Positions 1 to 64,000 of a DNA stretch of 64,000 bases are shown here, piece after piece. The notes under the pieces were generated by a model, which worked only from the letters and a program-made list of their open reading frames with translations, was not told the origin of the DNA and made no database searches. The position numbers and the translations under genes are program-made. The DNA is from Dysgonomonas hofstadii (GTDB lineage: Bacteria > Bacteroidota > Bacteroidia > Bacteroidales > Dysgonomonadaceae), in the NCBI RefSeq assembly GCF_014196915.1, contig NZ_JACIEP010000003.1, positions 124,001 to 188,000 of the forward strand, given 5' to 3'. The number at the start of each line of letters is the position of its first letter. Position 1 is the stretch's first letter.

Positions 1-1208
1 AGTGCCATCATCTGGTGTTGCCCGACGTCGGTAACCAGTACAGCCTTGTTTCCGGTGGCTTCCGATACTTTATTGATCACTTCGCCCATCTTTAGCTGCC
101 CCGATTCCGGATATAGTTCTTCTTTGATTACAACATTGTATTCCCTGTCATAGCAAACTTTAAATTCATCCAGCCATTCAGTGTATGATTTTCTATCTAA
201 AAGCTCTGTAACTAAAGGCAATGTTTCTTTTACATCTCCTAGTACACAGGCTGTTACAGGTACATTTTTATTTATCTCGGCCTTATCGATATCGAAATGT
301 ATAATCTTTGCCTGTTTGGCATATGTATTCAGATCGCCTGTAACACGGTCATCAAAACGCATGCCTATGGCTATAAGCACATCACATTCGTTAGTTTTTT
401 GATTTGGGGCTATATTCCCATGCATGCCAAGCATACCTACATGTTGAGGATGATCTGATGGCATAACAGATAGACCCAGGACTGTAGAGGCCACAGGTAT
501 ACCCGATTTTTCGGCAAAAGCAAGGAATTCTTTTTCAGCGTTCCCCAAGATTACACCTTGTCCGACAAGTACTAATGGTTTTTTTGCCGTATTTATAATT
601 TGTGCCGCTGTTTCTATCTCCTGTTGCTTTACCTCGGGTTTTGGTTGATAACTGCGTATAAATGTTGCTTTTTCGTATTTGAAGTTTTCGAGTAACCCGA
701 ATTGTGCATCTTTGGTGATATCCAGGATAACAGGTCCGGGACGTCCCGTGGATGCTATATAAAATGCCCGTGATACTGCCCATGCAATATCTTCGGGGCG
801 GCGTATCTGGTAGGCCCATTTGGTAACAGGTTGCATAATACCTACTACATCGGCTTCCTGGAATGCATCGCTTCCTAACAGAGAGGATACTACTTGTCCT
901 GAAATAACAACAATAGGAGTACTGTCAAGCATGGCATCGGCAACACCTGTTACAGCATTAGTCGCTCCCGGCCCTGAGGTAACGAGGGCTACACCAACCT
1001 TTCCCGATGTGCGTGCGTATCCTTGTGCTGCGTGGGTAGCACCCTGTTCGTGACGTACAAGGATATGGTTTATTCTGTCCCGATAGTCATACAGACAATC
1101 GAATACGGGCATTATAGCTCCGCCCGGATATCCGAAGATAGTATCTGCTCCTTCGTTCAGTAACGATCGCATAAGAGCTTCACTTCCTGTTATTTTACTA
1201 TTGTTCAT
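1..1208 (-). CDS. ilvB: Acetolactate synthase large subunit, N-terminal part (cut by window edge)
   Basis: This is the catalytic subunit of acetohydroxyacid synthase, the thiamine-diphosphate enzyme that opens valine, leucine and isoleucine synthesis. About 402 residues are visible and the frame stays open to base 1. The ATG at 1208 is followed within 25 residues by the TPP-family motif FGYPGGAIMPVFD, then LVRHEQGATHAAQGYAR with the cofactor-activating Glu, then SGPGATNAV. The central region (VLGDV, IHFDIDKAEI) matches the FAD/nucleotide-fold domain, and the last visible residues TDVGQHQMM begin the TPP-binding domain. It follows ilvD and two small membrane-protein genes on the same strand, so it lies downstream of the ilv attenuator. 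The rest of the enzyme and any ilvN/ilvC genes are outside the window. Identification is by family motifs and is secure. Confidence 0.96.
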   Translation of the reverse strand, partial: MNNSKITGSEALMRSLLNEGADTIFGYPGGAIMPVFDCLYDYRDRINHILVRHEQGATHAAQGYARTSGKVGVALVTSGPGATNAVTGVADAMLDSTPIVVISGQVVSSLLGSDAFQEADVVGIMQPVTKWAYQIRRPEDIAWAVSRAFYIASTGRPGPVILDITKDAQFGLLENFKYEKATFIRSYQPKPEVKQQEIETAAQIINTAKKPLVLVGQGVILGNAEKEFLAFAEKSGIPVASTVLGLSVMPSDHPQHVGMLGMHGNIAPNQKTNECDVLIAIGMRFDDRVTGDLNTYAKQAKIIHFDIDKAEINKNVPVTACVLGDVKETLPLVTELLDRKSYTEWLDEFKVCYDREYNVVIKEELYPESGQLKMGEVINKVSEATGNKAVLVTDVGQHQMMA

Positions 1209-1232
1209 AATTATATTATATATGCTATTTTG

Positions 1233-1754
1233 TTAATAATAAAGATTCTCAATATAGTTGATCAGAAATACTAAACCAATAAGGATAAGGACAATGACTG
1301 CCAATACTATAGCTGGTCCTGTAAATGAAACGCCACCTTCGTATTCGAGGTAATCCAGCTGGTCTTTTGTATTGTTATAGGATTCTTTAGCACGCCTGAC
1401 TGTGCGCTCAGCTTTTTTCATATAGAAAATGTTGGCATAACAGCCTGCAAATATTACCCCTAAAAGAATAGTCCATACATAAGGGTAGAAGCCCATAACG
1501 ATCATAATAAAATTGTTGAGCAAACCTATGGCAAGAACGAAGACAACCAATTCTGCATACATTTTACGATATGGCAACCAAAAGATACTAAGCAGGAAAG
1601 CATATGGATTGAAGATGATCGACTCTCCCGACAGCATCCTTTTATATATCTTTTCGTAATAGGTGGCATCTTTCCCGAAAAAGGTCTTATAGTATAGACT
1701 TTCGTCAAAGATATCGTCTAATTCTGCTTCTTTGTTTTGATTGTCGTATTTCAT
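1233..1754 (-). CDS. DUF2628-like small membrane protein
   Basis: A 173-residue protein of unknown function. The motif IIFNPYAFLLSIFWLPYRKMY resembles the conserved core of DUF2628 membrane proteins (Asn-Pro-x-Ala-Phe followed by Trp and Tyr-Arg-Lys-Met). Three hydrophobic segments follow, at roughly residues 68-90, 93-112 and 148-168, with a charged stretch rich in Lys/Arg/Glu between the last two. The gene sits between ilvD and ilvB in the same direction, 24 bases before the ilvB start and 6 bases after the preceding paralogue. It is therefore probably co-transcribed with branched-chain amino acid synthesis, although nothing in the protein suggests a role there. The family assignment comes from memory of the motif and is moderately sure. 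Confidence 0.75.
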   Translation of the reverse strand: MKYDNQNKEAELDDIFDESLYYKTFFGKDATYYEKIYKRMLSGESIIFNPYAFLLSIFWLPYRKMYAELVVFVLAIGLLNNFIMIVMGFYPYVWTILLGVIFAGCYANIFYMKKAERTVRRAKESYNNTKDQLDYLEYEGGVSFTGPAIVLAVIVLILIGLVFLINYIENLYY

Positions 1755-1760
1755 TTGATA

Positions 1761-2255
1761 TTACATTGCCGGATCACTCATTATAAATGATACAAATATT
1801 ATGAAAGCTATTAGAAATAAAACCGGAATAAAAACTATTAATAAAGAATCAAAAATATTTGTTCCGCCTTTTTCTCTTATATAAGTGAATTTATCTCCCA
1901 ATCTTTCATATTCATTTGCCTTTTTAATCACTTTGATTGCTTTTTTTATATATAAGTAATTTCCAATAAGTCCTAAAATAAGAGAAAATACAATATATAA
2001 TAACAAAAAAGAGATATTTACGAAAAAACTAAATGTAAATAAAGCATATATTATCAGTGATATAACTATTGTTTCCAGTGTCATTCTCCGATAGCAGAAC
2101 CAAAATACATTGCCTATAAATGCATAGATATTAGGGTTGATAACAATCCCTTTTTTTACTTTATCCAGACATTTTAGATAATAGTCTTCGCTGCTGCTAA
2201 AAAATGCTGCATACATTGCTCTTTCTTCTATTTCATTTAAAGACTTATCTTCCAT
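1761..2255 (-). CDS. DUF2628-like small membrane protein, paralogue of the adjacent gene
   Basis: A 164-residue membrane protein of unknown function. It carries the same core as its downstream neighbour in a more divergent form: INPNIYAFIGNVFWFCYRRMT, then two hydrophobic segments, a Lys-rich linker (IKKAIKVIKKANEYE) and a final hydrophobic segment. The similar order of elements and adjacent position suggest tandem duplication followed by divergence. The ATG at 2255 lies just after the ilvD stop codon and is preceded by an AAAAGG Shine-Dalgarno-like run, which supports translation as part of the ilv operon. It is more AT-rich than the flanking ilv genes, which may reflect relaxed constraint or a later insertion into the operon. 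Confidence 0.72.
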   Translation of the reverse strand: MEDKSLNEIEERAMYAAFFSSSEDYYLKCLDKVKKGIVINPNIYAFIGNVFWFCYRRMTLETIVISLIIYALFTFSFFVNISFLLLYIVFSLILGLIGNYLYIKKAIKVIKKANEYERLGDKFTYIREKGGTNIFDSLLIVFIPVLFLIAFIIFVSFIMSDPAM

Positions 2256-2259
2256 CCTT

Positions 2260-4089
2260 TTATTCCACTATCCTTATTCCGCCCAAATCAGCTGAACTAA
2301 CCATGCTTGCATATGCCCTGAGCGCCTTAGATACAACACGGTTACGGTTCGGTTTAAATGCATCCTTCCCTTTTGCCAGTTCTTCCTGACGGCGGCTTTC
2401 CAGTTCGGCATCAGAGAGTTTGACGTTGATACTGCGGTTTGGAATATCTATTTCTATAATATCACCATTACGTACCAGTCCTATTGCCCCACCCGAAGCT
2501 GCTTCGGGTGAAACATGTCCGATGGATAAACCGGATGTACCACCAGAGAAACGGCCGTCGGTGATAAGTGCGCATTCTTTTCCTAAGTGTTTCGATTTGA
2601 TGTACGAAGTGGGATAAAGCATTTCCTGCATACCCGGTCCGCCTTTCGGCCCTTCGTACGTGATGACGACTACATCTCCCGCGACTACCTCGTTGCGTAG
2701 AATACCATCACAGGCTGCATCCTGGGAATGAAAAACTTTTGCAGTGCCCGAGAATCTGAAAATACTTTCGTCGACACCTGCGGTTTTTACTACGCAACCA
2801 TTCAGAGCGATGTTCCCTTTCAGTATTGCCAGACCGCCGTCTTTAGTATAAGCATTCTCCATATCCCGAATACATCCGTTAGTGCGGTCAGTATCGAGGG
2901 TAGGGTAGTAATTATCTTGTGAACCCATCACCAGATTAAATTTGTTTCCCGGAGCCGATTTATATAACATTTCGGCTTCCTGCGAAGGGTTTTGTTTTGT
3001 TATATCATATTTTTTGATAGCCTCGCCAAGGGTTAACCCATCTGCTCTTGAAACACAGGTATCGATAAGTTTTCCTTTATCCAGTTCTTTCATAATCCCT
3101 AATATGCCTCCTGCACGGTTCACATCTTGTATATGATATTTCTGTGTATTAGGAGCTACTTTGCAAAGGCATGGTGTATGGCGCGACAGTTTGTCGATAT
3201 CATTCATCGTGAAATCAACTTCGGCTTCCTGTGCTATGGCCAAAAGGTGAAGGATCGTATTTGTAGATCCTCCCATTGCTATATCGAGTGTCATAGCGTT
3301 CAGGAAGGCTGTTTTGGTCGCTATTTTACGGGGGAGAACGGATTCATCACCGTCACGGTAGTATTTGTATGCATTTTCTACGATTTGCTTAGCCGCATCC
3401 TTAAATAGTTTGGGGCGGTTGGCATGTGTGGCAACTATTGTTCCGTTACCGGGAAGAGCTAAGCCTATGGCTTCGTTCAGGCAGTTCATCGAATTTGCAG
3501 TAAACATTCCCGAACATGATCCGCAGGTGGGGCACGCAGCCCTTTCTATCGCATCTACTTCTTTATCGGAAACAGACTCATCGGCGGATTTTATCATAGC
3601 ATCTATCAGATCAAGATGCTGATTGTTCAGCTCCCCGGCTTCCATCGGTCCGCCCGAAACGAATATGGCAGGGATATTCAGGCGCATGGCGGCCATTAGC
3701 ATCCCGGGAGTGATTTTGTCGCAATTACTAATACAGATCATTGCATCGGCCTTATGCGCATTTACCATATATTCCACGCTGTCGGCTATCAGGTCGCGTG
3801 AGGGTAGGGAGTAAAGCATCCCGTCGTGGCCCATCGCTATCCCGTCGTCTATGGCTATTGTATTAAATTCGGCGGCAAAGCAGCCTAATGCTTCTATTTC
3901 TGCTTTTACTTTTTGTCCTATATCGTGAAGGTGTACATGTCCCGGAACAAACTGGGTAAACGAGTTGACAATAGCGATCAGCGGTTTGCCCATCTGATCT
4001 TCTTTCATTCCGTTTGCTCTCCACAGAGCACGGGCTCCGGCCATGCGGCGTCCTTGTGTACTTGTTGAACTTCTTAATTCGAATCCCAT
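2260..4089 (-). CDS. ilvD: Dihydroxy-acid dehydratase
   Basis: IlvD removes water from 2,3-dihydroxy-isovalerate and -methylvalerate to give the keto acids that are aminated to valine and isoleucine. It is a cytoplasmic Fe-S enzyme. The 609-residue length is typical. [10 protein letters not shown] carries one cluster cysteine (about residue 123), [18 protein letters not shown] (from about residue 186) is the family signature, and the C-terminal section has [24 protein letters not shown] and ends in GGIRIVE. It is the first structural gene of the ilv operon. About 50 bases separate its ATG from the T-run of an attenuator terminator, so expression should respond to charged branched-chain tRNAs. 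Assignment is secure. Confidence 0.98.
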
Positions 4090-4143
4090 AACTTTTTTAT
4101 TAGCAGTTAACTATTTCTAGTTTTAATTAATCAGACAACTTTA

Positions 4144-4177
4144 TAAAAAAAGCCTTTCCCATATTTGAGAAAGGCTT
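4144..4177 (-). terminator. Attenuator terminator of the ilv leader
   Basis: On the minus strand AAGCCTTTCTC, a six-base loop and GGGAAAGGCTT form a stem, followed by a run of seven T. It is an intrinsic terminator lying between the leader peptide and ilvD rather than after a gene. Its 5' arm contains CCTTTCTCA (4166-4174), an exact complement of TGAGAAAGG at 4225-4233, which overlaps the leader peptide stop codon. The two structures are mutually exclusive, as in classical ribosome-mediated attenuation. Confidence 0.88.
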
Positions 4178-4224
4178 ATATTTAGTTTTTTCCTTAGATT
4201 TTCAATCTATTATTTATATACATA

Positions 4225-4233
4225 CCTTTCTCA
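4225..4233 (-). promoter_or_regulatory. Antiterminator half-site of the ilv attenuator
   Basis: The nine bases TGAGAAAGG begin at the UGA stop of the leader peptide and can pair perfectly with CCTTTCTCA in the 5' arm of the terminator about 50 bases downstream. A ribosome that finishes the leader would cover this site and let the terminator form. A ribosome stalled in the Ile/Leu/Val run upstream would leave it free to block the terminator. The pairing is seen in the sequence; the regulation is inferred. Confidence 0.8.
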
Positions 4234-4296
4234 TTTATTCTGGCCGACGAGGAGAATATTAATGACGAGGACGATATATAAAAAACAATTTGTCAT
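4231..4296 (-). CDS. ilv leader peptide (attenuation peptide)
   Basis: A 21-codon open frame, ATG at 4296 to TGA at 4231. Ten of its 21 residues are branched-chain, nine of them in the run IVLVINILLV. It starts 22 bases after a consensus Bacteroidetes promoter and ends on the antiterminator half-site, with the terminator about 50 bases further on, before ilvD. That order (promoter, control codons, stop, terminator, first biosynthetic gene) is diagnostic of ribosome-mediated attenuation, as in the enterobacterial ilvL and ilvB leaders. No strong Shine-Dalgarno is visible before the ATG, which is usual in Bacteroidetes. It is too short for routine gene calling and is easily overlooked. Confidence 0.87.
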   Translation of the reverse strand: MTNCFLYIVLVINILLVGQNK

Positions 4297-4318
4297 ATTT
4301 TTTTATCAAAAGTGATCA

Positions 4319-4349
4319 CAAAGTTATAAACTCTTTTTTTATAAGCAAA
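4319..4349 (-). promoter_or_regulatory. Bacteroidetes promoter of the ilv operon
   Basis: On the minus strand TTTG (4349-4346), a 19-base spacer and TAACTTTG (4326-4319) match the Bacteroidetes primary sigma consensus TTTG-N19-TAnnTTTG exactly. Transcription would begin roughly 6-10 bases further on, just before the leader peptide ATG at 4296. Confidence 0.85.
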
Positions 4350-4454
4350 TTTTATCAATACTTTTTTTGTTGGGGAATAATTAAGTTCTATTTTTTTATG
4401 GAATTAGTCAAGATATTTTCAGTTATCTGTTATTTTAAATGTATAAGGAAGCGT

Positions 4455-4462
4455 TATATTTG
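4455..4462 (+). promoter_or_regulatory. Candidate -7 promoter element of the Ig-like lipoprotein gene
   Basis: TATATTTG matches the Bacteroidetes TAnnTTTG element and lies 48 bases before the preferred start codon at 4510. No clear TTTG is seen 19 bases upstream, so only the -7 half is supported. Confidence 0.5.
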
Positions 4463-4509
4463 TGTAATTGAATATCTAATCTATGAATATTAATAAATAT
4501 AATTTAGTT

Positions 4510-5358
4510 ATGAAAAACATTTATTATTTTCTTTTCATATGTATTTTTCTTTGTTTTCTTTTTGCGGGATGCAGTAGTGATAATGAACTAGAACTAAGTG
4601 AATATAGTTGCGAGCTTGATGATGCAAAGATGTATGCCAGGATTGAAATTAAAAGTGGCTCAGGTGAATATACTGCAACCTCTTCAAATGAGAATGTTGC
4701 AGTAACATTAATTGAGGGAAATGTATTATTTATATGCGCAAAAAAAGAAGGGACCGCAACTATAAATGTTATGGATGGAGAAAAGAATCATGCAAAAATA
4801 GATGTAGTAAATAATAGGTTTATGCTTGATCCGAATCCTGCGTCTCGAAATATTGTCTTAAAAAAAGGTTCATCATGGGAAATCCCAATAGAGGATGCCG
4901 TGAAAGGATATGAATATCTGTTTCTTTATGCTGATGACAAATCTTTATTTGAATCGGGAATGATTGAAAATAAAATTAGAATAAAAGGAATTAAAACAGG
5001 AGAAACATATTTGTCAGTCAAGCAATTAATATGGACATATGCTTATTATCACGTGAAAATAGTAGATGTTTATGATCTTAATTTATGGAAATATACAGAT
5101 GTGTTTGATATTCAGCCAGAACAGAAGATATCGATTGATATTATGGAAGGTAACGGTGATTATAAAGTGACCTTTACCGAACCTGATATTGTATCTGCAA
5201 ACATTGAACCTTTTATCGAGAATGAATACATAAAACATACATATTATTCAGAAAATCAAAATACTTTAAAAATCAAAGGATTAAAATCCGGAAATACAAC
5301 AATTACTATTACCGATAGAGAGGGTAAATCGGATGTTGTAAAAGTAAGAGTAAATTAA
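4510..5358 (+). CDS. Lipoprotein with bacterial Ig-like (Big2-type) repeats
   Basis: A probable surface or periplasmic lipoprotein of unknown function. I prefer the second in-frame ATG at 4510 (282 residues) over the one at 4483, because it gives a standard signal peptide: MKNIYYFLF, a hydrophobic core and the lipobox LFAGC. The mature part shows two or three Ig-like units of the Big2 style. The first includes SSNENVAV, a strand, then AKKEGTATINVMDG. The last ends IKGLKSGNTTITITDREGKSDVVKVRV. The same pattern occurs in the secreted protease at 14843-16678. It is a single-gene unit followed by a strong hairpin. No enzymatic motif is visible; adhesion or scaffolding is possible but not shown. 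Confidence 0.75.
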   Translation: MKNIYYFLFICIFLCFLFAGCSSDNELELSEYSCELDDAKMYARIEIKSGSGEYTATSSNENVAVTLIEGNVLFICAKKEGTATINVMDGEKNHAKIDVVNNRFMLDPNPASRNIVLKKGSSWEIPIEDAVKGYEYLFLYADDKSLFESGMIENKIRIKGIKTGETYLSVKQLIWTYAYYHVKIVDVYDLNLWKYTDVFDIQPEQKISIDIMEGNGDYKVTFTEPDIVSANIEPFIENEYIKHTYYSENQNTLKIKGLKSGNTTITITDREGKSDVVKVRVN

Positions 5359-5376
5359 GTATTTAAGTTTATTGAT

Positions 5377-5417
5377 AAAATAGGAAAGCTATCCCCAATG
5401 GATAGCTTTCCTATTTT
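5377..5417. terminator. Bidirectional terminator between the lipoprotein gene and pheS
   Basis: A perfect 18-base inverted repeat (5377-5394 and 5400-5417, five-base loop) begins with AAAA and ends with TTTT. Each strand therefore has a hairpin followed by a T-run, and it can stop both converging genes. Confidence 0.9.
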
Positions 5418-5437
5418 ATATGGTCAATATTATATTT

Positions 5438-6457
5438 TTAATATGCACTCTCAAATTGTTCTAAGAAACGCTTGTCGTTCTCCGAGAACAGGCGCAGGTC
5501 ACTCACTCTGTATTTTAGGTTCGTTATCCGTTCGATTCCCATGCCCAGAGCATAGCCGCTATAAACCTTACTATCGATACCACAACTCTCCAATACGTTA
5601 GGGTCTACCATACCGCAACCAAGAATTTCTACCCAGCCTGTATGCTTGCAGAACGGACAGCCTTTGCCGCCGCAGATATTACATGAGATATCCATTTCCG
5701 CACTAGGCTCTGTGAATGGGAAGTATGACGGGCGAAGACGTATTTTTGTGTCTGCCCCGAACATTTCCTTAGCGAAATACAACAATGCCTGTTTCAGGTC
5801 GGCAAACGAGATATCTTTGCCTATATACAAAGCTTCTACCTGATGGAAGAAACAGTGTGCTCGGTACGATATAGCTTCGTTACGGTAAACGCGTCCAGGA
5901 CAGATGATACGGATTGGAGGCTCCTGTTTTTCCATTACACGTACCTGTACAGAAGATGTATGTGTGCGGAGTAGTATCTCTGGATTATGCGCAATAAAAA
6001 ATGTATCTTGCATGTCACGTGCCGGATGATCGTCTGCAAAATTTAGCGCAGAAAACACATGCCAGTCGTCTTCTATTTCGGGGCCTTCGGCTATCGAAAA
6101 GCCAAGATGGCGGAATATATCACATATTTGTTTTTTTACGACTGACATTGGGTGGCGCGTACCCAGTGTTACAGGTGCAGCAGTGCGGGTGAGGTCGATG
6201 CTATCGTCTGTCGTCTGGTTGTTTTCAAAAGAATCTTTCAATTCGTTGATTCGGGTCTGGGCTTTTTCTTTCAGTTCGTTAAGCTTCATTCCCACTTCAC
6301 GTTTCTGATCGGAGGCTACATTACGAAAATCGTTCATCAGAGTCGATATTTCACCTTTTTTACTAAGATATTTTATACGTAATGCCTCTATCTCTTCAAC
6401 TTTACCAACTTTGAGATTTTCTATCTCTGATAGCAGTTTATTTATTTTATCAATCAT
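5438..6457 (-). CDS. pheS: Phenylalanine-tRNA ligase alpha subunit
   Basis: PheS is the catalytic subunit of the heterotetrameric enzyme that charges tRNA-Phe. At 339 residues it has the usual length. The N-terminal 90 residues are Lys/Glu-rich and predicted to form the tRNA-binding coiled coil. The class II synthetase core follows: motif 1 around RHPMSVVKKQICDIF, motif 2 YRNEAISYRAHCFFHQVEALYIG and motif 3 GYALGMGIERI. ICNICGGKGCPFCKHTGW carries four cysteines of the sort seen in many PheS proteins. It is an isolated gene, with no pheT in the window. A possible -7 element lies at 6520-6527. Secure. Confidence 0.97.
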   Translation of the reverse strand: MIDKINKLLSEIENLKVGKVEEIEALRIKYLSKKGEISTLMNDFRNVASDQKREVGMKLNELKEKAQTRINELKDSFENNQTTDDSIDLTRTAAPVTLGTRHPMSVVKKQICDIFRHLGFSIAEGPEIEDDWHVFSALNFADDHPARDMQDTFFIAHNPEILLRTHTSSVQVRVMEKQEPPIRIICPGRVYRNEAISYRAHCFFHQVEALYIGKDISFADLKQALLYFAKEMFGADTKIRLRPSYFPFTEPSAEMDISCNICGGKGCPFCKHTGWVEILGCGMVDPNVLESCGIDSKVYSGYALGMGIERITNLKYRVSDLRLFSENDKRFLEQFESAY

Positions 6458-6519
6458 GTATTTTGTTATAAATTATAAGTTGTGATTATAAATTATAATA
6501 TTGTTTCATTTTAAGCCTA

Positions 6520-6527
6520 CAAAAATA
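6520..6527 (-). promoter_or_regulatory. Candidate -7 promoter element of pheS
   Basis: On the minus strand TATTTTTG matches TAnnTTTG, 63 bases before the pheS ATG. The motif also occurs before aroK (17225-17232). No -33 element is evident. Confidence 0.45.
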
Positions 6528-6587
6528 CATTTTTCTTTTTTGATAAGCGATTTTATGTGTTTTAATTTTTATATTAAGTAAAATCTA

Positions 6588-6621
6588 TAAAAAAAATAAG
6601 GATGCTCAAACGAGCATCCTT
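6588..6621 (-). terminator. Terminator of the OmpA-family gene
   Basis: On the minus strand AAGGATGCTC, a four-base loop and GAGCATCCTT form a perfect 10-base stem, followed by TATTTTTTTT. It lies 33 bases after the OmpA-family stop codon. Confidence 0.9.
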
Positions 6622-6653
6622 ACTACCTGATATTATTTCTAACTATTTTTCTG

Positions 6654-7832
6654 TTATTTGCTTGTAGCGGTGAATACAACCACACGGTTCCATTCGTCTG
6701 TAGGGAATAGTTGTTCCTTGTCTCCGCTGGCTTTAGTTGTAATGCGGCTAGGAGAAATGTTGTATTTGTCGATCAATACTTTTGCTACAGCCTGAGCGCG
6801 TTGTTCAGACAGCCTTTGGTTTACTGCGGCAGTACCGGTGCTCTTATCGGCATAACCTGTAACTGTAACGTTTACACCAGGATTGTCTTGCAAATAGCGT
6901 GCGGCGTTAAAGATATTGATATCCTGATTCTTTTCCAGTTGTGCGCTACCAAGACGGAATACGACAACAGCATTCATCAATACTTCTGTTTGTTCTTTAA
7001 CTTCTTTGGTTTCTTTTACGATAACCTGAGGTTCCGGTTTAACGGCCAGATCACGTTTCAGACGGCTGATTTCAGAGTCTTTGCTGTCAAGAGAAGCTCT
7101 CTGTGCATTGATCTGATCGTTCAATGCTTTTAGTTGAGCCGGGTCTTGTACATCTACCATTTTGAATCCACCTTTTGTCAGGTTAAATGTAACACCCAAC
7201 AAGGCATTGACTGTACCATCATAAGAAGCAGCCTGTGTACGTCCGTTGAAATCGTCACGAAGAAGATTCCCTGCAACTTCAAGGTTAAGGCTGGCTATTT
7301 CGCTTACACGGAAATCGAACTGAACACCCGCACGTGGCACAATCATATTGGTAGTGGTCAGCGCATATTCTGAATCTTTAAATCCATGAACATAACCTAA
7401 ACCGGCTAAAATACTGAAATTGAACACACGGTCTGGTTTGTAAGGTAAGAACAGGTTAGTCAGGTTCAATATACCATCTAAATTAGTCTGGATATATTTG
7501 TTTTTGTATGTGCCTGTCAGGCCATTTGAAGCACCATATAATGCTTCGCCTCCTGTAAAGTCGTAATAGTTTTTAGAAGACCATCCGCCAACTTGTAAAC
7601 GAGCTCCAACTGCAGGAGAAAAATATTTACCTAGGGATACTGCTGCATGAGGAGTAATAAGGTCTCCGAATGATGCGCTACTTCTGTCTTCACTGATTGT
7701 GTAGGATGCTCCACCTTGCAATTGGATAAACCAATTATCCCCGAATTTGTTAGGAGCAAAAGCTTTTTCTTGGGCTAATGCAGGCATTGCTGCTAAAGCA
7801 AGTGCTGCAATACTAAATACTAATTTTTTCAT
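6654..7832 (-). CDS. OmpA-family outer membrane protein
   Basis: A major outer-membrane protein that anchors the membrane to peptidoglycan. I place the start at 7832 (392 residues), where MKKLVFSIAALALAAMPALAQ is a clean signal peptide; the longer frame adds 21 residues that make no sense as a leader. Residues about 25-235 look like an eight-stranded beta-barrel, with alternating hydrophobic strands and many Tyr/Gly. A coiled linker follows (LKALNDQINAQRASLDSKDSEISRLKRDL). The C-terminal OmpA domain includes VFRLGSAQLEKNQ, VTGYADKSTGTAAVNQRLSEQRAQAV and the peptidoglycan-binding Asp/Arg region. It resembles the major OmpA-like proteins of Porphyromonas. It is monocistronic, with its own promoter element and terminator. 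Confidence 0.93.
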   Translation of the reverse strand: MKKLVFSIAALALAAMPALAQEKAFAPNKFGDNWFIQLQGGASYTISEDRSSASFGDLITPHAAVSLGKYFSPAVGARLQVGGWSSKNYYDFTGGEALYGASNGLTGTYKNKYIQTNLDGILNLTNLFLPYKPDRVFNFSILAGLGYVHGFKDSEYALTTTNMIVPRAGVQFDFRVSEIASLNLEVAGNLLRDDFNGRTQAASYDGTVNALLGVTFNLTKGGFKMVDVQDPAQLKALNDQINAQRASLDSKDSEISRLKRDLAVKPEPQVIVKETKEVKEQTEVLMNAVVVFRLGSAQLEKNQDINIFNAARYLQDNPGVNVTVTGYADKSTGTAAVNQRLSEQRAQAVAKVLIDKYNISPSRITTKASGDKEQLFPTDEWNRVVVFTATSK

Positions 7833-8144
7833 TTTTCTTAATAATTGTTTGTTGTTAAGTAGAACAATCGTTCTGTAAAGTTTGTTCGAAAGCAAAAGTA
7901 CAATATTTTATTTTTCAAAACATTTGTTAAATGAAAAAGTTTTGAACATCTGTTCACAAATAGCTTATAGTCAATATTATCAAATGAAAAATGATGAAAG
8001 AAAAAATATTAGTAATTATGTATCGCTTTGCCAAAATTCTTTCATAAATCATTTTTTTTTGATAATTTTATGATCTGAAATTCTTTCCAAAAACAAAATT
8101 CAGGTTATTGAATTACACAAAGTAAAAAAACATAAAGATAATAT
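7833..8144. other. Intergenic region between the divergent OmpA-family and antiporter genes
   Basis: This is 312 bases of AT-rich sequence. The only signal I can support is the OmpA-side -7 element at 7893-7900. A 63-codon frame on the plus strand (7882-8073) has no family resemblance and overlaps that promoter, so I do not call it. No promoter of clear consensus is seen for the antiporter. Confidence 0.5.
7893..7900 (-). promoter_or_regulatory. Candidate -7 element of the OmpA-family gene
   Basis: TACTTTTG on the minus strand matches TAnnTTTG and would give a leader of about 55 bases before the ATG at 7832. No TTTG stands at the ideal 19-base spacing. Confidence 0.5.
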
Positions 8145-10517
8145 ATGGCGCATCTACCCGATTTTATCAGTGATCTGGCTATTATTTTAATAACAGCCGG
8201 AATAGTCACTATTATATTTAAATGGCTGAAACAACCTGTCGTCTTGGGCTATATTGTTGCCGGATTTTTGGCCAGCCTGCATTTTAAAAATTTTATAGAA
8301 GGTATAGTTCTGAAGGTAACAGGAGCTTCGGAAGAACAGGTCTCGGGTATATTCAGGGCGTTACCTGAAATTTCCGATATGGCCAATGTAACCATTTGGT
8401 CGGAGCTTGGTATTATATTCCTGCTTTTTGCATTAGGACTCGAATTCAGTTTCAAGAAACTGATGGATGTAGGAGGAAAAGCCTCTATTGCCACATTAAT
8501 AAATATGGGTTCGATGATCGTAATCGGATATATTGTGGGTGAACTACTGATTGTGAAGCTTATACCCGATTGGAATGCAATGAACAGTATCTTTCTGGGA
8601 GGTATGCTTTCCATGTCATCTACTACCATTATTATAAAAGCCTTTAACGATATGGGGCTGCAAAAGAAGAAATTTGCCGGAATTGTATTTGGCATGCTCA
8701 TTGTAGAGGATCTTGCTGCCATTGTGATGATGGTATTACTTTCTACATTTGCTGTCAGCCGGCATGTCGAGGGTGGAGAATTGGCTAATAGTATAGTTAA
8801 ATTACTGTTCTTTATGTTGATCTGGTTTGTAGTGGGTATATATATGATACCTACCATGCTGAAGAAGCTAAAGAAATACCTCAATGATGAAACGCTTCTT
8901 ATAGTCGCTATAGGTATGTGTCTCGGTATGGTTTACTTTGCTACAGCGGTAGGGTTCTCTGCGGCTTTGGGAGCCTTTATTATGGGTTCTATTCTTGCTG
9001 AAACAATGGAATCGAAACATATAGAACACTTGATTGAACCACTGAAAAGTCTTTTTGGAGCTGTTTTCTTTGTATCGGTAGGTATGATGATAGATCCTGC
9101 TGTAATTAGTGAATATGCCTCATTGATTATCCTGTTAACAATTGTTGTCCTTATAGGACGTATTATATTTGCCACTATTGGGGTTATGGCTTCGGGCGAA
9201 GGGCTTAAAGTTGCTGTTCAATCAGGTTTCAGTCTCGCTCAGATCGGTGAATTTTCGTTCATTATTGCTACGTTGGGTATGAGTTTGGGCGTAATAACCG
9301 AAACACTTTATCCGATAATAGTTGCCGTGTCGGTGATCACTACATTTACAACACCGTACTGTATACAATATTCGGGTAATGTTTCCGACTGGATAGAGAA
9401 ACATATTCCTCTTAAATACAATAAACTGATAGAAGGGTACAGTGCTTCGGGCTATAATACGGTAAACAAGCAGAACGACTGGAAGGAACTCCTGAAAAGT
9501 ATCCTCAGCCTTGTGGCTGTTTACTTTACAATATCGATAGCCATATTATTGGTATTCCAGAAGTTTATCACTCCTTATATTGTGGAATGGATGCCTGGCA
9601 GTACCTGGGGGCCAATATTGGCGGCTTTGATAACGCTTACATTGATGGCTCCGTTCCTGCGCGCCATAATGATGAAAAAAAACCGTTCTGAGCAATTTAA
9701 AAATCTGTGGAAAGATAACCGTCTCAATCGTGGCGCATTGATCTCACTCATCGTTTTTCGTATAATAATATGTATAGTGTTAGTTCTGATGGTGCTGATC
9801 CCATTATTCCCTCATCTTACAGTATTAATGGTGATTATATCGCTGGCAGTAGTTACACTCATTATATTCTCGCAAGGATTCAAGGCTCAGTCCCGCAGGA
9901 TAGAAGCCCGTTTTCTTGAAAACCTGAATCTGAAACAAAGAGTGGAGGAGAAGAAAGCGGCTATATTGCCGACTGTGGCAAACGACCTGAGATCGAAGAA
10001 TATACATATCGAAGAGTTTGAAATATCCCAGAATTCGTCAAGTGTTGGTAAAACGCTCAGGGAACTCAATTTCAGGCAAAAGACAGGAGTAAATATAGTG
10101 ACTATCATACGTGGAAGCAAGAAAATAAATATACCTGACGGTAACGAACATCTTTATCCGTTCGATAAACTCGTTGTATCAGGATCGGATGACGAGATGC
10201 AGCAATTATCGCAATACCTGCAAGATAAGCGTGAGCAAGCATCACAAATGGAAGAGGAGGCTCAGTATCATGTCAGCCTATCGCAATATCTGGTAGAACC
10301 GGGCAGTCCACTTATCGGAAAAACAATAGTGAGTGCCAAAATAAGAGAACGTACAGAATGTATGGTTATCGGCATCGATCGTAACGAAACCTCAATCATA
10401 CAATTTACACCTGCCTTTCTGTTCGAAGAGGGTGATGTGATATGGCTTGCCGGAGAGAAGGAAAAGTTGAATTCATTTGAAGATAATATAAAAGATCTGG
10501 AACCGCTTATCCCTTAA
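8145..10517 (+). CDS. CPA2-family monovalent cation/proton antiporter with two C-terminal RCK_C (TrkA_C) domains
   Basis: An inner-membrane K+ or Na+/H+ antiporter of the Kef/CPA2 family, 790 residues. The first 400 residues hold about twelve hydrophobic segments with family motifs such as GYIVAGFLASLHF, ELGIIFLLFALGLEFSFKKL, STTIIIKAF and GFSLAQIGEFSFIIATLG. A further hydrophobic block lies at about residues 440-585. The C-terminal 180 residues contain two ligand-binding RCK_C modules: one with VGKTLRELNFRQKTGVNIVTIIRG, the other with IGKTIVSAKIRERTECMVIGIDR and GDVIWLAGEKEKL. No Rossmann-type RCK_N domain with a GxGxxG motif is visible, which differs from KefB/KefC and suggests gating by a ligand other than NAD(H). 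The gene is followed 13 bases later by the Fpg-like gene. Confidence 0.92.
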   Translation: MAHLPDFISDLAIILITAGIVTIIFKWLKQPVVLGYIVAGFLASLHFKNFIEGIVLKVTGASEEQVSGIFRALPEISDMANVTIWSELGIIFLLFALGLEFSFKKLMDVGGKASIATLINMGSMIVIGYIVGELLIVKLIPDWNAMNSIFLGGMLSMSSTTIIIKAFNDMGLQKKKFAGIVFGMLIVEDLAAIVMMVLLSTFAVSRHVEGGELANSIVKLLFFMLIWFVVGIYMIPTMLKKLKKYLNDETLLIVAIGMCLGMVYFATAVGFSAALGAFIMGSILAETMESKHIEHLIEPLKSLFGAVFFVSVGMMIDPAVISEYASLIILLTIVVLIGRIIFATIGVMASGEGLKVAVQSGFSLAQIGEFSFIIATLGMSLGVITETLYPIIVAVSVITTFTTPYCIQYSGNVSDWIEKHIPLKYNKLIEGYSASGYNTVNKQNDWKELLKSILSLVAVYFTISIAILLVFQKFITPYIVEWMPGSTWGPILAALITLTLMAPFLRAIMMKKNRSEQFKNLWKDNRLNRGALISLIVFRIIICIVLVLMVLIPLFPHLTVLMVIISLAVVTLIIFSQGFKAQSRRIEARFLENLNLKQRVEEKKAAILPTVANDLRSKNIHIEEFEISQNSSSVGKTLRELNFRQKTGVNIVTIIRGSKKINIPDGNEHLYPFDKLVVSGSDDEMQQLSQYLQDKREQASQMEEEAQYHVSLSQYLVEPGSPLIGKTIVSAKIRERTECMVIGIDRNETSIIQFTPAFLFEEGDVIWLAGEKEKLNSFEDNIKDLEPLIP

Positions 10518-10530
10518 AAGAATAAGTTTT

Positions 10531-11358
10531 ATGATAGAAATACCCGAATCCACTGTAATTAGTCGTCAGGCGGAAAATATATTGATTGGTAAACGAATAT
10601 CGAATGTTTTACAAGCCACAAGTCCGCATAAGTTCGCATGGTACAACGGCGATCCGCTTTTGTACAAAGATTTGCTTGTTGGCCGTGAAATAGAGTTGGT
10701 GAGGGGACACGGCTCTTTTGTTGATATTATACTCGATGAGGATGTGAAAATATCAATAGGAGATGGTACAAACCTTAAATATTATCCTGCATTCGAGAAA
10801 TATCCTGTTAAGCATCAATTATTGATAGTTTTCGATGACAACAGTTTCCTGGCTTTTACAGTAGCTATGTATGGTGCAATATTCGCTTATAAGGGTGAGT
10901 TGGATAATTTTTATCATCGCAACAGTTTGGAAAGTATTTCTCCACTTGCTGAAGAATTCGACAGGGTATATTTCGGGAATATATTCAAAAGCGTAAAGAA
11001 AGATATGTCTATAAAAGCCCTTTTGGCTACTGAACAGCGGATTCCGGGATTGGGTAACGGGGTACTTCAGGATATCCTTTTTAAAGCAGGGATACATCCG
11101 AAGCGGAAAATATCAACGCTATCCGATCTTCAAAGAGATGATCTTTTTCACTGTCTGAAGGTAACATTGCAAAGCATGACAGAGAAGGGTGGACGCAATA
11201 CTGAAAAAGATTTTTACGGAAACTGGGGTAGATATAAAACACTTCTATCCAAAAATACGTATAAAGATCCTTGTCCGAACTGTGGCGGAGAGATTAAGAA
11301 AGAGGCTTATTTAGGTGGTAGTGTTTATTACTGCATTGATTGTCAAAAAGATAAATAA
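10531..11358 (+). CDS. Fpg/Nei-fold DNA glycosylase homologue with altered catalytic residues
   Basis: A 275-residue protein with the overall fold of formamidopyrimidine-DNA glycosylase/endonuclease VIII. The helix-two-turn-helix is intact (RIPGLGNGVLQDILFKAGIHP), and so is the C-terminal zinc finger (CPNCGG...CIDC). The catalytic parts differ. Active enzymes begin Pro-Glu after Met removal; here the protein begins MIEIPES, so the nucleophilic Pro2 is Ile although Glu3 remains. The beta-hairpin Lys of the RGKYL-like motif is Ser (GHGSFVDI), and the zinc-finger Arg that grips the lesion is Gly (LGGSVYYC). I recall similar proteins, annotated as glycosylases, being common in Bacteroidetes and Firmicutes. 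DNA binding is likely; glycosylase/lyase chemistry by the usual mechanism is not. It is probably co-transcribed with the antiporter. Confidence 0.85.
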   Translation: MIEIPESTVISRQAENILIGKRISNVLQATSPHKFAWYNGDPLLYKDLLVGREIELVRGHGSFVDIILDEDVKISIGDGTNLKYYPAFEKYPVKHQLLIVFDDNSFLAFTVAMYGAIFAYKGELDNFYHRNSLESISPLAEEFDRVYFGNIFKSVKKDMSIKALLATEQRIPGLGNGVLQDILFKAGIHPKRKISTLSDLQRDDLFHCLKVTLQSMTEKGGRNTEKDFYGNWGRYKTLLSKNTYKDPCPNCGGEIKKEAYLGGSVYYCIDCQKDK

Positions 11359-11362
11359 TTTC

Positions 11363-12655
11363 CTATTGATAGCCAAAATACTCTAATGCATCGGCCACAA
11401 TAAAATTACTTCCTCCGATAAAGATGAAATCATTCGGTGCAGCCCAATCTTTAGCAGCTTGCACAGCTTCGGCCACAGTAGGGTAGGAGTAACCGGTCAA
11501 ACCTTGTTTGCGAGCAAGTGCTTCCAATTCTCTTTCGTTTCTTGAGCGGGGAATAGATGCTTTCGTGAAGTAGTAAATCGCTTTTTTAGGTAGCATGGTC
11601 AGTATATTACTTATATCTTTATCGTTAACCATTCCCAATATAAAGTGCAGGGTCTGATATCTCTCTGTTGTTAGCTGCTCGACTATATATTTCATTCCGG
11701 CAGCATTGTGCCCCGTATCACATACTATTTTGGGATTTATTTCCTGTATAATTTGCCAGCGTCCCATCAATCCGGTCAACTCATTAACATAGGCAAAGCC
11801 ACTGTAAACAGCTTTTGACGGAATTACATATCCGAGTTTCTGGAGTTCTTTAATTGTGCATAGTACTGTTGCTGCATTCTTGATCTGGGCGTATCCCGAT
11901 AGTTCTCCTTTCAGGTGCAGATGATATTTGGTGTCGAACAGCCAGCCACTTGCGGTTTTCAGGCTCGAATGGATGATCTTTTCGTCTTCGGCGAAGATAA
12001 TGGGCGCGCCTGTTCTTTCGGCAGTTTCTTCAAATACCTGTCTGACCTCGCCTTCGGCTTCACCTATTATCACAGGAATATCTTTTTTTATTATTCCTGC
12101 TTTTTCCGCAGCGATTTTAGGCAATGTGTTGCCTAAGAACTGCATATGATCGAAGCTAATATTAGTGATTATACTCAGATCAGGACTTATGATATTCGTA
12201 CTGTCGAGGCGGCCGCCGAGGCCAACTTCAATAACAGCTACATCTACCCCCATGTAGGCAAAGTACATGAAAGCCATCATCATTGTCAGTTCGAAAAACG
12301 ATGGTTCTATAGGTTCGAAAAAAGCCTTGTGTTTTTCTACAAAGTTCACAACATAATCTTCCGAGATTTTTTCACCATTTACACGTATACGTTCCTTAAA
12401 GTCAATCAGGTGGGGGGATGTATATAGTCCTACTTTATATCCGGCTTCTTGCAGAATGGCGGCAGTAAGGTGCGATACCGATCCTTTTCCGTTGGTTCCG
12501 GCTACATGTATTGTTTTATATTTTCGGTGCGGATGTGAAAAATATTCATCCAGGCGAAGGCTATTGTCCAGTCCTTCTTTATATGCTGATCCTCCTACCT
12601 TTTGATAAACAGGAAGCTGATTGTATAAATACTCTATTGTTTCCTTGTAATCCAT
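11363..12655 (-). CDS. folC: Bifunctional dihydrofolate synthase / folylpolyglutamate synthase
   Basis: FolC adds glutamate to dihydropteroate and extends the polyglutamate tail of folates; it belongs to the Mur ligase superfamily. The 430-residue protein has the ATP-binding loop HVAGTNGKGSVSHL near residue 50, the family sequence GVDVAVIEVGLGGRLDSTN, and NISFDHMQFLGNTLPKIAAEKAGI carrying metal- and carbamylated-Lys-associated positions. The C-terminal ligase domain includes VCDTGHNAAGM. It converges on the Fpg-like gene with only four bases between stop codons and no terminator hairpin. The HAD phosphatase gene lies 19 bases upstream on the same strand and is probably in the same transcript. 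Confidence 0.95.
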   Translation of the reverse strand: MDYKETIEYLYNQLPVYQKVGGSAYKEGLDNSLRLDEYFSHPHRKYKTIHVAGTNGKGSVSHLTAAILQEAGYKVGLYTSPHLIDFKERIRVNGEKISEDYVVNFVEKHKAFFEPIEPSFFELTMMMAFMYFAYMGVDVAVIEVGLGGRLDSTNIISPDLSIITNISFDHMQFLGNTLPKIAAEKAGIIKKDIPVIIGEAEGEVRQVFEETAERTGAPIIFAEDEKIIHSSLKTASGWLFDTKYHLHLKGELSGYAQIKNAATVLCTIKELQKLGYVIPSKAVYSGFAYVNELTGLMGRWQIIQEINPKIVCDTGHNAAGMKYIVEQLTTERYQTLHFILGMVNDKDISNILTMLPKKAIYYFTKASIPRSRNERELEALARKQGLTGYSYPTVAEAVQAAKDWAAPNDFIFIGGSNFIVADALEYFGYQ

Positions 12656-12674
12656 GTTTTAACTAACCTTTTCA

Positions 12675-13367
12675 CTATCTTACCAGATAGTGGCCTAATT
12701 CTCTGATATTGTCAACCTTATAGAAGTGTTTGCTTGATATGTTGTTATCTACCACCTCGTGTTGCCACATGGTGTGATATGGAACATATGCAGCATACAT
12801 GCCAATAGACAAGGCGGGGATTATATCGGATTTTAAAGAATTTCCTACCATGAGTATATTCTCCGGAGCTACATTCAAAGCAGAAACAAGCTTTGTGTAT
12901 TCTTTATCCGTTTTATCAGACATAATTTCAACATGGTCGAAATATTCCGCAATGCCTGAACGATCCAATTTCCGTTGCTGATCCAGTAAGTCCCCTTTTG
13001 TAGCGACTATTAGCTTATATCTATTTTGTAGTAAAGATAATATATCTTTTACACCATCGAGCAGTTGTATAGGCATATTTAAAAGATATTTACCTTTTTC
13101 AATAATTTTACTGATTGTTTCGATCGGGATGTTCCCGTTGCTTACTTTTATAGCTGTCTCTATCATCGATAAGGTGAATGCTTTTGCTCCGTAGCCGTAT
13201 ACTCTCATATTGGCCATTTCGATATCGAATAAGGCCGAAGATATTGTTTTATCATCTCCATATTGGCTAAGTAATCCGCATAGTTCTTTTTCTATATTCT
13301 GGAATAATGGTTCGTTATCCCAAAGGGTATCGTCGGCATCGAATGCCACTATTTTTATATTATTCAT
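12675..13367 (-). CDS. HAD-superfamily hydrolase (phosphatase-like)
   Basis: A 230-residue cytoplasmic phosphatase of the haloacid dehalogenase superfamily. Motif I is VAFDADDTLWDNE, with the nucleophile Asp10 and acid/base Asp12. Motif II is the Thr of IVATKGDL, motif III a Lys in the EIMSDKTDKEY region, and motif IV MVGNSLKSDIIPAL. A helical cap of the phosphoglycolate phosphatase or YjjG type lies between motifs I and II. The substrate cannot be read from the sequence; nucleotide monophosphates and small sugar phosphates are the usual candidates. The gene lies just upstream of folC on the same strand, so repair or salvage linked to folate metabolism is possible but unproven. Confidence 0.87.
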   Translation of the reverse strand: MNNIKIVAFDADDTLWDNEPLFQNIEKELCGLLSQYGDDKTISSALFDIEMANMRVYGYGAKAFTLSMIETAIKVSNGNIPIETISKIIEKGKYLLNMPIQLLDGVKDILSLLQNRYKLIVATKGDLLDQQRKLDRSGIAEYFDHVEIMSDKTDKEYTKLVSALNVAPENILMVGNSLKSDIIPALSIGMYAAYVPYHTMWQHEVVDNNISSKHFYKVDNIRELGHYLVR

Positions 13368-13440
13368 TTTAATTAGTAGTTAGATTCGTTAAGAAAGGAA
13401 ACATTTTTTTTACCTGCTTCTCCTGACTAAAGCCCACACT

Positions 13441-13482
13441 AGCGGCCTTGCGGCTCCTCTCCTTCTGGAGAGGCAGGGGTGA
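13441..13482. repeat. REP-like GC-rich intergenic element
   Basis: In a 120-base gap between radA and the HAD gene, an imperfect palindrome AGCGGCCTTGCGGCT is followed by a perfect 7-base hairpin CCTCTCC-TTCT-GGAGAGG and then CAGGGGTGAGGTGA. It is sharply more GC-rich than its surroundings and resembles the small dispersed CTCACCCCTGCC-type elements that I recall from Bacteroidetes intergenic regions. A genome-wide copy count would settle it. Confidence 0.5.
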
Positions 13483-13487
13483 GGTGA

Positions 13488-14855
13488 TTATCCGAATAAA
13501 TTACGAAATGCTTCTTCTACTTTTCTTACTTGTACTATTTCTATATTAACTTTTGATGTGAATCCTTTCAGGTTATTCTGAGGAATCAGTATCTTTCCGA
13601 AACCTAATTTTTCAGCTTCAAGAATCCGCTGTTCTATACGGTTTACCGGACGTATTTCACCCGACAATCCCACCTCGCCCGTCATGCATACATGCTTTTC
13701 TATTGAAATATCGAGACTGGAAGACAATACCGCGCTGATGACCGAAAGATCCATCGCCGGATCGTTTACCCGTAATCCTCCGGCGATATTGAGGAATACG
13801 TCTTTCTGTATAAGTTTAAATCCTGCACGTTTTTCCAGTACAGCTAGCAACATGTTCATCCGCCGCAGGTCAAATCCTGTTGCCGAACGCTGTGGTGTAC
13901 CGTAAGCAGCAGTACTTACCAATGCTTGTGTCTCTATCAGGAAGGGGCGTATACCCTCGATCGCAGCAGCAATGGAAACACCGCTCAACCCTTCGTGATT
14001 CTGGGTAAGAAGTAACTCCGACGGGTTGCTTACTTCACGAAGCCCGTTTTGCCGCATTTCGTATATTCCCAATTCGGCTGTACTTCCAAAGCGGTTTTTA
14101 ATACTGCGCAGGATGCGGTACATATAATGTTGGTCGCCTTCGAACTGGAGGACTGTATCTACTATGTGTTCGAGTACTTTTGGCCCGGCAATACTTCCTT
14201 CCTTATTGATATGTCCGATAAGAATGACCGGAGTGCCTGTTTCCTTAGCGAATTTAAGTATGGCTGCGGAGCACTCGCGTACCTGTGATACGCTTCCCGG
14301 AGAGGATTCTACAGTTTCGGTATATATTGTCTGAATGGAATCGACGATAACAAGATCGGGCTTTGTATTTTGTATATGGACAAATATCTGTTCCATATTG
14401 GTTTCACATACTATAAAGCAATTCTCACTGGCAGGATTGATGCGGTCGGCACGTAGTTTCAATTGTCTGGCACTCTCTTCTCCCGATATATACAGGGTTT
14501 TTATTTCTTTCAGTTCCAGAACGGTTTGGAGGACTAATGTCGATTTGCCGATTCCTGGCTCTCCTCCAATCAGAACAAGAGAGCCCTGTACAAGCCCTCC
14601 GCCCAGTACCCTGTTGAGTTCTCCGTCATGCAGGTCAATACGGGGTTCTTCGCCTGTCTCTACGTCTTTCAATAACAAAGGTTTGGCCTTGCTCGTTTCA
14701 AATATATCGAGTCCGTTTTTAGCAGACGGTTTTTCTTTGCTGATGCGTTCTTCCACATAGGTATTCCATTCTCCGCAAACCGGGCACTTGCCCAGCCATT
14801 TAGGCGAATCATTACCACAATTGCTGCAAACATATACTGATTTTATTTTTGCCAT
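13488..14855 (-). CDS. radA: DNA repair protein RadA (Sms)
   Basis: RadA is a RecA-like hexameric helicase that extends recombination intermediates. The 455-residue protein has the expected order: an N-terminal zinc finger CSNCGNDSPKWLGKCPVCGEW, the Walker A loop GGEPGIGKSTLVLQ at about residue 93, the RadA-specific KNRFG motif (IKNRFGSTAELGIYEM), and a C-terminal Lon-protease-like domain with GGLRVNDPAMDLSV and GEVGLSGEIRPV. Its start overlaps the end of the secreted protease gene by 13 bases, so the two are translationally coupled. With aroK upstream they form one operon. Confidence 0.97.
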   Translation of the reverse strand: MAKIKSVYVCSNCGNDSPKWLGKCPVCGEWNTYVEERISKEKPSAKNGLDIFETSKAKPLLLKDVETGEEPRIDLHDGELNRVLGGGLVQGSLVLIGGEPGIGKSTLVLQTVLELKEIKTLYISGEESARQLKLRADRINPASENCFIVCETNMEQIFVHIQNTKPDLVIVDSIQTIYTETVESSPGSVSQVRECSAAILKFAKETGTPVILIGHINKEGSIAGPKVLEHIVDTVLQFEGDQHYMYRILRSIKNRFGSTAELGIYEMRQNGLREVSNPSELLLTQNHEGLSGVSIAAAIEGIRPFLIETQALVSTAAYGTPQRSATGFDLRRMNMLLAVLEKRAGFKLIQKDVFLNIAGGLRVNDPAMDLSVISAVLSSSLDISIEKHVCMTGEVGLSGEIRPVNRIEQRILEAEKLGFGKILIPQNNLKGFTSKVNIEIVQVRKVEEAFRNLFG

Positions 14856-16678
14856 AATATCTTTTTCGCCTTCGTTCCCCCTTTTTCTGTTTTTATTTGT
14901 ATGATATATAGACCTCTACGGAATGGCAACATGTCTATTGTATGACTACTTTCATTGATATCTTTTTTATCGTAGAATACATCGCCGTCTAGGTCTATAA
15001 GCCTTACCTGTTTGATAACATCATCCTGATAAATACTGACTTTAATGGAGTTTCCATCCATAAAGAAATCTATGTTGTTTCTTACTGTAACAACCAGTTC
15101 TTTTGATTTATTCAGCCGGTCTTTTACGGTTATTACCGCCCGTCCCAGTTTTTTTGCATTCACATTGATTGTTGAGCCACTGACTTCGGCTGTAGCGATA
15201 TTGTCATCTGATGACGTTATTGTATATCCATCATTGCCGCTAAGAATACTCACTGGTGATGATGTGTGCGGAAGGATGTCCAGACTGTTTTTTTCGAGTA
15301 CCAGTTCTTTTACATCCCCGTCTATATTGGGTAATCCTGCCAGAACAGTCTGTCCGGTATTCAAAGGATCTAAATACTTGCTCATGTGCAATTCTGTATT
15401 GGCCGACTGATCCCAGTGGTACCATAATTTTCCGAAAACATCTATCCGGTTTTGGGAACTGCAATCCATTGCATCGCCTCCTGTCAGGGAACCTATGACT
15501 AAGCCGTTTTGATTGAATAATGGGGCGCCGGAAGATCCTCCGGCTGTGATACCATCTGTGTATTTTATATTCCAATAAGCCTGATTAGCACCGTTTTCCC
15601 ATGTTGTAGTGGATGGGGACTGGCTAAACAAAGATATTTTTTTTATATCTCCATTCGGGTGATGAATTATGCTTCCGCTTGTCGTAGAACTGGCATGGTT
15701 ATTTCTGTCCCAACCATTATAATATACTTCCCAATACTCGGGTATAGAACCCGTGAGCAATATTAATGCGCCGTCACTACCTCCAACGGTAGGATTAAGT
15801 ATTTTAACCTCCCCTCCCCGGTGGTATTTATATGTCGGACGTTGGTTTTCGCATCCGGGCGATTCATATTCAAAGAGAACTTCAATATTATCGGGATTGG
15901 ATACAACTACATCTTCGAAACAGTGGTATGCTGTGAGTATATAAGGTTTTTTATCTTCGGCAGTATTATTTATAAGCGTACCCGAGCATAAGTTGCTGTT
16001 GTTGCCGCCGCTTCTGATTGTGCGGAGCTGAATTACTCCTCGCTTTTGTACTTGCCAGTCCGCCCCTTGTTCGCAATTTATATTTATCATGCAAGGCAGT
16101 GATGCTCCATAGTAATCCCTATCAGGGATAGTTTGACCTTCAACGTATTTATATCCTAGTTTAGCTAAGTGAAGACGGGGCTTTTCGGTTGGATTTTCAG
16201 GTGCTACATATTCCAGTACGACATTATCTCCATAGAGATTTTCGAATGAATATGGCCCTCCTTCGGGATTGTCTTCTGGTGCAAACAATATTGCGTTTTT
16301 CAGATTATCTTTATTATATACATATAATTTACTCCCTTTTGGCAGATAGAAATCATCGAGCCCGATAAAGAATATCTTAGCCTCGGGCACATCTATTTGT
16401 ATTTTCCAGATATTTTGTCCGGTAGATAACTGCGACCACGCGCCGATAGTATCCATATCGATATCTAGTTTATACAGGCGTGCTTCAAGCATCGGCCGCC
16501 CCTGTTCTTTCCGCAGGATATTATCTACTGTAAATTTTGTTTTTTCCTGACTGACGAGTATTGATATGGCTGATTTGTCGCTGTTGAGCTTATATTCCTT
16601 ATTCTGGGCTGCAAAAGGAATGCTTGTGATCAGTACTATTATACTCAGAATAATTCTTTGTGTAAGGATTTTTTTCAT
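14843..16678 (-). CDS. Secreted lysyl-endopeptidase-like serine protease with Ig-like and type IX sorting domains
   Basis: A 611-residue exported protein. The signal peptide is MKKILTQRIILSIIVLITSIPFAAQ. A propeptide region (residues about 25-190) precedes a trypsin-fold domain like Achromobacter lysyl endopeptidase: CSGTLINNTAEDKKPYILTAYHCF supplies the catalytic His, GGSDGALILL the Asp, and AGGSSGAPLFNQNGLVIGSLTGG the Ser. A Big2-like Ig domain follows (SSDDNIATAEVSGS, then NAKKLGRAVITVKDR), and the last 75 residues match a type A sorting domain of the type IX secretion system, ending KAKKILWQK. The gene overlaps aroK by 4 bases and radA by 13, an odd operon for a surface enzyme. Cleavage specificity is not certain. 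Confidence 0.9.
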   Translation of the reverse strand: MKKILTQRIILSIIVLITSIPFAAQNKEYKLNSDKSAISILVSQEKTKFTVDNILRKEQGRPMLEARLYKLDIDMDTIGAWSQLSTGQNIWKIQIDVPEAKIFFIGLDDFYLPKGSKLYVYNKDNLKNAILFAPEDNPEGGPYSFENLYGDNVVLEYVAPENPTEKPRLHLAKLGYKYVEGQTIPDRDYYGASLPCMININCEQGADWQVQKRGVIQLRTIRSGGNNSNLCSGTLINNTAEDKKPYILTAYHCFEDVVVSNPDNIEVLFEYESPGCENQRPTYKYHRGGEVKILNPTVGGSDGALILLTGSIPEYWEVYYNGWDRNNHASSTTSGSIIHHPNGDIKKISLFSQSPSTTTWENGANQAYWNIKYTDGITAGGSSGAPLFNQNGLVIGSLTGGDAMDCSSQNRIDVFGKLWYHWDQSANTELHMSKYLDPLNTGQTVLAGLPNIDGDVKELVLEKNSLDILPHTSSPVSILSGNDGYTITSSDDNIATAEVSGSTINVNAKKLGRAVITVKDRLNKSKELVVTVRNNIDFFMDGNSIKVSIYQDDVIKQVRLIDLDGDVFYDKKDINESSHTIDMLPFRRGLYIIQIKTEKGGTKAKKILWQK

Positions 16679-17196
16679 AATATTCCTGTTAGTTGCTGTA
16701 CATACTGTTCTACATCATCCCGGCTGATTAATCTGTCTGTTTCAAAGATTATTTTTGCACGGGAGTAAAAAGGTTCGCGTTTATCCAGACTTTCTACAAT
16801 AAAAGTATATAATTCTTCTTCGCTTTTGTCTTTTATTAGGGGACGTTTGTCTTTACATGTATTTAGCCTGGAGGCTAATGCCTCGGGCTGAACTTTCAGA
16901 TAGACGGTAGTACCTGTCTGGTTCATATATTCCATGTTATCAAAGAAGCAGGGAGTTCCACCTCCGGTTGCTATAACTATATTTTCGAATTCCCCGACTT
17001 CACGCAGCATATTACGTTCAATGTTGCGGAATTCAGTTTCTCCTACTTCCTGAAATATTTGATTTACTGTTTTTAAGAAACGTCCCTGAATGAAGTGGTC
17101 GAGATCAATAAAATCTAAACCAAGGGCTTTGGCGAGCTCTCTGCCGGCAGTTGTTTTGCCTGCTCCCATGTATCCAATAAGGAAAATCCTTCTCAT
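16675..17196 (-). CDS. aroK: Shikimate kinase
   Basis: AroK phosphorylates shikimate at the 3-hydroxyl in the chorismate pathway. The 173-residue protein has the P-loop GYMGAGKTTAGREL at residue 8, the shikimate-binding DLDHFI (Asp32/Asp34 region) and ATGGGTPCF, the lid sequence KDKRPLIKD with the conserved Arg, and a C-terminal adenine-binding segment. Its stop codon overlaps the protease start in ATGA. It is first in the operon aroK - protease - radA. A probable -7 element lies about 30 bases upstream. Secure. Confidence 0.96.
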   Translation of the reverse strand: MRRIFLIGYMGAGKTTAGRELAKALGLDFIDLDHFIQGRFLKTVNQIFQEVGETEFRNIERNMLREVGEFENIVIATGGGTPCFFDNMEYMNQTGTTVYLKVQPEALASRLNTCKDKRPLIKDKSEEELYTFIVESLDKREPFYSRAKIIFETDRLISRDDVEQYVQQLTGIL

Positions 17197-17224
17197 TCTT
17201 TATTCTACCTTTTAGCTAATCCTA

Positions 17225-17232
17225 CAAAAATA
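17225..17232 (-). promoter_or_regulatory. Candidate -7 element of the aroK operon
   Basis: TATTTTTG on the minus strand matches TAnnTTTG, 29 bases before the aroK ATG. The preceding bases share CCTACAAAAATA (plus strand) with the pheS upstream region. No TTTG at -33. Confidence 0.5.
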
Positions 17233-17306
17233 GAAATAAAATACAGAAAGACATATCTAAGGAATGTAAATATTTTGAAGACGTGAATATTCGTTTTTTT
17301 AGGCTT

Positions 17307-17324
17307 TGTCTAAAAAAATAGTCA
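17307..17324 (+). promoter_or_regulatory. Upstream BlaI-type operator
   Basis: TGTCTAAAAAAATAGTCA is an 18-base dyad with one mismatch. It differs by a single base from the second copy centred 29 bases downstream inside the promoter. Two sites of this form are typical of BlaI/MecI binding regions, where a dimer binds each palindrome. Confidence 0.75.
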
Positions 17325-17330
17325 AAAATA

Positions 17331-17361
17331 TTTGCTGTCTAAAAAAATAGACATATATTTG
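17331..17361 (+). promoter_or_regulatory. Promoter of the blaI-blaR pair with operator in the spacer
   Basis: TTTG (17331-17334), a 19-base spacer and TATATTTG (17354-17361) match the Bacteroidetes consensus perfectly. The spacer is almost wholly filled by the palindrome TGTCTAAAAAAATAGACA (17336-17353). A repressor bound there would block sigma contact with both elements. The leader of about 65 bases before the BlaI start also holds an imperfect hairpin around GAATTC (17366-17395). Confidence 0.88.
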
Positions 17362-17430
17362 TCGAGGATAAGATAGGAATTCTCTATTTTTATCCGGAAT
17401 ATTAAAGAAAACGATAAAGTATATATAATT

Positions 17431-17802
17431 ATGCAGTTGACCAAGGCCGAAGAACAGATTATGCAAATACTGTGGACAATAGAGGAGGGGACAGTACAGG
17501 ATATATTGAAAGAATTCACTGATAGTAATAAACCTGCCAGAACCACAATAGCTACGGTATTGAGTATTTTGGAGGGGAAAGATTTTGTGACTCATTATAG
17601 TGAAGGGCGCACCAATATTTACAAAACCACAGTGTCGAAGGAAGAATATTCGAAGAAGCAATTGTTTGGCTTTGTGAAAAATTACTTTAACGGTTCATTT
17701 TCTTCTATGGTGTCTTTTTTTGCTAAAGAGACAAACCTTTCGATAGAGGAGTTGGATAAATTGATAGACGATACCCGGAAAGCGCTGGAAGAAGAAAAAT
17801 AA
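17431..17802 (+). CDS. BlaI/MecI-family transcriptional repressor
   Basis: A 123-residue winged-helix repressor. LTKAEEQIMQILWTIEEGTVQDILKEF is the family's N-terminal signature, followed by the recognition helix region ARTTIATVLSILEGKDFVTHYSEGRTNIYKTTVSKEEY. The C-terminal helices (LSIEELDKLIDDTRKALEEE) form the dimer, and the site cut by BlaR proteases in the classical system would lie between the two parts. It is followed 11 bases later by a BlaR-like membrane peptidase and preceded by two palindromic operators, so autorepression is very likely. The inducing signal is unknown; no beta-lactamase gene is adjacent. Confidence 0.94.
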   Translation: MQLTKAEEQIMQILWTIEEGTVQDILKEFTDSNKPARTTIATVLSILEGKDFVTHYSEGRTNIYKTTVSKEEYSKKQLFGFVKNYFNGSFSSMVSFFAKETNLSIEELDKLIDDTRKALEEEK

Positions 17803-17813
17803 AACCTGATATT

Positions 17814-19619
17814 ATGGAATCATTTATCATATATATAGCTAAATCGGGTATATGGACGGGAATCTTTCTGGTCATTTATGTGCTGTTTTTGCGGAAGACC
17901 ACCTTTTTCCGATTCAACAGGTTTTTCCTTATAGCAGGATTTATCGCATCACTGATTCTCCCGGCTATAAATTATACCTATGATGTTGTGATCTCTATCC
18001 CGCTTCTCCCTATCGAGGATAGAATTCCTGCCATGGCACAGTCTGTGGCTTCCTCGCCGGCAATAGATACATGGTCAGTTCTTTTTGTCCTGTATGTCCT
18101 TGGGATGCTTGTCCTCCTTATACGGAACGTCTGTTCGTATCACAGATTAAAGCAATACATCACAAACGGTGAAAGGCTGGACGCTAAAGAATATAAGCTG
18201 ATAGAAAGCGATATCGTAAAATTTCCTTTTACGGTGCTAAATTTTATTCTGATTAATACTAACAGGCTTTCATCGGCAGAGAAAGAACTTATATTAAAAC
18301 ATGAAATAACCCATATCAGACAAAAACACTGGATAGATCTTATTGCCGGCGAATGCATGCTGCTGTTGCAATGGTTCAATCCCTTGATATGGATATATGT
18401 GTATTTATTAAAAGAAAATCACGAATATCTTGCCGATAAGGCTGTTCTAGATTCCGGGGTTTCTCCGGCATTGTATCAGGCGGTACTTATCAATCAGGAA
18501 TTTCAGGGCCCCGTATTTTCTTTTTCCAATTCATTTAATTATTCAAAGCCATTAAACAGATTAAGTATGATGAAGAAAGCAAAAAGTGCCTCGTGGAAAA
18601 GGCTGGCAGCCCTGATGATTATTCCGGTGTCGGGTTTGTTTCTTTGGGCTTCGGCAGAGCCGAGATATATTATAGAACAGACGAGTTTTGATTTTGGTGA
18701 ATATCTGGCCGGTAAGGACACTGTTGACCTGCACATGAATATTGAAAGTTCCGATAGTACCCAAAAGGTTTATTATTTTAGAATAGGAGATACAACCAGT
18801 ATTGACAATAGTATAGTGAGGACGAAGGTATTTACTGTAAGTAAAGATAAAGAATCTAAATTTTTTGTGGATGGAGTGAAAGGTGATTCTGCTGATATTC
18901 AGGAATTCGAGTTCAAAAATATCAATTATCATGATTCGTTGTATGAAGTAAAAGCTAAGAATGGTATTATGGTTTTGACAACAAATAAATTGAATGGGAA
19001 ACCTGTAAGGGTACAGACACAACTGATACGAAAATCGACTGACAGTATTTCTGAGAATGAAGGAGTAGGACATTTTTTGAGTAATGTAAGAATCATACCA
19101 AAAGGAAATGCTTCGGGGAAGGTATCTTCCAGCACAATGACATTGAGGGGTGATACTATTAATATTCGAGTTAAAAACACCAGTAGTATACCGAGAGACA
19201 AGCCTTTGGTCATCTTGGATGGAAAGAAAATTTCGTATGATAAAATGAATGAAATCGCTCCGAATACGATAGATAATATATCGGTACTAAAGGATAAGTC
19301 AGCTATTGATGTATATGGAGAAGATGGTAAGAACGGGGTGATTATTATCCATACAAAAGAGTATGTAAAAGAGAATCCTTCCAGTGAAAAGGTTTCTAAA
19401 GTGAAGGTTATCGGTTACGGATCGATGAGTAAAATAAATAAGGATCTGCAACTTGATAAACCTCTGCTGATAATAGACGGAAAAGAAGAGCCCGATAAAA
19501 GCATCGATTCGTTGGATGCGAAAGACATAAAGTCAATGCATGTTTATAAAGGTGAAGAGGCGATAAAGAAATATGGCGATAAAGGTAAAAACGGAGTTAT
19601 AGTAATTATAACAGAATAG
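17814..19619 (+). CDS. BlaR1-like M56 membrane metallopeptidase with C-terminal TonB-plug-like modules
   Basis: A 601-residue sensor protease partner of the BlaI repressor. The N-terminal 270 residues have four hydrophobic segments and the M56 zinc site HEITHIRQKHWIDL (about residue 163), with a second acidic segment ENHEYLADKAVLD. The penicillin-binding sensor of BlaR1 is missing. After the last membrane segment (about residue 270) comes a periplasmic stretch of unknown fold. Two copies of a TonB-receptor plug-like motif follow: DKPLVILDGKK...ISVLKDKSAIDVYGEDGKNGVIIIHT and DKPLLIIDGKE...MHVYKGEEAIKKYGDKGKNGVIVIIT. Such modules are known in M56 proteins of Bacteroidetes. The ligand is unknown. 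The gene ends at a strong hairpin shared with the convergent YpfJ-type gene. Confidence 0.9.
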   Translation: MESFIIYIAKSGIWTGIFLVIYVLFLRKTTFFRFNRFFLIAGFIASLILPAINYTYDVVISIPLLPIEDRIPAMAQSVASSPAIDTWSVLFVLYVLGMLVLLIRNVCSYHRLKQYITNGERLDAKEYKLIESDIVKFPFTVLNFILINTNRLSSAEKELILKHEITHIRQKHWIDLIAGECMLLLQWFNPLIWIYVYLLKENHEYLADKAVLDSGVSPALYQAVLINQEFQGPVFSFSNSFNYSKPLNRLSMMKKAKSASWKRLAALMIIPVSGLFLWASAEPRYIIEQTSFDFGEYLAGKDTVDLHMNIESSDSTQKVYYFRIGDTTSIDNSIVRTKVFTVSKDKESKFFVDGVKGDSADIQEFEFKNINYHDSLYEVKAKNGIMVLTTNKLNGKPVRVQTQLIRKSTDSISENEGVGHFLSNVRIIPKGNASGKVSSSTMTLRGDTINIRVKNTSSIPRDKPLVILDGKKISYDKMNEIAPNTIDNISVLKDKSAIDVYGEDGKNGVIIIHTKEYVKENPSSEKVSKVKVIGYGSMSKINKDLQLDKPLLIIDGKEEPDKSIDSLDAKDIKSMHVYKGEEAIKKYGDKGKNGVIVIITE

Positions 19620-19634
19620 AACACTACTTATTCG

Positions 19635-19678
19635 ATGCGGCCTCGAAAGTCCTTTTCTATGGATTTTCGGGGTCGCAT
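19635..19678. terminator. Hairpin between the M56 gene and the YpfJ-type gene
   Basis: An 18-base stem (19635-19652 with 19661-19678), complete if three G-U pairs are allowed, encloses an 8-base loop between two converging stop codons. No long T-run follows on either strand, so its terminator strength is uncertain. Confidence 0.65.
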
Positions 19679-19687
19679 TATGTAGTG

Positions 19688-20548
19688 CTATAATTGCGAG
19701 TAAGGTACAGAGAATGTATCGCCATCTGCTAAATTTCCCGTTTGCAGCCCTTTTTTCAGCCAGCGTGAACGCTGTGCTGAAGTTCCGTGATTAAATGAAT
19801 CGGGAACAGTGTAACCTTGTGCGTTCATTTGCAGGCGGTCGTCCCCGATCTGAGACGCTGCATTCAATCCTTCTTCAATGTCGCCGTCTTCTATCGAATT
19901 GAATATCTTATTGTCATAATGCGCCCATACTCCGGCGTAGAAGTCGGCTTGTAATTCCAGTCTGATATTCAGTTGATTACTTTCTTTCTGGCTCATCCGT
20001 TGCTGCTGTTGTTGCACTTTATCGAGTGTTCCCAACAGGTATTGTACATGATGTCCTACCTCGTGAGCTATTACATAGGCATAAGCGAAATCGCCACCTG
20101 CATTCAAATGGTTTTTCATCTCGTTGAAGAAAGACAGGTCGATATATAGTTTCTGATCCACGGGACAATAAAACGGGCCTGTGGATGCAGTTGCCTTTCC
20201 GCAGCCCGATTGGGTTGCCTGCGTGAAAAGTACCATTTCGGGTGGGGTATATGTCTTTCCGTTTAGCTTAAATATCTCTGTCCACACATCTTCAGTGCCG
20301 GCCAGTATCTTTTTTGAAAATGCAGCAGCTTCTTCTTCCTCTGCCGAAGGTGTATAATCTCCTTGTGTAGTAGTCATTGATCCATCGGATAATTGCTGGG
20401 TTACAACATCTAAAGGATTACCGCCCATCAGCCACACAATGAGCCCTGTTATAATTAATCCGCCGATACCCAACGATGCTTTGCCCCCGGGAATTTTACC
20501 TCTGCGGTCATTTACATTATCACTGGTTCTTCTTCCGTCAAGTTTCAT
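19688..20548 (-). CDS. YpfJ-family putative neutral zinc metallopeptidase
   Basis: A 286-residue membrane-anchored protein of the YpfJ/zinc_peptidase family. The N-terminus has the family-typical MKLDGRRTSDNVNDRRG, then one membrane segment (SLGIGGLIITGLIVWLMGG) and an extracytoplasmic domain. VIAHEVGHHVQYLLG supplies the HExxH zinc site, LELQADFYAGVWAHY the third ligand region, and FNHGTSAQRSRWLKKGLQTG the C-terminal signature. Substrate and physiological role are not known for the family. It follows the methylaspartate operon at a distance of 100 bases; a short hairpin (20549-20571) touches its start codon, and I see no promoter, so read-through from the operon is possible. Confidence 0.92.
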   Translation of the reverse strand: MKLDGRRTSDNVNDRRGKIPGGKASLGIGGLIITGLIVWLMGGNPLDVVTQQLSDGSMTTTQGDYTPSAEEEEAAAFSKKILAGTEDVWTEIFKLNGKTYTPPEMVLFTQATQSGCGKATASTGPFYCPVDQKLYIDLSFFNEMKNHLNAGGDFAYAYVIAHEVGHHVQYLLGTLDKVQQQQQRMSQKESNQLNIRLELQADFYAGVWAHYDNKIFNSIEDGDIEEGLNAASQIGDDRLQMNAQGYTVPDSFNHGTSAQRSRWLKKGLQTGNLADGDTFSVPYSQL

Positions 20549-20648
20549 GTTATTCCGTTTTATAGAATAACGTTATGGTGATATCTTTTGTTTGTGTAAA
20601 TACATGAAAAATAACTGGAATAACAACATTCTCATTATAGTTTATAAT

Positions 20649-21203
20649 TCATAACTCATAATTCTTTCTCCCTTCCTCGTACATATTCTTTCCCTGGCTA
20701 TCGATAGCTACGATTACAGGCAGATTTTTAACTACAAGCCTTCTTATGGCCTCGGTTCCCAGTTCTTCAAAAGCTATCACTTCCGCACTGATTACGCTTT
20801 TACCCATCAGTGCTGCTGCTCCGCCAATAGCAGCGAAATAGATGCCCGAATGTTCCACTATGGCGTCTATAACTTCCTTATTGCGCAGGCCTTTACCTAT
20901 CATCACTTTCAGACCTTTTGCAATCAGTTGTGGCGAATAAAGATCCATCCGGCCGCTGGTAGTCGGGCCAACCGATCCGATAGGAGTGCCCGGTTTGGCA
21001 GGGCAGGGGCCTGCATAATATATTGTCGCCCCTTCGAAATCGAAGGGCATAGGTTCTCCTTTTGCCAGCAATTCACACATTTTTTTGTGTGCAGCATCGC
21101 GACCAGTGTATATCGTTCCTGAAATATATGCCATATCTCCGGCTTTCAGGTTCTTAATAATTTCATCTGAAATGGGAGTAGTTAGTTCTATTCTGTTTTC
21201 CAT
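20649..21203 (-). CDS. Class I fumarase-type hydro-lyase, beta subunit (probable mesaconase)
   Basis: The 184-residue small subunit of a two-subunit Fe-S hydro-lyase of the fumarase/tartrate dehydratase family. Family features are LTTPISDEIIKNLKAGDMAYISGTIYTGRDAAHKKM, YYAGPCPAKPGTPIGSVGPTTSGRMDLYSP, and IGGAAALMGKSV with AFEELGTEAIRRL near the C-terminus. In this setting, downstream of glutamate mutase and methylaspartate ammonia-lyase, hydration of mesaconate to citramalate is the most economical function, as in the clostridial methylaspartate pathway. The same enzymes often act on fumarate as well. It is separated from the alpha subunit by 87 bases holding a REP-like repeat. Confidence 0.9.
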   Translation of the reverse strand: MENRIELTTPISDEIIKNLKAGDMAYISGTIYTGRDAAHKKMCELLAKGEPMPFDFEGATIYYAGPCPAKPGTPIGSVGPTTSGRMDLYSPQLIAKGLKVMIGKGLRNKEVIDAIVEHSGIYFAAIGGAAALMGKSVISAEVIAFEELGTEAIRRLVVKNLPVIVAIDSQGKNMYEEGRKNYEL

Positions 21204-21215
21204 ATGTCTATATTT

Positions 21216-21277
21216 TTTGTCATGTTGAGCAACGAAACATCTTATATTAGATTCTTCGCTACTCTCAGAATGACAAA
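21216..21277. repeat. REP-like element between the hydratase subunit genes
   Basis: A 62-base element bounded by the inverted repeat TTTGTCAT / ATGACAAA, with inner TTGAG / CTCAG and the core AACGAAACATC...GATTCTTCGCT. It matches, from memory, a dispersed Bacteroidetes intergenic repeat whose usual form reads GTCATTCTGAG...GAAGAATCT. Its position between two subunits of one enzyme makes an effect on mRNA stability or relative expression possible. Confidence 0.7.
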
Positions 21278-21290
21278 TAAAAGAAAAATT

Positions 21291-22136
21291 TTATAAATTA
21301 CCTTCTGCGTGCCTTGTGGCATGGCAACCGATATTAACCGAAACAGGTAATCCCGCTATATGAGTGGCAGAGGTAAGTATATTTACACTTAAAGCTGTGG
21401 TTGTTCCTCCAAATCCTGCCGGACCGATTCCCAATTTATTGACCAATTCCAGTAATTCCTCTTCCAATTTTGCTAGTTCCGGATTGCTGTTTCTTTCATT
21501 CACAGGGCGTAAGAGAGCTTTTTTGCTCAGATAGGCACATCTTTCCATCGTACCGCCTATGCCTATGCCTACAATAATCGGAGGGCAAGGGTTTGCTCCC
21601 GCTTCCGAAATAGTATTGATCACAAAATCTTTGATGCCTTGCAGTCCCTGGCTTGGTTTCAGCATTTTCAACTGGCTCATATTTTCGCTGCCAAAACCTT
21701 TTGGTGCAACTGTCATATGGAATTCATCACCCGGTATTATTTCGTAATGGATAATGGCAGGCGTATTATCTTTTGTATTAACCCTTCCTAGTGGATCGCT
21801 GACTACGGATTTCCGGAGGTAACCTTTTTCATAACCTTGCCGTACTCCCTGATTGATGGCGTCTTCAATATAGCCCCCTTCAATATGCACGTCTTGCCCC
21901 ATTGTGACGAAAACAACGGTCATACCCGTGTCCTGACAGATTGGGTCATTACCGGTTCTGGCTATATCTGCATTTTCTATCAATGTATTCAGTATATCCT
22001 TGCCTAAAGGTGACTTTTCCTTTTTACGACACTCTCCCAGACATTGGTAAATATCCTCTGTTAGATGGCAATTGGCTTCTATACAAAGCTTTTCTACAAG
22101 TTGGGTTATATCTTTAGCATAAACAGTTCTGGTCAT
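21291..22136 (-). CDS. Class I fumarase-type hydro-lyase, alpha subunit (probable mesaconase)
   Basis: The 281-residue large subunit that carries the [4Fe-4S] cluster. Three conserved cysteines stand in family motifs: DPICQDTGMTVVFV, GANPCPPIIVGIGIGGTME and SVNIGCHATRHAEG. AGFGGTTTALSV is also characteristic. With the beta subunit it forms a fumarase/tartrate dehydratase-type enzyme. Operon context points to mesaconate as the physiological substrate, giving (S)-citramalate; fumarate hydratase activity for the general cycle is the alternative. Its start lies one base from the stop codon of the upstream P-loop/SAD gene. The cluster would be oxygen-sensitive, in keeping with an anaerobe. Confidence 0.93.
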   Translation of the reverse strand: MTRTVYAKDITQLVEKLCIEANCHLTEDIYQCLGECRKKEKSPLGKDILNTLIENADIARTGNDPICQDTGMTVVFVTMGQDVHIEGGYIEDAINQGVRQGYEKGYLRKSVVSDPLGRVNTKDNTPAIIHYEIIPGDEFHMTVAPKGFGSENMSQLKMLKPSQGLQGIKDFVINTISEAGANPCPPIIVGIGIGGTMERCAYLSKKALLRPVNERNSNPELAKLEEELLELVNKLGIGPAGFGGTTTALSVNILTSATHIAGLPVSVNIGCHATRHAEGNL

Positions 22137-22137
22137 T

Positions 22138-23079
22138 CTAGCTTTGTCTTTTTAAGAAATGAATTGTATTCAGGTTCTTTATATTGATCTTATCTTCATC
22201 ATCGAGACATCCGACAAGGCAATAGGTATTTGTCTTGGGATCGTAAATGAATTTTTTGATCAGCGTAAAATGTTCGACTTCCGATGTGTTGCGGATATGG
22301 AAGCGTGGCCCGTCACACTTCACAATGGTGTCACCTATCATTATATGGTCTTCATCGTAATAATTGATAGTCAGGTTCTCTGCCAGTTTTTCGTGTATGC
22401 GCTGCGAAAGCCTGCAAAAATCGAGCTCTACTTCTTTTATAAATCTTAGCACAAATCCGTTACGCATATCAGAACTATAATACAGATTTTCGTCTACGCC
22501 GAATTCTGTGCCGAGCAGTAGCATCGTAATATCTTCGATTGTGTGTGCCACTTTCCTATACCACAGCGATTCATGCACAATATCGTATATACTTTGTGGC
22601 AATGGGCCAAAAATGCTGGGACGTGTAACGATAATCTCTTCACCGATGCCCACTATTATATCGGCATTAATCCCCAGGGCAGGAAATAACAGGTCGAAAT
22701 GTTCTACTATGATTCTGCGTTTGCGTTCAAGAATATGGCGAACAAAGTCCACGATCTCGTGCATTTGTGTAAATGCCACTTGAAAACGCATATCGATATG
22801 ATATGTAGTCGCTTCGTGCAGATCTTCTTCGAGATCCCTTACCTGTAATATTTTACGGGGATTCAATGTGTCATCGTCATTTGAAAGTTCCAGTCCGGGA
22901 AACATTCCTTTAATAAGGGATGACTTTCCCGATCCGGCATCTCCCACAATCCCGATCAACCGGTCATAATAGCTGAGATGGCGCTGTGATATCTGTTCAC
23001 CAAGGAATAGAAGCCTTTCTCTGCCACGAGGGGCGAAGTATTGGGAGAAGACGGAGTATTCCTGTATTAAATTGCGCAT
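22138..23079 (-). CDS. P-loop NTPase with C-terminal AlaRS second-additional-domain-like region
   Basis: A 313-residue protein I cannot name by function. Near residue 46 it has the Walker A loop GDAGSGKSSLIKGMF, and the segment RRIIVEHFDLLFPAL around residue 125 could supply Walker B or a partner helix. The C-terminal part (residues about 253-272) reads KCDGPRFHIRNTSEVEHF. This resembles the CGGTHVxNTGEIGxF motif of the second additional domain of alanyl-tRNA synthetase and AlaX editing proteins, with two extra residues between Cys and His. There is no obvious HxxxH to complete an editing zinc site. It lies between the DUF4387 gene and the hydratase genes, so a role in the methylaspartate pathway (enzyme assembly, cofactor or acyl-group handling) is plausible but not shown. 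Confidence 0.8.
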   Translation of the reverse strand: MRNLIQEYSVFSQYFAPRGRERLLFLGEQISQRHLSYYDRLIGIVGDAGSGKSSLIKGMFPGLELSNDDDTLNPRKILQVRDLEEDLHEATTYHIDMRFQVAFTQMHEIVDFVRHILERKRRIIVEHFDLLFPALGINADIIVGIGEEIIVTRPSIFGPLPQSIYDIVHESLWYRKVAHTIEDITMLLLGTEFGVDENLYYSSDMRNGFVLRFIKEVELDFCRLSQRIHEKLAENLTINYYDEDHIMIGDTIVKCDGPRFHIRNTSEVEHFTLIKKFIYDPKTNTYCLVGCLDDEDKINIKNLNTIHFLKRQS

Positions 23080-23087
23080 AATAGATT

Positions 23088-23193
23088 TGGCCCCCTGTAT
23101 CCCCCGGAGGGGGAGTTGAAAACAAATGACATATTATAATTTGTTTTATTATTCTGTCTAGTTCCCCCCCTCGGGGGGACACAGGGGGGCTTT
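23088..23193. repeat. Inverted pair of GC-rich REP-like elements
   Basis: The 115-base gap between the NTPase and DUF4387 genes holds two opposed copies of one element. The left reads GGCCCCCTGTATCCCCCGG, then AGGGGGAGTT. The right, read on the other strand, is AGCCCCCCTGTGTCCCCCC, then GAGGGGGGGAACT. Each copy contains its own CCCCC/GGGGG hairpin, and together they can fold into a long cruciform or mRNA stem. Such poly-C/poly-G elements recur, as I recall, in Bacteroidetes intergenic DNA. Confidence 0.75.
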
Positions 23194-23194
23194 A

Positions 23195-23512
23195 TTAAAG
23201 TTTAAATTTAAAATTCATTAAAGGGGAATGCTGTTGTGCTCCGTATACATCTGTTTCTCCTAAAGCTCCGGATGGAATAGGGCGTATGATAGTAATTTTC
23301 ACCGCTTTGGCCGGATCGAAATATACCAGATTGATAATGTCCGATTCGGGTATATTATATAATGTGGCAAACCCTTTTTCGTTAATTGCTTTGGCCGCTT
23401 TTATTTTATTATACATTTCAAATTCCTTGAATATGATATCAAAAGTAAGCTCATATGGGCCGGAATTCTTGCTGCGGATAACCGAGGCTATATCTCTTAA
23501 ATTGTATTCCAT
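23195..23512 (-). CDS. DUF4387 domain protein
   Basis: A 105-residue single-domain protein. It matches DUF4387 by DIASVIRSKNSGPYELTFDIIFKEFEMYNKIKAAKAI and the hydrophobic C-terminal part ITIIRPIPSGALGETDVYGAQQHSPLMNFKF. In other bacteria this domain stands beside, or is fused to, DUF1446/AtuA proteins, and here the DUF1446 gene lies directly upstream with 12 bases between. The two probably form one complex. No catalytic role is established; the operon suggests a task in glutamate or mesaconate metabolism. Confidence 0.88.
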   Translation of the reverse strand: MEYNLRDIASVIRSKNSGPYELTFDIIFKEFEMYNKIKAAKAINEKGFATLYNIPESDIINLVYFDPAKAVKITIIRPIPSGALGETDVYGAQQHSPLMNFKFKL

Positions 23513-23524
23513 AATGTTATTCGA

Positions 23525-24895
23525 TTAATTTCCGTTCCTAAATTCTGTATACGTAATGGGAAAATACTCCATAGGATCGTCCACCTTCATCAGATGGTAA
23601 ATGTTGAACTCATAAACTTCGCCCACTTTACAATCTGACGGGGAGAAAGGGAATGCCAGGTTTCCGGCGGTGGAAATACGCCCTTCATATCCGAAGTGTA
23701 ACATTGTACTGCGTGCAAACCCACAAATGGTATCTGCCTGATCCTGAGTTGGGGCAACAGCCTCGATAACGATGGCCAGTTCATGAGCTACACGGTTATC
23801 TGCTCCGGGGAATAGTCCCATTACACCGTTCTTTCCATATATCTTAAAATCGAGGAAGAAATCGGTGATACCATAGCTCTCAAAATTGTTTTTTACACGG
23901 TCTTTCACGCTTTGTACTATGGAATCTATTTTTTCGATCATTACAGGGTCTTTCACAGCAGCAACTGAAATAGTACGGTAACCAACTTTTTTCACCCCTT
24001 CCAGTTTTACAAAATATTCTTCGGTAGGCACAAATTTACTGCCGGTAACTTTTACTGTATTATCGGTAACCTGCGTAAATTCAGCTTCATGTAAATCAAT
24101 TGCTCCACCAGGACCCGGAAGTATATACGGATTTGTTTTTTCATACAATGTATGGGCAGCCACCGAAAGAGTAGTGCATTTGCGCAATGGAGATAGCGGT
24201 TCGAGGACAAAATTATCCTTTTGCAGGTATCCGAACATGCAATCGCTGCCACTACCCGGAATAGCGGCAATCGAAGCGCATTCCAGTATTTTGCCCAGGT
24301 GTATGGCCAAACCTTTGTCAAATCCTTCTTTAATAGCAAGAGCAGCAAATACCGACGGATCGTAAGAACGTCCGGCAAGGATTACATTTGCTCCTTCACC
24401 CAAGGCTTTTATATAAGGTTCTTCTCCCATTTGAGCAACTATACGTACTGTATTATCTACATCTTCTTCTGTAATAGGGCCGGCGGGATGAAGCGGAATA
24501 ACTTCACCTTTCCTTAACTTCGATTTTATAAGCTCTTTATCCAGTTCGGATTGTATTATCGCCAGTTTGAACGATAATTTCTTTTCTGTGGCTATTTCTT
24601 CAATTATCCTGCGACAAAACTCTACGTGGGGATAACCTCCGCAACCGCCTCCGGTGCCGATGATGACAGGTATTCCTGCTTCTATGGCGGCAGGGATCAT
24701 AATCCCAAGGTCGCGTTTCACTGAATTATAGTCAGTAAAGGATTTTCCGGCACCCAGATAATAAGGGCCCGGATCTGTAGAGCCCGCATCCACGGCAATC
24801 ACATGAGGCTTACGCTTCATACCTTCAACAAACGATTCCATCGGAAAGCCATATCCCAGGATGGCAGTAGGGGAAAGAATTCTTATTTCTTCCAT
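23525..24895 (-). CDS. DUF1446 (AtuA-like) protein
   Basis: A 456-residue cytoplasmic protein of the DUF1446 family, whose named member AtuA takes part in acyclic terpene catabolism with uncertain chemistry. Conserved segments here are VIAVDAGSTDPGPYYLGAGKSF, IIGTGGGCGGYPHVEFC, NVILAGRSYDPSVFAALAIKEGFD, CASIAAIPGSGSDCMFGYL and PGPGGAIDLHEAEF. The many Gly-rich loops suggest ligand binding to a phosphate or CoA moiety, but I see no known catalytic signature. It lies between mal and the DUF4387 gene, inside the glutamate mutase operon. A role on citramalate, mesaconate or their CoA thioesters is a reasonable hypothesis only. Confidence 0.88.
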   Translation of the reverse strand: MEEIRILSPTAILGYGFPMESFVEGMKRKPHVIAVDAGSTDPGPYYLGAGKSFTDYNSVKRDLGIMIPAAIEAGIPVIIGTGGGCGGYPHVEFCRRIIEEIATEKKLSFKLAIIQSELDKELIKSKLRKGEVIPLHPAGPITEEDVDNTVRIVAQMGEEPYIKALGEGANVILAGRSYDPSVFAALAIKEGFDKGLAIHLGKILECASIAAIPGSGSDCMFGYLQKDNFVLEPLSPLRKCTTLSVAAHTLYEKTNPYILPGPGGAIDLHEAEFTQVTDNTVKVTGSKFVPTEEYFVKLEGVKKVGYRTISVAAVKDPVMIEKIDSIVQSVKDRVKNNFESYGITDFFLDFKIYGKNGVMGLFPGADNRVAHELAIVIEAVAPTQDQADTICGFARSTMLHFGYEGRISTAGNLAFPFSPSDCKVGEVYEFNIYHLMKVDDPMEYFPITYTEFRNGN

Positions 24896-24990
24896 AATCT
24901 AAAATTTCAAGATTTAAAATTTAAGGATTTCAAAGATTCTTTTCAAATTTAATTTTGAAATATTGAAACCTGAAATTTTGAAATTATTTT

Positions 24991-26235
24991 TTACAATTTA
25001 TTTTTTAATGCTAATATACGTTGCATTTCGTTGAAAACGATCATATAGCCTTCATCGACACCCATACCCGGTTTTGCCAGATATTGTATTGGTGAGGTTG
25101 CCATTGCGATATGCGCACAGACTTCGGCTGAGCGATTCGTTTCGTTGCATGTTCCACCCAGATAAGCCCCCATGCCGTTTATTTTACAATAGATCACCGC
25201 TTCAATGGAGTTATTGATGCCCCCAAGATCAGGAGTTTTTATCTGTGCCATATGTCCGGCTTTATTCATCGCAAAATCCTGAATGTCTTCGAGTGTATTA
25301 CACCATTCATCAGCGACTATCTCTGCTTTGATACCTTTATCTTCCATCAACTGGCGAATCCTGCTCAATGCATTTATCTGCGCGATCTTTTCTCCCATAT
25401 CCACAGGCCCTTCTATCCGTATATGGAAAGGTTTGGCTATCACTTCCAGTGTGCCGATATATTCGGCGATCTTTTCAAAATCATTGTCGAATACAGGCCC
25501 TAGCGTTCCATATACGTCTATATGTATAACAGGGCTATAACCTTCATACGGTTTAAACTGCAAGATACGGTTTTTCAGCCATTCTACATAAGCCTGTAAT
25601 TTTTCACCTTTCAACCCGGTCTTTTCTTCCACATTATTAAACAGGGCATGAGGAAGTACATCCGCACCTTTCATAATCATTTTGTCGGCGTTGAGATAGC
25701 GGTCGTCGCCCGATTGGGAAAAAATAGGAATAATGCTATCTGATATGCTTGTCCCGTACTCATCAGCGATAACCTGCGCCATTAGCTTTGATCTACTTTT
25801 GGCGACAGCGTCGAGACAGGCTTGTGTTACACCGTAACGAATGGCTGTATGGTATATTTTTCCTGTTTCGGGGTTGATGCCTTTATCCACAATGTCGGCC
25901 ATTTCACGAAATGAAGAGATTTCTTTTCCTTTATATAATGGTGCTATATATTTTTCTATAACAGGTATAAAATCTTTGGCAAGGAACAATGGGTCGCGTC
26001 CGCCTGCTCCCGAATATTGCACTGCCGCACAATCGCCATGAGCAATGGCGCCGTTTTCCAGGATAAATAATACTGAAATGGCTTCTCCCGCCTGTCTTAC
26101 CGCCGTAAATCCCGGAGTCATAGGTTCACCTTCATAAAATGCGCCATCGTGTTTTGCTCCTGCTTTTATGGCTTTCTGATCGTCGAAGAAAAAACCTGTT
26201 TTTCCCTGCGCACAAATTACATCGACTATTTTCAT
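24991..26235 (-). CDS. mal: Methylaspartate ammonia-lyase
   Basis: Mal removes ammonia from (2S,3S)-3-methylaspartate to give mesaconate, the second step of the methylaspartate pathway. The 414-residue length and enolase-superfamily layout fit. HIDVYGTLGPVFDND and RIEGPVDMG supply metal-ligand acids. MAQIKTPDLGGINNSIEAV contains the catalytic Lys, which I align with Lys331 of the characterised clostridial and Citrobacter enzymes. GGTCNETNRSAEVCAHIAMA is the C-terminal family signature. It follows glmE by 32 bases and is separated from the DUF1446 gene by 95 bases of AT-rich short repeats. Secure. Confidence 0.97.
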   Translation of the reverse strand: MKIVDVICAQGKTGFFFDDQKAIKAGAKHDGAFYEGEPMTPGFTAVRQAGEAISVLFILENGAIAHGDCAAVQYSGAGGRDPLFLAKDFIPVIEKYIAPLYKGKEISSFREMADIVDKGINPETGKIYHTAIRYGVTQACLDAVAKSRSKLMAQVIADEYGTSISDSIIPIFSQSGDDRYLNADKMIMKGADVLPHALFNNVEEKTGLKGEKLQAYVEWLKNRILQFKPYEGYSPVIHIDVYGTLGPVFDNDFEKIAEYIGTLEVIAKPFHIRIEGPVDMGEKIAQINALSRIRQLMEDKGIKAEIVADEWCNTLEDIQDFAMNKAGHMAQIKTPDLGGINNSIEAVIYCKINGMGAYLGGTCNETNRSAEVCAHIAMATSPIQYLAKPGMGVDEGYMIVFNEMQRILALKNKL

Positions 26236-26267
26236 AACTGTATTTTTATAATGATTGATATTCTTGT

Positions 26268-27728
26268 TTATGAACGACTGGTTGGTCTGCCGACAAGAAA
26301 TCCTTTTCCTATGGCATATACATCGTCAATCACCATCTGGAAACTTACTGGACGTTTTTCGTAAGCGGCCCTTTCTTCCAGTTTCTGACGATGGAAGATT
26401 TTCAGGTCTTCAGAGAAAGGAACATTTCCTATTTCGAGGAATCGTACGGCTCCCATATTGTCCCGGGCCGGCATAATCTTACCTGCGTTGTATTTGCTCG
26501 GTGCAAAAGGAATGTCGATGACCCCGGCCTCGAATGCGCGGACTGTGCCGACTGCATAGTCGCCATGTCCCAGTTCTTCTACTTTATCCAGGATACATCT
26601 CATTTCTTTCATAATAATTTCACTCTCGGCGACCACGGCAGGGATATCTACAAAACTCTGGTCTTTCAGCATCGATGTAAGTTGCTTGCTTGCTTTCAGC
26701 CCTGCAGCATTGGCTTCTTTAGTTGGTACCCCCATAGCTTCGTGAGGAGTTTTTACGATCACTTTGGTCGCTTTTGCCAGTACAGCTGCTGCTGCTCCCC
26801 ATGAGATGACGGCAAACGATTTGGATTCGTCCTGCGGAAATCCGCCCATCCATTGATGGAATACCGTTGTAACCCTAACATCAGTAAAGCCGAATTTATC
26901 AAGATATTCCCGTGTCATTATATTCAGAGAACGTATAGCGGCTACATCCTGAATGAGGTTTCCGCATTGTCCGTAGCCCACTGTTATATCTTTCACTCCT
27001 TGTGTAGCGGCAAGAATAGATTCTATAACAGCAACGCTATTCGAAATACATGGAGGGACAAGCGTCCCCGTCAACGGGCCGAATGGCTCCCTGTTGATGG
27101 AGACACCCGCTTCTTCGTATAAACCGATCAGACGGTCGGCATACTGCCAGTGAGCAATTGTTTTTTCAAGTGAGTGATTCTTCGAATATGGTATATTGTA
27201 AGAAATACCACCACCTTCATACGAGGTGAAACCTCCGGCTATGGCTATTTCTGTAAGTAATCTGGCATCGGGAGTTCCATGGCGCACCTGTACCGGACTT
27301 TTAAGCGAAGAAGTCACAGTGCGGCAAATATCCACACCATAATTCACGGCAGGAAAACCGTTGAGCATGGAACGTCCTGTTTCTTTACTTTTCTCTATTC
27401 CTATCTCGGCTTCTTTGTATCTGTTCAGACGGGTATAGCTGTCGATGGTAGTCGGCAATAAGTCGGCTTCACCTTCAGTTTCCAGATATTGCAGCAACTT
27501 GATATGTTCGGCGTAAAGAGCTACTCCCGCGCGAGGCTGGATCAGCGTGACCCCTTCTGCCGCTGCTTTTGCTAGTTTTTCACCAAAGCGTTTTTTTGCG
27601 GGAATTTCTTTCTGATATTTGACCGCTTCGTCAAAATCAACGCCTTTTCCCGTAGGCCAATGCTCCAAAACTTCTTTGCGTTCGGCAAAAAAATCGTCGT
27701 TAGATAACTTTACGTTTTTAATTTCCAT
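26268..27728 (-). CDS. glmE: Glutamate mutase epsilon subunit
   Basis: GlmE (MutE) is the substrate-binding barrel subunit of adenosylcobalamin-dependent glutamate mutase, which rearranges L-glutamate to (2S,3S)-3-methylaspartate. The 486-residue length is typical. Family sequences include [76 protein letters not shown] and [17 protein letters not shown]. The active complex is a GlmE dimer capped by two GlmS subunits holding the B12 cofactor. All accessory genes are present just upstream (glmL, glmS). Secure. Confidence 0.97.
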
Positions 27729-27761
27729 TTGGTTTACCCTCCTCGGTTCAATTATTTTAGG

Positions 27762-29141
27762 TTATATTTTTATTATTTCTTTTTTCATTATATCTAAGGC
27801 CAAATCGGGATCGGCTTTTGCCAGAAGTCCCATCGAGGCGAAAATGTATTTTTTATCCAGCAGGTATTCCGGTTCCCGGGGTTTCATATAATTATATTTT
27901 CCCGGATTGTATTTTGCTCCTCCCAATATGAATGACGGATTGCTACTGTTTATTATGGCGCCTCCTATACCTATTATATAAGGTATTCCGGTAAGGTCTT
28001 TTCCTGTAAGGGTAAATATCTCACCCATTGGGGAATAGGAGCTTTCCAATATACCACAGTGCCTTTCTACGGCTATTTCCACAGCACTTCTGGCAAGTAG
28101 TTCTTCAATGATGGATTCCTCAGCATTCATTGCTATGGTATCAGGATTCTTATTGCATTGCGAAATCCAATCCAGAATAGTGTTTTTGATTATTCCCGAT
28201 TGTTTTTCCAGAGAATCGAAATCGATGCTTTCAGCCATTGAATTCAGGCTATACCGCATTCCCAGATCACCTTCGACCGTACGTTTGCTGAATGGTTCGG
28301 GCAATCCTTTTTCCAAAATGTTTTCCATCTGCGGCTTTCCGTCAGCCATTGAATATACATCGGTGGTTGCCCCACCCAGATCTACTGCCATAAAATCGCC
28401 AATGCCTTTGGCGGTTTCCATGCCTTTACTGAGCAGTTCACATGCCGACATAACGGCCAATGGGGTAGGGATAACCTCGTTCGAAGCCATTGCCTGTACA
28501 CCCGAAAGACCTTTAGCCTCAATGATCTTTTTTATAAAGAGTTCACGTATGCTTTGCTTGGCAGGTTCAATATTAAGCTTATTAAAGACAGGCATTACAT
28601 TATCTGTAATGATAAAGTCTTTCCCCGAATCCTTAAATATTTCTTCTATTTCGTCGGAAGCACACTTATTGCCAGCTACGATTATGGAAAAATCGGCCGG
28701 GATGTTTTTCAGGCGTCCGGCATTTGCAATGATTACTTCTTTATTTCCTCCGTCGGTACCTCCGCAAAGTAGTACGAGATCAGGTCGTATGCCAAGTATT
28801 TCTTTTTCTTCGGCTGAAGATATTTCAAAAGAGTATGTTTTGATAACTTTCGCTCCGGCACTTGATACAGCCATTTTAGCGGCTTTGGCGGTCAGTTCGG
28901 GAACCAGCCCGAGGGCGACCATCTTTAACCCGCCTCCGGCACTGCTACAACAAAGTATCTGATCGAAGTGATTTTTCCCTATTGTTTGTTCGAGTTTGAG
29001 CAAAGCGGTGTTATACCCGTTAATGATATCTGTGTCAATCGTGGTAAAGGCACTGGCAGTACCCATTATGGTCCTGTTTTCGGCATCTATGGCAGTTAGT
29101 TTGGTGTATGTGCTGCCAAAGTCGACCGTCAAGTATTTCAT
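27762..29141 (-). CDS. glmL: Glutamate mutase-associated ASKHA ATPase GlmL (MutL)
   Basis: GlmL is an ATPase of the actin/hexokinase/Hsp70 superfamily found with glutamate and related B12 mutases; it is thought to reactivate the mutase or deliver cofactor. The 459-residue protein begins with the phosphate-1 loop TVDFGSTYTKLTAIDA, carries the second phosphate motif MAVDLGGATTDVYSMADG near residue 245, and the adenosine-type loop GIGGAIINSSNPS near residue 397. It lies between glmS (11 bases) and glmE (33 bases), the same order as in clostridial operons. A long open frame on the opposite strand is a coding shadow. Confidence 0.95.
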   Translation of the reverse strand: MKYLTVDFGSTYTKLTAIDAENRTIMGTASAFTTIDTDIINGYNTALLKLEQTIGKNHFDQILCCSSAGGGLKMVALGLVPELTAKAAKMAVSSAGAKVIKTYSFEISSAEEKEILGIRPDLVLLCGGTDGGNKEVIIANAGRLKNIPADFSIIVAGNKCASDEIEEIFKDSGKDFIITDNVMPVFNKLNIEPAKQSIRELFIKKIIEAKGLSGVQAMASNEVIPTPLAVMSACELLSKGMETAKGIGDFMAVDLGGATTDVYSMADGKPQMENILEKGLPEPFSKRTVEGDLGMRYSLNSMAESIDFDSLEKQSGIIKNTILDWISQCNKNPDTIAMNAEESIIEELLARSAVEIAVERHCGILESSYSPMGEIFTLTGKDLTGIPYIIGIGGAIINSSNPSFILGGAKYNPGKYNYMKPREPEYLLDKKYIFASMGLLAKADPDLALDIMKKEIIKI

Positions 29142-29152
29142 GACAAAAAGAA

Positions 29153-29560
29153 TTAACCTATTAGTTCATTCAAATCGTGGATTGTTGTTTCTAAGGTTGT
29201 TCCCGGAGGGTATGCACGCGTAAAACCCATATTGATGAATCTTTTTTCAACATCGGCAAAATCCTGCTTACCTACTACCAGATTTCCTCCGGCCAATAAA
29301 GGGATGTTTTTTAGTCCGGCTTCTTCACACTTTTCACGAAGGCCGTTGCAATCAATCTCTCCGTGTCCGTAGAGAGACGAAACGACTATGGCATCGGCAT
29401 TTGTTTCTATGGCCGCATCTATAAATTCTTCCTGAGAAACCATAACCCCAAGATTCACAACGTTGAATCCTGCTTCTTCAAGGGCAAATGCAAGGATTTT
29501 ATTACCTACGGCATGCACATCGGCACCGATAACACCGGTAACAATAGTTTTTGTTTTCAT
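29153..29560 (-). CDS. glmS: Glutamate mutase sigma subunit (B12-binding)
   Basis: GlmS (MutS) binds adenosylcobalamin in its base-off/His-on form. The 135-residue protein shows the DxHxxG signature as [21 protein letters not shown], where the His coordinates cobalt, followed by [35 protein letters not shown] and AGGNLVVG, which line the dimethylbenzimidazole pocket. It is the first gene of a nine-gene minus-strand operon that ends with the hydratase subunits. No cobalamin riboswitch (no GCCACTG B12 box) is visible upstream. Confidence 0.97.
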
Positions 29561-29869
29561 GGTTTGTTTTTAATATATAGGTCTTTTAGGTCAATTTGTC
29601 ACGAGTATTAAAATGATATTTTATTGTTCAGAAATACGATGTAAATGTACAAAATAAAAGCAATATGAAATAATATTAACTATAATTAACTAATTAGAAT
29701 TCTTTAATATTGAATTTTTGGTTTTGTGTGTGTAAAAAATAAAGTAAATGGACTTCGAAAAACAACAATCTTAAAACAATATAAATTCTGAGCTGTTAAG
29801 AAGAAGAGGCAAAAAAAATGTATCTTTGTCTGGATTTTACAAATTATTGCATAAAGAAATAACTATTAT
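29561..29869. other. Divergent intergenic region between glmS and mlaE-like genes
   Basis: This is 309 bases, strongly AT-rich. I see a -7 element for the plus-strand gene at 29821-29828, and only a 7-of-8 match for the glmS side (TTATTTTG on the minus strand near 29650-29660). No riboswitch, small RNA or coding frame is convincing. Confidence 0.5.
29821..29828 (+). promoter_or_regulatory. -7 promoter element of the mlaE-mlaF-xth group
   Basis: TATCTTTG matches TAnnTTTG and lies 41 bases before the MlaE start. The same octamer serves tRNA-Cys at 42260. No TTTG at the ideal spacing. Confidence 0.6.
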
Positions 29870-30619
29870 ATGTTTTTGATATCTATTTTCGACAAATTGG
29901 GAAAATACACGCTTCTGATGCAAAAAGTTTTTACCAAGCCCCAGAGGTGGAATGTATTTCTTCGCCAGTATATGGATGAAATAAGCAAATTGGGTGTAAA
30001 TTCCATCTGGATTGTAGTCATTATTTCTTTTTTCATCGGTGCTGTTATTGTAGTACAAATAAAACTGAATATTGATTCACCTTTTATGCCGCGTTATACG
30101 GTAGGGTATGTCTCCCGTGAAATTTTGATACTTGAGTTTTCATCCACTATAATGTGTCTGATCCTTGCCGGAAAGGTGGGGTCGAATATTGCTTCGGAAA
30201 TAGGGACGATGCAGGTTACAGAGCAGATAGATGCTCTGGAAATTATGGGCGTCAATTCGGCTAATTATATAATATTGCCTAAGATCGTAGCCCTTATGAG
30301 CTTTGTTCCTGTACTTGTGATATTGAGTATGTTTTTTGGGGTGATAGGTGGTTTTGCTGTCTGTATCTTCGGTCAGGTAATGCCGGCTGACACATTCCAG
30401 TATGGATTGCAATTTTTCTTCAAGGAGTTTTATGTATGGTATGCGCTTATTAAAACAATTATTTTCGCTTTCATTATATCTTCGGTAGCCTCATATTATG
30501 GTTATGCGGCCCGTGGCGGATCGCTCGATGTGGGAAAGGCCAGTACCGACTCGGTGGTAATGAGCAGTATTCTGATTTTGATTGCCGACCTGTTGCTCAC
30601 TCAATTGATGATGTCATGA
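29870..30619 (+). CDS. mlaE: MlaE-family ABC transporter permease
   Basis: The inner-membrane permease of the Mla-type phospholipid transporter that maintains outer-membrane lipid asymmetry. The 249-residue protein has the family's loops VQIKLNIDSPFMPRYTVGYVSREILILEFSS, AGKVGSNIASEIGTMQVTEQIDALEIMGVNSANYIILPKIVAL, and a C-terminal YYGYAARGGSLDVGKASTDSVVMSS. About five hydrophobic segments are visible. It overlaps the ATPase gene by 4 bases, so the two subunits are coupled. The substrate-binding MCE subunit (MlaD) is not adjacent and is presumably elsewhere. Confidence 0.93.
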   Translation: MFLISIFDKLGKYTLLMQKVFTKPQRWNVFLRQYMDEISKLGVNSIWIVVIISFFIGAVIVVQIKLNIDSPFMPRYTVGYVSREILILEFSSTIMCLILAGKVGSNIASEIGTMQVTEQIDALEIMGVNSANYIILPKIVALMSFVPVLVILSMFFGVIGGFAVCIFGQVMPADTFQYGLQFFFKEFYVWYALIKTIIFAFIISSVASYYGYAARGGSLDVGKASTDSVVMSSILILIADLLLTQLMMS

Positions 30620-31392
30620 TAGAAGTAAAGAATTTATATAAATCATTCGACGGACGAGAAGTTCTCTCTGATATAAACATTATATTCGAGGCAGGAAAGA
30701 CCAACCTGATAATTGGCCGTAGTGGCTCAGGAAAGACTGTATTGCTGAAAAATCTTGTCGGACTGATGCGTCCTACAAGTGGGCAAATATTGTATGACGG
30801 GCGCGACTTACCTAAAATGAGTGCAAAGGAGATGAAAGATCTTCGTCAGGAGATGGGAATGATTTTTCAGGGTTCGGCTTTATTCGATTCGATGACTGTG
30901 TTCGAAAATGTGCGATTCCCATTGATGATGTTCTCTAAAATGTCGAAAGCCGAACAGGACAAACGCACCCAGTTCTGCCTTGAACGTGTGAATCTGGGAG
31001 ACTCCGGACATTTATATCCATCCGAGATTAGTGGAGGTATGATGAAGCGCTCGGCTATTGCGCGAGCTATAGCTCTTAATCCGAAATATTTATTCTGTGA
31101 TGAGCCAAACTCAGGTTTGGATCCTCAAACTTCTCTGGTTATCGACGACCTTATTCATGATATTACCAAGGAATATAAAATGACAACCGTTATTAATACG
31201 CATGATATGAACTCTGTAATGGGTATCGGCGAACGCATAAACTTTATTAAAGAAGGGCAGTTGGAATGGCAGGGAACCAGCAAAGATGTTATGTCATCTA
31301 CGAACGAAGATTTCAATGATTTTGTATTTGCGTCCGATCTGTTTAAGAAAGTAAAGGCTGCCGAAAATGAAGGTATAAAACTAACTGATTAA
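30616..31392 (+). CDS. mlaF: Mla-type ABC transporter ATPase
   Basis: A 258-residue ABC ATPase, partner of the MlaE-like permease. Walker A is GRSGSGKTVLLKNL, the Q-loop lies in MGMIFQGSALFDSMTVFENV, the signature is EISGGMMKRSAIARAI, Walker B is YLFCDEPNSGLDP, and the switch His is in INTHDMNSV. SALFDSMTVFENVRFP is characteristic of the MlaF subgroup. Translation is coupled to the permease. The exonuclease III gene follows 12 bases later and is likely co-transcribed. The direction of lipid transport cannot be read from sequence. Confidence 0.94.
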   Translation: MIEVKNLYKSFDGREVLSDINIIFEAGKTNLIIGRSGSGKTVLLKNLVGLMRPTSGQILYDGRDLPKMSAKEMKDLRQEMGMIFQGSALFDSMTVFENVRFPLMMFSKMSKAEQDKRTQFCLERVNLGDSGHLYPSEISGGMMKRSAIARAIALNPKYLFCDEPNSGLDPQTSLVIDDLIHDITKEYKMTTVINTHDMNSVMGIGERINFIKEGQLEWQGTSKDVMSSTNEDFNDFVFASDLFKKVKAAENEGIKLTD

Positions 31393-31404
31393 AATATCGC
31401 ATCG

Positions 31405-32169
31405 ATGAAAATCATATCATATAATGTAAACGGTATACGTGCTGCGGCAAATAAAGGACTTTACCAATGGATTGAAAAAGAATCACCGGATGTGCTTTGT
31501 TTACAGGAAATAAAGGCAACGGAAGATCAGATAGACGTTATAACGCTCCGGTCTCTCGGGTATAATTATTATTTCCATCCTGCCGAAAAAAAAGGTTACA
31601 GTGGTGTCGCTATTTTGTCGAAACTGGAACCCGATCATGTAAAGATAGGTATGGGAATCCCTGAGTTTGACAGAGAAGGCAGGGTGTTACGTGCCGATTA
31701 TGGTGATCTGACAGTCATATGTGTATATATTCCTTCGGGTACGATGGGGGATATCCGTCAGGAAATAAAGATGCGTTTCCTTGCCGATTTCACCGGCTTT
31801 ATAAATGAATTGCGAAAAGAAAGGCCGCAGATACTGGTCTGTGGCGATTATAATATATGTCATAAGCCAATAGATATTAACCATCCCGAACGTCACACCA
31901 AAAGTTCGGGCTTCTTACCTGAAGAACGTCAGTGGTTCGATGAGTTTATTGATACGGGATTGATAGATACATTCCGTGTATATGACCAGAGTGCCGAAAA
32001 GTACAGCTGGTGGAGTTATCGTGCCGGAGCCAGGGGGAAAAATCTGGGCTGGCGCATCGATTACCATATTATATCGGAGGCGGCAAAACATCGTCTTAAA
32101 GGCGCTTCTATTCTGAATGAAATTTACTTTTCAGATCATTGCCCGGTAGTGGTGGAGATGGATTTTTAA
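31405..32169 (+). CDS. xth: Exodeoxyribonuclease III (AP endonuclease)
   Basis: A 254-residue enzyme that incises DNA at abasic sites in base-excision repair. Motifs of the EEP fold are intact: [22 protein letters not shown] with the metal-binding Glu, [16 protein letters not shown] with the Asp/Asn pair, [19 protein letters not shown], and the terminal [12 protein letters not shown] with the catalytic Asp-His. It ends the mlaE-mlaF-xth group and is followed by a strong terminator. Confidence 0.96.
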
Positions 32170-32189
32170 ATGATAAAAAGCTATAAAAT

Positions 32190-32230
32190 AAACAAGGAAA
32201 ATCAACAAATAATGTTGATTTTCCTTGTTT
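32190..32230 (+). terminator. Terminator after xth
   Basis: A perfect 17-base inverted repeat (32190-32206 and 32214-32230) with a 7-base loop; the 3' arm ends GTTTTAT. It begins 20 bases after the xth stop codon. Confidence 0.85.
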
Positions 32231-32289
32231 TATGTAACAGTATGGCTGATTGTTTCGTCTTCTTATTAAACCGGTAACTTAATAATATT

Positions 32290-33486
32290 ATGAAAAAAAT
32301 TTCATTGTTTATTGTAATTGCTTTATTTTCTGCACATTCCGTTAATGCGCAAAATGAGAATAGTAATCAGAAAGAAGATTTTGAATCGTTTATGGGAACT
32401 GTTTTTCAACAGGTTGGTAAGTGTTTTGAGGAAAAAGATTATTTGTGCGCAAAGAATAATTTGCTGGAAGTCGAGAATAAATATTTAATGCTTGGAAAAG
32501 ATAAGCAACGTGATTTTTCCGGTTCCTTGCAACATGTTTATTATAATCTGGCATGTGCGTACTCTATGCAGGGAAATACAGAAGAGGCTTTATTGTCGTA
32601 CGAAAAGGCTATTAAAAATGGTTATAGTAATTATAACCATTCAAAAAATGACAGTGATCTGGACAATATCAGAGCTTTTCCCAGATTCAAAGAACTTCAG
32701 AATTCTATCCGTGAAAAAGGCGATTATACCTATATTTTACAGAAATCAGGACCATATTCGAAAGAACCTCCTGTATTTACATATCAACCACCTGGTGCAT
32801 CTGAATTACAGATTTTAAAGAAATATTTCAATTTGGATTCAATCGCAGGGGTGGGTAATGAGACATCACGCATATTGAATCTTATGACATGGGCTCACAA
32901 TCTTATCAGGCATGATGGAAATTTTATGCCGCCGATAGATAAACGTACAGCAATATCATTATATGAATATGCAAAAGAACACGATAAAGGCATAAATTGC
33001 AGGGCTTTGGCCATATTCCTGAACGAATGTTACCTGGCGATGGGTTTTAAATCACGTTTTATAACCTGCTTGCCTAAGGATGAGAATGACTCGGATTGCC
33101 ATGTTATTAATATGGTTTATTCGGAAACATTAAACAAGTGGGTGTGGGTCGATCCTACTTTTAATACATGGGTAAAAGATGAGAATGGAAATATGCTTGG
33201 TATAGGAGAAGTAAGGAAAAGGTTGATAGAAAATAGTCCTGTGTTTATAAGTGATGATGCGAACTGGAATAATAAGATAAAATATACGAAAGAAATGTAT
33301 ATAGACAGTTATATGTCGAAGAATCTGTATTGGTTTTCTTGTACAGCTTCCAGTAGTGTCGATTCGGATATGATACGGGAATACAACTGCAAAATAGCAT
33401 TGGTGCCTCACAACTATTATCAGAAGAATAGGGATAGTCTGACTTATTATAGTCATGATGAAGATTATTTCTGGGAGAATAACTGA
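32290..33486 (+). CDS. Secreted TPR and transglutaminase-like protein
   Basis: A 398-residue exported protein of unknown function. The signal peptide is MKKISLFIVIALFSAHSVNAQ. Residues about 60-125 hold a TPR-like unit (HVYYNLACAYSMQGNTEEALLSYEKAIKNGY). The C-terminal half is a transglutaminase-like papain fold with a plausible triad: Cys in GINCRALAIFLNECYLAMGFKSRF, His in DCHVINMVYS, Asp in KWVWVDPTFNTW. Bacterial members are usually peptidases or amidases rather than crosslinking enzymes. It is flanked by terminators on both sides, so it is a single-gene unit. The substrate is unknown. Confidence 0.85.
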   Translation: MKKISLFIVIALFSAHSVNAQNENSNQKEDFESFMGTVFQQVGKCFEEKDYLCAKNNLLEVENKYLMLGKDKQRDFSGSLQHVYYNLACAYSMQGNTEEALLSYEKAIKNGYSNYNHSKNDSDLDNIRAFPRFKELQNSIREKGDYTYILQKSGPYSKEPPVFTYQPPGASELQILKKYFNLDSIAGVGNETSRILNLMTWAHNLIRHDGNFMPPIDKRTAISLYEYAKEHDKGINCRALAIFLNECYLAMGFKSRFITCLPKDENDSDCHVINMVYSETLNKWVWVDPTFNTWVKDENGNMLGIGEVRKRLIENSPVFISDDANWNNKIKYTKEMYIDSYMSKNLYWFSCTASSSVDSDMIREYNCKIALVPHNYYQKNRDSLTYYSHDEDYFWENN

Positions 33487-33517
33487 TAAAACATTATAGA
33501 TTTAATAGATAACTAAT

Positions 33518-33544
33518 AGCCTGCCATAAGCAGGCTTTTTTCTT
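33518..33544 (+). terminator. Terminator after the transglutaminase-like gene
   Basis: AGCCTGC-CATAA-GCAGGCT is followed by a long T-run (33536-33541 and beyond), 32 bases after the stop codon. A textbook intrinsic terminator. Confidence 0.92.
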
Positions 33545-33554
33545 TTTATTTTAT

Positions 33555-33562
33555 TAAATTTG
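33555..33562 (+). promoter_or_regulatory. -7 promoter element of the suf operon
   Basis: TAAATTTG matches TAnnTTTG, directly after the preceding terminator and about 100 bases before sufC. The leader between them holds two dyads, AGTTCA/GAACT-like and TAGTGTT...ACACTA (33603-33629), which could bind a regulator of Fe-S homeostasis or fold in the mRNA. Confidence 0.65.
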
Positions 33563-33663
33563 CGTCCTGAAGTTCAATAAATTCTGAACATATATATTTC
33601 TTTAGTGTTCAATAGATGAACAAACACTAAGAATTTAACTTTTAAACAATAACAAAATAAATA

Positions 33664-34422
33664 ATGGTGAACTTATTAAACATAAAAAATCTTCACGCCA
33701 ACGTCGAAGGCAAGGAAATACTAAAAGGATTGGATCTTGTTGTAAACGAGGGAGAAATACATGCGATAATGGGGCCTAACGGTGCCGGAAAAAGTACCTT
33801 GGCTTCTGTACTTGTAGGTAACCCCAATTTTGAAGTGACAGAGGGTGAAGTTGATTTCCGTGGACACGATCTGTTAGATATGGATCCTGAAGACAGGGCG
33901 CGCGAAGGGCTTTTCCTTAGTTTCCAGTACCCTGTTGAAATACCGGGAGTCAGTATGACGAATTTTATGCGCGCATCACTTAACGAAATACGTAAACATA
34001 AAGGCGAGGAGCCTATTTCTGCATCAGACTTTTTGAAAATGATGCGTGAAAAACGCGAATTGGTAGATTTAGATAAAGACCTTGCCGGGCGCTCGGTGAA
34101 CGAAGGTTTTTCGGGAGGAGAGAAAAAGCGTAATGAAATATTCCAGATGGCAATGCTAGAACCGAAACTGGCTATTCTGGACGAAACAGATTCGGGTCTT
34201 GATATCGATGCCTTGCGTATTGTGGCTGCAGGAGTGAACAAGCTGAGAAGTAAAGATAATGCAACAGTCGTTATAACGCACTACCAGCGTCTGCTGGACT
34301 ATATCAAGCCGGATTTTGTTCATGTGCTGTACAAAGGGCGGATAGTGAAAAGCGCAGGCCCTGAGCTGGCTTTAGAACTCGAAGAGAAAGGTTACGACTG
34401 GATTATTAAAGAATTTCAATAA
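33664..34422 (+). CDS. sufC: Fe-S cluster assembly ATPase SufC
   Basis: SufC is the ABC-type ATPase of the SUF scaffold complex that builds Fe-S clusters. The 252-residue protein has Walker A GPNGAGKSTLASVL, the Suf-specific LFLSFQYPVEIPGVSMTNFM, the signature GFSGGEKKRNEIFQMAM, Walker B LAILDETDSGLDIDAL and the switch His in VITHYQRLLDYI. Its stop codon shares a base with the sufD ATG. It is the first gene after the promoter; sufB, which normally precedes sufC in Bacteroidetes, is not here. The enzymes fed by this system include the Fe-S hydro-lyases in this window. Confidence 0.97.
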   Translation: MVNLLNIKNLHANVEGKEILKGLDLVVNEGEIHAIMGPNGAGKSTLASVLVGNPNFEVTEGEVDFRGHDLLDMDPEDRAREGLFLSFQYPVEIPGVSMTNFMRASLNEIRKHKGEEPISASDFLKMMREKRELVDLDKDLAGRSVNEGFSGGEKKRNEIFQMAMLEPKLAILDETDSGLDIDALRIVAAGVNKLRSKDNATVVITHYQRLLDYIKPDFVHVLYKGRIVKSAGPELALELEEKGYDWIIKEFQ

Positions 34423-35762
34423 TGATAGAAAAACAATATATAGACATATTTCACCAATACAGAGATACTATAGACAGTAAGTCTGCTGCGGGGATGAATA
34501 GTCTTCGGGATAAATCATTCGAAGCTTTTCAGAAACAAGGCTTTCCTACCAAAAGAATGGAGGATTACCTATATCTGGATGTGGCCGCAGAATTTCTACC
34601 CGATTATGCACTGAATATACACAGGGTACCATTCAAGGGCAATCCTTATGTGGCTTTCAGATGTGAGATACCAAACCTTACAACGAATTTATATTTCGTA
34701 CTAAATGATCTGTTTCACAAAGAGCATCAACCACGGGTTGAATATCCGAAAGGTGTGTTTGTGGGCGGTATGAAGGATTTTGCAGAACAGAATCCTGAGG
34801 TGTTTACGAAATATTACGGGCACATAGCCGATGTGAATAATAATGGTATTGTGGCATTTAACACCATGTTTGCACAGGATGGTTTTGTTATCTATGTGCC
34901 AAAAGGTGTGATTGTAGAGAAACCTATACAGTTGATCAATATACTGAAAAGTGAGTTTAACTACCTGGTGAATCGTCGTGTGATGATCATTGCTGAAGAC
35001 GATGCACAGGTAAAACTACTGATATGTGACCATACGGTTGACGAATCCCAGTTCCTTGCTACACAGGTTACTGAAATATTTGCCGGCAGGAATGCTGTTG
35101 TTGATTATTACGATCTGGAAGAAAACTCTGATAAAGTGACACGTCTCACCAATACGTTTGTCAATCAACAGGAAAGCTCAAATGTGTTGGTAAATAATAT
35201 GACATTTAATACAGGGGTAAGCCGTAATAATTATGTTGTTAAACTGAATGGGGAGCACGCCGAAGCCTATGTGTGCGGTATGGTGATCGCCGACAGGCAT
35301 CAGTATGTCGATAACTTCGCATTCCTTGATCATCTTATGCCACATTGCACAAGCACGCAGCTTTTTAAATATGTGTTACAGGATGAAGCTACAGGCTCTT
35401 TCTGCGGACGTATCAGGGTAGAAAAAGATGCACAGAAAACAATGGCCTATCAGTCGAACAACAACCTGTGTATTGCTCCGACGACCCATATGTATTCAAA
35501 ACCGCAGCTCGAGATATATGCCGATGATGTGAAATGTTCGCACGGGCTTACAACAGGTCAGTTGGATGAAGATGCTTTGTTCTATCTGCGCTCGCGTGGT
35601 ATTCCTAAAGAAACTGCTCGCCTGATGCTTATGCAGGCTTTTGCTGCAGGGGTATTGGAGCATGTGCGTATCGACCGCCTGAAGGACCGCCTGCTTGATC
35701 TTGTGGAGAAGCGTTTCAAAGGGGAGAGCGCCCGTTGCGGGAATTGTGCTGTTTGTAAATAA
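34422..35762 (+). CDS. sufD: Fe-S cluster assembly protein SufD
   Basis: SufD pairs with SufB in the SUF scaffold. The 446-residue protein has a beta-helix core with VYVPKGVIVEKPIQLINI, YYDLEENSDKVTRLTNTFVNQQ and the C-terminal family motif CSHGLTTGQLDEDALFYLRSRGIPKETARLMLMQAFAAGVLE. The form HGxTxGQLDEDALFYLRSRG separates SufD from SufB, which has a HEATVGxIxEExLFYL pattern. The last residues ARCGNCAVCK carry three closely spaced cysteines that could bind metal or cluster. It overlaps sufC by one base. Confidence 0.95.
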   Translation: MIEKQYIDIFHQYRDTIDSKSAAGMNSLRDKSFEAFQKQGFPTKRMEDYLYLDVAAEFLPDYALNIHRVPFKGNPYVAFRCEIPNLTTNLYFVLNDLFHKEHQPRVEYPKGVFVGGMKDFAEQNPEVFTKYYGHIADVNNNGIVAFNTMFAQDGFVIYVPKGVIVEKPIQLINILKSEFNYLVNRRVMIIAEDDAQVKLLICDHTVDESQFLATQVTEIFAGRNAVVDYYDLEENSDKVTRLTNTFVNQQESSNVLVNNMTFNTGVSRNNYVVKLNGEHAEAYVCGMVIADRHQYVDNFAFLDHLMPHCTSTQLFKYVLQDEATGSFCGRIRVEKDAQKTMAYQSNNNLCIAPTTHMYSKPQLEIYADDVKCSHGLTTGQLDEDALFYLRSRGIPKETARLMLMQAFAAGVLEHVRIDRLKDRLLDLVEKRFKGESARCGNCAVCK

Positions 35763-35839
35763 ATATAGATACGAGGTACGAGATACAAGATACTTTTTTT
35801 AACTTGTTTACTCGTATCTTAGTTTACTTGTCAACTATT
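35763..35839. repeat. Short repeat-rich spacer between sufD and sufS
   Basis: This 77-base spacer contains degenerate tandem GATACGAG/TACGAGATA units, and the inverted copies GATACGAG (35767-35774) and CTCGTATC (35811-35818) can form a hairpin before sufS. A 12-residue upstream extension of the sufS frame (from 35804) falls inside this repeat, which argues against that start. Confidence 0.6.
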
Positions 35840-37054
35840 ATGATTGATATAGAAAAAATAAGAGCTGATTTTCCAATACTTTCTACCACTGTTTATGGAA
35901 AACCATTAGTTTACCTTGATAACGGTGCAACTACGCAAAAGCCTAAAATTGTAGTGGAAACACTGGAAAAAATATATTACACCACGAATGCTAATGTGCA
36001 TCGTGGTGTACATCATTTAAGCCAGCAGGCTACAGATCTGGCCGAGGAAGCACGGTTAGAGGTTCAGCAGTTTATAAATGCGAAGCATAGCAAAGAGGTT
36101 ATTTTTACAAAAGGAACTACCGAATCCATTAATCTGGTAGCGCATAGTTTTTGTCAGCAATATTGCGAAGAAGGGGATGAGATAATCATTTCCGAGATGG
36201 AACATCACGCCAATATCGTATCGTGGCAATTACAAGAGACTATCAGGGGAATTAAACTCAGAGTGATTCCCATCAATGAAAAAGGAGAATTGAAACTTGA
36301 TCAGTTCGAGCAGATGATTTCGTCAAGGACTAAATTGGTTTCAATTATGCATGTTTCTAATGTATTGGGTACTATAAATCCGGTAGAAAAAATCATTGAT
36401 ATTGCCCATTCCCACAATATTCCTGTATTACTTGATGCTGCGCAATCGGTTCAACATATCGAAATAGATGTGCAGAAGCTTGACTGCGATTTCCTCGTTT
36501 TCTCCGGCCATAAAATATACGGGCCAAACGGGGTAGGGGTGCTTTACGGAAAAGAAGAATGGCTCAACCGGATGCCACCTTATCAGGGAGGTGGTGAAAT
36601 GATCAGCCAGGTGTCGTTTAATAAGACTACGTTCAATGAGTTGCCTTTCAAATTCGAAGCCGGTACACCCGACTATCCGGCCGTGATAGCATTGGCCGAA
36701 GCAATAAAATATGTAAAAAATATTGGTCTCCACTCAATAAAAGTGTATGAAGATCAGTTATTACAATATTGTACTGATGAATTAATGAAAATAGAAGATG
36801 TCCGTATATTTGGCACTTCGGATAATAAGAGCAGTGTAATCTCGTTTCTTATTGGAGATATTCATCATTACGATATGGGAATGCTGCTCGACAAAATGGG
36901 CATAGCTGTCCGCACAGGGCATCACTGCGCCCAGCCGCTGATGGAGGTTTTGGGTGTAGAGGGCACGGTAAGGGCTTCGCTGGCATTCTATAATACGGGA
37001 GAAGAGATTGACAGGTTTATTGAAAGTGTGAAACGGGTTGTAAATATGTTCTGA
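35840..37054 (+). CDS. sufS: Cysteine desulfurase SufS
   Basis: SufS is a pyridoxal-phosphate enzyme that takes sulfur from cysteine for Fe-S cluster assembly. I start it at the ATG at 35840 (404 residues; MIDIEKIRADFPIL), because the longer frame runs into a repeat. Motifs: YLDNGATTQKP at the N-terminus, EMEHHANIVSWQ, DAAQSVQHIEIDVQKLDCDFLVFSGHKIYGPNGVGVLYG with the PLP Lys, and RTGHHCAQPLMEVLGVEGTVRASLAFYNT with the active-site Cys. This group II arrangement normally works with a SufE or SufU partner, which is not seen nearby. It ends the sufC-sufD-sufS operon. Confidence 0.97.
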   Translation: MIDIEKIRADFPILSTTVYGKPLVYLDNGATTQKPKIVVETLEKIYYTTNANVHRGVHHLSQQATDLAEEARLEVQQFINAKHSKEVIFTKGTTESINLVAHSFCQQYCEEGDEIIISEMEHHANIVSWQLQETIRGIKLRVIPINEKGELKLDQFEQMISSRTKLVSIMHVSNVLGTINPVEKIIDIAHSHNIPVLLDAAQSVQHIEIDVQKLDCDFLVFSGHKIYGPNGVGVLYGKEEWLNRMPPYQGGGEMISQVSFNKTTFNELPFKFEAGTPDYPAVIALAEAIKYVKNIGLHSIKVYEDQLLQYCTDELMKIEDVRIFGTSDNKSSVISFLIGDIHHYDMGMLLDKMGIAVRTGHHCAQPLMEVLGVEGTVRASLAFYNTGEEIDRFIESVKRVVNMF

Positions 37055-37122
37055 TAATCCGGTTAAATCTCTCAAAAAAACATAATTGTAAAAGTTTATT
37101 TTCAAATTATAAAAGCTTTGTG

Positions 37123-37130
37123 TAAATTTG
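37123..37130 (+). promoter_or_regulatory. -7 promoter element of the bamD-rpoZ group
   Basis: TAAATTTG matches TAnnTTTG, 20 bases before the BamD ATG at 37151. The short leader and lack of a TTTG at -33 are the only reservations. Confidence 0.6.
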
Positions 37131-37150
37131 CAAACTAATTTTTGAGTAGA

Positions 37151-38002
37151 ATGAAGATTAAAATTCTGTGTACTTTATTTTTGGCTGTGTTATTAGCTTC
37201 GTGTGGCGAATATAATAAAATACTGAAAAGCCGCGATGCTGAACTGAAATATACATACGCCAAAAAATATTTCGATGAAAAAAAATATAGTAGGACATCC
37301 ACTTTGCTGGAAGAAATATTAACTGCATACACAGGATCTGCCAAAGAACAGGAGATTTTATTCCTGTTGGCCCAGTCTTATTTCTATAACAAAGATTACA
37401 CTACGGCAACTCAGTACTATACGCGCTATTATAACAAATTCCCGAAAGGAGATTACACCGAACTGGCCCGATACAATGCAGCCTACGGTTTGTATCTCGA
37501 TTCGCCTGATGCCCGTCTCGACCAGACAAGTACAATTAAGGCAATTCAGGAGTTTCAGAGTTTTCTGGAATATTTTCCTCAGAGCGAAAGAGCACCCGAA
37601 GCCCAGGATCTGATGTTTAAATTGCAAGAGAAACTGGCGTATAAAGAGTTCCTCGCTGCCCGTTTATATTATAATCTGGGATTGTATATGGGTAATAATT
37701 ACGAAGCGTGTATTGTTACAAGTCACGAAGCATTAAAGAATTATCCGTTTTCTGCTTTTTCAGAAGAGTTTCAGATCCTTATTGTAAGAGCCCGTTACGA
37801 ACTGGCATATTACAGTGTAGAAGAGAAGAAACCTACGCGTTACCGTGATTTGCTGGATGAGCATTTCAATTACAGGAATATGTTCCCTAATGGTAAATAT
37901 TTGAAAGAGTCGGAGCGGTATTATCGTCAGGCGCTGAAAGCTTTGGGACAGGAAGTAGATCAGGTGACCAATGAGGCTGTTCAACAGGAAATGAATAATT
38001 AA
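37151..38002 (+). CDS. bamD: Outer membrane assembly lipoprotein BamD
   Basis: BamD is the essential TPR lipoprotein of the BAM complex that inserts beta-barrel proteins into the outer membrane. I use the ATG at 37151 (283 residues); the frame upstream has only a TTG. MKIKILCTLFLAVLLASCGEYNKILKS is a lipoprotein signal with the lipobox LASC. Five TPR-like repeats follow: DAELKYTYAKKYFDEKKYSRTSTLLEEIL, AKEQEILFLLAQSYFYNKDYTTATQYYTRYYNKFP and later ones ending in YLKESERYYRQALKAL. It is followed by rpoZ and a DUF4293 gene, an order I recall as common in Bacteroidales. Confidence 0.93.
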   Translation: MKIKILCTLFLAVLLASCGEYNKILKSRDAELKYTYAKKYFDEKKYSRTSTLLEEILTAYTGSAKEQEILFLLAQSYFYNKDYTTATQYYTRYYNKFPKGDYTELARYNAAYGLYLDSPDARLDQTSTIKAIQEFQSFLEYFPQSERAPEAQDLMFKLQEKLAYKEFLAARLYYNLGLYMGNNYEACIVTSHEALKNYPFSAFSEEFQILIVRARYELAYYSVEEKKPTRYRDLLDEHFNYRNMFPNGKYLKESERYYRQALKALGQEVDQVTNEAVQQEMNN

Positions 38003-38041
38003 AAGACTAGTATAAAACATTAAAATAATTTTTTAGAATAT

Positions 38042-38374
38042 ATGGATTACAGAAAGTCGAATGCAGCAAACAACACAGTTACAAGAGATATGATGTCCCT
38101 GTCGGAAGATACGGGTAATGTATATGAAACTGTGAGAATCATAGGGAAACGTGCTAATCAGATATCTGTGGAAATGAAACAGGATCTGGACAAGAAGCTG
38201 CAGGAATTTGCATCATATAACGATAACCTTGAAGAAGTTTTCGAAAACAGAGAACAAATCGAAATTTCACGTTATTATGAAAAGTTGCCGAAAGCGACAC
38301 TGATAGCAGCACAGGAATATACAGAAGGTAAACTTTATTACAGAAATCCAAATAAGGATAAAGATAACTTCTAA
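38042..38374 (+). CDS. rpoZ: RNA polymerase omega subunit (Bacteroidetes type)
   Basis: A small 110-residue subunit that helps assemble the beta-prime subunit of RNA polymerase. The core reads GNVYETVRIIGKRANQISVEMKQDLDKKLQEFA, where RIIGKRANQI matches the conserved omega motif, with a Bacteroidetes-specific acidic C-terminal half (EVFENREQIEISRYYEKLPKATLIAAQEY). It lies 39 bases after bamD and is probably in the same transcript. Confidence 0.9.
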   Translation: MDYRKSNAANNTVTRDMMSLSEDTGNVYETVRIIGKRANQISVEMKQDLDKKLQEFASYNDNLEEVFENREQIEISRYYEKLPKATLIAAQEYTEGKLYYRNPNKDKDNF

Positions 38375-38470
38375 GGCCACCAGACCTTTTTATCCTTTCT
38401 TAAGCATAATGACCAGCATTAATTATGATTCAGAAACGGATCATTAAATGTTCTTATTTCTAAAAAGCTG

Positions 38471-38923
38471 ATGATACAACGCATACAGACGATCTTTCTA
38501 TTACTGACTGCTATATTGATGGGAGTTACTATTATTTGCCCGTTACTGGGGATTGATGATGGAAGCAAGTTTATACAGTCTTTCCATTCTTATGGGATAG
38601 GAGTATTTGGCAGTGGTTGTCATACATGGGGCGTACTCACCTTTGCTGTGTTAGGTACTCTATTGCCACTGATTAATATCTTCCTTTACAAAAAAAGAAA
38701 ACTGCAAGCGAATATAGGTTTACTTACAGCATTATGTATTATTATATTTTATGTGACATTTGCTGTATATCTCAATGCATTTCTGGGAAAGATGGATGAA
38801 TATATAATACAGGTGCAGGTTGGTATCATATTACCGGTTATAGCTCTTATATTTGACCTGTTAGCAGTATCTAAAATTAAGAAAGACGAAAAACTGGTAA
38901 AATCGTTAGACCGTATACGTTGA
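38471..38923 (+). CDS. DUF4293 membrane protein
   Basis: A 150-residue protein with four hydrophobic segments, at about residues 8-25, 52-72, 80-103 and 113-133. It matches the DUF4293 family by MIQRIQTIFLLLTAILMGVTIICPL and the conserved gene position after bamD and rpoZ. The short C-terminus is charged (SKIKKDEKLVKSLDRIR). Function unknown. A terminator follows immediately. Confidence 0.87.
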   Translation: MIQRIQTIFLLLTAILMGVTIICPLLGIDDGSKFIQSFHSYGIGVFGSGCHTWGVLTFAVLGTLLPLINIFLYKKRKLQANIGLLTALCIIIFYVTFAVYLNAFLGKMDEYIIQVQVGIILPVIALIFDLLAVSKIKKDEKLVKSLDRIR

Positions 38924-39249
38924 CAAATATCGTAAAATATATAAAGAAGCTGGATCGTGAATACAATCCGGCTTCTTTTTTGCATTATATTTGTTATTCG
39001 TATAGAGGTTTTATGTTTTGCAGACATCTTTATCTATGTAGGAAAGGAGTTCTATATTGTAAATTATAAGTTTGAATTATGAATAAAGGATGTAAAATAT
39101 GTCAGGTTTGCTTCACCTACGCTTCAGCGATTTTCAATTAGACCCTTACAAACCAATTAAAAAATGAAATATGTGTCAACTTTGTCAACTTTTAACAATA
39201 CTTTCAGGCTTTACTGATTGTCGACAGTTGACCTATAACTGAAAATATT
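38924..39249. other. Intergenic region before the receiver/ATP-grasp gene
   Basis: This 326-base gap begins with a terminator (38945-38981). Further on, GTCAAC occurs twice, nine bases apart (39175-39180, 39184-39189), and as the inverted form GTTGAC at 39227-39232 with GTCGAC beside it (39220-39225). The run CAACTTTG between the repeats is one base short of the -7 consensus. I read this as a candidate regulated promoter, weakly supported. No coding frame is seen. Confidence 0.5.
38945..38981 (+). terminator. Terminator after the DUF4293 gene
   Basis: AGAAGCTGGAT (38945-38955) pairs with ATCCGGCTTCT (38966-38976) with one G-U pair, followed by TTTTT. It begins 22 bases after the stop codon. 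Confidence 0.88.
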
Positions 39250-42207
39250 ATGGAAAAAATACCTGATATAAAAGCGTTTAGGTTCAAGGATACATCGTTT
39301 GCCGATCTGATGGCTAAACGAATTTTTAATGTATTGCTGATAGCGACAAAGTACGATTCTTTCATGCTCGAGGATGATGGGCGTATCGATGAACAGATAT
39401 TTAATGAATATACGTCCCTCAATCTGAGTTATCCTCCCCGCTTTGTACAGGTTGTTTCAGAAGAAGAAGCCTTGAGAGAACTAGAGGATAATCACTATGA
39501 ACTGATCATCCAAATGCCCAATATGGATGAAACGGATATGTTTGCTACGGCAAAGCACTTAAAAGAAAAATATCCTGATATTCCGTTTGTAGTATTGACC
39601 CCATTTTCGAGAGAGGTGACAAAGAGGCTTTCGCAGGAAAACCTTTCCGGGGTAGATTATGTGTTTAGCTGGCTTGGCAATCCCGACTTGTTGTTAGCTA
39701 TAATAAAGCTAATAGAGGATGCTATGAATGTGGAACACGATACAGAAAGTGTAGGGGTGCAAATTATATTGCTGATCGAAGATTCTGTGCGTTTCTACTC
39801 GTCGGCGCTTCCTACATTATTTAAAATTGTGATGGAAGAATCGAAGGAATTTTCGAAAGAAGCCTTAAACGAACACCAGCAGAAGCTTCGTATGCGTGGA
39901 CGGCCTAAAATTATGTTAGCCCGCACATATGAAGAAGCTGTTAATATTTATACCCGGTATTATAACAATATATTAGGCGTTGTAACCGATATGAGCTATA
40001 CACACAAAGGGATAAAGGATAAATTGGCCGGTTATCATTTTGCCAAATGGGTGAGAGAGCGAAGGCGGTTTGTTCCTATTGTATTCACTTCATCGGAAAA
40101 ATCGAACGAAATATATGCTGAAGAGCTGAATAGTAACTTTATAGATAAAAATTCGAAGAGTTTTCCAAGAGACCTGAAAAAGCAGGTCGTTAACAATTTC
40201 GGATTCGGAGACTTTATTATTATAGATCCGGAGACGAATGAAGAGGTTATGCGTATCAGGAATCTGAAAGATTTGCAGAAAAATATTTTTTCAATTCCTG
40301 ACAATTCTCTTGCATATCATTTATCAAACGACCATTTTTCCCGCTTTTTCTACTCCCGTGCGATGTTTTCTGTTGCCGGGTGGCTGAAAAGGATAAGTGT
40401 ATCTGAATATACAAGTATGGAGGAGGCACGGCAGCTTATTTACGATATGATCATCAAATACCGTAAGGTAAAAAACTCGGGTGTGGTGGCTATCTTTGAT
40501 AAAGACCGCTTCGATGAATTCTCTAATTTTGCCCGTATGGGAGATGGTTCTATCGGTGGAAAAGGCCGCAGTATCGCCTTTATGGATAATATTGTGAAGG
40601 AACACCTGGAATTAAATGAAGATGTCAATATCCCGGTGAAAATACCCCGTACAGTGGTTCTTTGTACAGATATTTTCGATGAATTCATGGAAACAAACGA
40701 TCTGTATCCTATTGCTCTGTCTGACCGTCCGGATGATGAGATATTACGTTATTTCCTTAAAGCCGGGTTGCCGGATCGCCTCATTGAAGACTTTATGGCT
40801 TTTCTGGAAACAATAAAGGCTCCGATGGCAGTGCGGTCGTCAAGCCTATTGGAAGATTCTCATTATCAGCCTTTTGCTGGTGTATATTCGACCTATATGA
40901 TACCTCTTTTAGAGGATAAATATCAGATGCTGGAACTTTTGAGCAAAGCGATAAAGGCTGTCTATGCTTCTGTTTTTTACAGAGACAGTAAGGCATATAT
41001 GACAGCTACCCAAAATCTTATTGATCAGGAAAAGATGGCAATCGTATTACAGGAGGCTGTAGGCTCTGTATATGGAGATCGTTTCTATCCGACTATTTCG
41101 GGTGTGGCCCGATCTCTTAACTTCTATCCTGTAGGAAATGAGAAACCGGAAGAAGGCATTGCCAATATTGTATTAGGGCTGGGAAAATATATTGTGGAGG
41201 GTGGGGTGAACCTGCGTTTTTCTCCGGCTCACCCGCATAATATTGTACAACTTAGCACTGTCGATCTGGCATTACGGGATACACAACGTTATTTTTATGC
41301 ATTGGATTTGAAAAGTCCTGATAAAGAATTTACTACCAATGATGGTTTCAATCTACTGAAACTTACAATCAAAGATGCGGAGAAAGATAATTCGATTCGT
41401 TATATATCATCTACATATGATCCTGTAGATCAGGTAATATATGACGGATATTATGATAGTGGGCGGAAAATTCTATCTTTTGTGAATGTATTACAACACA
41501 ATGTTTTTCCGTTAGCTGAAATTCTTCAGCAAATACTGAAAATAGGGCAGGAAGAGATGGGGCGTGCCGTGGAAATTGAATTTGCGGCAGACTTGAAGGA
41601 TAAAGGAGAAGGTAATTTCTATTTATTACAGATACGTCCGATCGTTCAGAATAAGGAATTACAGATAGAGGATTTATCCCGTATAAAACCTGAACAGGAA
41701 ATACTTCATTCCAACAGTGCTTTGGGACATGGTGTCTTTAGCGAGGTGTATGATATCGTATATGTGAAAACCAGGGACTTTAATGCGGCAAACAATAACA
41801 AAATAGCATCGGAGATAGATTTAATTAATGCCGCATTTCTTGAACAGGAGAAGAACTATGTGCTTGTCGGTCCGGGAAGATGGGGGAGTAGCGACCCGTG
41901 GCTGGGCATTCCGGTGAAATGGTCCCAGATATCAAATGCGCAGGTTCTTGTAGAATTAACACTTAATAATTATAAAATAGAGCCGAGTCAGGGAACTCAT
42001 TTCTTTCAGAATCTGACATCTTTTGGCGTCGGCTATTTTTCCATAAATCCATATGTATCGGGGGAAGGGCTTTTCGATGAAGATTATTTGAACAGTCAAC
42101 CTGCGATTACAGAAACGGAATATGTACGCCATGTCCGTTTCGAGAAACCGATTGTAATAAAAATCAATGGAAAGACAAACACCGGAATTGTATTGAAGCC
42201 GGAATAG
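39250..42207 (+). CDS. Tandem receiver-like protein with PEP/pyruvate-binding ATP-grasp domain
   Basis: A 985-residue cytoplasmic protein whose product I know only as a PPDK_N-domain protein of Bacteroidetes. Residues about 27-155 look like a receiver domain with the phospho-Asp position lost (ELIIQMPNMDETDMF). Residues about 173-300 look like a second, more complete one: LLIEDS acidic pair, VVTDMSY candidate phospho-Asp, VFTSSE and a later Lys. From about residue 430 to 800 comes the PEP synthase/pyruvate phosphate dikinase nucleotide-binding domain: GGKGRSIAFM, AVRSSSLLEDSHYQPFAGVYSTYM, and LLQIRPIV. The central phosphohistidine domain and the PEP-binding barrel are absent. The end has GPGRWGSSDPWLGIPVKW of unknown role. 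A signalling or regulatory phosphotransfer role is inferred. Confidence 0.82.
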   Translation: MEKIPDIKAFRFKDTSFADLMAKRIFNVLLIATKYDSFMLEDDGRIDEQIFNEYTSLNLSYPPRFVQVVSEEEALRELEDNHYELIIQMPNMDETDMFATAKHLKEKYPDIPFVVLTPFSREVTKRLSQENLSGVDYVFSWLGNPDLLLAIIKLIEDAMNVEHDTESVGVQIILLIEDSVRFYSSALPTLFKIVMEESKEFSKEALNEHQQKLRMRGRPKIMLARTYEEAVNIYTRYYNNILGVVTDMSYTHKGIKDKLAGYHFAKWVRERRRFVPIVFTSSEKSNEIYAEELNSNFIDKNSKSFPRDLKKQVVNNFGFGDFIIIDPETNEEVMRIRNLKDLQKNIFSIPDNSLAYHLSNDHFSRFFYSRAMFSVAGWLKRISVSEYTSMEEARQLIYDMIIKYRKVKNSGVVAIFDKDRFDEFSNFARMGDGSIGGKGRSIAFMDNIVKEHLELNEDVNIPVKIPRTVVLCTDIFDEFMETNDLYPIALSDRPDDEILRYFLKAGLPDRLIEDFMAFLETIKAPMAVRSSSLLEDSHYQPFAGVYSTYMIPLLEDKYQMLELLSKAIKAVYASVFYRDSKAYMTATQNLIDQEKMAIVLQEAVGSVYGDRFYPTISGVARSLNFYPVGNEKPEEGIANIVLGLGKYIVEGGVNLRFSPAHPHNIVQLSTVDLALRDTQRYFYALDLKSPDKEFTTNDGFNLLKLTIKDAEKDNSIRYISSTYDPVDQVIYDGYYDSGRKILSFVNVLQHNVFPLAEILQQILKIGQEEMGRAVEIEFAADLKDKGEGNFYLLQIRPIVQNKELQIEDLSRIKPEQEILHSNSALGHGVFSEVYDIVYVKTRDFNAANNNKIASEIDLINAAFLEQEKNYVLVGPGRWGSSDPWLGIPVKWSQISNAQVLVELTLNNYKIEPSQGTHFFQNLTSFGVGYFSINPYVSGEGLFDEDYLNSQPAITETEYVRHVRFEKPIVIKINGKTNTGIVLKPE

Positions 42208-42237
42208 GGTGAAAAGTATAAAAACATTGACAAAAAC

Positions 42238-42267
42238 TTGTCTTCTAGATAAAATATTATATCTTTG
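42238..42267 (+). promoter_or_regulatory. Promoter of tRNA-Cys
   Basis: TTG (42238-42240), 19 bases and TATCTTTG (42260-42267) fit the Bacteroidetes consensus. The -7 box lies 18 bases before the tRNA 5' end. Confidence 0.75.
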
Positions 42268-42285
42268 CAATCGCTAACCGAAAAA

Positions 42286-42356
42286 GGTTCCTTGGCCGAG
42301 TGGTTAGGCACCGGTCTGCAAAACCGTTGACGGCGGTTCGAATCCGCCAGGAACCT
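42286..42356 (+). tRNA. tRNA-Cys (GCA anticodon)
   Basis: A 71-base cloverleaf. The acceptor stem GGTTCCT/AGGAACC pairs fully, the D arm is GCC...GGC, the anticodon loop is CTGCAAA with anticodon GCA, and the T arm GGCGG-TTCGAAT-CCGCC is perfect. The discriminator base is T (U73), as expected for cysteine. CCA is not encoded. The outermost pair of the anticodon stem is a C-U mismatch. Confidence 0.96.
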
Positions 42357-42363
42357 CAGAATG

Positions 42364-42415
42364 AAAGCTCAATTGATTGATTGTCAATAGATTATTAATT
42401 AGTTGAGCTTTTTTA
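42364..42415 (+). terminator. Terminator after tRNA-Cys
   Basis: AAAGCTCAATT (42364-42374) pairs with AGTTGAGCTTT (42401-42411), followed by a T-run. The loop is large (26 bases) and itself AT-rich. Confidence 0.75.
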
Positions 42416-42555
42416 TTTAATTAGATTAATTGATTATCTTATTATTAGACACAAACTAAAATCTCTATAAACGCTAATCGAGGCGGATGGGCATGTTTAT
42501 GTTATATAATTAGAAGAAAATCAATAAGATAGTTTTTTTTGATATTTAATCTACC

Positions 42556-43332
42556 ATGGCTGATCCATTGACAAATATTATGAATACAGATTTTGTAAAC
42601 ATAACACCGGAAAACCTTATCGATGAACATTTATGCTGCATTATCTGTAGTAAAAAAACACATCAAGGGATTGAAGCAAAGCGACAATGGCTCTCAGACC
42701 GGCTAGAAGAAGGCCATGTTTTTAGAAAGTTAAATGCAAAAGCTACGGTTTTTATTGAATATGCCCCTCTTGAAACAGCCTGGGTTCCTATAACCGGTGA
42801 TAACTATTATTATGTATATTGCTTATGGGTTTTGGGTAGTTATAAAGGAAAAGGGTATGGGAAATCACTGATGGAGTATTGTTTGGCTGATGCTAAAGAA
42901 AAAGGTAAATCCGGTATTTGTATGCTTGGAGCAAAAAAACAAAAATCCTGGCTTACAGACCAATCATTTGCGAAAAAGTTTGGCTTTGAAGTTGTTGATA
43001 CTACCGATAGCGGATATGAATTGCTTGCCCTTTCTTTTGATGGAACAACGCCAAAATTTGAGCGAAATGTTAAAAATAAAGAAATTAAAAACAAAGAGCT
43101 AACAATCTATTATGATATGCAATGCCCCTATGTCTCTCAAAATGTCGAGCAGATGAAACTGTATTGTGAAATGAATAACGTTCCTGTATCTTTAATTGAA
43201 GTGGATACGCTGCAAAAAGCAAAGGAATTACCTTGTGTTTTCAATAACTGGGCTGTGTTTTATAAAGGAAAATTTGAGACAGTGAATTTGTTGTTAGATA
43301 TTGCCTATTTGGAAAGAATACTCAAAAAATAG
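42556..43332 (+). CDS. GNAT acetyltransferase with C-terminal YoaP domain
   Basis: A 258-residue cytoplasmic protein. The N-terminal part is a GNAT acetyltransferase with acetyl-CoA-binding loop VLGSYKGKGYGKSLMEYCLADAKEKGKSGICML. Residues about 185-258 match the YoaP domain, ending VFNNWAVFYKGKFETVNLLLD. ITPENLIDEHLCCIICSKKTHQGIEAKRQWL is the usual N-terminus of YoaP-like proteins, so translation may really begin at the ATG at 42586 (MNTDFVNITP) instead of 42556. YDMQCPYVSQNVEQMK has a CPYV thioredoxin-like element. Substrate unknown. Confidence 0.88.
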   Translation: MADPLTNIMNTDFVNITPENLIDEHLCCIICSKKTHQGIEAKRQWLSDRLEEGHVFRKLNAKATVFIEYAPLETAWVPITGDNYYYVYCLWVLGSYKGKGYGKSLMEYCLADAKEKGKSGICMLGAKKQKSWLTDQSFAKKFGFEVVDTTDSGYELLALSFDGTTPKFERNVKNKEIKNKELTIYYDMQCPYVSQNVEQMKLYCEMNNVPVSLIEVDTLQKAKELPCVFNNWAVFYKGKFETVNLLLDIAYLERILKK

Positions 43333-44010
43333 AAATGTAATCTTGGCTTTCTCTCCCTGAATGAGTGCTTTCTAACTGTCGTATCTTTAACTATAATAAT
43401 ACGAAAATGAAATAAGTGATATAGTTCCAGCGAAGGCTTCGATTATTCTATAATAGAGCAATTTAGAAAGATTAGGAAAAATTGTCAGAAATGATACATA
43501 GTGTAAGAGGCTGTTAATCATATTATTTGTTTGGAGATTACTATGTAGATAACCACTAATAGATGAAGCCGGAGAAACAAAAGAGTAGAAAGTAAATGGA
43601 GGACAGATCTGTTGAAAAGTGATTTATTTTAGCTAAAGAATAATTTTTTTTTTTAGAAATCGTTCCCAAAAGAAACAGATGTATGTTTTTTTAGAGTATT
43701 TAACGCTTGAAATACAAATTCTTTTGTATATTTGCGCTCTGATTCTACTAGAAGGATTAGAACAAAAGTTCCGGTCTGGATAACAATCTTATATATTTTA
43801 ATCTAAAATTTATATATCAGTCTAAATTTAGGGTATTATATATAAATGCCGGAAACTTCTAAAAGCAAACTTTCAGGTAGCTTAATCTTCAAAAACGATC
43901 CTATATCATATATAATATAATTGAACTACAAGGAAAGTGCATCTTATTCATTTTATAAATATAAATTATAGTAAATCAACTAAATAATATAATTTAACAT
44001 AGATATACAC
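43333..44010. other. Long intergenic region and leader of rho
   Basis: This is 678 bases without a credible gene. The first 390 bases show no frame, repeat or terminator I can support; they may be decayed sequence. A -7 element stands at 43727-43734, leaving an untranslated leader of about 270 bases before rho. In the leader AAAGTTCCGG (about 43767-43777) can pair with CCGGAAACTT (about 43851-43860) with one bulge, a long-range stem enclosing about 75 AU-rich bases. A long structured leader is compatible with feedback control of rho by its own product, as known for E. coli rho; here that is inference. Confidence 0.55.
43727..43734 (+). promoter_or_regulatory. -7 promoter element of rho
   Basis: TATATTTG matches TAnnTTTG. 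A TTG 17 bases upstream (43707-43709) is slightly too close for the consensus. It would give a leader of about 270 bases. Confidence 0.6.
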
Positions 44011-45921
44011 ATGCGTATATACAACATTCTTGAGCTAAATGAAAAGCTCACTATTGAACTTAGAACTATTGCAAAAGAGCTTGGAATAAGACGTCCGGAT
44101 GCTTATAAAAAAGATGAGCTTATTTATAAAATACTGGATGAACAAGCAATCCTGAAAGCTCGTAACAAAAACTCTGAAAGCTATCAGAGTGAGGACAGGA
44201 TAGAGCAACAGCAAAAAAAATCTTATGCTGCAAAAACAAAACAAACGAAATCAAAAACTCCATCCTCAACTAAAAAACAGGAAGCTGTAACTCCAAAAGC
44301 AGAAGAAACACCTGTTGTTGAAGCTAACAAGGTGAAAAAAGAAGAACCTAAGGCGCAAAAAGCGACAACCAAGGCAAAAAAAGAAGTGCCCGTTGTTGTT
44401 CCGGAGACTGCTAAAAAGGAAGAAGTCCCAGCAGTCGTTGCAGAAGCTGTGGATAAGAAACCACTAAAGGAAATAATAAAAAAAGCACCTGTTGAAGTAA
44501 AAGAAAATAAACAGGAAGAACAACAGCCTCAGCAACCAAAATCTCAGCCACAGCCACAAGCACAGCAACCTTCAGCAAAACCAACCCAATTAGTTTTCAG
44601 ATCGAATAAGGTAAGAGAAAGTGAGCCGCAGGAGCCAATTCCAGGGTTGCCATTACTTGCACCTCTCGAAGTAGACTCGGATGTGGTTCCCGTTGAAGTT
44701 GTTCAGGAAGCTGCTCCTGTAAAACAGAATAAAGTACAACAGCCACAGCATAACAATAACAACCAGAAACAAAACAATCAGGCACAGGAGAAACCGTTTG
44801 ATTTTGAAGGTATTCTTGTCGCTACAGGTGTATTGGAAATTATGCAGGAAGGATACGGGTTCCTTCGTTCTTCAGATTATAATTACATGTCGTCTCCCGA
44901 TGATGTTTATATATCACAATCACAGATTCGCCTGTTTGGTTTAAAGACCGGAGATATTGTAGAAGGCCCGATTCGCCCGCCAAAAGAATCGGAGAAATTT
45001 TTCCCATTGGTTAAAGTTGACAGAATAAACGGACGTACTCCGGACGAAGTTCGCGACCGAGTTCCGTTTGACCACCTGAAACCTCTTTTCCCAGATGAAA
45101 AGTTCAGGCTGACCAAAGGCCGTAATGATAACCTTTCGTGCCGTGTTGTAGATCTATTCTCTCCAATAGGAAAAGGACAACGTGGACTTATAGTTGCTCA
45201 ACCAAAAACAGGTAAAACTACATTGCTGAAGGATATTGCCAATGCCATTGCAAGTAATCATCCTGAAGTATATATGATTGTTCTTTTGATCGATGAACGT
45301 CCGGAAGAGGTTACCGACATGGAGCGTAGTGTGAATGCAGAAGTAATTGCTTCTACATTCGATGAACCGGCCGACCGTCATGTGAAAATTGCAGAGATTG
45401 TGCTTAATAAGGCAAAACGCATGGTAGAATGTGGACATGATGTAGTTATACTATTAGACTCGATCACACGTCTTGCGCGTGCATATAATACTGTTCAGCC
45501 GGCATCAGGTAAAGTGCTGACCGGTGGGGTAGATGCAAATGCATTGCATAAACCAAAACGTTTCTTTGGAGCGGCCCGTAATATAGAAAACGGAGGATCG
45601 TTAACCATTATTGCCACAGCACTGACTGAAACAGGTTCTAAGATGGACGATGTTATCTTCGAAGAATTTAAAGGTACAGGTAATATGGAACTTCAGCTCG
45701 ATCGTAAATTGTCTAACAAACGTATATTCCCAGCAGTTGATATTATTGCATCAAGTACACGTAGGGATGATTTGTTGCTTGACAATGACACGCTTAGCCG
45801 TATGTGGGTGCTGCGTAACTTCTTGTCGGATATGAATTCGGTAGAAGCAATGCAATTCCTTGAAGGACGGTTGAGAAAAACAATGAATAACGAAGAATTC
45901 CTAATCTCAATGAACGACTAA
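44011..45921 (+). CDS. rho: Transcription termination factor Rho with long disordered insert
   Basis: Rho is the hexameric RNA helicase that ends transcription. At 636 residues it is over 200 longer than E. coli Rho. The N-terminal Rho_N helices (residues 1-50) are followed by about 200 residues of Lys/Glu/Ala/Pro/Gln-rich low complexity (runs such as [15 protein letters not shown] and [10 protein letters not shown]). The conserved protein resumes at about residue 260: the RNA-binding cold-shock-like domain ([15 protein letters not shown]), Walker [15 protein letters not shown], Walker [16 protein letters not shown], the Q-loop and the R-loop region [21 protein letters not shown]. Such inserts are characteristic of Bacteroidetes Rho and have been linked to phase separation in Bacteroides thetaiotaomicron. 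Confidence 0.97.
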
Positions 45922-45954
45922 TAAGTAGATTAGTGAATTGCTCGAAAATATTTG

Positions 45955-45996
45955 AAAGCAAGGGAAAAAGAATTAACTTTACCCTTGCTTTTTTAT
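45955..45996 (+). terminator. Terminator after rho
   Basis: AAAGCAAGGG (45955-45964) pairs with CCCTTGCTTT (45982-45991), then TTTATTTTT, 33 bases after the rho stop codon. Confidence 0.88.
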
Positions 45997-46023
45997 TTTT
46001 AATAATTCTAAATAAGAATATTC

Positions 46024-46968
46024 ATGGGACATAATCATAACCATGACGATCATACTCACAGTCATAACCATTCACATAGTGGCCACAGCCACACTCACAA
46101 TGCTAATAAGAAAGCTTTAACTATCAGTTTCATTCTGATAACCAGCTTTATGTTTGTTGAATTTATAGGCGGATATCTTACTCATAGCCTTGCTCTTATA
46201 TCTGATGCCGGGCATATGTTGAGTGATGCTGTTGCTTTGGGGTTAAGCCTGAGTGCCCTTATATTCGGAGCCCGGGCTGCAACTCATTCTAAGACTTATG
46301 GCTATAAACGTTTTGAAATTCTTGCGGCATTACTGAATGGTATAGTATTGGTCTTGTTGGCTATCTTTATTTTCAAGGAAGCTATAGATCGTTTATCCGA
46401 TCCGCCACAGGTAATGGGAAAAGGGATGATGATCATCTCTGTTATCGGGCTTATCATTAATATTATCGTTGCTTATATATTGCATTCACAAGGTTCAACA
46501 GAAGACAATCTGAATGTACGAAGTGCATTCATGCACGTTATCGGGGATTTGTTAGGATCGGTAGGAGCTATTGTCGCTGCCATACTGATAATGCTGTTTG
46601 GATGGTATATCGCAGATTCAATAGCCAGTATGATTGTTTCAGTATTAGTATTGTATAGCGGATGGAATGTACTGAAGGAATCCGTAAATATATTGATGGA
46701 AGCAAAACCGTACGGTATAAATTTTGATGAAGTAATGAAACTCCTGAAATCTATAGATGGGGTAGAAGATATACACGACCTGCATATCTGGATGATAACT
46801 TCCGATTTTTCGGTAATGACCGCACATTTAAAGGTGAAAAAAGACATGGACAGGGATGCTATCCTCGAAAAAGCAAAGTCTGTAATCGAAACTAAATTCG
46901 GAATCAGGCATGTAACTATCCAGATAGAGGGTAGGGAGGTTTGCCCTCACGAAGAAATTTGCAATTAA
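46024..46968 (+). CDS. Cation diffusion facilitator (zinc exporter, CzcD/ZitB-like)
   Basis: A 314-residue inner-membrane proton-coupled exporter of zinc or similar divalent metals. The first 30 residues are His-rich (HNHDDHTHSHNHSHSGHSHTH), a typical cytoplasmic metal sensor. Six hydrophobic segments follow, with the metal-site motifs HSLALISDAGHMLSDAVALGLSL (HxxxD in TM2) and SAFMHVIGDLLGSVGAI (HxxxD in TM5). The C-terminal ferredoxin-like cytoplasmic domain has DGVEDIHDLHIWMITSDFSVMTAHL. It ends 10 bases from the stop of the convergent DUF3857 gene. Metal specificity cannot be fixed from the sequence. Confidence 0.95.
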   Translation: MGHNHNHDDHTHSHNHSHSGHSHTHNANKKALTISFILITSFMFVEFIGGYLTHSLALISDAGHMLSDAVALGLSLSALIFGARAATHSKTYGYKRFEILAALLNGIVLVLLAIFIFKEAIDRLSDPPQVMGKGMMIISVIGLIINIIVAYILHSQGSTEDNLNVRSAFMHVIGDLLGSVGAIVAAILIMLFGWYIADSIASMIVSVLVLYSGWNVLKESVNILMEAKPYGINFDEVMKLLKSIDGVEDIHDLHIWMITSDFSVMTAHLKVKKDMDRDAILEKAKSVIETKFGIRHVTIQIEGREVCPHEEICN

Positions 46969-46978
46969 CCTGTAATGC

Positions 46979-48943
46979 TTATTCTTTGACCAATACTACC
47001 AGTTCTTCCATTTTTTTTATTATTTCAGCAAAAGACATTTTCAGCTCATTGTAATCGCTGGCACTATATATATTCTTTTTATATGAATATCCGGCGGTTA
47101 TTACTATCTGGTTATTCTCATTTTGGATTAAGTAATCCATTCTTATTACGGAATTATCAATAGTTTGCACTTGTGGCATATATTCTATTTTGTAGCCCTG
47201 AGGTATTTCTATTTTTGATTTATAATTACTTCTTCTCACATACATCATATCTACAAAAAGCCGCCGCTCAGTTTGTTTAAATGGATTATCGCTTATAGAC
47301 AGGTTTGCGAATGGATGTATAAATAATTTATCCGGAGTACTCTCCAAGTTAGTAGTGTAGGAAAAAGAAAAATGAAAAGGTCTGTTCAGTTTATCTTTAT
47401 CTGCTGTAACATCAATATCTCCTATGACATCGATATTATGATTCTTTTTTAAATAATTAACAAGATTCTCTTTTTTTCCGAGATAAGCAGTACGGTAATA
47501 ATAGGCGTCGTAACCCTGACCTATGAATCTGCTGTTAGCTTCTATTTTATTTCCTTCCGGTACTATTTTGAGCGATATTTCTTTCTGATCGAAAGAAATA
47601 CTTCTTTGTATAAGCTCAGCCCATTCTTCACTTTTAGGTTTTACGACCAATCCTTCTACATTTATACAACGAATAGGTAAATCGCTGAAATACAACAAAG
47701 GTTCGGTTGCATCTATAAAATAAGGCCGTCCATCTATTGTAACCTGAGTTACAACGTAATTAAGAAATTTACTGAAAGGATAACTCTTTCTTATTATGCC
47801 ATTCTTTCTTGTACTGAGGGCTACCGGATGCGCATCTATGCCAGCACTTTTGAGCAGGCCTGTCAGAAATAAATTTAGATTTCCGACATTTCCTTTTTTC
47901 TGCTTAAGAAAATCTGATAGCTTAATCTCTGCATATTTTCCATACATGCCATTCCAGTTATAGTTAGACTTAACATATTCTGTTATTGCTTGCACTTGTT
48001 CCAAAGGGGTCTTGTTTTCAAGGTTTAATGATGGTAATATTTTTTTGCCTTCTTTTTCTGCATTTTTGACATATTTTCCGAAGTCATCATTCTTCAGGTA
48101 TTCATCGCATATTTCAGGCCAGGTACTCATATATTCTTTATTTCCTCCTCCGGGATAATGAATTTTTGATAACTGGAAGTTTAAACTGGCTATATAATCT
48201 TCTTCCGAGGTAATAAACTCTTCATCTTTAAAAGCAGGTAGGTCTTTCATTCCGAACGTATATTCCATTTCCTTATATAGCAGATTGCCAAAGCGGATAT
48301 CCTGCAATAAAGCTTTGCTGTCAAATTCATCGAACTTATCGGTACCCTTTGCGATATATACATATTCATAATATGGGATCGCTTTATACTTGAGCTTGCT
48401 GTATACAACCGGAATTTTTCTTTGAAAATCCCACTGCCGCATATGTACAAAGTATGGTGTAGTCAGAATATAGCTGATTTCTATGACCGACCCTTCTCTT
48501 ACATTTGGCAATGCTATTTTTTTCACTCTTACATTATTTGTAGCCTTTTCTTCATATATATTTTTATTATCCAGAACTGTTTTTATTAATTGTCCGTTTT
48601 CTGCGTTATAGGTAGTCGCTTCTATCTCATGTATTTCTTCCCAATCGTTACCTTCTATATAGTAAGGAATCTCGATATTTGCATATTCGATGCCGGCTGG
48701 TTTCAGTATTTTTATTTTGGTTTTTCTTTTCATATATAGTATGAAACCCCGCCTGTCATCTCCCTGAAAAAAATATTCTCCCATGTCGTAAACGACCAGA
48801 GCTTCGGCATCAGCATCTTTACTATATTCAGTCATAGTCATTTCATAATTCGTAACCTTACCATATTCCATGGAAAAGTTTTCCTGGGCATAAGTGGTTA
48901 TAAATATTGACAAAAACAGGAAGAGAACTAAAGTCTTTTTCAT
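46979..48943 (-). CDS. DUF3857/transglutaminase-like secreted protein lacking catalytic Cys and His
   Basis: A 654-residue exported protein. Signal peptide MKKTLVLFLFLSIFITTYAQ. The N-terminal half is a DUF3857 domain (IEATTYNAENGQLIKTVLDNKNIYEE, ALPNVREGSVIEISYILTTPY). The transglutaminase-like core at about residues 330-440 has lost its nucleophile: the usual GDCKD is GNVGN (KKGNVGNLNLFLTGLLKSAGIDAHPVAL), and the usual FNHV is LNYV, so Cys becomes Val and His becomes Tyr, with only the Asp of YFIDATE retained. A beta-rich C-terminal domain follows. Translation is coupled to the upstream paralogue by a 4-base overlap. Probably a binding or structural partner of that protein; function unknown. 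Confidence 0.88.
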   Translation of the reverse strand: MKKTLVLFLFLSIFITTYAQENFSMEYGKVTNYEMTMTEYSKDADAEALVVYDMGEYFFQGDDRRGFILYMKRKTKIKILKPAGIEYANIEIPYYIEGNDWEEIHEIEATTYNAENGQLIKTVLDNKNIYEEKATNNVRVKKIALPNVREGSVIEISYILTTPYFVHMRQWDFQRKIPVVYSKLKYKAIPYYEYVYIAKGTDKFDEFDSKALLQDIRFGNLLYKEMEYTFGMKDLPAFKDEEFITSEEDYIASLNFQLSKIHYPGGGNKEYMSTWPEICDEYLKNDDFGKYVKNAEKEGKKILPSLNLENKTPLEQVQAITEYVKSNYNWNGMYGKYAEIKLSDFLKQKKGNVGNLNLFLTGLLKSAGIDAHPVALSTRKNGIIRKSYPFSKFLNYVVTQVTIDGRPYFIDATEPLLYFSDLPIRCINVEGLVVKPKSEEWAELIQRSISFDQKEISLKIVPEGNKIEANSRFIGQGYDAYYYRTAYLGKKENLVNYLKKNHNIDVIGDIDVTADKDKLNRPFHFSFSYTTNLESTPDKLFIHPFANLSISDNPFKQTERRLFVDMMYVRRSNYKSKIEIPQGYKIEYMPQVQTIDNSVIRMDYLIQNENNQIVITAGYSYKKNIYSASDYNELKMSFAEIIKKMEELVVLVKE

Positions 48944-50766
48944 AGTGTTTCTATATAATAGTTTTTATTTTCATTGTTGTAGACAAGGGTCATAAACCTG
49001 TAAAATTCATTATATTGCTCTTTGGAATACCTTCCTGAAAATATAAGAATCGATTTGCATATAATCAGTTTATTACCATCTTGAGTGAATGTCTGGGAAT
49101 ATTCTCCAAATTTAGATTTGAGAAGCATATCATCAGGTAGCTTCGTTATATTTTTATCTGTAATTCCATAAACAATAGTGTCCTTATAATATTCAGGATA
49201 ATCTATTTGAACATCGTTTATTCTTTTTTCGGGCAATTCGTATGACGGGAGGATGATGGGAAAGGGATTCAGTACCAAGTTGTTGCCGTATTCTTTATAA
49301 AGATTATGCATTTTGCATTTTACTTCCATCTTTATATATGCGCTATCGCGGTTTTCTTTCTGGAATTTAAAGTCGAGTAAGTCGTAGGAGCCTGATAATA
49401 TATTCTTCCTGATGTGTTTATCTACAATGTTTTTGGTTACATCTGATGATAGAAAATTAGAAAATTCATAATTCTCACCTCTTTCGGTTGCTATCATGCC
49501 CATCTCCAGTGTGTTCAGATTGACATTGAGATTGCGGGTACATAACACATCCTCAGGCTTGAGGGATGGAATGCTTATTAACTGACTATTATTTTCATCG
49601 ATAAGTAGTGCTTTACGCCCTTGTATCTCTGTGTGTATATAGCCAAAAGGTGTATTTTGGGATGTACATTCCAGATATACGGTGTCTTTTTCGAAGGGAA
49701 TGGTCAAAATTACATGGTTGAAAGCGTTCGTGGCGAAATTGTTTTCTATGTCGAATACATTTTCATCGGAATATATAAGCGTGTAATGAGATTTTATGCC
49801 TATATATTTGAGCATAGATTGCATATAATTGGTTAGGGCCTTGCAGTCTCCATACTTATTGTCACATACGTAGCTTGCCGGATATGTTTGTAAGCCGCCA
49901 ATTTTAATACTTACATTTATATATCGTGTATGGTCCTGCAAATACTTATATAAGACTTTTGCCTTTTCTTTATCATTATCTATTCCCGATAATAAGTTCT
50001 CGATCTTGTTTTGTTCCGATACAGTCAGTTGGTCTCTTCCTTCGTTTAGTTTATGTATCCAGTTCCCAAAACCAGTCCAACTGTTGGTATTTCCTTTTAT
50101 ACCATATTTAAAATCAACCGGAAGTATTTCAATTTTGGGTGCTTTAGATGTGTTTGGTGATATTTTTATTTCGTTTATTCCTTCCGGTTTATAGCTATAG
50201 GTCCAATGGTATGTTTTTGTATTAGCAATCGTATTAATCTCGGGTTCTGTCACATTTTTCTGCTTATATTTTATCTGCATATCAGAAGGAGTTTCTACAA
50301 TTAATTTAGCAGATCTGATTGGGTTTCTTCTACCTGTGCAGTCCATATCTGCTATGTGGATATATGCAGGAAATACATATTTGTATGAATAAACCATTCT
50401 GTAAGGATATGAATTATGTTTCAGACTGAATGATTTTATAAACTTATCTTCATATAATGAGTAGTTTTTTATATAACTATTATCCATTATCTCATTTTTC
50501 TTTAATTTTCGGATAATATTTCCATTCATATCCTCAATCCACACATCACCTATTGATAGCTTGTCCCCTTTGGAGTACACAAGTCCTATTTCAGCATCAT
50601 TATCTCCCATTCGTTCATTGATTTGGAGTGTAATTGAGTCTGTCCTTTCTAATTTGTCGCCTTTGATTTTAAATACAGATATATGCTCTATAATTTCACT
50701 TCTGGGAGTTTGTCCAAAGCAAGGAAATGAAATAAGTAATGAAACAATAAGAACGAAGAATTTCAT
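48940..50766 (-). CDS. DUF3857/transglutaminase-like secreted protein
   Basis: A 608-residue exported protein, started at 50766, where MKFFVLIVSLLISFPCFGQ is a signal peptide; the longer frame to 50829 adds 21 residues across the promoter region. It has the same architecture as its downstream neighbour: DUF3857 domain, transglutaminase-like core, beta-rich tail. Here the core keeps the catalytic Cys in KYGDCKALTNYMQSMLKYIGIKSHYTL and the His in AFNHVILTIPF; the third position is Glu (VYLECTSQ) instead of Asp, a variant common in the family as I recall. It is likely periplasmic or surface-exposed. Substrate unknown. The two genes form a bicistronic operon. Confidence 0.88.
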   Translation of the reverse strand: MKFFVLIVSLLISFPCFGQTPRSEIIEHISVFKIKGDKLERTDSITLQINERMGDNDAEIGLVYSKGDKLSIGDVWIEDMNGNIIRKLKKNEIMDNSYIKNYSLYEDKFIKSFSLKHNSYPYRMVYSYKYVFPAYIHIADMDCTGRRNPIRSAKLIVETPSDMQIKYKQKNVTEPEINTIANTKTYHWTYSYKPEGINEIKISPNTSKAPKIEILPVDFKYGIKGNTNSWTGFGNWIHKLNEGRDQLTVSEQNKIENLLSGIDNDKEKAKVLYKYLQDHTRYINVSIKIGGLQTYPASYVCDNKYGDCKALTNYMQSMLKYIGIKSHYTLIYSDENVFDIENNFATNAFNHVILTIPFEKDTVYLECTSQNTPFGYIHTEIQGRKALLIDENNSQLISIPSLKPEDVLCTRNLNVNLNTLEMGMIATERGENYEFSNFLSSDVTKNIVDKHIRKNILSGSYDLLDFKFQKENRDSAYIKMEVKCKMHNLYKEYGNNLVLNPFPIILPSYELPEKRINDVQIDYPEYYKDTIVYGITDKNITKLPDDMLLKSKFGEYSQTFTQDGNKLIICKSILIFSGRYSKEQYNEFYRFMTLVYNNENKNYYIETL

Positions 50767-50826
50767 AGACAACAGGCTTAAGATTATATTTGAATTATGT
50801 AAAAATATGTAAAAAAAATAGCAAAT

Positions 50827-50834
50827 CAAACTTA
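50827..50834 (-). promoter_or_regulatory. Candidate -7 element of the DUF3857 gene pair
   Basis: TAAGTTTG on the minus strand matches TAnnTTTG, 60 bases before the preferred start codon at 50766. It overlaps the alternative longer reading frame, which supports the shorter start. Confidence 0.55.
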
Positions 50835-50901
50835 TTTTTTACATTATGATTTATTCATTAAAAATTATACTAAAAACGGGCTGTAATCACAATAGTTTTT
50901 A

Positions 50902-50909
50902 TAACTTTG
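50902..50909 (+). promoter_or_regulatory. -7 promoter element of purH
   Basis: TAACTTTG, identical to the ilv promoter -7 box, lies 31 bases before the purH ATG. No TTTG at -33. Confidence 0.6.
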
Positions 50910-50940
50910 TTTCCCTGAAATAAGGATATTAACACATCAT

Positions 50941-52464
50941 ATGTCTTACGAAAAAAAAATTAAAACAGCGTTAGTTTCAGTTTATCATAAAGATGGACTG
51001 GATGAAATTTTAACAGAGTTGAATAAATTAGGAGTTCGTTTTATTTCCACAGGTGGTACAAGAACTTTTATAGAATCGTTGGGCTTCCCATGCGATGCTG
51101 TGGAAGATACTACCGGTTACCCTTCTATTCTGGGAGGACGGGTTAAAACACTCCATCCCAAAATATTCGGTGGAATTCTTTGCCGTCGTGACTTTCCCGA
51201 GGATTTGAAGCAAATTAAAGCATACGATATACACGAAATTGATCTTGTAATAGTTGACTTATATCCGTTCGAAGAAACTGTAGCTTCTGGTGCAGACGAA
51301 GCTGATATAATTGAAAAAATAGATATAGGTGGTATTTCCCTTATACGCGCAGCCGCCAAGAATTTTAAGGATGTGGTTATTGTCGCATCCAAACAGCAAT
51401 ATCAGCCTTTGAAAAAATTACTTGAAGAAAAAGAAGGAATATCAGATATAGAAGATCGTAAATTCTTTGCTAAGGAGGCTTTTGCCGTATCTTCTTCATA
51501 CGACTCATCTATATTTAACTATATGGATAATAATGAAGGTACTGCTTTCCGTTATGCGGAAGACAATGCTATGCATCTTCGCTATGGGGAAAATCCTCAT
51601 CAAAAAGGCACATTTTATGGAGACTTCAACGCGATATTCGACCAGTTGCACGGCCGTGAGATCTCATACAATAATTTGCTGGATATAGAATCGGCTGTAA
51701 GCCTTATCAGTGAATTTGACGAGACAACTGTTGCTGTCCTGAAACATAATAATGCCTGTGGTATAGCCTCACGCCCGTCAGTAGCCGAAGCTTGGAAGGA
51801 TGCATTGGCCGGAGATCCGGTGTCTGCATATGGTGGTATTATTGTAAGTAATAAGAAAATAGATAAAGCTGCGGCTGAAGAAATAAATACGATATTTTTT
51901 GAAATAATTATTGCCCCTGAATATGATCAGGAAGCTTTGGATATATTCAAACAGAAGAAAAACCGTATAATTCTTGTACAAAAACAGTCTTTGGCAGGAG
52001 AAAAACAATTCCGTTCCCTGTTAAATGGTGTTTTGGTACAGGATAAGGATCTAAGTATACAAGCATCAGAAGATCTGAAGCTGGTAACAAACCGTCCACT
52101 GGAAGGTACAGAGGTTGAAGATCTCCTTTTTGCCAATAAACTGGTAAAACATACTAAGTCGAATGCAATTATTCTGGTGAAGAATAAACAACTTTGTGCT
52201 GGTGGTACAGGGCAGACTTCACGTGTAGATGCATTAAAACAAGCTATAGAGAAGGCTAATTCTTTCGGGTTTGACCTGAAAGGTTCTGTGATGGCATCCG
52301 ATGCTTTTTTTCCGTTTCCCGACTGTGTGGAAATTGCCGGAAATGCAGGGGTTACAGCAGTCGTACAGCCTGGTGGATCTATCAATGATAAATTATCTGT
52401 TGAGTATTGTAACGAGCACAATATATCGATGCTGATGACTGGTATCCGTCATTTTAAACATTAA
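50941..52464 (+). CDS. purH: Bifunctional AICAR transformylase / IMP cyclohydrolase
   Basis: PurH carries out the last two steps of de novo IMP synthesis, formylating AICAR with 10-formyl-tetrahydrofolate and closing the ring. At 507 residues it has the usual length. The N-terminal IMP cyclohydrolase domain shows ALVSVYHKDGL, ISTGGTRTFIE, VKTLHPKIFGGIL and VDLYPFEETV. The transformylase domain has LRYGENPHQKGTFYG, VLKHNNACGIAS with the catalytic Lys-His, GDPVSAYGGIIVSN and the final SDAFFPFPDCVE. It is followed 37 bases later by mreB in the same direction, an arrangement I recall as common in Bacteroidales. Confidence 0.97.
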   Translation: MSYEKKIKTALVSVYHKDGLDEILTELNKLGVRFISTGGTRTFIESLGFPCDAVEDTTGYPSILGGRVKTLHPKIFGGILCRRDFPEDLKQIKAYDIHEIDLVIVDLYPFEETVASGADEADIIEKIDIGGISLIRAAAKNFKDVVIVASKQQYQPLKKLLEEKEGISDIEDRKFFAKEAFAVSSSYDSSIFNYMDNNEGTAFRYAEDNAMHLRYGENPHQKGTFYGDFNAIFDQLHGREISYNNLLDIESAVSLISEFDETTVAVLKHNNACGIASRPSVAEAWKDALAGDPVSAYGGIIVSNKKIDKAAAEEINTIFFEIIIAPEYDQEALDIFKQKKNRIILVQKQSLAGEKQFRSLLNGVLVQDKDLSIQASEDLKLVTNRPLEGTEVEDLLFANKLVKHTKSNAIILVKNKQLCAGGTGQTSRVDALKQAIEKANSFGFDLKGSVMASDAFFPFPDCVEIAGNAGVTAVVQPGGSINDKLSVEYCNEHNISMLMTGIRHFKH

Positions 52465-52501
52465 TAATTGATTGTAAATAAGTAATATATAAGTACAGAA
52501 T

Positions 52502-53527
52502 ATGGGATTATTCTCTTTTACTCAGGAAATAGCAATTGACCTCGGAACGGCCAATACTATCATAATACATAATGGAAGAATAGTTGTAGATCAGCCTTCA
52601 GTGGTAGCATTGGAGCGCAGATCGGGTAAGGTAATAGCAGTGGGGGAGCAGGCTCGCCAGATGCATGGGAAAACGCATGACGATATACGCACCATCCGTC
52701 CGCTAAAAGACGGGGTGATTGCAGATTTTACCGCAGCAGAGCAGATGATTCGTGGGCTCATTAAGATGTTCAATAATAAGAGCCGTTTGTTTTCACCATC
52801 TCTTCGTATTGTAATATGTATCCCTTCGGGAAGCACAGAGGTTGAAACCCGTGCTATTCGCGATTCAGCGGAACATGCGGGAGGACGTGACGTATTTATG
52901 ATATACGAACCAATGGCAGCAGCTCTTGGTATTGGAATCGATGTGGAAGCACCCGAGGGAAATATGATTGTAGATATAGGTGGAGGAACAACAGAGATCG
53001 CTGTAATATCGCTGGGCGGTATTGTTTCTAATAAATCTATTAAAATTGCAGGGGACGATCTTACCGAGGATATTCAGGAATATATGGGACGCCAACACAA
53101 TATTAAAGTGGGAGAACGTACCGCTGAAAATATAAAGATCGCTGTTGGTGCAGCTCTGACTGAACTACCGGACGAAGATATCCCGGAAGACTTTATTGTT
53201 CACGGGCCAAACAGAATGACTTCATTGCCAATGGACATCCCTGTGTCATATCAGGAAATGGCTCATTGTCTCGATAAATCCATATCTAAAATGGACTCAG
53301 CTATACTTAGTGCTTTGGAGCAAACTCCACCAGAACTGTATGCTGACATTGTACGTAACGGCATATACCTGACAGGTGGCGGAGCTTTGCTTAGAGGACT
53401 CAGTAAACGCTTCACTGATAGAATAGGAATACAATTTCATGTAGCTGAAGATCCACTTCACGCTGTAGCAAAAGGAACGGGTATCGCTCTTAAAAACATT
53501 GAGAAATTTAATTTCTTAATGAGATAA
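52502..53527 (+). CDS. mreB: Rod shape-determining protein MreB
   Basis: MreB is the actin-like protein whose membrane-bound filaments steer lateral wall synthesis. The 341-residue protein has the phosphate loops AIDLGTANTIIIHNG and MIVDIGGGTTEIAVISLGG, the adenosine motif YLTGGGALLRGL, and the family sequences VCIPSGSTEVETRAIRDSAEHAGGRDVFMIYEPMAAALG. The N-terminal MGLFSFTQEIAI fits the usual short membrane-contacting segment. It heads the mreBCD-mrdA-rodA set. Secure. Confidence 0.98.
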   Translation: MGLFSFTQEIAIDLGTANTIIIHNGRIVVDQPSVVALERRSGKVIAVGEQARQMHGKTHDDIRTIRPLKDGVIADFTAAEQMIRGLIKMFNNKSRLFSPSLRIVICIPSGSTEVETRAIRDSAEHAGGRDVFMIYEPMAAALGIGIDVEAPEGNMIVDIGGGTTEIAVISLGGIVSNKSIKIAGDDLTEDIQEYMGRQHNIKVGERTAENIKIAVGAALTELPDEDIPEDFIVHGPNRMTSLPMDIPVSYQEMAHCLDKSISKMDSAILSALEQTPPELYADIVRNGIYLTGGGALLRGLSKRFTDRIGIQFHVAEDPLHAVAKGTGIALKNIEKFNFLMR

Positions 53528-53580
53528 ATATCCGGATAGATATAATAATTTACTAATTAAATCAGAGACAAAGGCAGATT

Positions 53581-54438
53581 ATGCGTAACCTGATCAACTT
53601 TTTAATTAAAAATAGTTCATGGTTTGTATTCATATTTCTTGAAGTAGTCTGTTTTTATCTTATTTTTAGTAGCAATTCGTACCAAAAAAGCGTATTCCTT
53701 AGTTACTCTACAGAAATAACCGGACGCGTTTATTCTGTATCGGGCAGTATTTTATCTTATTTCGGTTTAAAGCAGGAGAATCAGGATCTTTTGCAGAGAA
53801 ATGGGGAGTTAAGTACCCGGATATCAGAATTGGAAGATTATATCTTTACCCTCGAAGCTGATTCCCTAAAAACAGAAGCTTTTTTACGTGATTCTCTTGG
53901 AAGGCGTATCGAGCCTGATTTTATTGTTGCCCGTGTTGAGAAAAATAGTATCTCAATGATAGAGAACTATATAATTATCAATAAAGGAATAAAAGACGGA
54001 GTAAAAAGCGATATGGGAGTACTCTCACAACAAGGAATTGTTGGTGTTGTAAGAAATGCCAGTTCGAATTATGCTATTATCCAACCAATATTGAATCCGC
54101 ATAGCCGGTTTAGTTGTAAAATACAAGGCTCTAATGCAGATGGCATTTTAGTATGGGAGGGAGGAGATTCCCGATTTGCACGGCTAACTCAGTATCCTAA
54201 ATATGAGAAGATCGAGAAAGGTGACACGATAGTGACAAGCGGGTTCTCTGATTTTTTTCCGGAAGGGATAATGGTAGGTACAGTTGAGGATTATAAGAGT
54301 GAAACAGATGATAATTTTTATAGTCTAAGTGTAAAACTGTCAACAGATTTTGGTGCATTAAAGAATGTATTTATAGTAAATAATACAAATGAAGAAATAA
54401 AGGAATTGGAGAGGAAAGTCAAAAATGTTAAAAAGTAA
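53581..54438 (+). CDS. mreC: Rod shape-determining protein MreC
   Basis: MreC is the bitopic scaffold that links MreB filaments to periplasmic wall enzymes and activates PBP2. The 285-residue protein has a short cytoplasmic tail, one membrane segment (SSWFVFIFLEVVCFYLIFSS), a coiled coil (QENQDLLQRNGELSTRISELEDYIFTLEADS) and the double beta-barrel domain with IINKGIKDGVKSDMGVLSQQGIVGVV and GDTIVTSGFSDFFPEGIMVGTV. It overlaps mreD by 14 bases. Confidence 0.95.
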   Translation: MRNLINFLIKNSSWFVFIFLEVVCFYLIFSSNSYQKSVFLSYSTEITGRVYSVSGSILSYFGLKQENQDLLQRNGELSTRISELEDYIFTLEADSLKTEAFLRDSLGRRIEPDFIVARVEKNSISMIENYIIINKGIKDGVKSDMGVLSQQGIVGVVRNASSNYAIIQPILNPHSRFSCKIQGSNADGILVWEGGDSRFARLTQYPKYEKIEKGDTIVTSGFSDFFPEGIMVGTVEDYKSETDDNFYSLSVKLSTDFGALKNVFIVNNTNEEIKELERKVKNVKK

Positions 54439-54952
54439 TATATTCAAATATATCACGCTGTTTATTGTACTTGCATTATTGCAGGTATTAGTTCTTAACA
54501 AGATTTCTTTTCTTGGTTACGCTGTTCCTTTCGTATACATTTATTTTATTCTGAAATTGCCTGTCGGATGTGATAGAAACCTGTCTACATCTCTGGGATT
54601 TCTTTTGGGCTTTTCTATTGATGTATTTTGTAATACGCCAGGAATAAATGCTGCTGCGACAACTTTGATAGGTTTTGTCTGTCGTCGGGTACAGGGGCTA
54701 TTTTTCATGGTAGATGATTATAATAATCAGACTCCGGGCTTATCCCTTTTAGGAGGAGCTTTTATGAAGTATGCTATTTTCATTACTTTGATACATCATA
54801 TTGTTTTAGTTTCGATAGAATCATTCTCTTACTTTAATATCAAGCTTATATTATTGAGAATATTCTTATCTGCCATACTCACTATTGTATTAATTTTTGC
54901 ATTCGAAGGATTCTCTTATAAAAAGAAAAATTCATGGCAAAAAACATCATAG
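54425..54952 (+). CDS. mreD: Rod shape-determining protein MreD
   Basis: A 175-residue inner-membrane protein with about five hydrophobic segments, placed between mreC and the PBP2 gene exactly as in other mre operons. Sequence conservation in this family is low; LPVGCDRNLSTSLGFLLGFSIDVFCNTPGINAAATTLIGFVCR fits the typical MreD core, in which a Gly/Asp-rich loop precedes the fourth segment. It overlaps mreC by 14 bases and mrdA by 19, indicating tight translational coupling. Assignment rests on position plus topology. Confidence 0.88.
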   Translation: MLKSNIFKYITLFIVLALLQVLVLNKISFLGYAVPFVYIYFILKLPVGCDRNLSTSLGFLLGFSIDVFCNTPGINAAATTLIGFVCRRVQGLFFMVDDYNNQTPGLSLLGGAFMKYAIFITLIHHIVLVSIESFSYFNIKLILLRIFLSAILTIVLIFAFEGFSYKKKNSWQKTS

Positions 54953-56907
54953 ATCTCACAAAACGTAAATATATTCTGGGAGGAATAGCATGCGCTATTG
55001 TTCTTATATACATCGGACAGTTATTTTATTTGCAGATAATTAAAAGCGAATATAAGGCATCTGCGGATAATAATGCATTCTTTAACAGAACTTTATATCC
55101 TGCCAGAGGAATAATTTCGGATCGTAATGATCGCCTTCTTGTATACAATCAACCAACATTCGATCTGGTATATATCCCGAGAGAAGTTCAACCATTCGAT
55201 ACACTTGATCTCTGTAAGATATTAAATATCAGCAAGGAACAATTTGATAAACGTTTGGTGGATATAAAAGACCGTAGGTTGAATCCCGGATATTCTACTT
55301 ATACACAACAGACCTTTATGACACAACTGACCTCACAGGAAAGTGGTCTGTTGCAGGAAAAATTATATAAGTTTCCCGGATTTTTTATACAAAAAAGGGC
55401 ATTGAGGCAATATACACATACTAATGCCGGCTTACTTCTAGGATATGTAGCAGAAGTCAATAAAGCCCAGATGGAGAGTGATCCTGAAAATTATTATGTG
55501 CGTGGTGATTATGGAGGAAAATCGGGAATAGAGCTCTCTTACGAAAATTATTTACGGGGAGAGAAAGGTGTTGAAATATTGCTGCGTGATGCACATGGCA
55601 GAATACAAGGCCGATATGAAGATGGGAAGCACGATGTTGCTCCTGTTTCAGGTAAAAACCTTACTTTGTCTATTGATATAGAATTGCAGGCATATGGCGA
55701 ATACCTGTTGCAGAATAAAGTGGGCAGTGTTGTTATGATAGAACCGTCTACAGGCGAAGTATTATGTTTGGTTACATCACCCACATATGATCCTGCATTG
55801 TTGCTGGGCCGCGATTTTGGTAAAAATTATCTGGAACTGGAGAATAATCCGCTTACACCTCTGTATAACCGGGCAATACAAGGTATGTATCCACCCGGAT
55901 CGACTTTTAAAACGACTCAGGGATTGATCTTTCTTGAAGAAGGGATTATAAATGAGAATACAATGTATTCATGTCATGGTGGATATCCACCTTTGGGAGG
56001 GCGCCCTAAGTGTCACCCACATGGGTCACCATTGCCCCTTATTCCTGCAATTGCGACATCCTGTAATTCTTATTTCTGTTACGGGCTATCGGCTATGTTG
56101 AGCAACCGTAAGAAATATACTAATGTGCAATCAGCTTTCGAAGTGTGGAAGAATCATATTGTGGGACAGGGATTTGGATATGCATTAGGTGTTGATATGC
56201 CATCAGAAAAGAGAGGGTTCATTCCTAACAGCGCATTTTATGACAGGGCTTATAAGAGTAATTGGACAGCATCTACGATTATTTCCATAGCCATAGGACA
56301 GGGTGAGGTAACCGCAACACCTTTGCAGGTAGCCAATCTGGCTGCAACAATTGCCAATAGAGGTTATTTTATAACACCCCATGTTGTGAAGGAAGTACAA
56401 GATGTTCCACTTGATCAGAAATATGTAGATAAACGGGAAACAGGTATTAGACGGGAGCATTACGAGTCAATCGTGGAAGGTATGGCTAAAGCAGTTACAG
56501 GAGGAACATGCCGGGGCGCAAATCTATTACCAGATATAGAAGTATGCGGTAAGACGGGTACAGCTGAAAATCCACATGGACGTGACCACTCTATTTTTAT
56601 GGGCTTTGCACCGAAAGATAATCCTAAGGTAGCGGTATTTGTTCTTGTTGAAAATGGTGGTTTTGGTGCAACGAACGCAGTGCCGATAGGACGTTTGATG
56701 CTTCAGAAGTATCTGAAAGGAGAAGTGCCGGCAAGCGATAAAGGATTAGAAGCGATGATAGCCAGCCGGGTTATCTTACCACAGTCATTCTTCAGTTGGA
56801 GCCGTAGTAATCTGAGAAATACGGAATTTCGGAAAATTACTCCGGCAGGATCGGAAGGAGAAGGAGAGAAAGTTATACAACCATTTAAACCAGAGGTAAA
56901 TAACTAA
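54934..56907 (+). CDS. mrdA: Penicillin-binding protein 2 (elongasome transpeptidase)
   Basis: PBP2 crosslinks peptidoglycan during cell elongation. The 657-residue protein has a single N-terminal membrane segment (YILGGIACAIVLIYIGQLFYLQI), the PBP dimer domain with FNRTLYPARGIISDRNDRLLVYN, and a transpeptidase domain carrying the three penicillin-binding motifs: SxxK in YPPGSTFKTTQG, SxN in TSCNSYFCYG, and KTG in VCGKTGTAENPHG. It works with the RodA glycosyltransferase encoded next, 6 bases downstream. A target of beta-lactams such as mecillinam in other bacteria. Confidence 0.97.
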   Translation: MAKNIIDLTKRKYILGGIACAIVLIYIGQLFYLQIIKSEYKASADNNAFFNRTLYPARGIISDRNDRLLVYNQPTFDLVYIPREVQPFDTLDLCKILNISKEQFDKRLVDIKDRRLNPGYSTYTQQTFMTQLTSQESGLLQEKLYKFPGFFIQKRALRQYTHTNAGLLLGYVAEVNKAQMESDPENYYVRGDYGGKSGIELSYENYLRGEKGVEILLRDAHGRIQGRYEDGKHDVAPVSGKNLTLSIDIELQAYGEYLLQNKVGSVVMIEPSTGEVLCLVTSPTYDPALLLGRDFGKNYLELENNPLTPLYNRAIQGMYPPGSTFKTTQGLIFLEEGIINENTMYSCHGGYPPLGGRPKCHPHGSPLPLIPAIATSCNSYFCYGLSAMLSNRKKYTNVQSAFEVWKNHIVGQGFGYALGVDMPSEKRGFIPNSAFYDRAYKSNWTASTIISIAIGQGEVTATPLQVANLAATIANRGYFITPHVVKEVQDVPLDQKYVDKRETGIRREHYESIVEGMAKAVTGGTCRGANLLPDIEVCGKTGTAENPHGRDHSIFMGFAPKDNPKVAVFVLVENGGFGATNAVPIGRLMLQKYLKGEVPASDKGLEAMIASRVILPQSFFSWSRSNLRNTEFRKITPAGSEGEGEKVIQPFKPEVNN

Positions 56908-56913
56908 ATAAAA

Positions 56914-58365
56914 ATGTACCAACGGGAAGATGAAAATATAAAAAAGAGTCTGGATTGGTTTACAATAGCTTTGTATCTCATCCTCATTGTGTGTGGATGG
57001 TTGAGTATATATGGAGCCAGTTACCAGTATGAACATGCCGGAAGTCTGTTCGATGGAAGGGCTGGTTCTCAGTTGATCTGGATGGGGACATCTATCATAT
57101 TAGGTTTTATTATATTGAAACTGGATAGTAATATGTATGATATTCTTGCCTATTATATATATGCTTTTTTTATGCTGCTTTTACTGGTCACGGCAATCGT
57201 AGCTCCCGATATAAAAGGTTCCCGGTCGTGGCTTGTGATAACTGATACTATACGATTGCAACCTGCCGAATTTGCTAAATTTGCAGTAGCATTGGCATTG
57301 GCCCGGCTCTTGAATACATACAATTTTAAGCTATTACAACCTAAGAATTTACTACTGATAGCTCTTATTATAATCGTACCGATGGTTCTGATTCTTTTAC
57401 AAAAAGAAACAGGATCGGCATTAGTTTATACGGCCTTTGTACTGATGTTATACAGAGAGGGGTTGCCGGGTATCGTGTTATTTCTGGGTATTGCGGCCAT
57501 TGTATTTTTTGTTATTGGCCTGAAATATTCCGAAACGGATATGGGGATAATTCCTACAGGTGAATTTATAACAATTATTTTGGTGATAATAATAGCTGCC
57601 ATCCTGTTATTAAGTTATCGTCAGGACAAGATCGCAGCCCGTAATATAGTACTGGGTGCTATTGGAATTTTTGGTATATCCTATCTTATTTCTTTATTAG
57701 GAATAGATGTTGATTTTGGAGTAACTGCTTTAATATCAGTTGGATCTCTGGTTGTATATCTTCTCTTTCTGGCTAAGAAGTATTGGTCGAAAGTGTATTT
57801 GCTGACAGCCGTTTTTGCCATAGGCAGTGTTTTATTTGTGGGATCGGTAGATTATCTGTTTAGCGATGTAATGCAACCGCATCAGCAGATGCGTATAAAA
57901 GTCACTCTCGGTATGGAAGATGACCTGATGGGTGCCGGATATAATGTTAATCAGTCTAAGATAGCGATAGGATCGGGAGGACTTTTAGGAAAAGGATATT
58001 TGAATGGGACACAGACCAAATTGAAATATGTACCGGAACAAGATACGGATTTTATTTTCTGTACAGTAGGCGAGGAGCAGGGTTTTGTCGGGTCGGTAGC
58101 CGTACTTTTTTTATTTTTGGCATTGATACTTAGGCTGATCTATCTTGCAGAAAGACAGAAAAGTATATTTGGTCGGGTATACGGATACTGTGTAGCATCG
58201 ATCTTTCTGTTCCATGTTATCATCAATATTGGGATGGTCATTGGACTTACTCCTGTTATTGGTATTCCTTTACCATTTTTTAGTTACGGAGGTTCTTCAC
58301 TCTGGGGATTTACTATTTTGTTGTTTATTTTTCTTCGTATCGATATGGCACGTAAACGGCGTTAG
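56914..58365 (+). CDS. rodA: Peptidoglycan glycosyltransferase RodA
   Basis: RodA is the SEDS-family polymerase that extends glycan strands in the elongasome. The 483-residue protein has ten or more hydrophobic segments and the SEDS motifs KGSRSWLVITDTIRLQPAEFAKFAVALALAR (with the Trp), TLGMEDDLMGAGYNVNQSKIAIGSGGLLGKGYLNGTQTKLKYVPEQDTDFIFCTVGEEQGF, and GMVIGLTPVIGIPLPFFSYGGSSLW. It is about 100 residues longer than E. coli RodA because of an added hydrophobic block in the middle (residues about 215-300). Its stop codon abuts the stop of the convergent ABC ATPase gene with no base between. Confidence 0.96.
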   Translation: MYQREDENIKKSLDWFTIALYLILIVCGWLSIYGASYQYEHAGSLFDGRAGSQLIWMGTSIILGFIILKLDSNMYDILAYYIYAFFMLLLLVTAIVAPDIKGSRSWLVITDTIRLQPAEFAKFAVALALARLLNTYNFKLLQPKNLLLIALIIIVPMVLILLQKETGSALVYTAFVLMLYREGLPGIVLFLGIAAIVFFVIGLKYSETDMGIIPTGEFITIILVIIIAAILLLSYRQDKIAARNIVLGAIGIFGISYLISLLGIDVDFGVTALISVGSLVVYLLFLAKKYWSKVYLLTAVFAIGSVLFVGSVDYLFSDVMQPHQQMRIKVTLGMEDDLMGAGYNVNQSKIAIGSGGLLGKGYLNGTQTKLKYVPEQDTDFIFCTVGEEQGFVGSVAVLFLFLALILRLIYLAERQKSIFGRVYGYCVASIFLFHVIINIGMVIGLTPVIGIPLPFFSYGGSSLWGFTILLFIFLRIDMARKRR

Positions 58366-59379
58366 TTATATATAGTTTCTGAGCCAATTTGCCAGTTCTT
58401 CAAAAGTATTTAATTTAGTTTTTTCCCCGTTGATATCTATAATAATATTATCGGGAGAGGAGATGTATATAGAAAACAGAGGTATATCATTATCAATAGC
58501 TAAAGCATAACCGTGTTTTTCAATAAGATTCTTCGTCCAGTGTAAAAGAAGGTTATTTGTCTCAATATGAACCTTTCTGTTACTTTTCCTGTTAGGCAAG
58601 AAATTACCTGAATACCTGTCGAATACAACATTCTCTCCTTTGAAAAAATTATCCATTATCCCTGATAAAATAATATCTTCGGTGATGCCGCTGACTAAAC
58701 CTTTTTCTTTCGAAAGTAGCCACAGGCGGTCAGCAAGGAGTAAAGCTAAATCGATATCGTGAGTAGATAGCAGAATTGTTTTATTCTGATTTATAGCAAG
58801 TTCATGTAATAAGTTCATTATTTCTATCCGGCTTTCAATATCCAGAAAAGCCGTTGGTTCATCTAGTAAAATAATGGGACATTCTTGTGCTAAAGCTTTA
58901 GCTATCATTGCTTTTTGCCGTTCACCATCAGAAAGTTCTGCTACATAAGAACTGGCTTTGTGAATAATCCCGACATCTGTCATCGCTTTTTCAACAACAT
59001 CTTTATCTTCCTTATTTATTTGTCCGAAGAAACCTGTGTAAGGATATCTTCCCAATTCGACTAACTCTTTGACTAACAGCCCTCCGGTAGCCGTTTTATC
59101 TGTAAGTACCAAACCCAGTAATCTGGAAAGAGATTTTTCAGAATATAAGGTTATGTCTTTATTCTGAATGAAAATATTTCCGTTAAGTGTTGGTTGTGAG
59201 TTACTTATGGATCGGAGTAGGGTAGACTTGCCTGCTCCGTTAGCCCCTATCAAACAGACTAATTCACCTTGATACAAATTAAAAGAAAGACCTTTGTATA
59301 AAGCCGTTTCGTCTCTGTGTTTTGTTTTACCATAACCGATTCCGATATTCACAGCAGATATAATAATGTGTTTCTCCAT
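58366..59379 (-). CDS. FecE/BtuD-like ABC importer ATPase with C-terminal extension
   Basis: The ATPase of a FecCD-type importer for siderophore iron, heme or cobalamin. Walker A is GANGAGKSTLLRSI, the signature is ELSDGERQKAMIAKAL, Walker B is IILLDEPTAFLDIES, and the switch His is in LLSTHDIDLALLLADRLW. The usual protein is about 255 residues; this one has 337. The extra 80 residues (from about 257: RYSGNFLPNRKSNRKVHIETNNLLLHWTKN..., ending ELANWLRNYI) form a small alpha/beta region of unknown role. It is separated by one base from the permease gene. Substrate uncertain; cobalamin would suit the B12-dependent mutase in this window, but nothing here proves it. Confidence 0.9.
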   Translation of the reverse strand: MEKHIIISAVNIGIGYGKTKHRDETALYKGLSFNLYQGELVCLIGANGAGKSTLLRSISNSQPTLNGNIFIQNKDITLYSEKSLSRLLGLVLTDKTATGGLLVKELVELGRYPYTGFFGQINKEDKDVVEKAMTDVGIIHKASSYVAELSDGERQKAMIAKALAQECPIILLDEPTAFLDIESRIEIMNLLHELAINQNKTILLSTHDIDLALLLADRLWLLSKEKGLVSGITEDIILSGIMDNFFKGENVVFDRYSGNFLPNRKSNRKVHIETNNLLLHWTKNLIEKHGYALAIDNDIPLFSIYISSPDNIIIDINGEKTKLNTFEELANWLRNYI

Positions 59380-59380
59380 C

Positions 59381-60412
59381 TCAATTAAAATATTGTATTT
59401 TTTTCTGATTCAGAATCACATAAATAATTACCGGCGCGCCAAAAATAGGAGTGATAGCATTAAGAGGAAGAACACCCGATGCACCCGGCAGTACACTTAT
59501 CAGGTTGCATAAAAGAGCCGTAGCCGATCCTATGAGGATAGTAACAGGTAGTAAAGATTTGTGATTGGATGTTCTCAATAACAGACGGGCAATATGAGGT
59601 ACAGCTAATCCTATAAAAGCAATTGGTCCGCAGAAAGCACAGGTAATAGCAGTAATAAGCCCTGCGCACAATAGCAATAAAAACCGGATAAGTTTTATAC
59701 TCACTCCCAGATTTGCAGCGTATCTTTCTCCTAAAAGAAGAGCATTGAGCGGTTTGATCAACAAAATTGATAACAAAAGTCCGATTCCTACTATAATACA
59801 ATAAAATGGTAGCTGCTCCATAGAAACTCCCGAAAAGTTTCCCATTCCCCAAAGCATAAAAGAATAAGCATTTTCATGAGTACTCCAGAATTGAAGGATG
59901 GAAATAACAGATGAAGTCAGATAGCCAACCATGATACCGATAATCAGCAGCATAACACTATTTCTGATTACAGATGCGAATCCCATAATAATAGCAAGAA
60001 TAACTGATGCTCCAATAAAAGCCCCTATAACAATGCTCATGGAATACGAAAAGTCGAAGCTTGCTACCGATCCTATACTGTTTCCTATCAACAATACAAC
60101 TAATGCGACCCCGAGATTTGCTCCGGCGCTTATCCCCAAAATCCCGGCATCGGCCAGAGGATTCCTGAAGGCAGTTTGAAGTAGAAGTCCCGAAACAGCT
60201 ATAGCTCCTCCGGATACCAGAGCGGTTATTGCCTGAGGCAGGCGTGACTCCAGCACAATATATGACCATGCTTGTTTTTCAACTTCATTTCCCTGCAATA
60301 TTTGGAGGATAGCTGATGCAGGTATCGATACAGAGCCCAGAAACAGCGTTAAAATAAACAGGATTATAATGCTTATTGAAAATAGTATGCTATATATAAG
60401 CCATTTAGGCAT
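59381..60412 (-). CDS. FecCD-family ABC importer permease
   Basis: A 343-residue inner-membrane permease with about ten hydrophobic segments. Conserved family blocks are ESRLPQAITALVSGGAIAVSGLLLQTAFRNPLADAGILGISAGANLGV, LGERYAANLGVSIKLIRFLLLL, and CGPIAFIGLAVPHIARLLLRTSNHKSLLPVTILIGSATALLCNLISVLPGASGVLPLNAITPIFGAPVIIYVIL. These define the BtuC/FhuB/FecD type. It is the first gene of a two-gene unit with the ATPase. No periplasmic binding protein or TonB-dependent receptor lies alongside, so the system must borrow one from elsewhere. Confidence 0.94.
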   Translation of the reverse strand: MPKWLIYSILFSISIIILFILTLFLGSVSIPASAILQILQGNEVEKQAWSYIVLESRLPQAITALVSGGAIAVSGLLLQTAFRNPLADAGILGISAGANLGVALVVLLIGNSIGSVASFDFSYSMSIVIGAFIGASVILAIIMGFASVIRNSVMLLIIGIMVGYLTSSVISILQFWSTHENAYSFMLWGMGNFSGVSMEQLPFYCIIVGIGLLLSILLIKPLNALLLGERYAANLGVSIKLIRFLLLLCAGLITAITCAFCGPIAFIGLAVPHIARLLLRTSNHKSLLPVTILIGSATALLCNLISVLPGASGVLPLNAITPIFGAPVIIYVILNQKKIQYFN

Positions 60413-60429
60413 AGAAATGTATATTAATA

Positions 60430-60453
60430 TAAACCCCTCGTTTGAGAGGGGTT
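60430..60453 (-). terminator. Terminator after the C69 dipeptidase gene
   Basis: AAACCCCTC (60430-60438) and GAGGGGTTT (60445-60453) form a 9-base GC-rich stem just after the dipeptidase stop codon on the minus strand. The following tract is AT-rich (TATATTAAT) but lacks a long T-run. Confidence 0.75.
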
Positions 60454-60462
60454 TTGTGAAAA

Positions 60463-62097
60463 TTAGTATAAAACTTTATATTTGTCGCCTGTTTCTTTTA
60501 CTACACGGCGATAATGATCTTCCGGATATCCCACACGTTGCGGAGAAGATGGTTTGCCATGTTCGTTACGGATAAATTGTCCGTCTTTTTCTTTACGCAC
60601 AATTCCGTCCATATATTTTATAAGAAGGAATTCTCCAAGTTTTTTCCATTTATCGAAAGCAAACTGTGCTTGCTCACCACTGTAGCGGGTTAAGTACTGT
60701 ATCGCTTGTTCAGGAGATTTCTTATATAGCTCAACAGCTTCTTTTTCAATTCTGGCCTGATTCATAAAAAATCCATTTTCGAGTTCATTCTGTACTTTTA
60801 CCAGATCGGCATGCATTGGTTCATATCTGTTGTATACCATGTTTGATACCCAGTTTTGAATCCAGAAGCTTGATGTCCACGAGAATGTATACAAGTCTCC
60901 GTTTCCTTCGCGGTAGCATTCAGGTATTTCGGTGATTGAACAATACATAGGTGTAAACACTGTTTGTGCAGCGTCATCTGTTCCAAACCAAATTACACCG
61001 CCTACAGGATTTGGCAACCACGAACGCATTTGTGTTGTGAATACAAAACCACTTTGCTGTGTTGCTATAGGGCGCTCGTTACAATATTTTACAGAATCGG
61101 ATTCCCATGTGAGTGGAGCCCAGCGGTATGGCGATTTAAAAGGGCCTGCGCCCACGTCGTTTGTCCAGTCAAGTTCTGTTCCTTCATAGTGATCTCTCAT
61201 CATTGCCTGAAGATCAGCTAATGATAATTTTTTGTTAGCCTTAATATAAAGAGGCATCGGTTCTTGTGTTTTACCCTGTGCATAAGTCACGTATTTAGCC
61301 ATATCTTTATTATAGCGATTAAAGAACGCCCACACACGAGCTTCACAAAAACGCTGTCCGCCAAAGTCTAGTGGGTTATAGGCCTTAGCGAAACTAAAGT
61401 CTTCATCTTTACCACTAAAATATCCTTTTTCCCTGGCAAAAGAAATAACATCTTTAGCGTAAATACAGTTATCAGGATCATTCAGCGGGAATTGCTGTAT
61501 TCTCGCCTGGTTGGCATGAGCAGAAACACAGTCATCAGGAATGCGTACAGCTACCCAAACAGCGCCCTTATTGCCTTTACCCTTGCCACTCATTTCCAAT
61601 ACCCATATTTCATTCGGATCACCAATCGAGAATGATTCACCTCCACTATAATAGCCATATTCAGCTACAAGATCAGTCATTATTTTTATCGCTTCACGTG
61701 CTGTTTTTGCCCGTTGTAATGTGATATATATCAGGCTGCCATAATCCATTATTCCATCAGGATCGGCTAATTCTTCACGGCCGCCAAATGTAGTTTCGGC
61801 AATGGTAAGCTGGTGCTCGTTCATATTACCAACCACATTGTATGTCTGGTTTACTTGGGCTATTTCGCCCATATATCTTCCAGAATCCCATTCATAAACT
61901 TTCAGCATCACACCATTGGGATATTTTCTGGCAGGCCAGTGATACAATTCTCCGAATAGTGCGTAAGAATCTGCAGAATATGTGATCATAGTAGACCCGT
62001 CTACAGAAGCTTTTTTGCCAACTAATAAATTTGTGCACGCAAATACGTGAATCTCGCAGAGTAAACAAAATAAGGTAAACAGAAATAGTTTTCTCAT
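60463..62097 (-). CDS. Peptidase family C69 dipeptidase
   Basis: A 544-residue exported dipeptidase related to PepD of Lactobacillus and the N-terminal nucleophile (Ntn) hydrolases. The signal peptide MRKLFLFTLFCLLCEIHVFA ends directly before CTNLLVGKKASVDGSTMITY, so cleavage would expose the catalytic Cys as the new N-terminus, as the family requires. Other conserved segments are VGNMNEHQLTIAETTFGGREEL, YGYYSGGESFSIGDPNEIWVLEMSG and VSAHANQARIQQFP. In Bacteroidales such enzymes handle dietary dipeptides, which suits the amino-acid-fermenting neighbours. Its upstream region is the operator array described separately. Confidence 0.93.
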   Translation of the reverse strand: MRKLFLFTLFCLLCEIHVFACTNLLVGKKASVDGSTMITYSADSYALFGELYHWPARKYPNGVMLKVYEWDSGRYMGEIAQVNQTYNVVGNMNEHQLTIAETTFGGREELADPDGIMDYGSLIYITLQRAKTAREAIKIMTDLVAEYGYYSGGESFSIGDPNEIWVLEMSGKGKGNKGAVWVAVRIPDDCVSAHANQARIQQFPLNDPDNCIYAKDVISFAREKGYFSGKDEDFSFAKAYNPLDFGGQRFCEARVWAFFNRYNKDMAKYVTYAQGKTQEPMPLYIKANKKLSLADLQAMMRDHYEGTELDWTNDVGAGPFKSPYRWAPLTWESDSVKYCNERPIATQQSGFVFTTQMRSWLPNPVGGVIWFGTDDAAQTVFTPMYCSITEIPECYREGNGDLYTFSWTSSFWIQNWVSNMVYNRYEPMHADLVKVQNELENGFFMNQARIEKEAVELYKKSPEQAIQYLTRYSGEQAQFAFDKWKKLGEFLLIKYMDGIVRKEKDGQFIRNEHGKPSSPQRVGYPEDHYRRVVKETGDKYKVLY

Positions 62098-62667
62098 ATG
62101 ATTTGAATTTTTGTTATGAATGTAAAGATAATTGATTATTTGTAAAATAGGAACTTTCAGCCTTACAGATGTATTTGTTTAATTATTCAGAATACAAATG
62201 TATACTATATGATGATCTACATTTGTATTATCAATTATTATATTATCTACAAATATTAAATATTACAAAAATAAACTCCACGAGATATAGATACGTACAA
62301 ATGTATTGTATACAATAGTACACAAATTATTCATTGTTAAATGTTGATGTTTTAGAATTATAAAATTCAAATAATCAGAATATTATAATTATTTTATAAA
62401 GGTTTACTTTTTGATTTTGCTTCAAAGAGAGGAAAATAACTCTTAGAGACCACCTGTAGGTGTATATATACGTAATTATAGTATTATATATTAATATATT
62501 ATAACAATAATATAAAGCAGTACTTTTTATTGTATACAAATGTTCAGCTATATTTAATATACAAATGTTCGACGACTGGTTACTTTTGTTGTTTACAAAT
62601 ATAAATCGCATTAATTTTCATTTGTTGATTTAATAATATACATTTGTAGTATTATAATTTACATCAC
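62098..62667. promoter_or_regulatory. 570-base intergenic region with an array of TACAnnTGTA palindromes
   Basis: Between the divergent C69 dipeptidase and XRE regulator genes the 10-base palindrome TACAnnTGTA occurs exactly five times (starting at 62164, 62193, 62218, 62296 and 62639). It occurs twice with one mismatch as TACAAATGTT (62535 and 62560, exactly 25 bases apart), plus partial copies near 62248, 62264, 62594 and 62617. In most copies one strand reads TACATTTG, which also fits the -7 promoter consensus TAnnTTTG; the copy at 62639 is placed to be the regulator's own promoter. I read this as an autoregulatory operator array. A small hairpin CACCT-GT-AGGTG lies at 62451-62462. There is no credible gene. 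Confidence 0.7.
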
Positions 62668-63168
62668 ATGAAAGACCGGATTAAACAAATTATAGATCAG
62701 GAACATCTGTCACCATCTTCTTTTGCAGATAAACTGCAATTAGGAAGGGCTGTTGTATCACATATTCTGAATGGACGCAATAATCCAAGCCTGGATGTTG
62801 TAACCCGCATCCTCTCTAAGATGGATTATATAAACCCGGACTGGCTGATAACAGGGAGTGGCGATATGTATAAATCCGGATATAAGGATAGAAATGCTCC
62901 TACGCAACAAATTCCGGCAAATCCGACATCCTATAATTCACCTCAGTCCGATCTATTCTCCCAGAATGTAATATCTGCGGCCGATAATGTACAAAATACA
63001 GAATATCGCAAGGAAATTATAGTTGAGCAACCTCTAAAACAACCGGAAATTATTGAAAATAAAACGGTTATATATCAAAAAGTTCCAGAACGAAAAGTGT
63101 CTAAAATAATCATTTATTATACAGATAATACATTCGAGACTTTCAACGCAGATAATAAGCCGCTATAA
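62668..63168 (+). CDS. XRE-family helix-turn-helix regulator
   Basis: A 166-residue DNA-binding protein. The N-terminal 65 residues are a phage-repressor-type HTH: IKQIIDQEHLSPSSFADKLQLGRAVVSHILNGRNNPSLDVVTRILSKM, then YINPDWLITGSGDMYK, a common ending of this domain in Bacteroidetes. The remainder is polar and Pro/Asn/Gln-rich (a linker), followed by a short C-terminal beta-rich element (KVSKIIIYYTDNTFETFNADN). No protease or ligand domain is present. Five exact copies of a palindrome stand in its upstream region, so self-regulation is likely. It is not associated with phage genes here. Target and signal are unknown. Confidence 0.88.
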   Translation: MKDRIKQIIDQEHLSPSSFADKLQLGRAVVSHILNGRNNPSLDVVTRILSKMDYINPDWLITGSGDMYKSGYKDRNAPTQQIPANPTSYNSPQSDLFSQNVISAADNVQNTEYRKEIIVEQPLKQPEIIENKTVIYQKVPERKVSKIIIYYTDNTFETFNADNKPL

Positions 63169-63172
63169 AACG

Positions 63173-63208
63173 AAAATAGCCTTCATCTAGACAGATAAAG
63201 GCTATTTT
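63173..63208. terminator. Bidirectional terminator between the XRE gene and tryptophanase
   Basis: AAAATAGCCTT (63173-63183) pairs with AAGGCTATTTT (63198-63208), extended inside by ATCT/AGAT. The arms begin with A-runs and end with T-runs, so it works on both strands. Confidence 0.9.
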
Positions 63209-63223
63209 CTAATATTACGCCTT

Positions 63224-64000
63224 CTAATCAATTCTTTTCATTTCTACCGTAAAGTGCCTTAACAATTCGGATTCCCAGATAATTTCCAAACCTTTTGTGA
63301 TATTTTCACGGCGATCGTAGATATTCTTTAATGCAGCGGCGACTACATTCATATGATTATCCGTGTAAACTCTGCGGGGAATAGCTAAACGCAACAAGTC
63401 GAGTCCGTCAAATCGGTTCTTACGGGTTACAGGATCGCGGTCTGCTAAAAGATATCCTATTTCGCACCCCCGTATACCAGCCTCAAGATATAATTCTACA
63501 GTCAATGTCTGGGCTGGAAATTGTTCTTTAGGTACATGTGTCAATAATTTTGTCGCATCAACGAAAATAGCATGCCCTCCGGCCGGCCGTTGGTATGGAA
63601 TTCCATATTCATCCAGTTTCTTTCCCAGATATTCCACCTGTTTGATACGGCTTTCGAGATTATCGAATTCGGTATTTTCATCCAGTCCGATAGCCAGTGC
63701 ATTCATATCCCGTCCGTTCATTCCTCCGTATGTAAGGAATCCTTCATAGGCAATGCCCTTTACCTTTGCTGCATCATACCAGTCTTTGATATTTGTTGCA
63801 AAGAAACCGCCCATATTTACAATCGCATCCTTTTTTGCGCTCATGGTCATACCATCGGCATAAGAGAACATTTCGAGGCAGATTTCTTTGATTGTCTTAT
63901 TATCAAAGCCCTTTTCACGGGTTTTGATAAAATAAGCGTTTTCGGCGAATCGTGCCGAGTCGAATAATACCTTTTTTCCGTACTTATTAGCCAATACACG
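63224..64000 (-). CDS. tnaA: Tryptophanase, C-terminal part (cut by window edge)
   Basis: A pyridoxal-phosphate beta-eliminating lyase; about 258 C-terminal residues are visible and the frame is open to the right edge. NKYGKKVLFDSARFAENAYFIK is the PLP-domain segment with the cofactor Asp-Ser-Ala-Arg, and the Schiff-base Lys region is MTMSAKKDAIVNMGGFF. I favour tryptophanase over tyrosine phenol-lyase because AGIRGCEIGYLLADRDPVTRKN and the ending LLRHFTVEMK follow TnaA, where tyrosine phenol-lyases have RSMERG and end in FDYI. It would split tryptophan to indole, pyruvate and ammonia. Any tnaC-like leader lies outside the window. Confidence 0.88.
   Translation of the reverse strand, partial: RVLANKYGKKVLFDSARFAENAYFIKTREKGFDNKTIKEICLEMFSYADGMTMSAKKDAIVNMGGFFATNIKDWYDAAKVKGIAYEGFLTYGGMNGRDMNALAIGLDENTEFDNLESRIKQVEYLGKKLDEYGIPYQRPAGGHAIFVDATKLLTHVPKEQFPAQTLTVELYLEAGIRGCEIGYLLADRDPVTRKNRFDGLDLLRLAIPRRVYTDNHMNVVAAALKNIYDRRENITKGLEIIWESELLRHFTVEMKRID

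Follow-up and report, generated by a model that had tools for sequence, protein, structure and literature searches.

The question raised by this locus is whether the DNA preceding ilvD in the window, i.e. the whole stretch of 64,000 nucleotides of Dysgonomonas hofstadii DNA analysed here, encodes a complete ribosome-mediated attenuator as an earlier note had proposed. Comparison with related loci suggests that it very probably does, the element acting as a transcription attenuator of ilvD-ilvB-ilvH-ilvC which would sense how far the tRNAs for Ile, Leu and Val are charged. From the sequence we infer the expression of the RNA and of the peptide, the positions of the ribosome and the response to starvation.

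Architecture of the ilv leader and its operon

The whole element and the operon downstream of it are read on the minus strand of the window (Table 1), which the earlier note had omitted together with the 1:2 hairpin. The promoter described there as a consensus promoter is present, being of the Bacteroidetes and not of the E. coli type: TTTG is followed after a gap of 19 bases by TAACTTTG, an arrangement that fits the promoter consensus of Bacteroidetes, and a scan for E. coli-type promoters listed no site at the promoter bases on the minus strand. The leader frame of 21 codons, its IVLVINILLV run, in which nine of the ten residues are Ile, Leu or Val, and the UGA stop overlapping TGAGAAAGG are all found as described, the stop (4233-4231) forming the first bases of TGAGAAAGG. 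A spacer of 50 bases, in agreement with the gap of about 50 given before, leads from TGAGAAAGG to its complement CCTTTCTCA, which sits within the 5' arm of the terminator hairpin. We infer a start of the RNA near 4313, from which the length of the terminated transcript is reckoned. The pattern GAGAAAGG-N20-50-CCTTTCTC has a single site in the 5.04-Mb genome, namely the ilv leader, and the reversed control has none.

Table 1. Features of the ilv leader and of the genes following it in the window
Feature	Positions	Strand	Evidence or remark
-33 promoter element TTTG	4346..4349	-	sequence; fits the Bacteroidetes consensus
-7 promoter element TAACTTTG (TAnnTTTG)	4319..4326	-	sequence; recurs before the leaders of relatives
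Leader peptide gene, 21 codons and UGA, MTNCFLYIVLVINILLVGQNK	4231..4296	-	sequence; similar frame in 30/30 near loci
Control codons 8-17, IVLVINILLV	4246..4275	-	codon reading of the leader
Predicted protector hairpin 1:2	4203..4292	-	folding; leader codons pair with segment 2 and bases 3' of it
Segment 2, antiterminator arm TGAGAAAGG	4225..4233	-	contains the UGA stop
Segment 3, CCTTTCTCA	4166..4174	-	arm common to antiterminator and terminator
Intrinsic terminator hairpin, segments 3:4	4150..4177	-	12 bp, loop of 4
Segment 4, TGGGAAAGG	4153..4161	-	sequence
T run	4145..4151	-	3' end of the predicted terminated RNA of ~169 nt
ilvD, first structural gene	2260..4089	-	NCBIfam above cut-off
Small protein, DUF2628	1761..2255	-	membrane nature judged by eye
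Small protein, DUF2628	1233..1754	-	membrane nature judged by eye
ilvB	3..1208	-	continues beyond the window edge

Within the leader of the window Val is encoded by GTC in all three codons and Leu by CTC in three of four, both being uncommon: across 41 long ORFs in the window, a reference set made mechanically, GTC makes up 11.4% of Val codons and CTC 8.7% of Leu codons. This codon choice could also stem from the needs of base pairing.

The operon has the gene order ilvD-DUF2628-DUF2628-ilvB-ilvH-acyl-ACP thioesterase-ilvC, the last three genes being located outside the window in the same genome, and this neighbourhood fits the proposed Ile/Leu/Val signal. The acyl-ACP thioesterase gene between ilvH and ilvC occupies positions 10026-10763 of L113. 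As to the gap between ilvD and ilvB in 12 other loci, one locus (L032) contains one ORF of similar size, ten contain none and L049 yielded no ORF. Divergent from the leader, a gene encoding a Big_2 domain is found on the plus strand (window 4483-5358), the start of which, judged by eye, suggests that the product is probably a lipoprotein.

Occurrence of the module before ilvD

We compared up to 330 bases 5' of ilvD in 103 loci, including that of the window. These were obtained from 111 loci by dropping L001 and L032-L037, which coincide with other loci, and L085, the upstream end of which is missing, while three loci with short upstream stretches (L043, L067, L069) were retained. A strict rule, which required a terminator, 7 or more antiterminator pairs and, close to the antiterminator, the stop of an ORF rich in I/L/V, returned the module in 66 of the 103 loci and in 0 of 2060 dinucleotide shuffles, the loci being mutually related and picked by ilvD similarity and therefore not independent, and near-identical pairs (e.g. 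L030/L031, L094/L100, L095/L099) being retained among the 66. Bacteroides and Parabacteroides are among the Bacteroidales carrying the module. The promoter motif TAnnTTTG is present 8-60 bases 5' of the leader ATG in 63 of the 66 loci compared to 325 of 6600 mononucleotide-shuffle draws. By this comparative evidence, which supports the reading put forward in the earlier note, the ilv element appears to be a real attenuator, conserved in close relatives and present in part of the order.

Conservation of the leader frame, which had been suggested as a check, holds for all of the nearest loci (L002-L031): an I/L/V-rich frame of 60 or 63 nt, picked by script as the frame near the antiterminator with the highest I/L/V density, is present in 30 of 30, and the whole module according to the strict rule in 29. 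In L026, the sole miss, the complement is shorter (AGAAAGGT) and TAAGAAAGG takes the place of TGAGAAAGG. At the I/L/V alignment columns of these leaders 263 of 270 residues are Ile, Leu or Val, and the three swap with one another, as is expected if the residue class and not the individual residue counts; an excess of synonymous changes in the leader was not significant (11:30 vs 40:158, p 0.23). Other groups have other leader peptides, such as MNLHTSINLAVLHIIRVVVVASRA in Bacteroides and MMNNVLHIILVVVLLVISR in Parabacteroides.

The strong terminator might alternatively be constitutive or mark the 3' end of an sRNA, the short frame in front of it being incidental. An excerpt of the B. thetaiotaomicron RNA map describes sRNAs ending at such terminators (PMC7366714), and the best of the weak Rfam matches at the leader is an sRNA, GibS. 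However, GibS reaches 25.7 bits where its cut-off demands 115, and an I/L/V-rich frame recurs together with the module in the 66 loci and throughout the near ones, making an incidental frame very unlikely and favouring attenuation.

Among the 37 loci failing the strict rule, seven have a mismatched or shorter complement (L040, L045, L050, L054, L056, L062, L105) and several show no visible element. The preceding gene was checked in 19 of the 37, and in four of these (L064, L087, L088, L089) ilvD is located behind leuB without the module, so that ilvD is not the leading gene at these loci.

Used as a detector across the order, the antiterminator pattern matched 51 of 393 genomes, yet many of these seem to be repeats or chance matches, and reversing the pattern as a control gave matches as well; owing to this noise the ilvD-anchored test took its place, together with a covariance model, R1, built from 36 sequences extending from 4 bases before GAG through the terminator with the peptide excluded. 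R1, searched with filters of the large-search type which lose weak matches, gave 48 matches in 39 of 295 Bacteroidales genomes and none in the other 256. Thirty loci were returned from R1, 26 of them free of training sequences and four containing them; 23 lie before ilvD, six before leuA and one before neither, and 28 of the 30 have an I/L/V-rich leader. Two R1 matches of equal score (67.5 bits each), located on separate contigs of a single genome at G317:C1:735659-735738 and G317:C7:80863-80942, represent either a duplication or an assembly effect. A relaxed search, allowing one mismatch and not requiring a leader, found the complement in 91 of 110 loci, a number not used as a count since the search was uncontrolled and returned evident chance matches (L087, L159).

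Pairing, folding and the proposed switch

For the covariation analysis 36 of the 66 strict loci were aligned (A4). In the terminator 97.8% of cells are paired and the covariation score was reached by none of 500 shuffles, the number of pairs changed on both sides, two, being reached by 171 of 500. The antiterminator 2:3 shows pairing in 98.0% of 252 cells, compared to 37-59% for slid versions; five of its seven pairs are invariant and one is changed on both sides, a number that 201 of 500 shuffles also reach, and its covariation score was reached by 2 of 500 shuffles with the structure slid by +2 scoring as high (0.095 vs 0.090), related sequences being able to surpass such shuffles without structure. 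That the antiterminator is nearly invariant can be explained by segment 3 pairing with both segment 2 and segment 4, a full change thus needing three coordinated steps.

The compensating changes for which the earlier note had proposed a test are accordingly few in close relatives, and complementary variants are found in distant ones. L076 carries the pair GGGAAAGG/CCTTTCCC, and L055 a different form which by eye is also complementary. Outside Bacteroidales, where 16 of 34 genomes of the same class with an ilvD match were read, two clear cases with complementary arms were found in two genomes of one genus, TGAGGCACT/AGTGCCTCA (L168) and GAGGCACT/AGTGCCTC (L165), the leader peptides there being MYPLVILLSFIILIGFTK and MNGKVFLLSIIILLEF; by eye L171 is a possible third.

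Support for the 1:2 hairpin differs between groups of hand-chosen loci. Eight Parabacteroides-like loci show 95.7% of cells paired with modest covariation compared to shuffles. Covariation is likewise modest in 16 Bacteroides-like loci (without L099 and the long-leader loci), which have 76.7% of cells paired in a structure taken from the fold of one member, a slid version having 10 two-sided pairs and the structure itself 9. In 27 Dysgonomonas-like loci (without L019, L026 and L031) 98.5% of cells are paired and covariation does not exceed that of shuffles. Folds of the leader region are mildly better than those of shuffles (median z -1.45; z < -1 in 41 of 66), and since this improvement is so small, no part of the switch is less secure than the predicted 1:2 hairpin.

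In the predicted fold of the untranslated window RNA the hairpins 1:2 and 3:4 form with -37.0 kcal/mol. If the RNA is free from just 5' of segment 2 and segment 4 has not yet been made, 2 is predicted to pair with 3 (-17.1 kcal/mol), while the same RNA including segment 4 pairs 3 with 4 (-18.6 kcal/mol); the energy gap between both is small, so that the order of synthesis can decide. In folds ending before segment 4, segment 3 is paired with at least six of the eight bases of GAGAAAGG in all 66 strict loci. In 51 of these 66 the leader ends with UGA, which overlaps segment 2 at GAG; the others end with UAA (8) or UAG (7). The distance to GAG from the start of the last codon in the densest I/L/V stretch is 16 nt in the window and ranges from 12 to 31 nt among the 66 loci, seven leaders having one I/L/V codon nearer to GAG at 4-10 nt. 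A ribosome reaches about 12-13 nt past the first base of its A site. Taken together, these distances suggest that a ribosome stalled at the control codons would leave segment 2 free and that one terminating at the stop would cover it, as judged on geometry.

In the proposed mechanism, hairpins 1:2 and 3:4 would both form when the leader is not translated, and transcription would end. A ribosome completing the peptide would cover segment 2 from the UGA stop, leaving 3 to pair with 4, and transcription would end as well. Stalling at an upstream Ile, Leu or Val codon would allow 2 to pair with 3 before segment 4 is made, so that no terminator would form and the operon would be transcribed. The protector hairpin 1:2 would render this a complete three-state switch.

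The leader might instead mainly set translation or the access of Rho, by reinitiation or polarity, with the intrinsic terminator playing no major part. According to PMC4833913, the distance between predicted leader genes and the structural gene in Bacteroidetes has its peak at 11-14 bp, interpreted as reinitiation; the stop of the ilv leader, in contrast, is located 141 bases from ilvD with the terminator in between, and such a role is as improbable as the incidental frame. Hardly worth considering is a metabolite-binding riboswitch or T-box acting on the same terminator, since despite a structured leader (161-base fold, z = -4.46) Rfam 15 has no family at its cut-off over it and conservation falls on the codon run, the stop, the antiterminator and the terminator. 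Weak Rfam matches include Phe_leader (17.6 bits, cut-off 55), and the Rfam results for the ilv leader contain no T-box match. Transcription attenuation through the intrinsic terminator remains the preferred reading.

Further amino-acid leaders and relation to known systems

The earlier note regarded such a mechanism as rarely documented in Bacteroidetes. This mechanism is classical and its ilv case is little documented in this phylum, yet within the same genome attenuator-like leaders are not limited to ilv. The trp leader matches the Rfam family Bacteroid-trp RF01692 above cut-off (52.4 bits), as do leaders in 16 of 41 genomes of the taxonomic family; it encodes MNFLLTNTFWWWHSQLKKS with TGG TGG TGG and precedes a trpB-like gene (L149 about 284-417; G000:C13:116783-116916). 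Before leuA a leader encoding MLSVHSIIISSLIILWRNLG is followed by a terminator (L155, minus strand), whose arm CCTTTCTCACTC resembles that of ilv. Leu-type leaders precede leuA in 23 of 24 loci of the genus (L177-L200; L197 is truncated), a complement of the GTGAG/CTCAC type being the longest found in 17 of the 24. The pheA leader encodes MNNFSFTYFFFFYFYFKSKTGFCM (L156 about 1925-2062), and AGACAGGATTTTGTA pairs with the terminator arm, G-U pairs included. All 22 pheA loci of the genus (L207-L228; the gene fragment L229 was excluded) have a leader rich in Phe and Tyr together with a terminator and a 10-15-base complement, and the changes in L211 and L228 are matched ones. The pheA leader has the appearance of a phe attenuator. 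The 306 bases before hisG of this genome, inspected by eye, show no his leader, and a terminator scan there was empty.

From these sequences this genome appears to control amino-acid synthesis generally by attenuation, and with ilv, leu, phe and trp leaders in one genome we lean towards the view that ribosome-mediated attenuation serves Bacteroidales as a standard means of controlling the synthesis of branched-chain and aromatic amino acids. The analysis adds a predicted peptide gene without annotation and a regulatory RNA without a Rfam 15 match in many Bacteroidales, and it identifies what probably switches their synthesis of branched-chain amino acids. Attenuation of this kind depends on translation keeping up with transcription, and Shine-Dalgarno signals are weak in Bacteroidetes. 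If the mechanism is true, the leading ribosome must track RNA polymerase closely despite these weak signals, and because attenuation needs this coupling the several leaders in one genome offer an assay for transcription-translation coupling in the phylum. In the literature searched we found no paper devoted to such coupling in Bacteroidetes, which is not proof of absence, none on a Bacteroidetes phe leader and none describing ilv attenuation in this phylum. One or both of the surveys cited in that literature as Vitreschak 2004 and Lopatovskaya 2010 reportedly may include Bacteroidetes, and we therefore make no claim of priority. A survey of 2013 states that Ile/Val and Phe attenuators were absent from Rfam (PMC3766115), and the B. 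thetaiotaomicron map notes short frames that resemble leader peptides, its example being a different gene (PMC7366714).

Among known systems, E. coli and the ilvBNC operon of Corynebacterium glutamicum are named as attenuator cases in PMC10272879, which also presents the Corynebacterium ilvB-II uORF motif. This motif is alike in having a leader ORF rich in branched-chain amino acids before an ilv operon and differs in being actinobacterial with ilvB as first gene. Bacteroid-trp RF01692, listed as a cis-regulatory element of Bacteroidetes in Table 1 of PMC2864571, occurs in the same phylum and the same genome, whereas it concerns tryptophan instead of Ile/Leu/Val, and its model has no match at the ilv leader. 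Compared to the enteric ilvGMEDA, ilvBN and leu attenuators as generally described, the element reported here differs by its Bacteroidetes promoter, the stop within TGAGAAAGG and the GTC/CTC control codons, and it agrees with them in the Ile/Leu/Val-rich leader, the competition between antiterminator and terminator and the biosynthetic operon behind.
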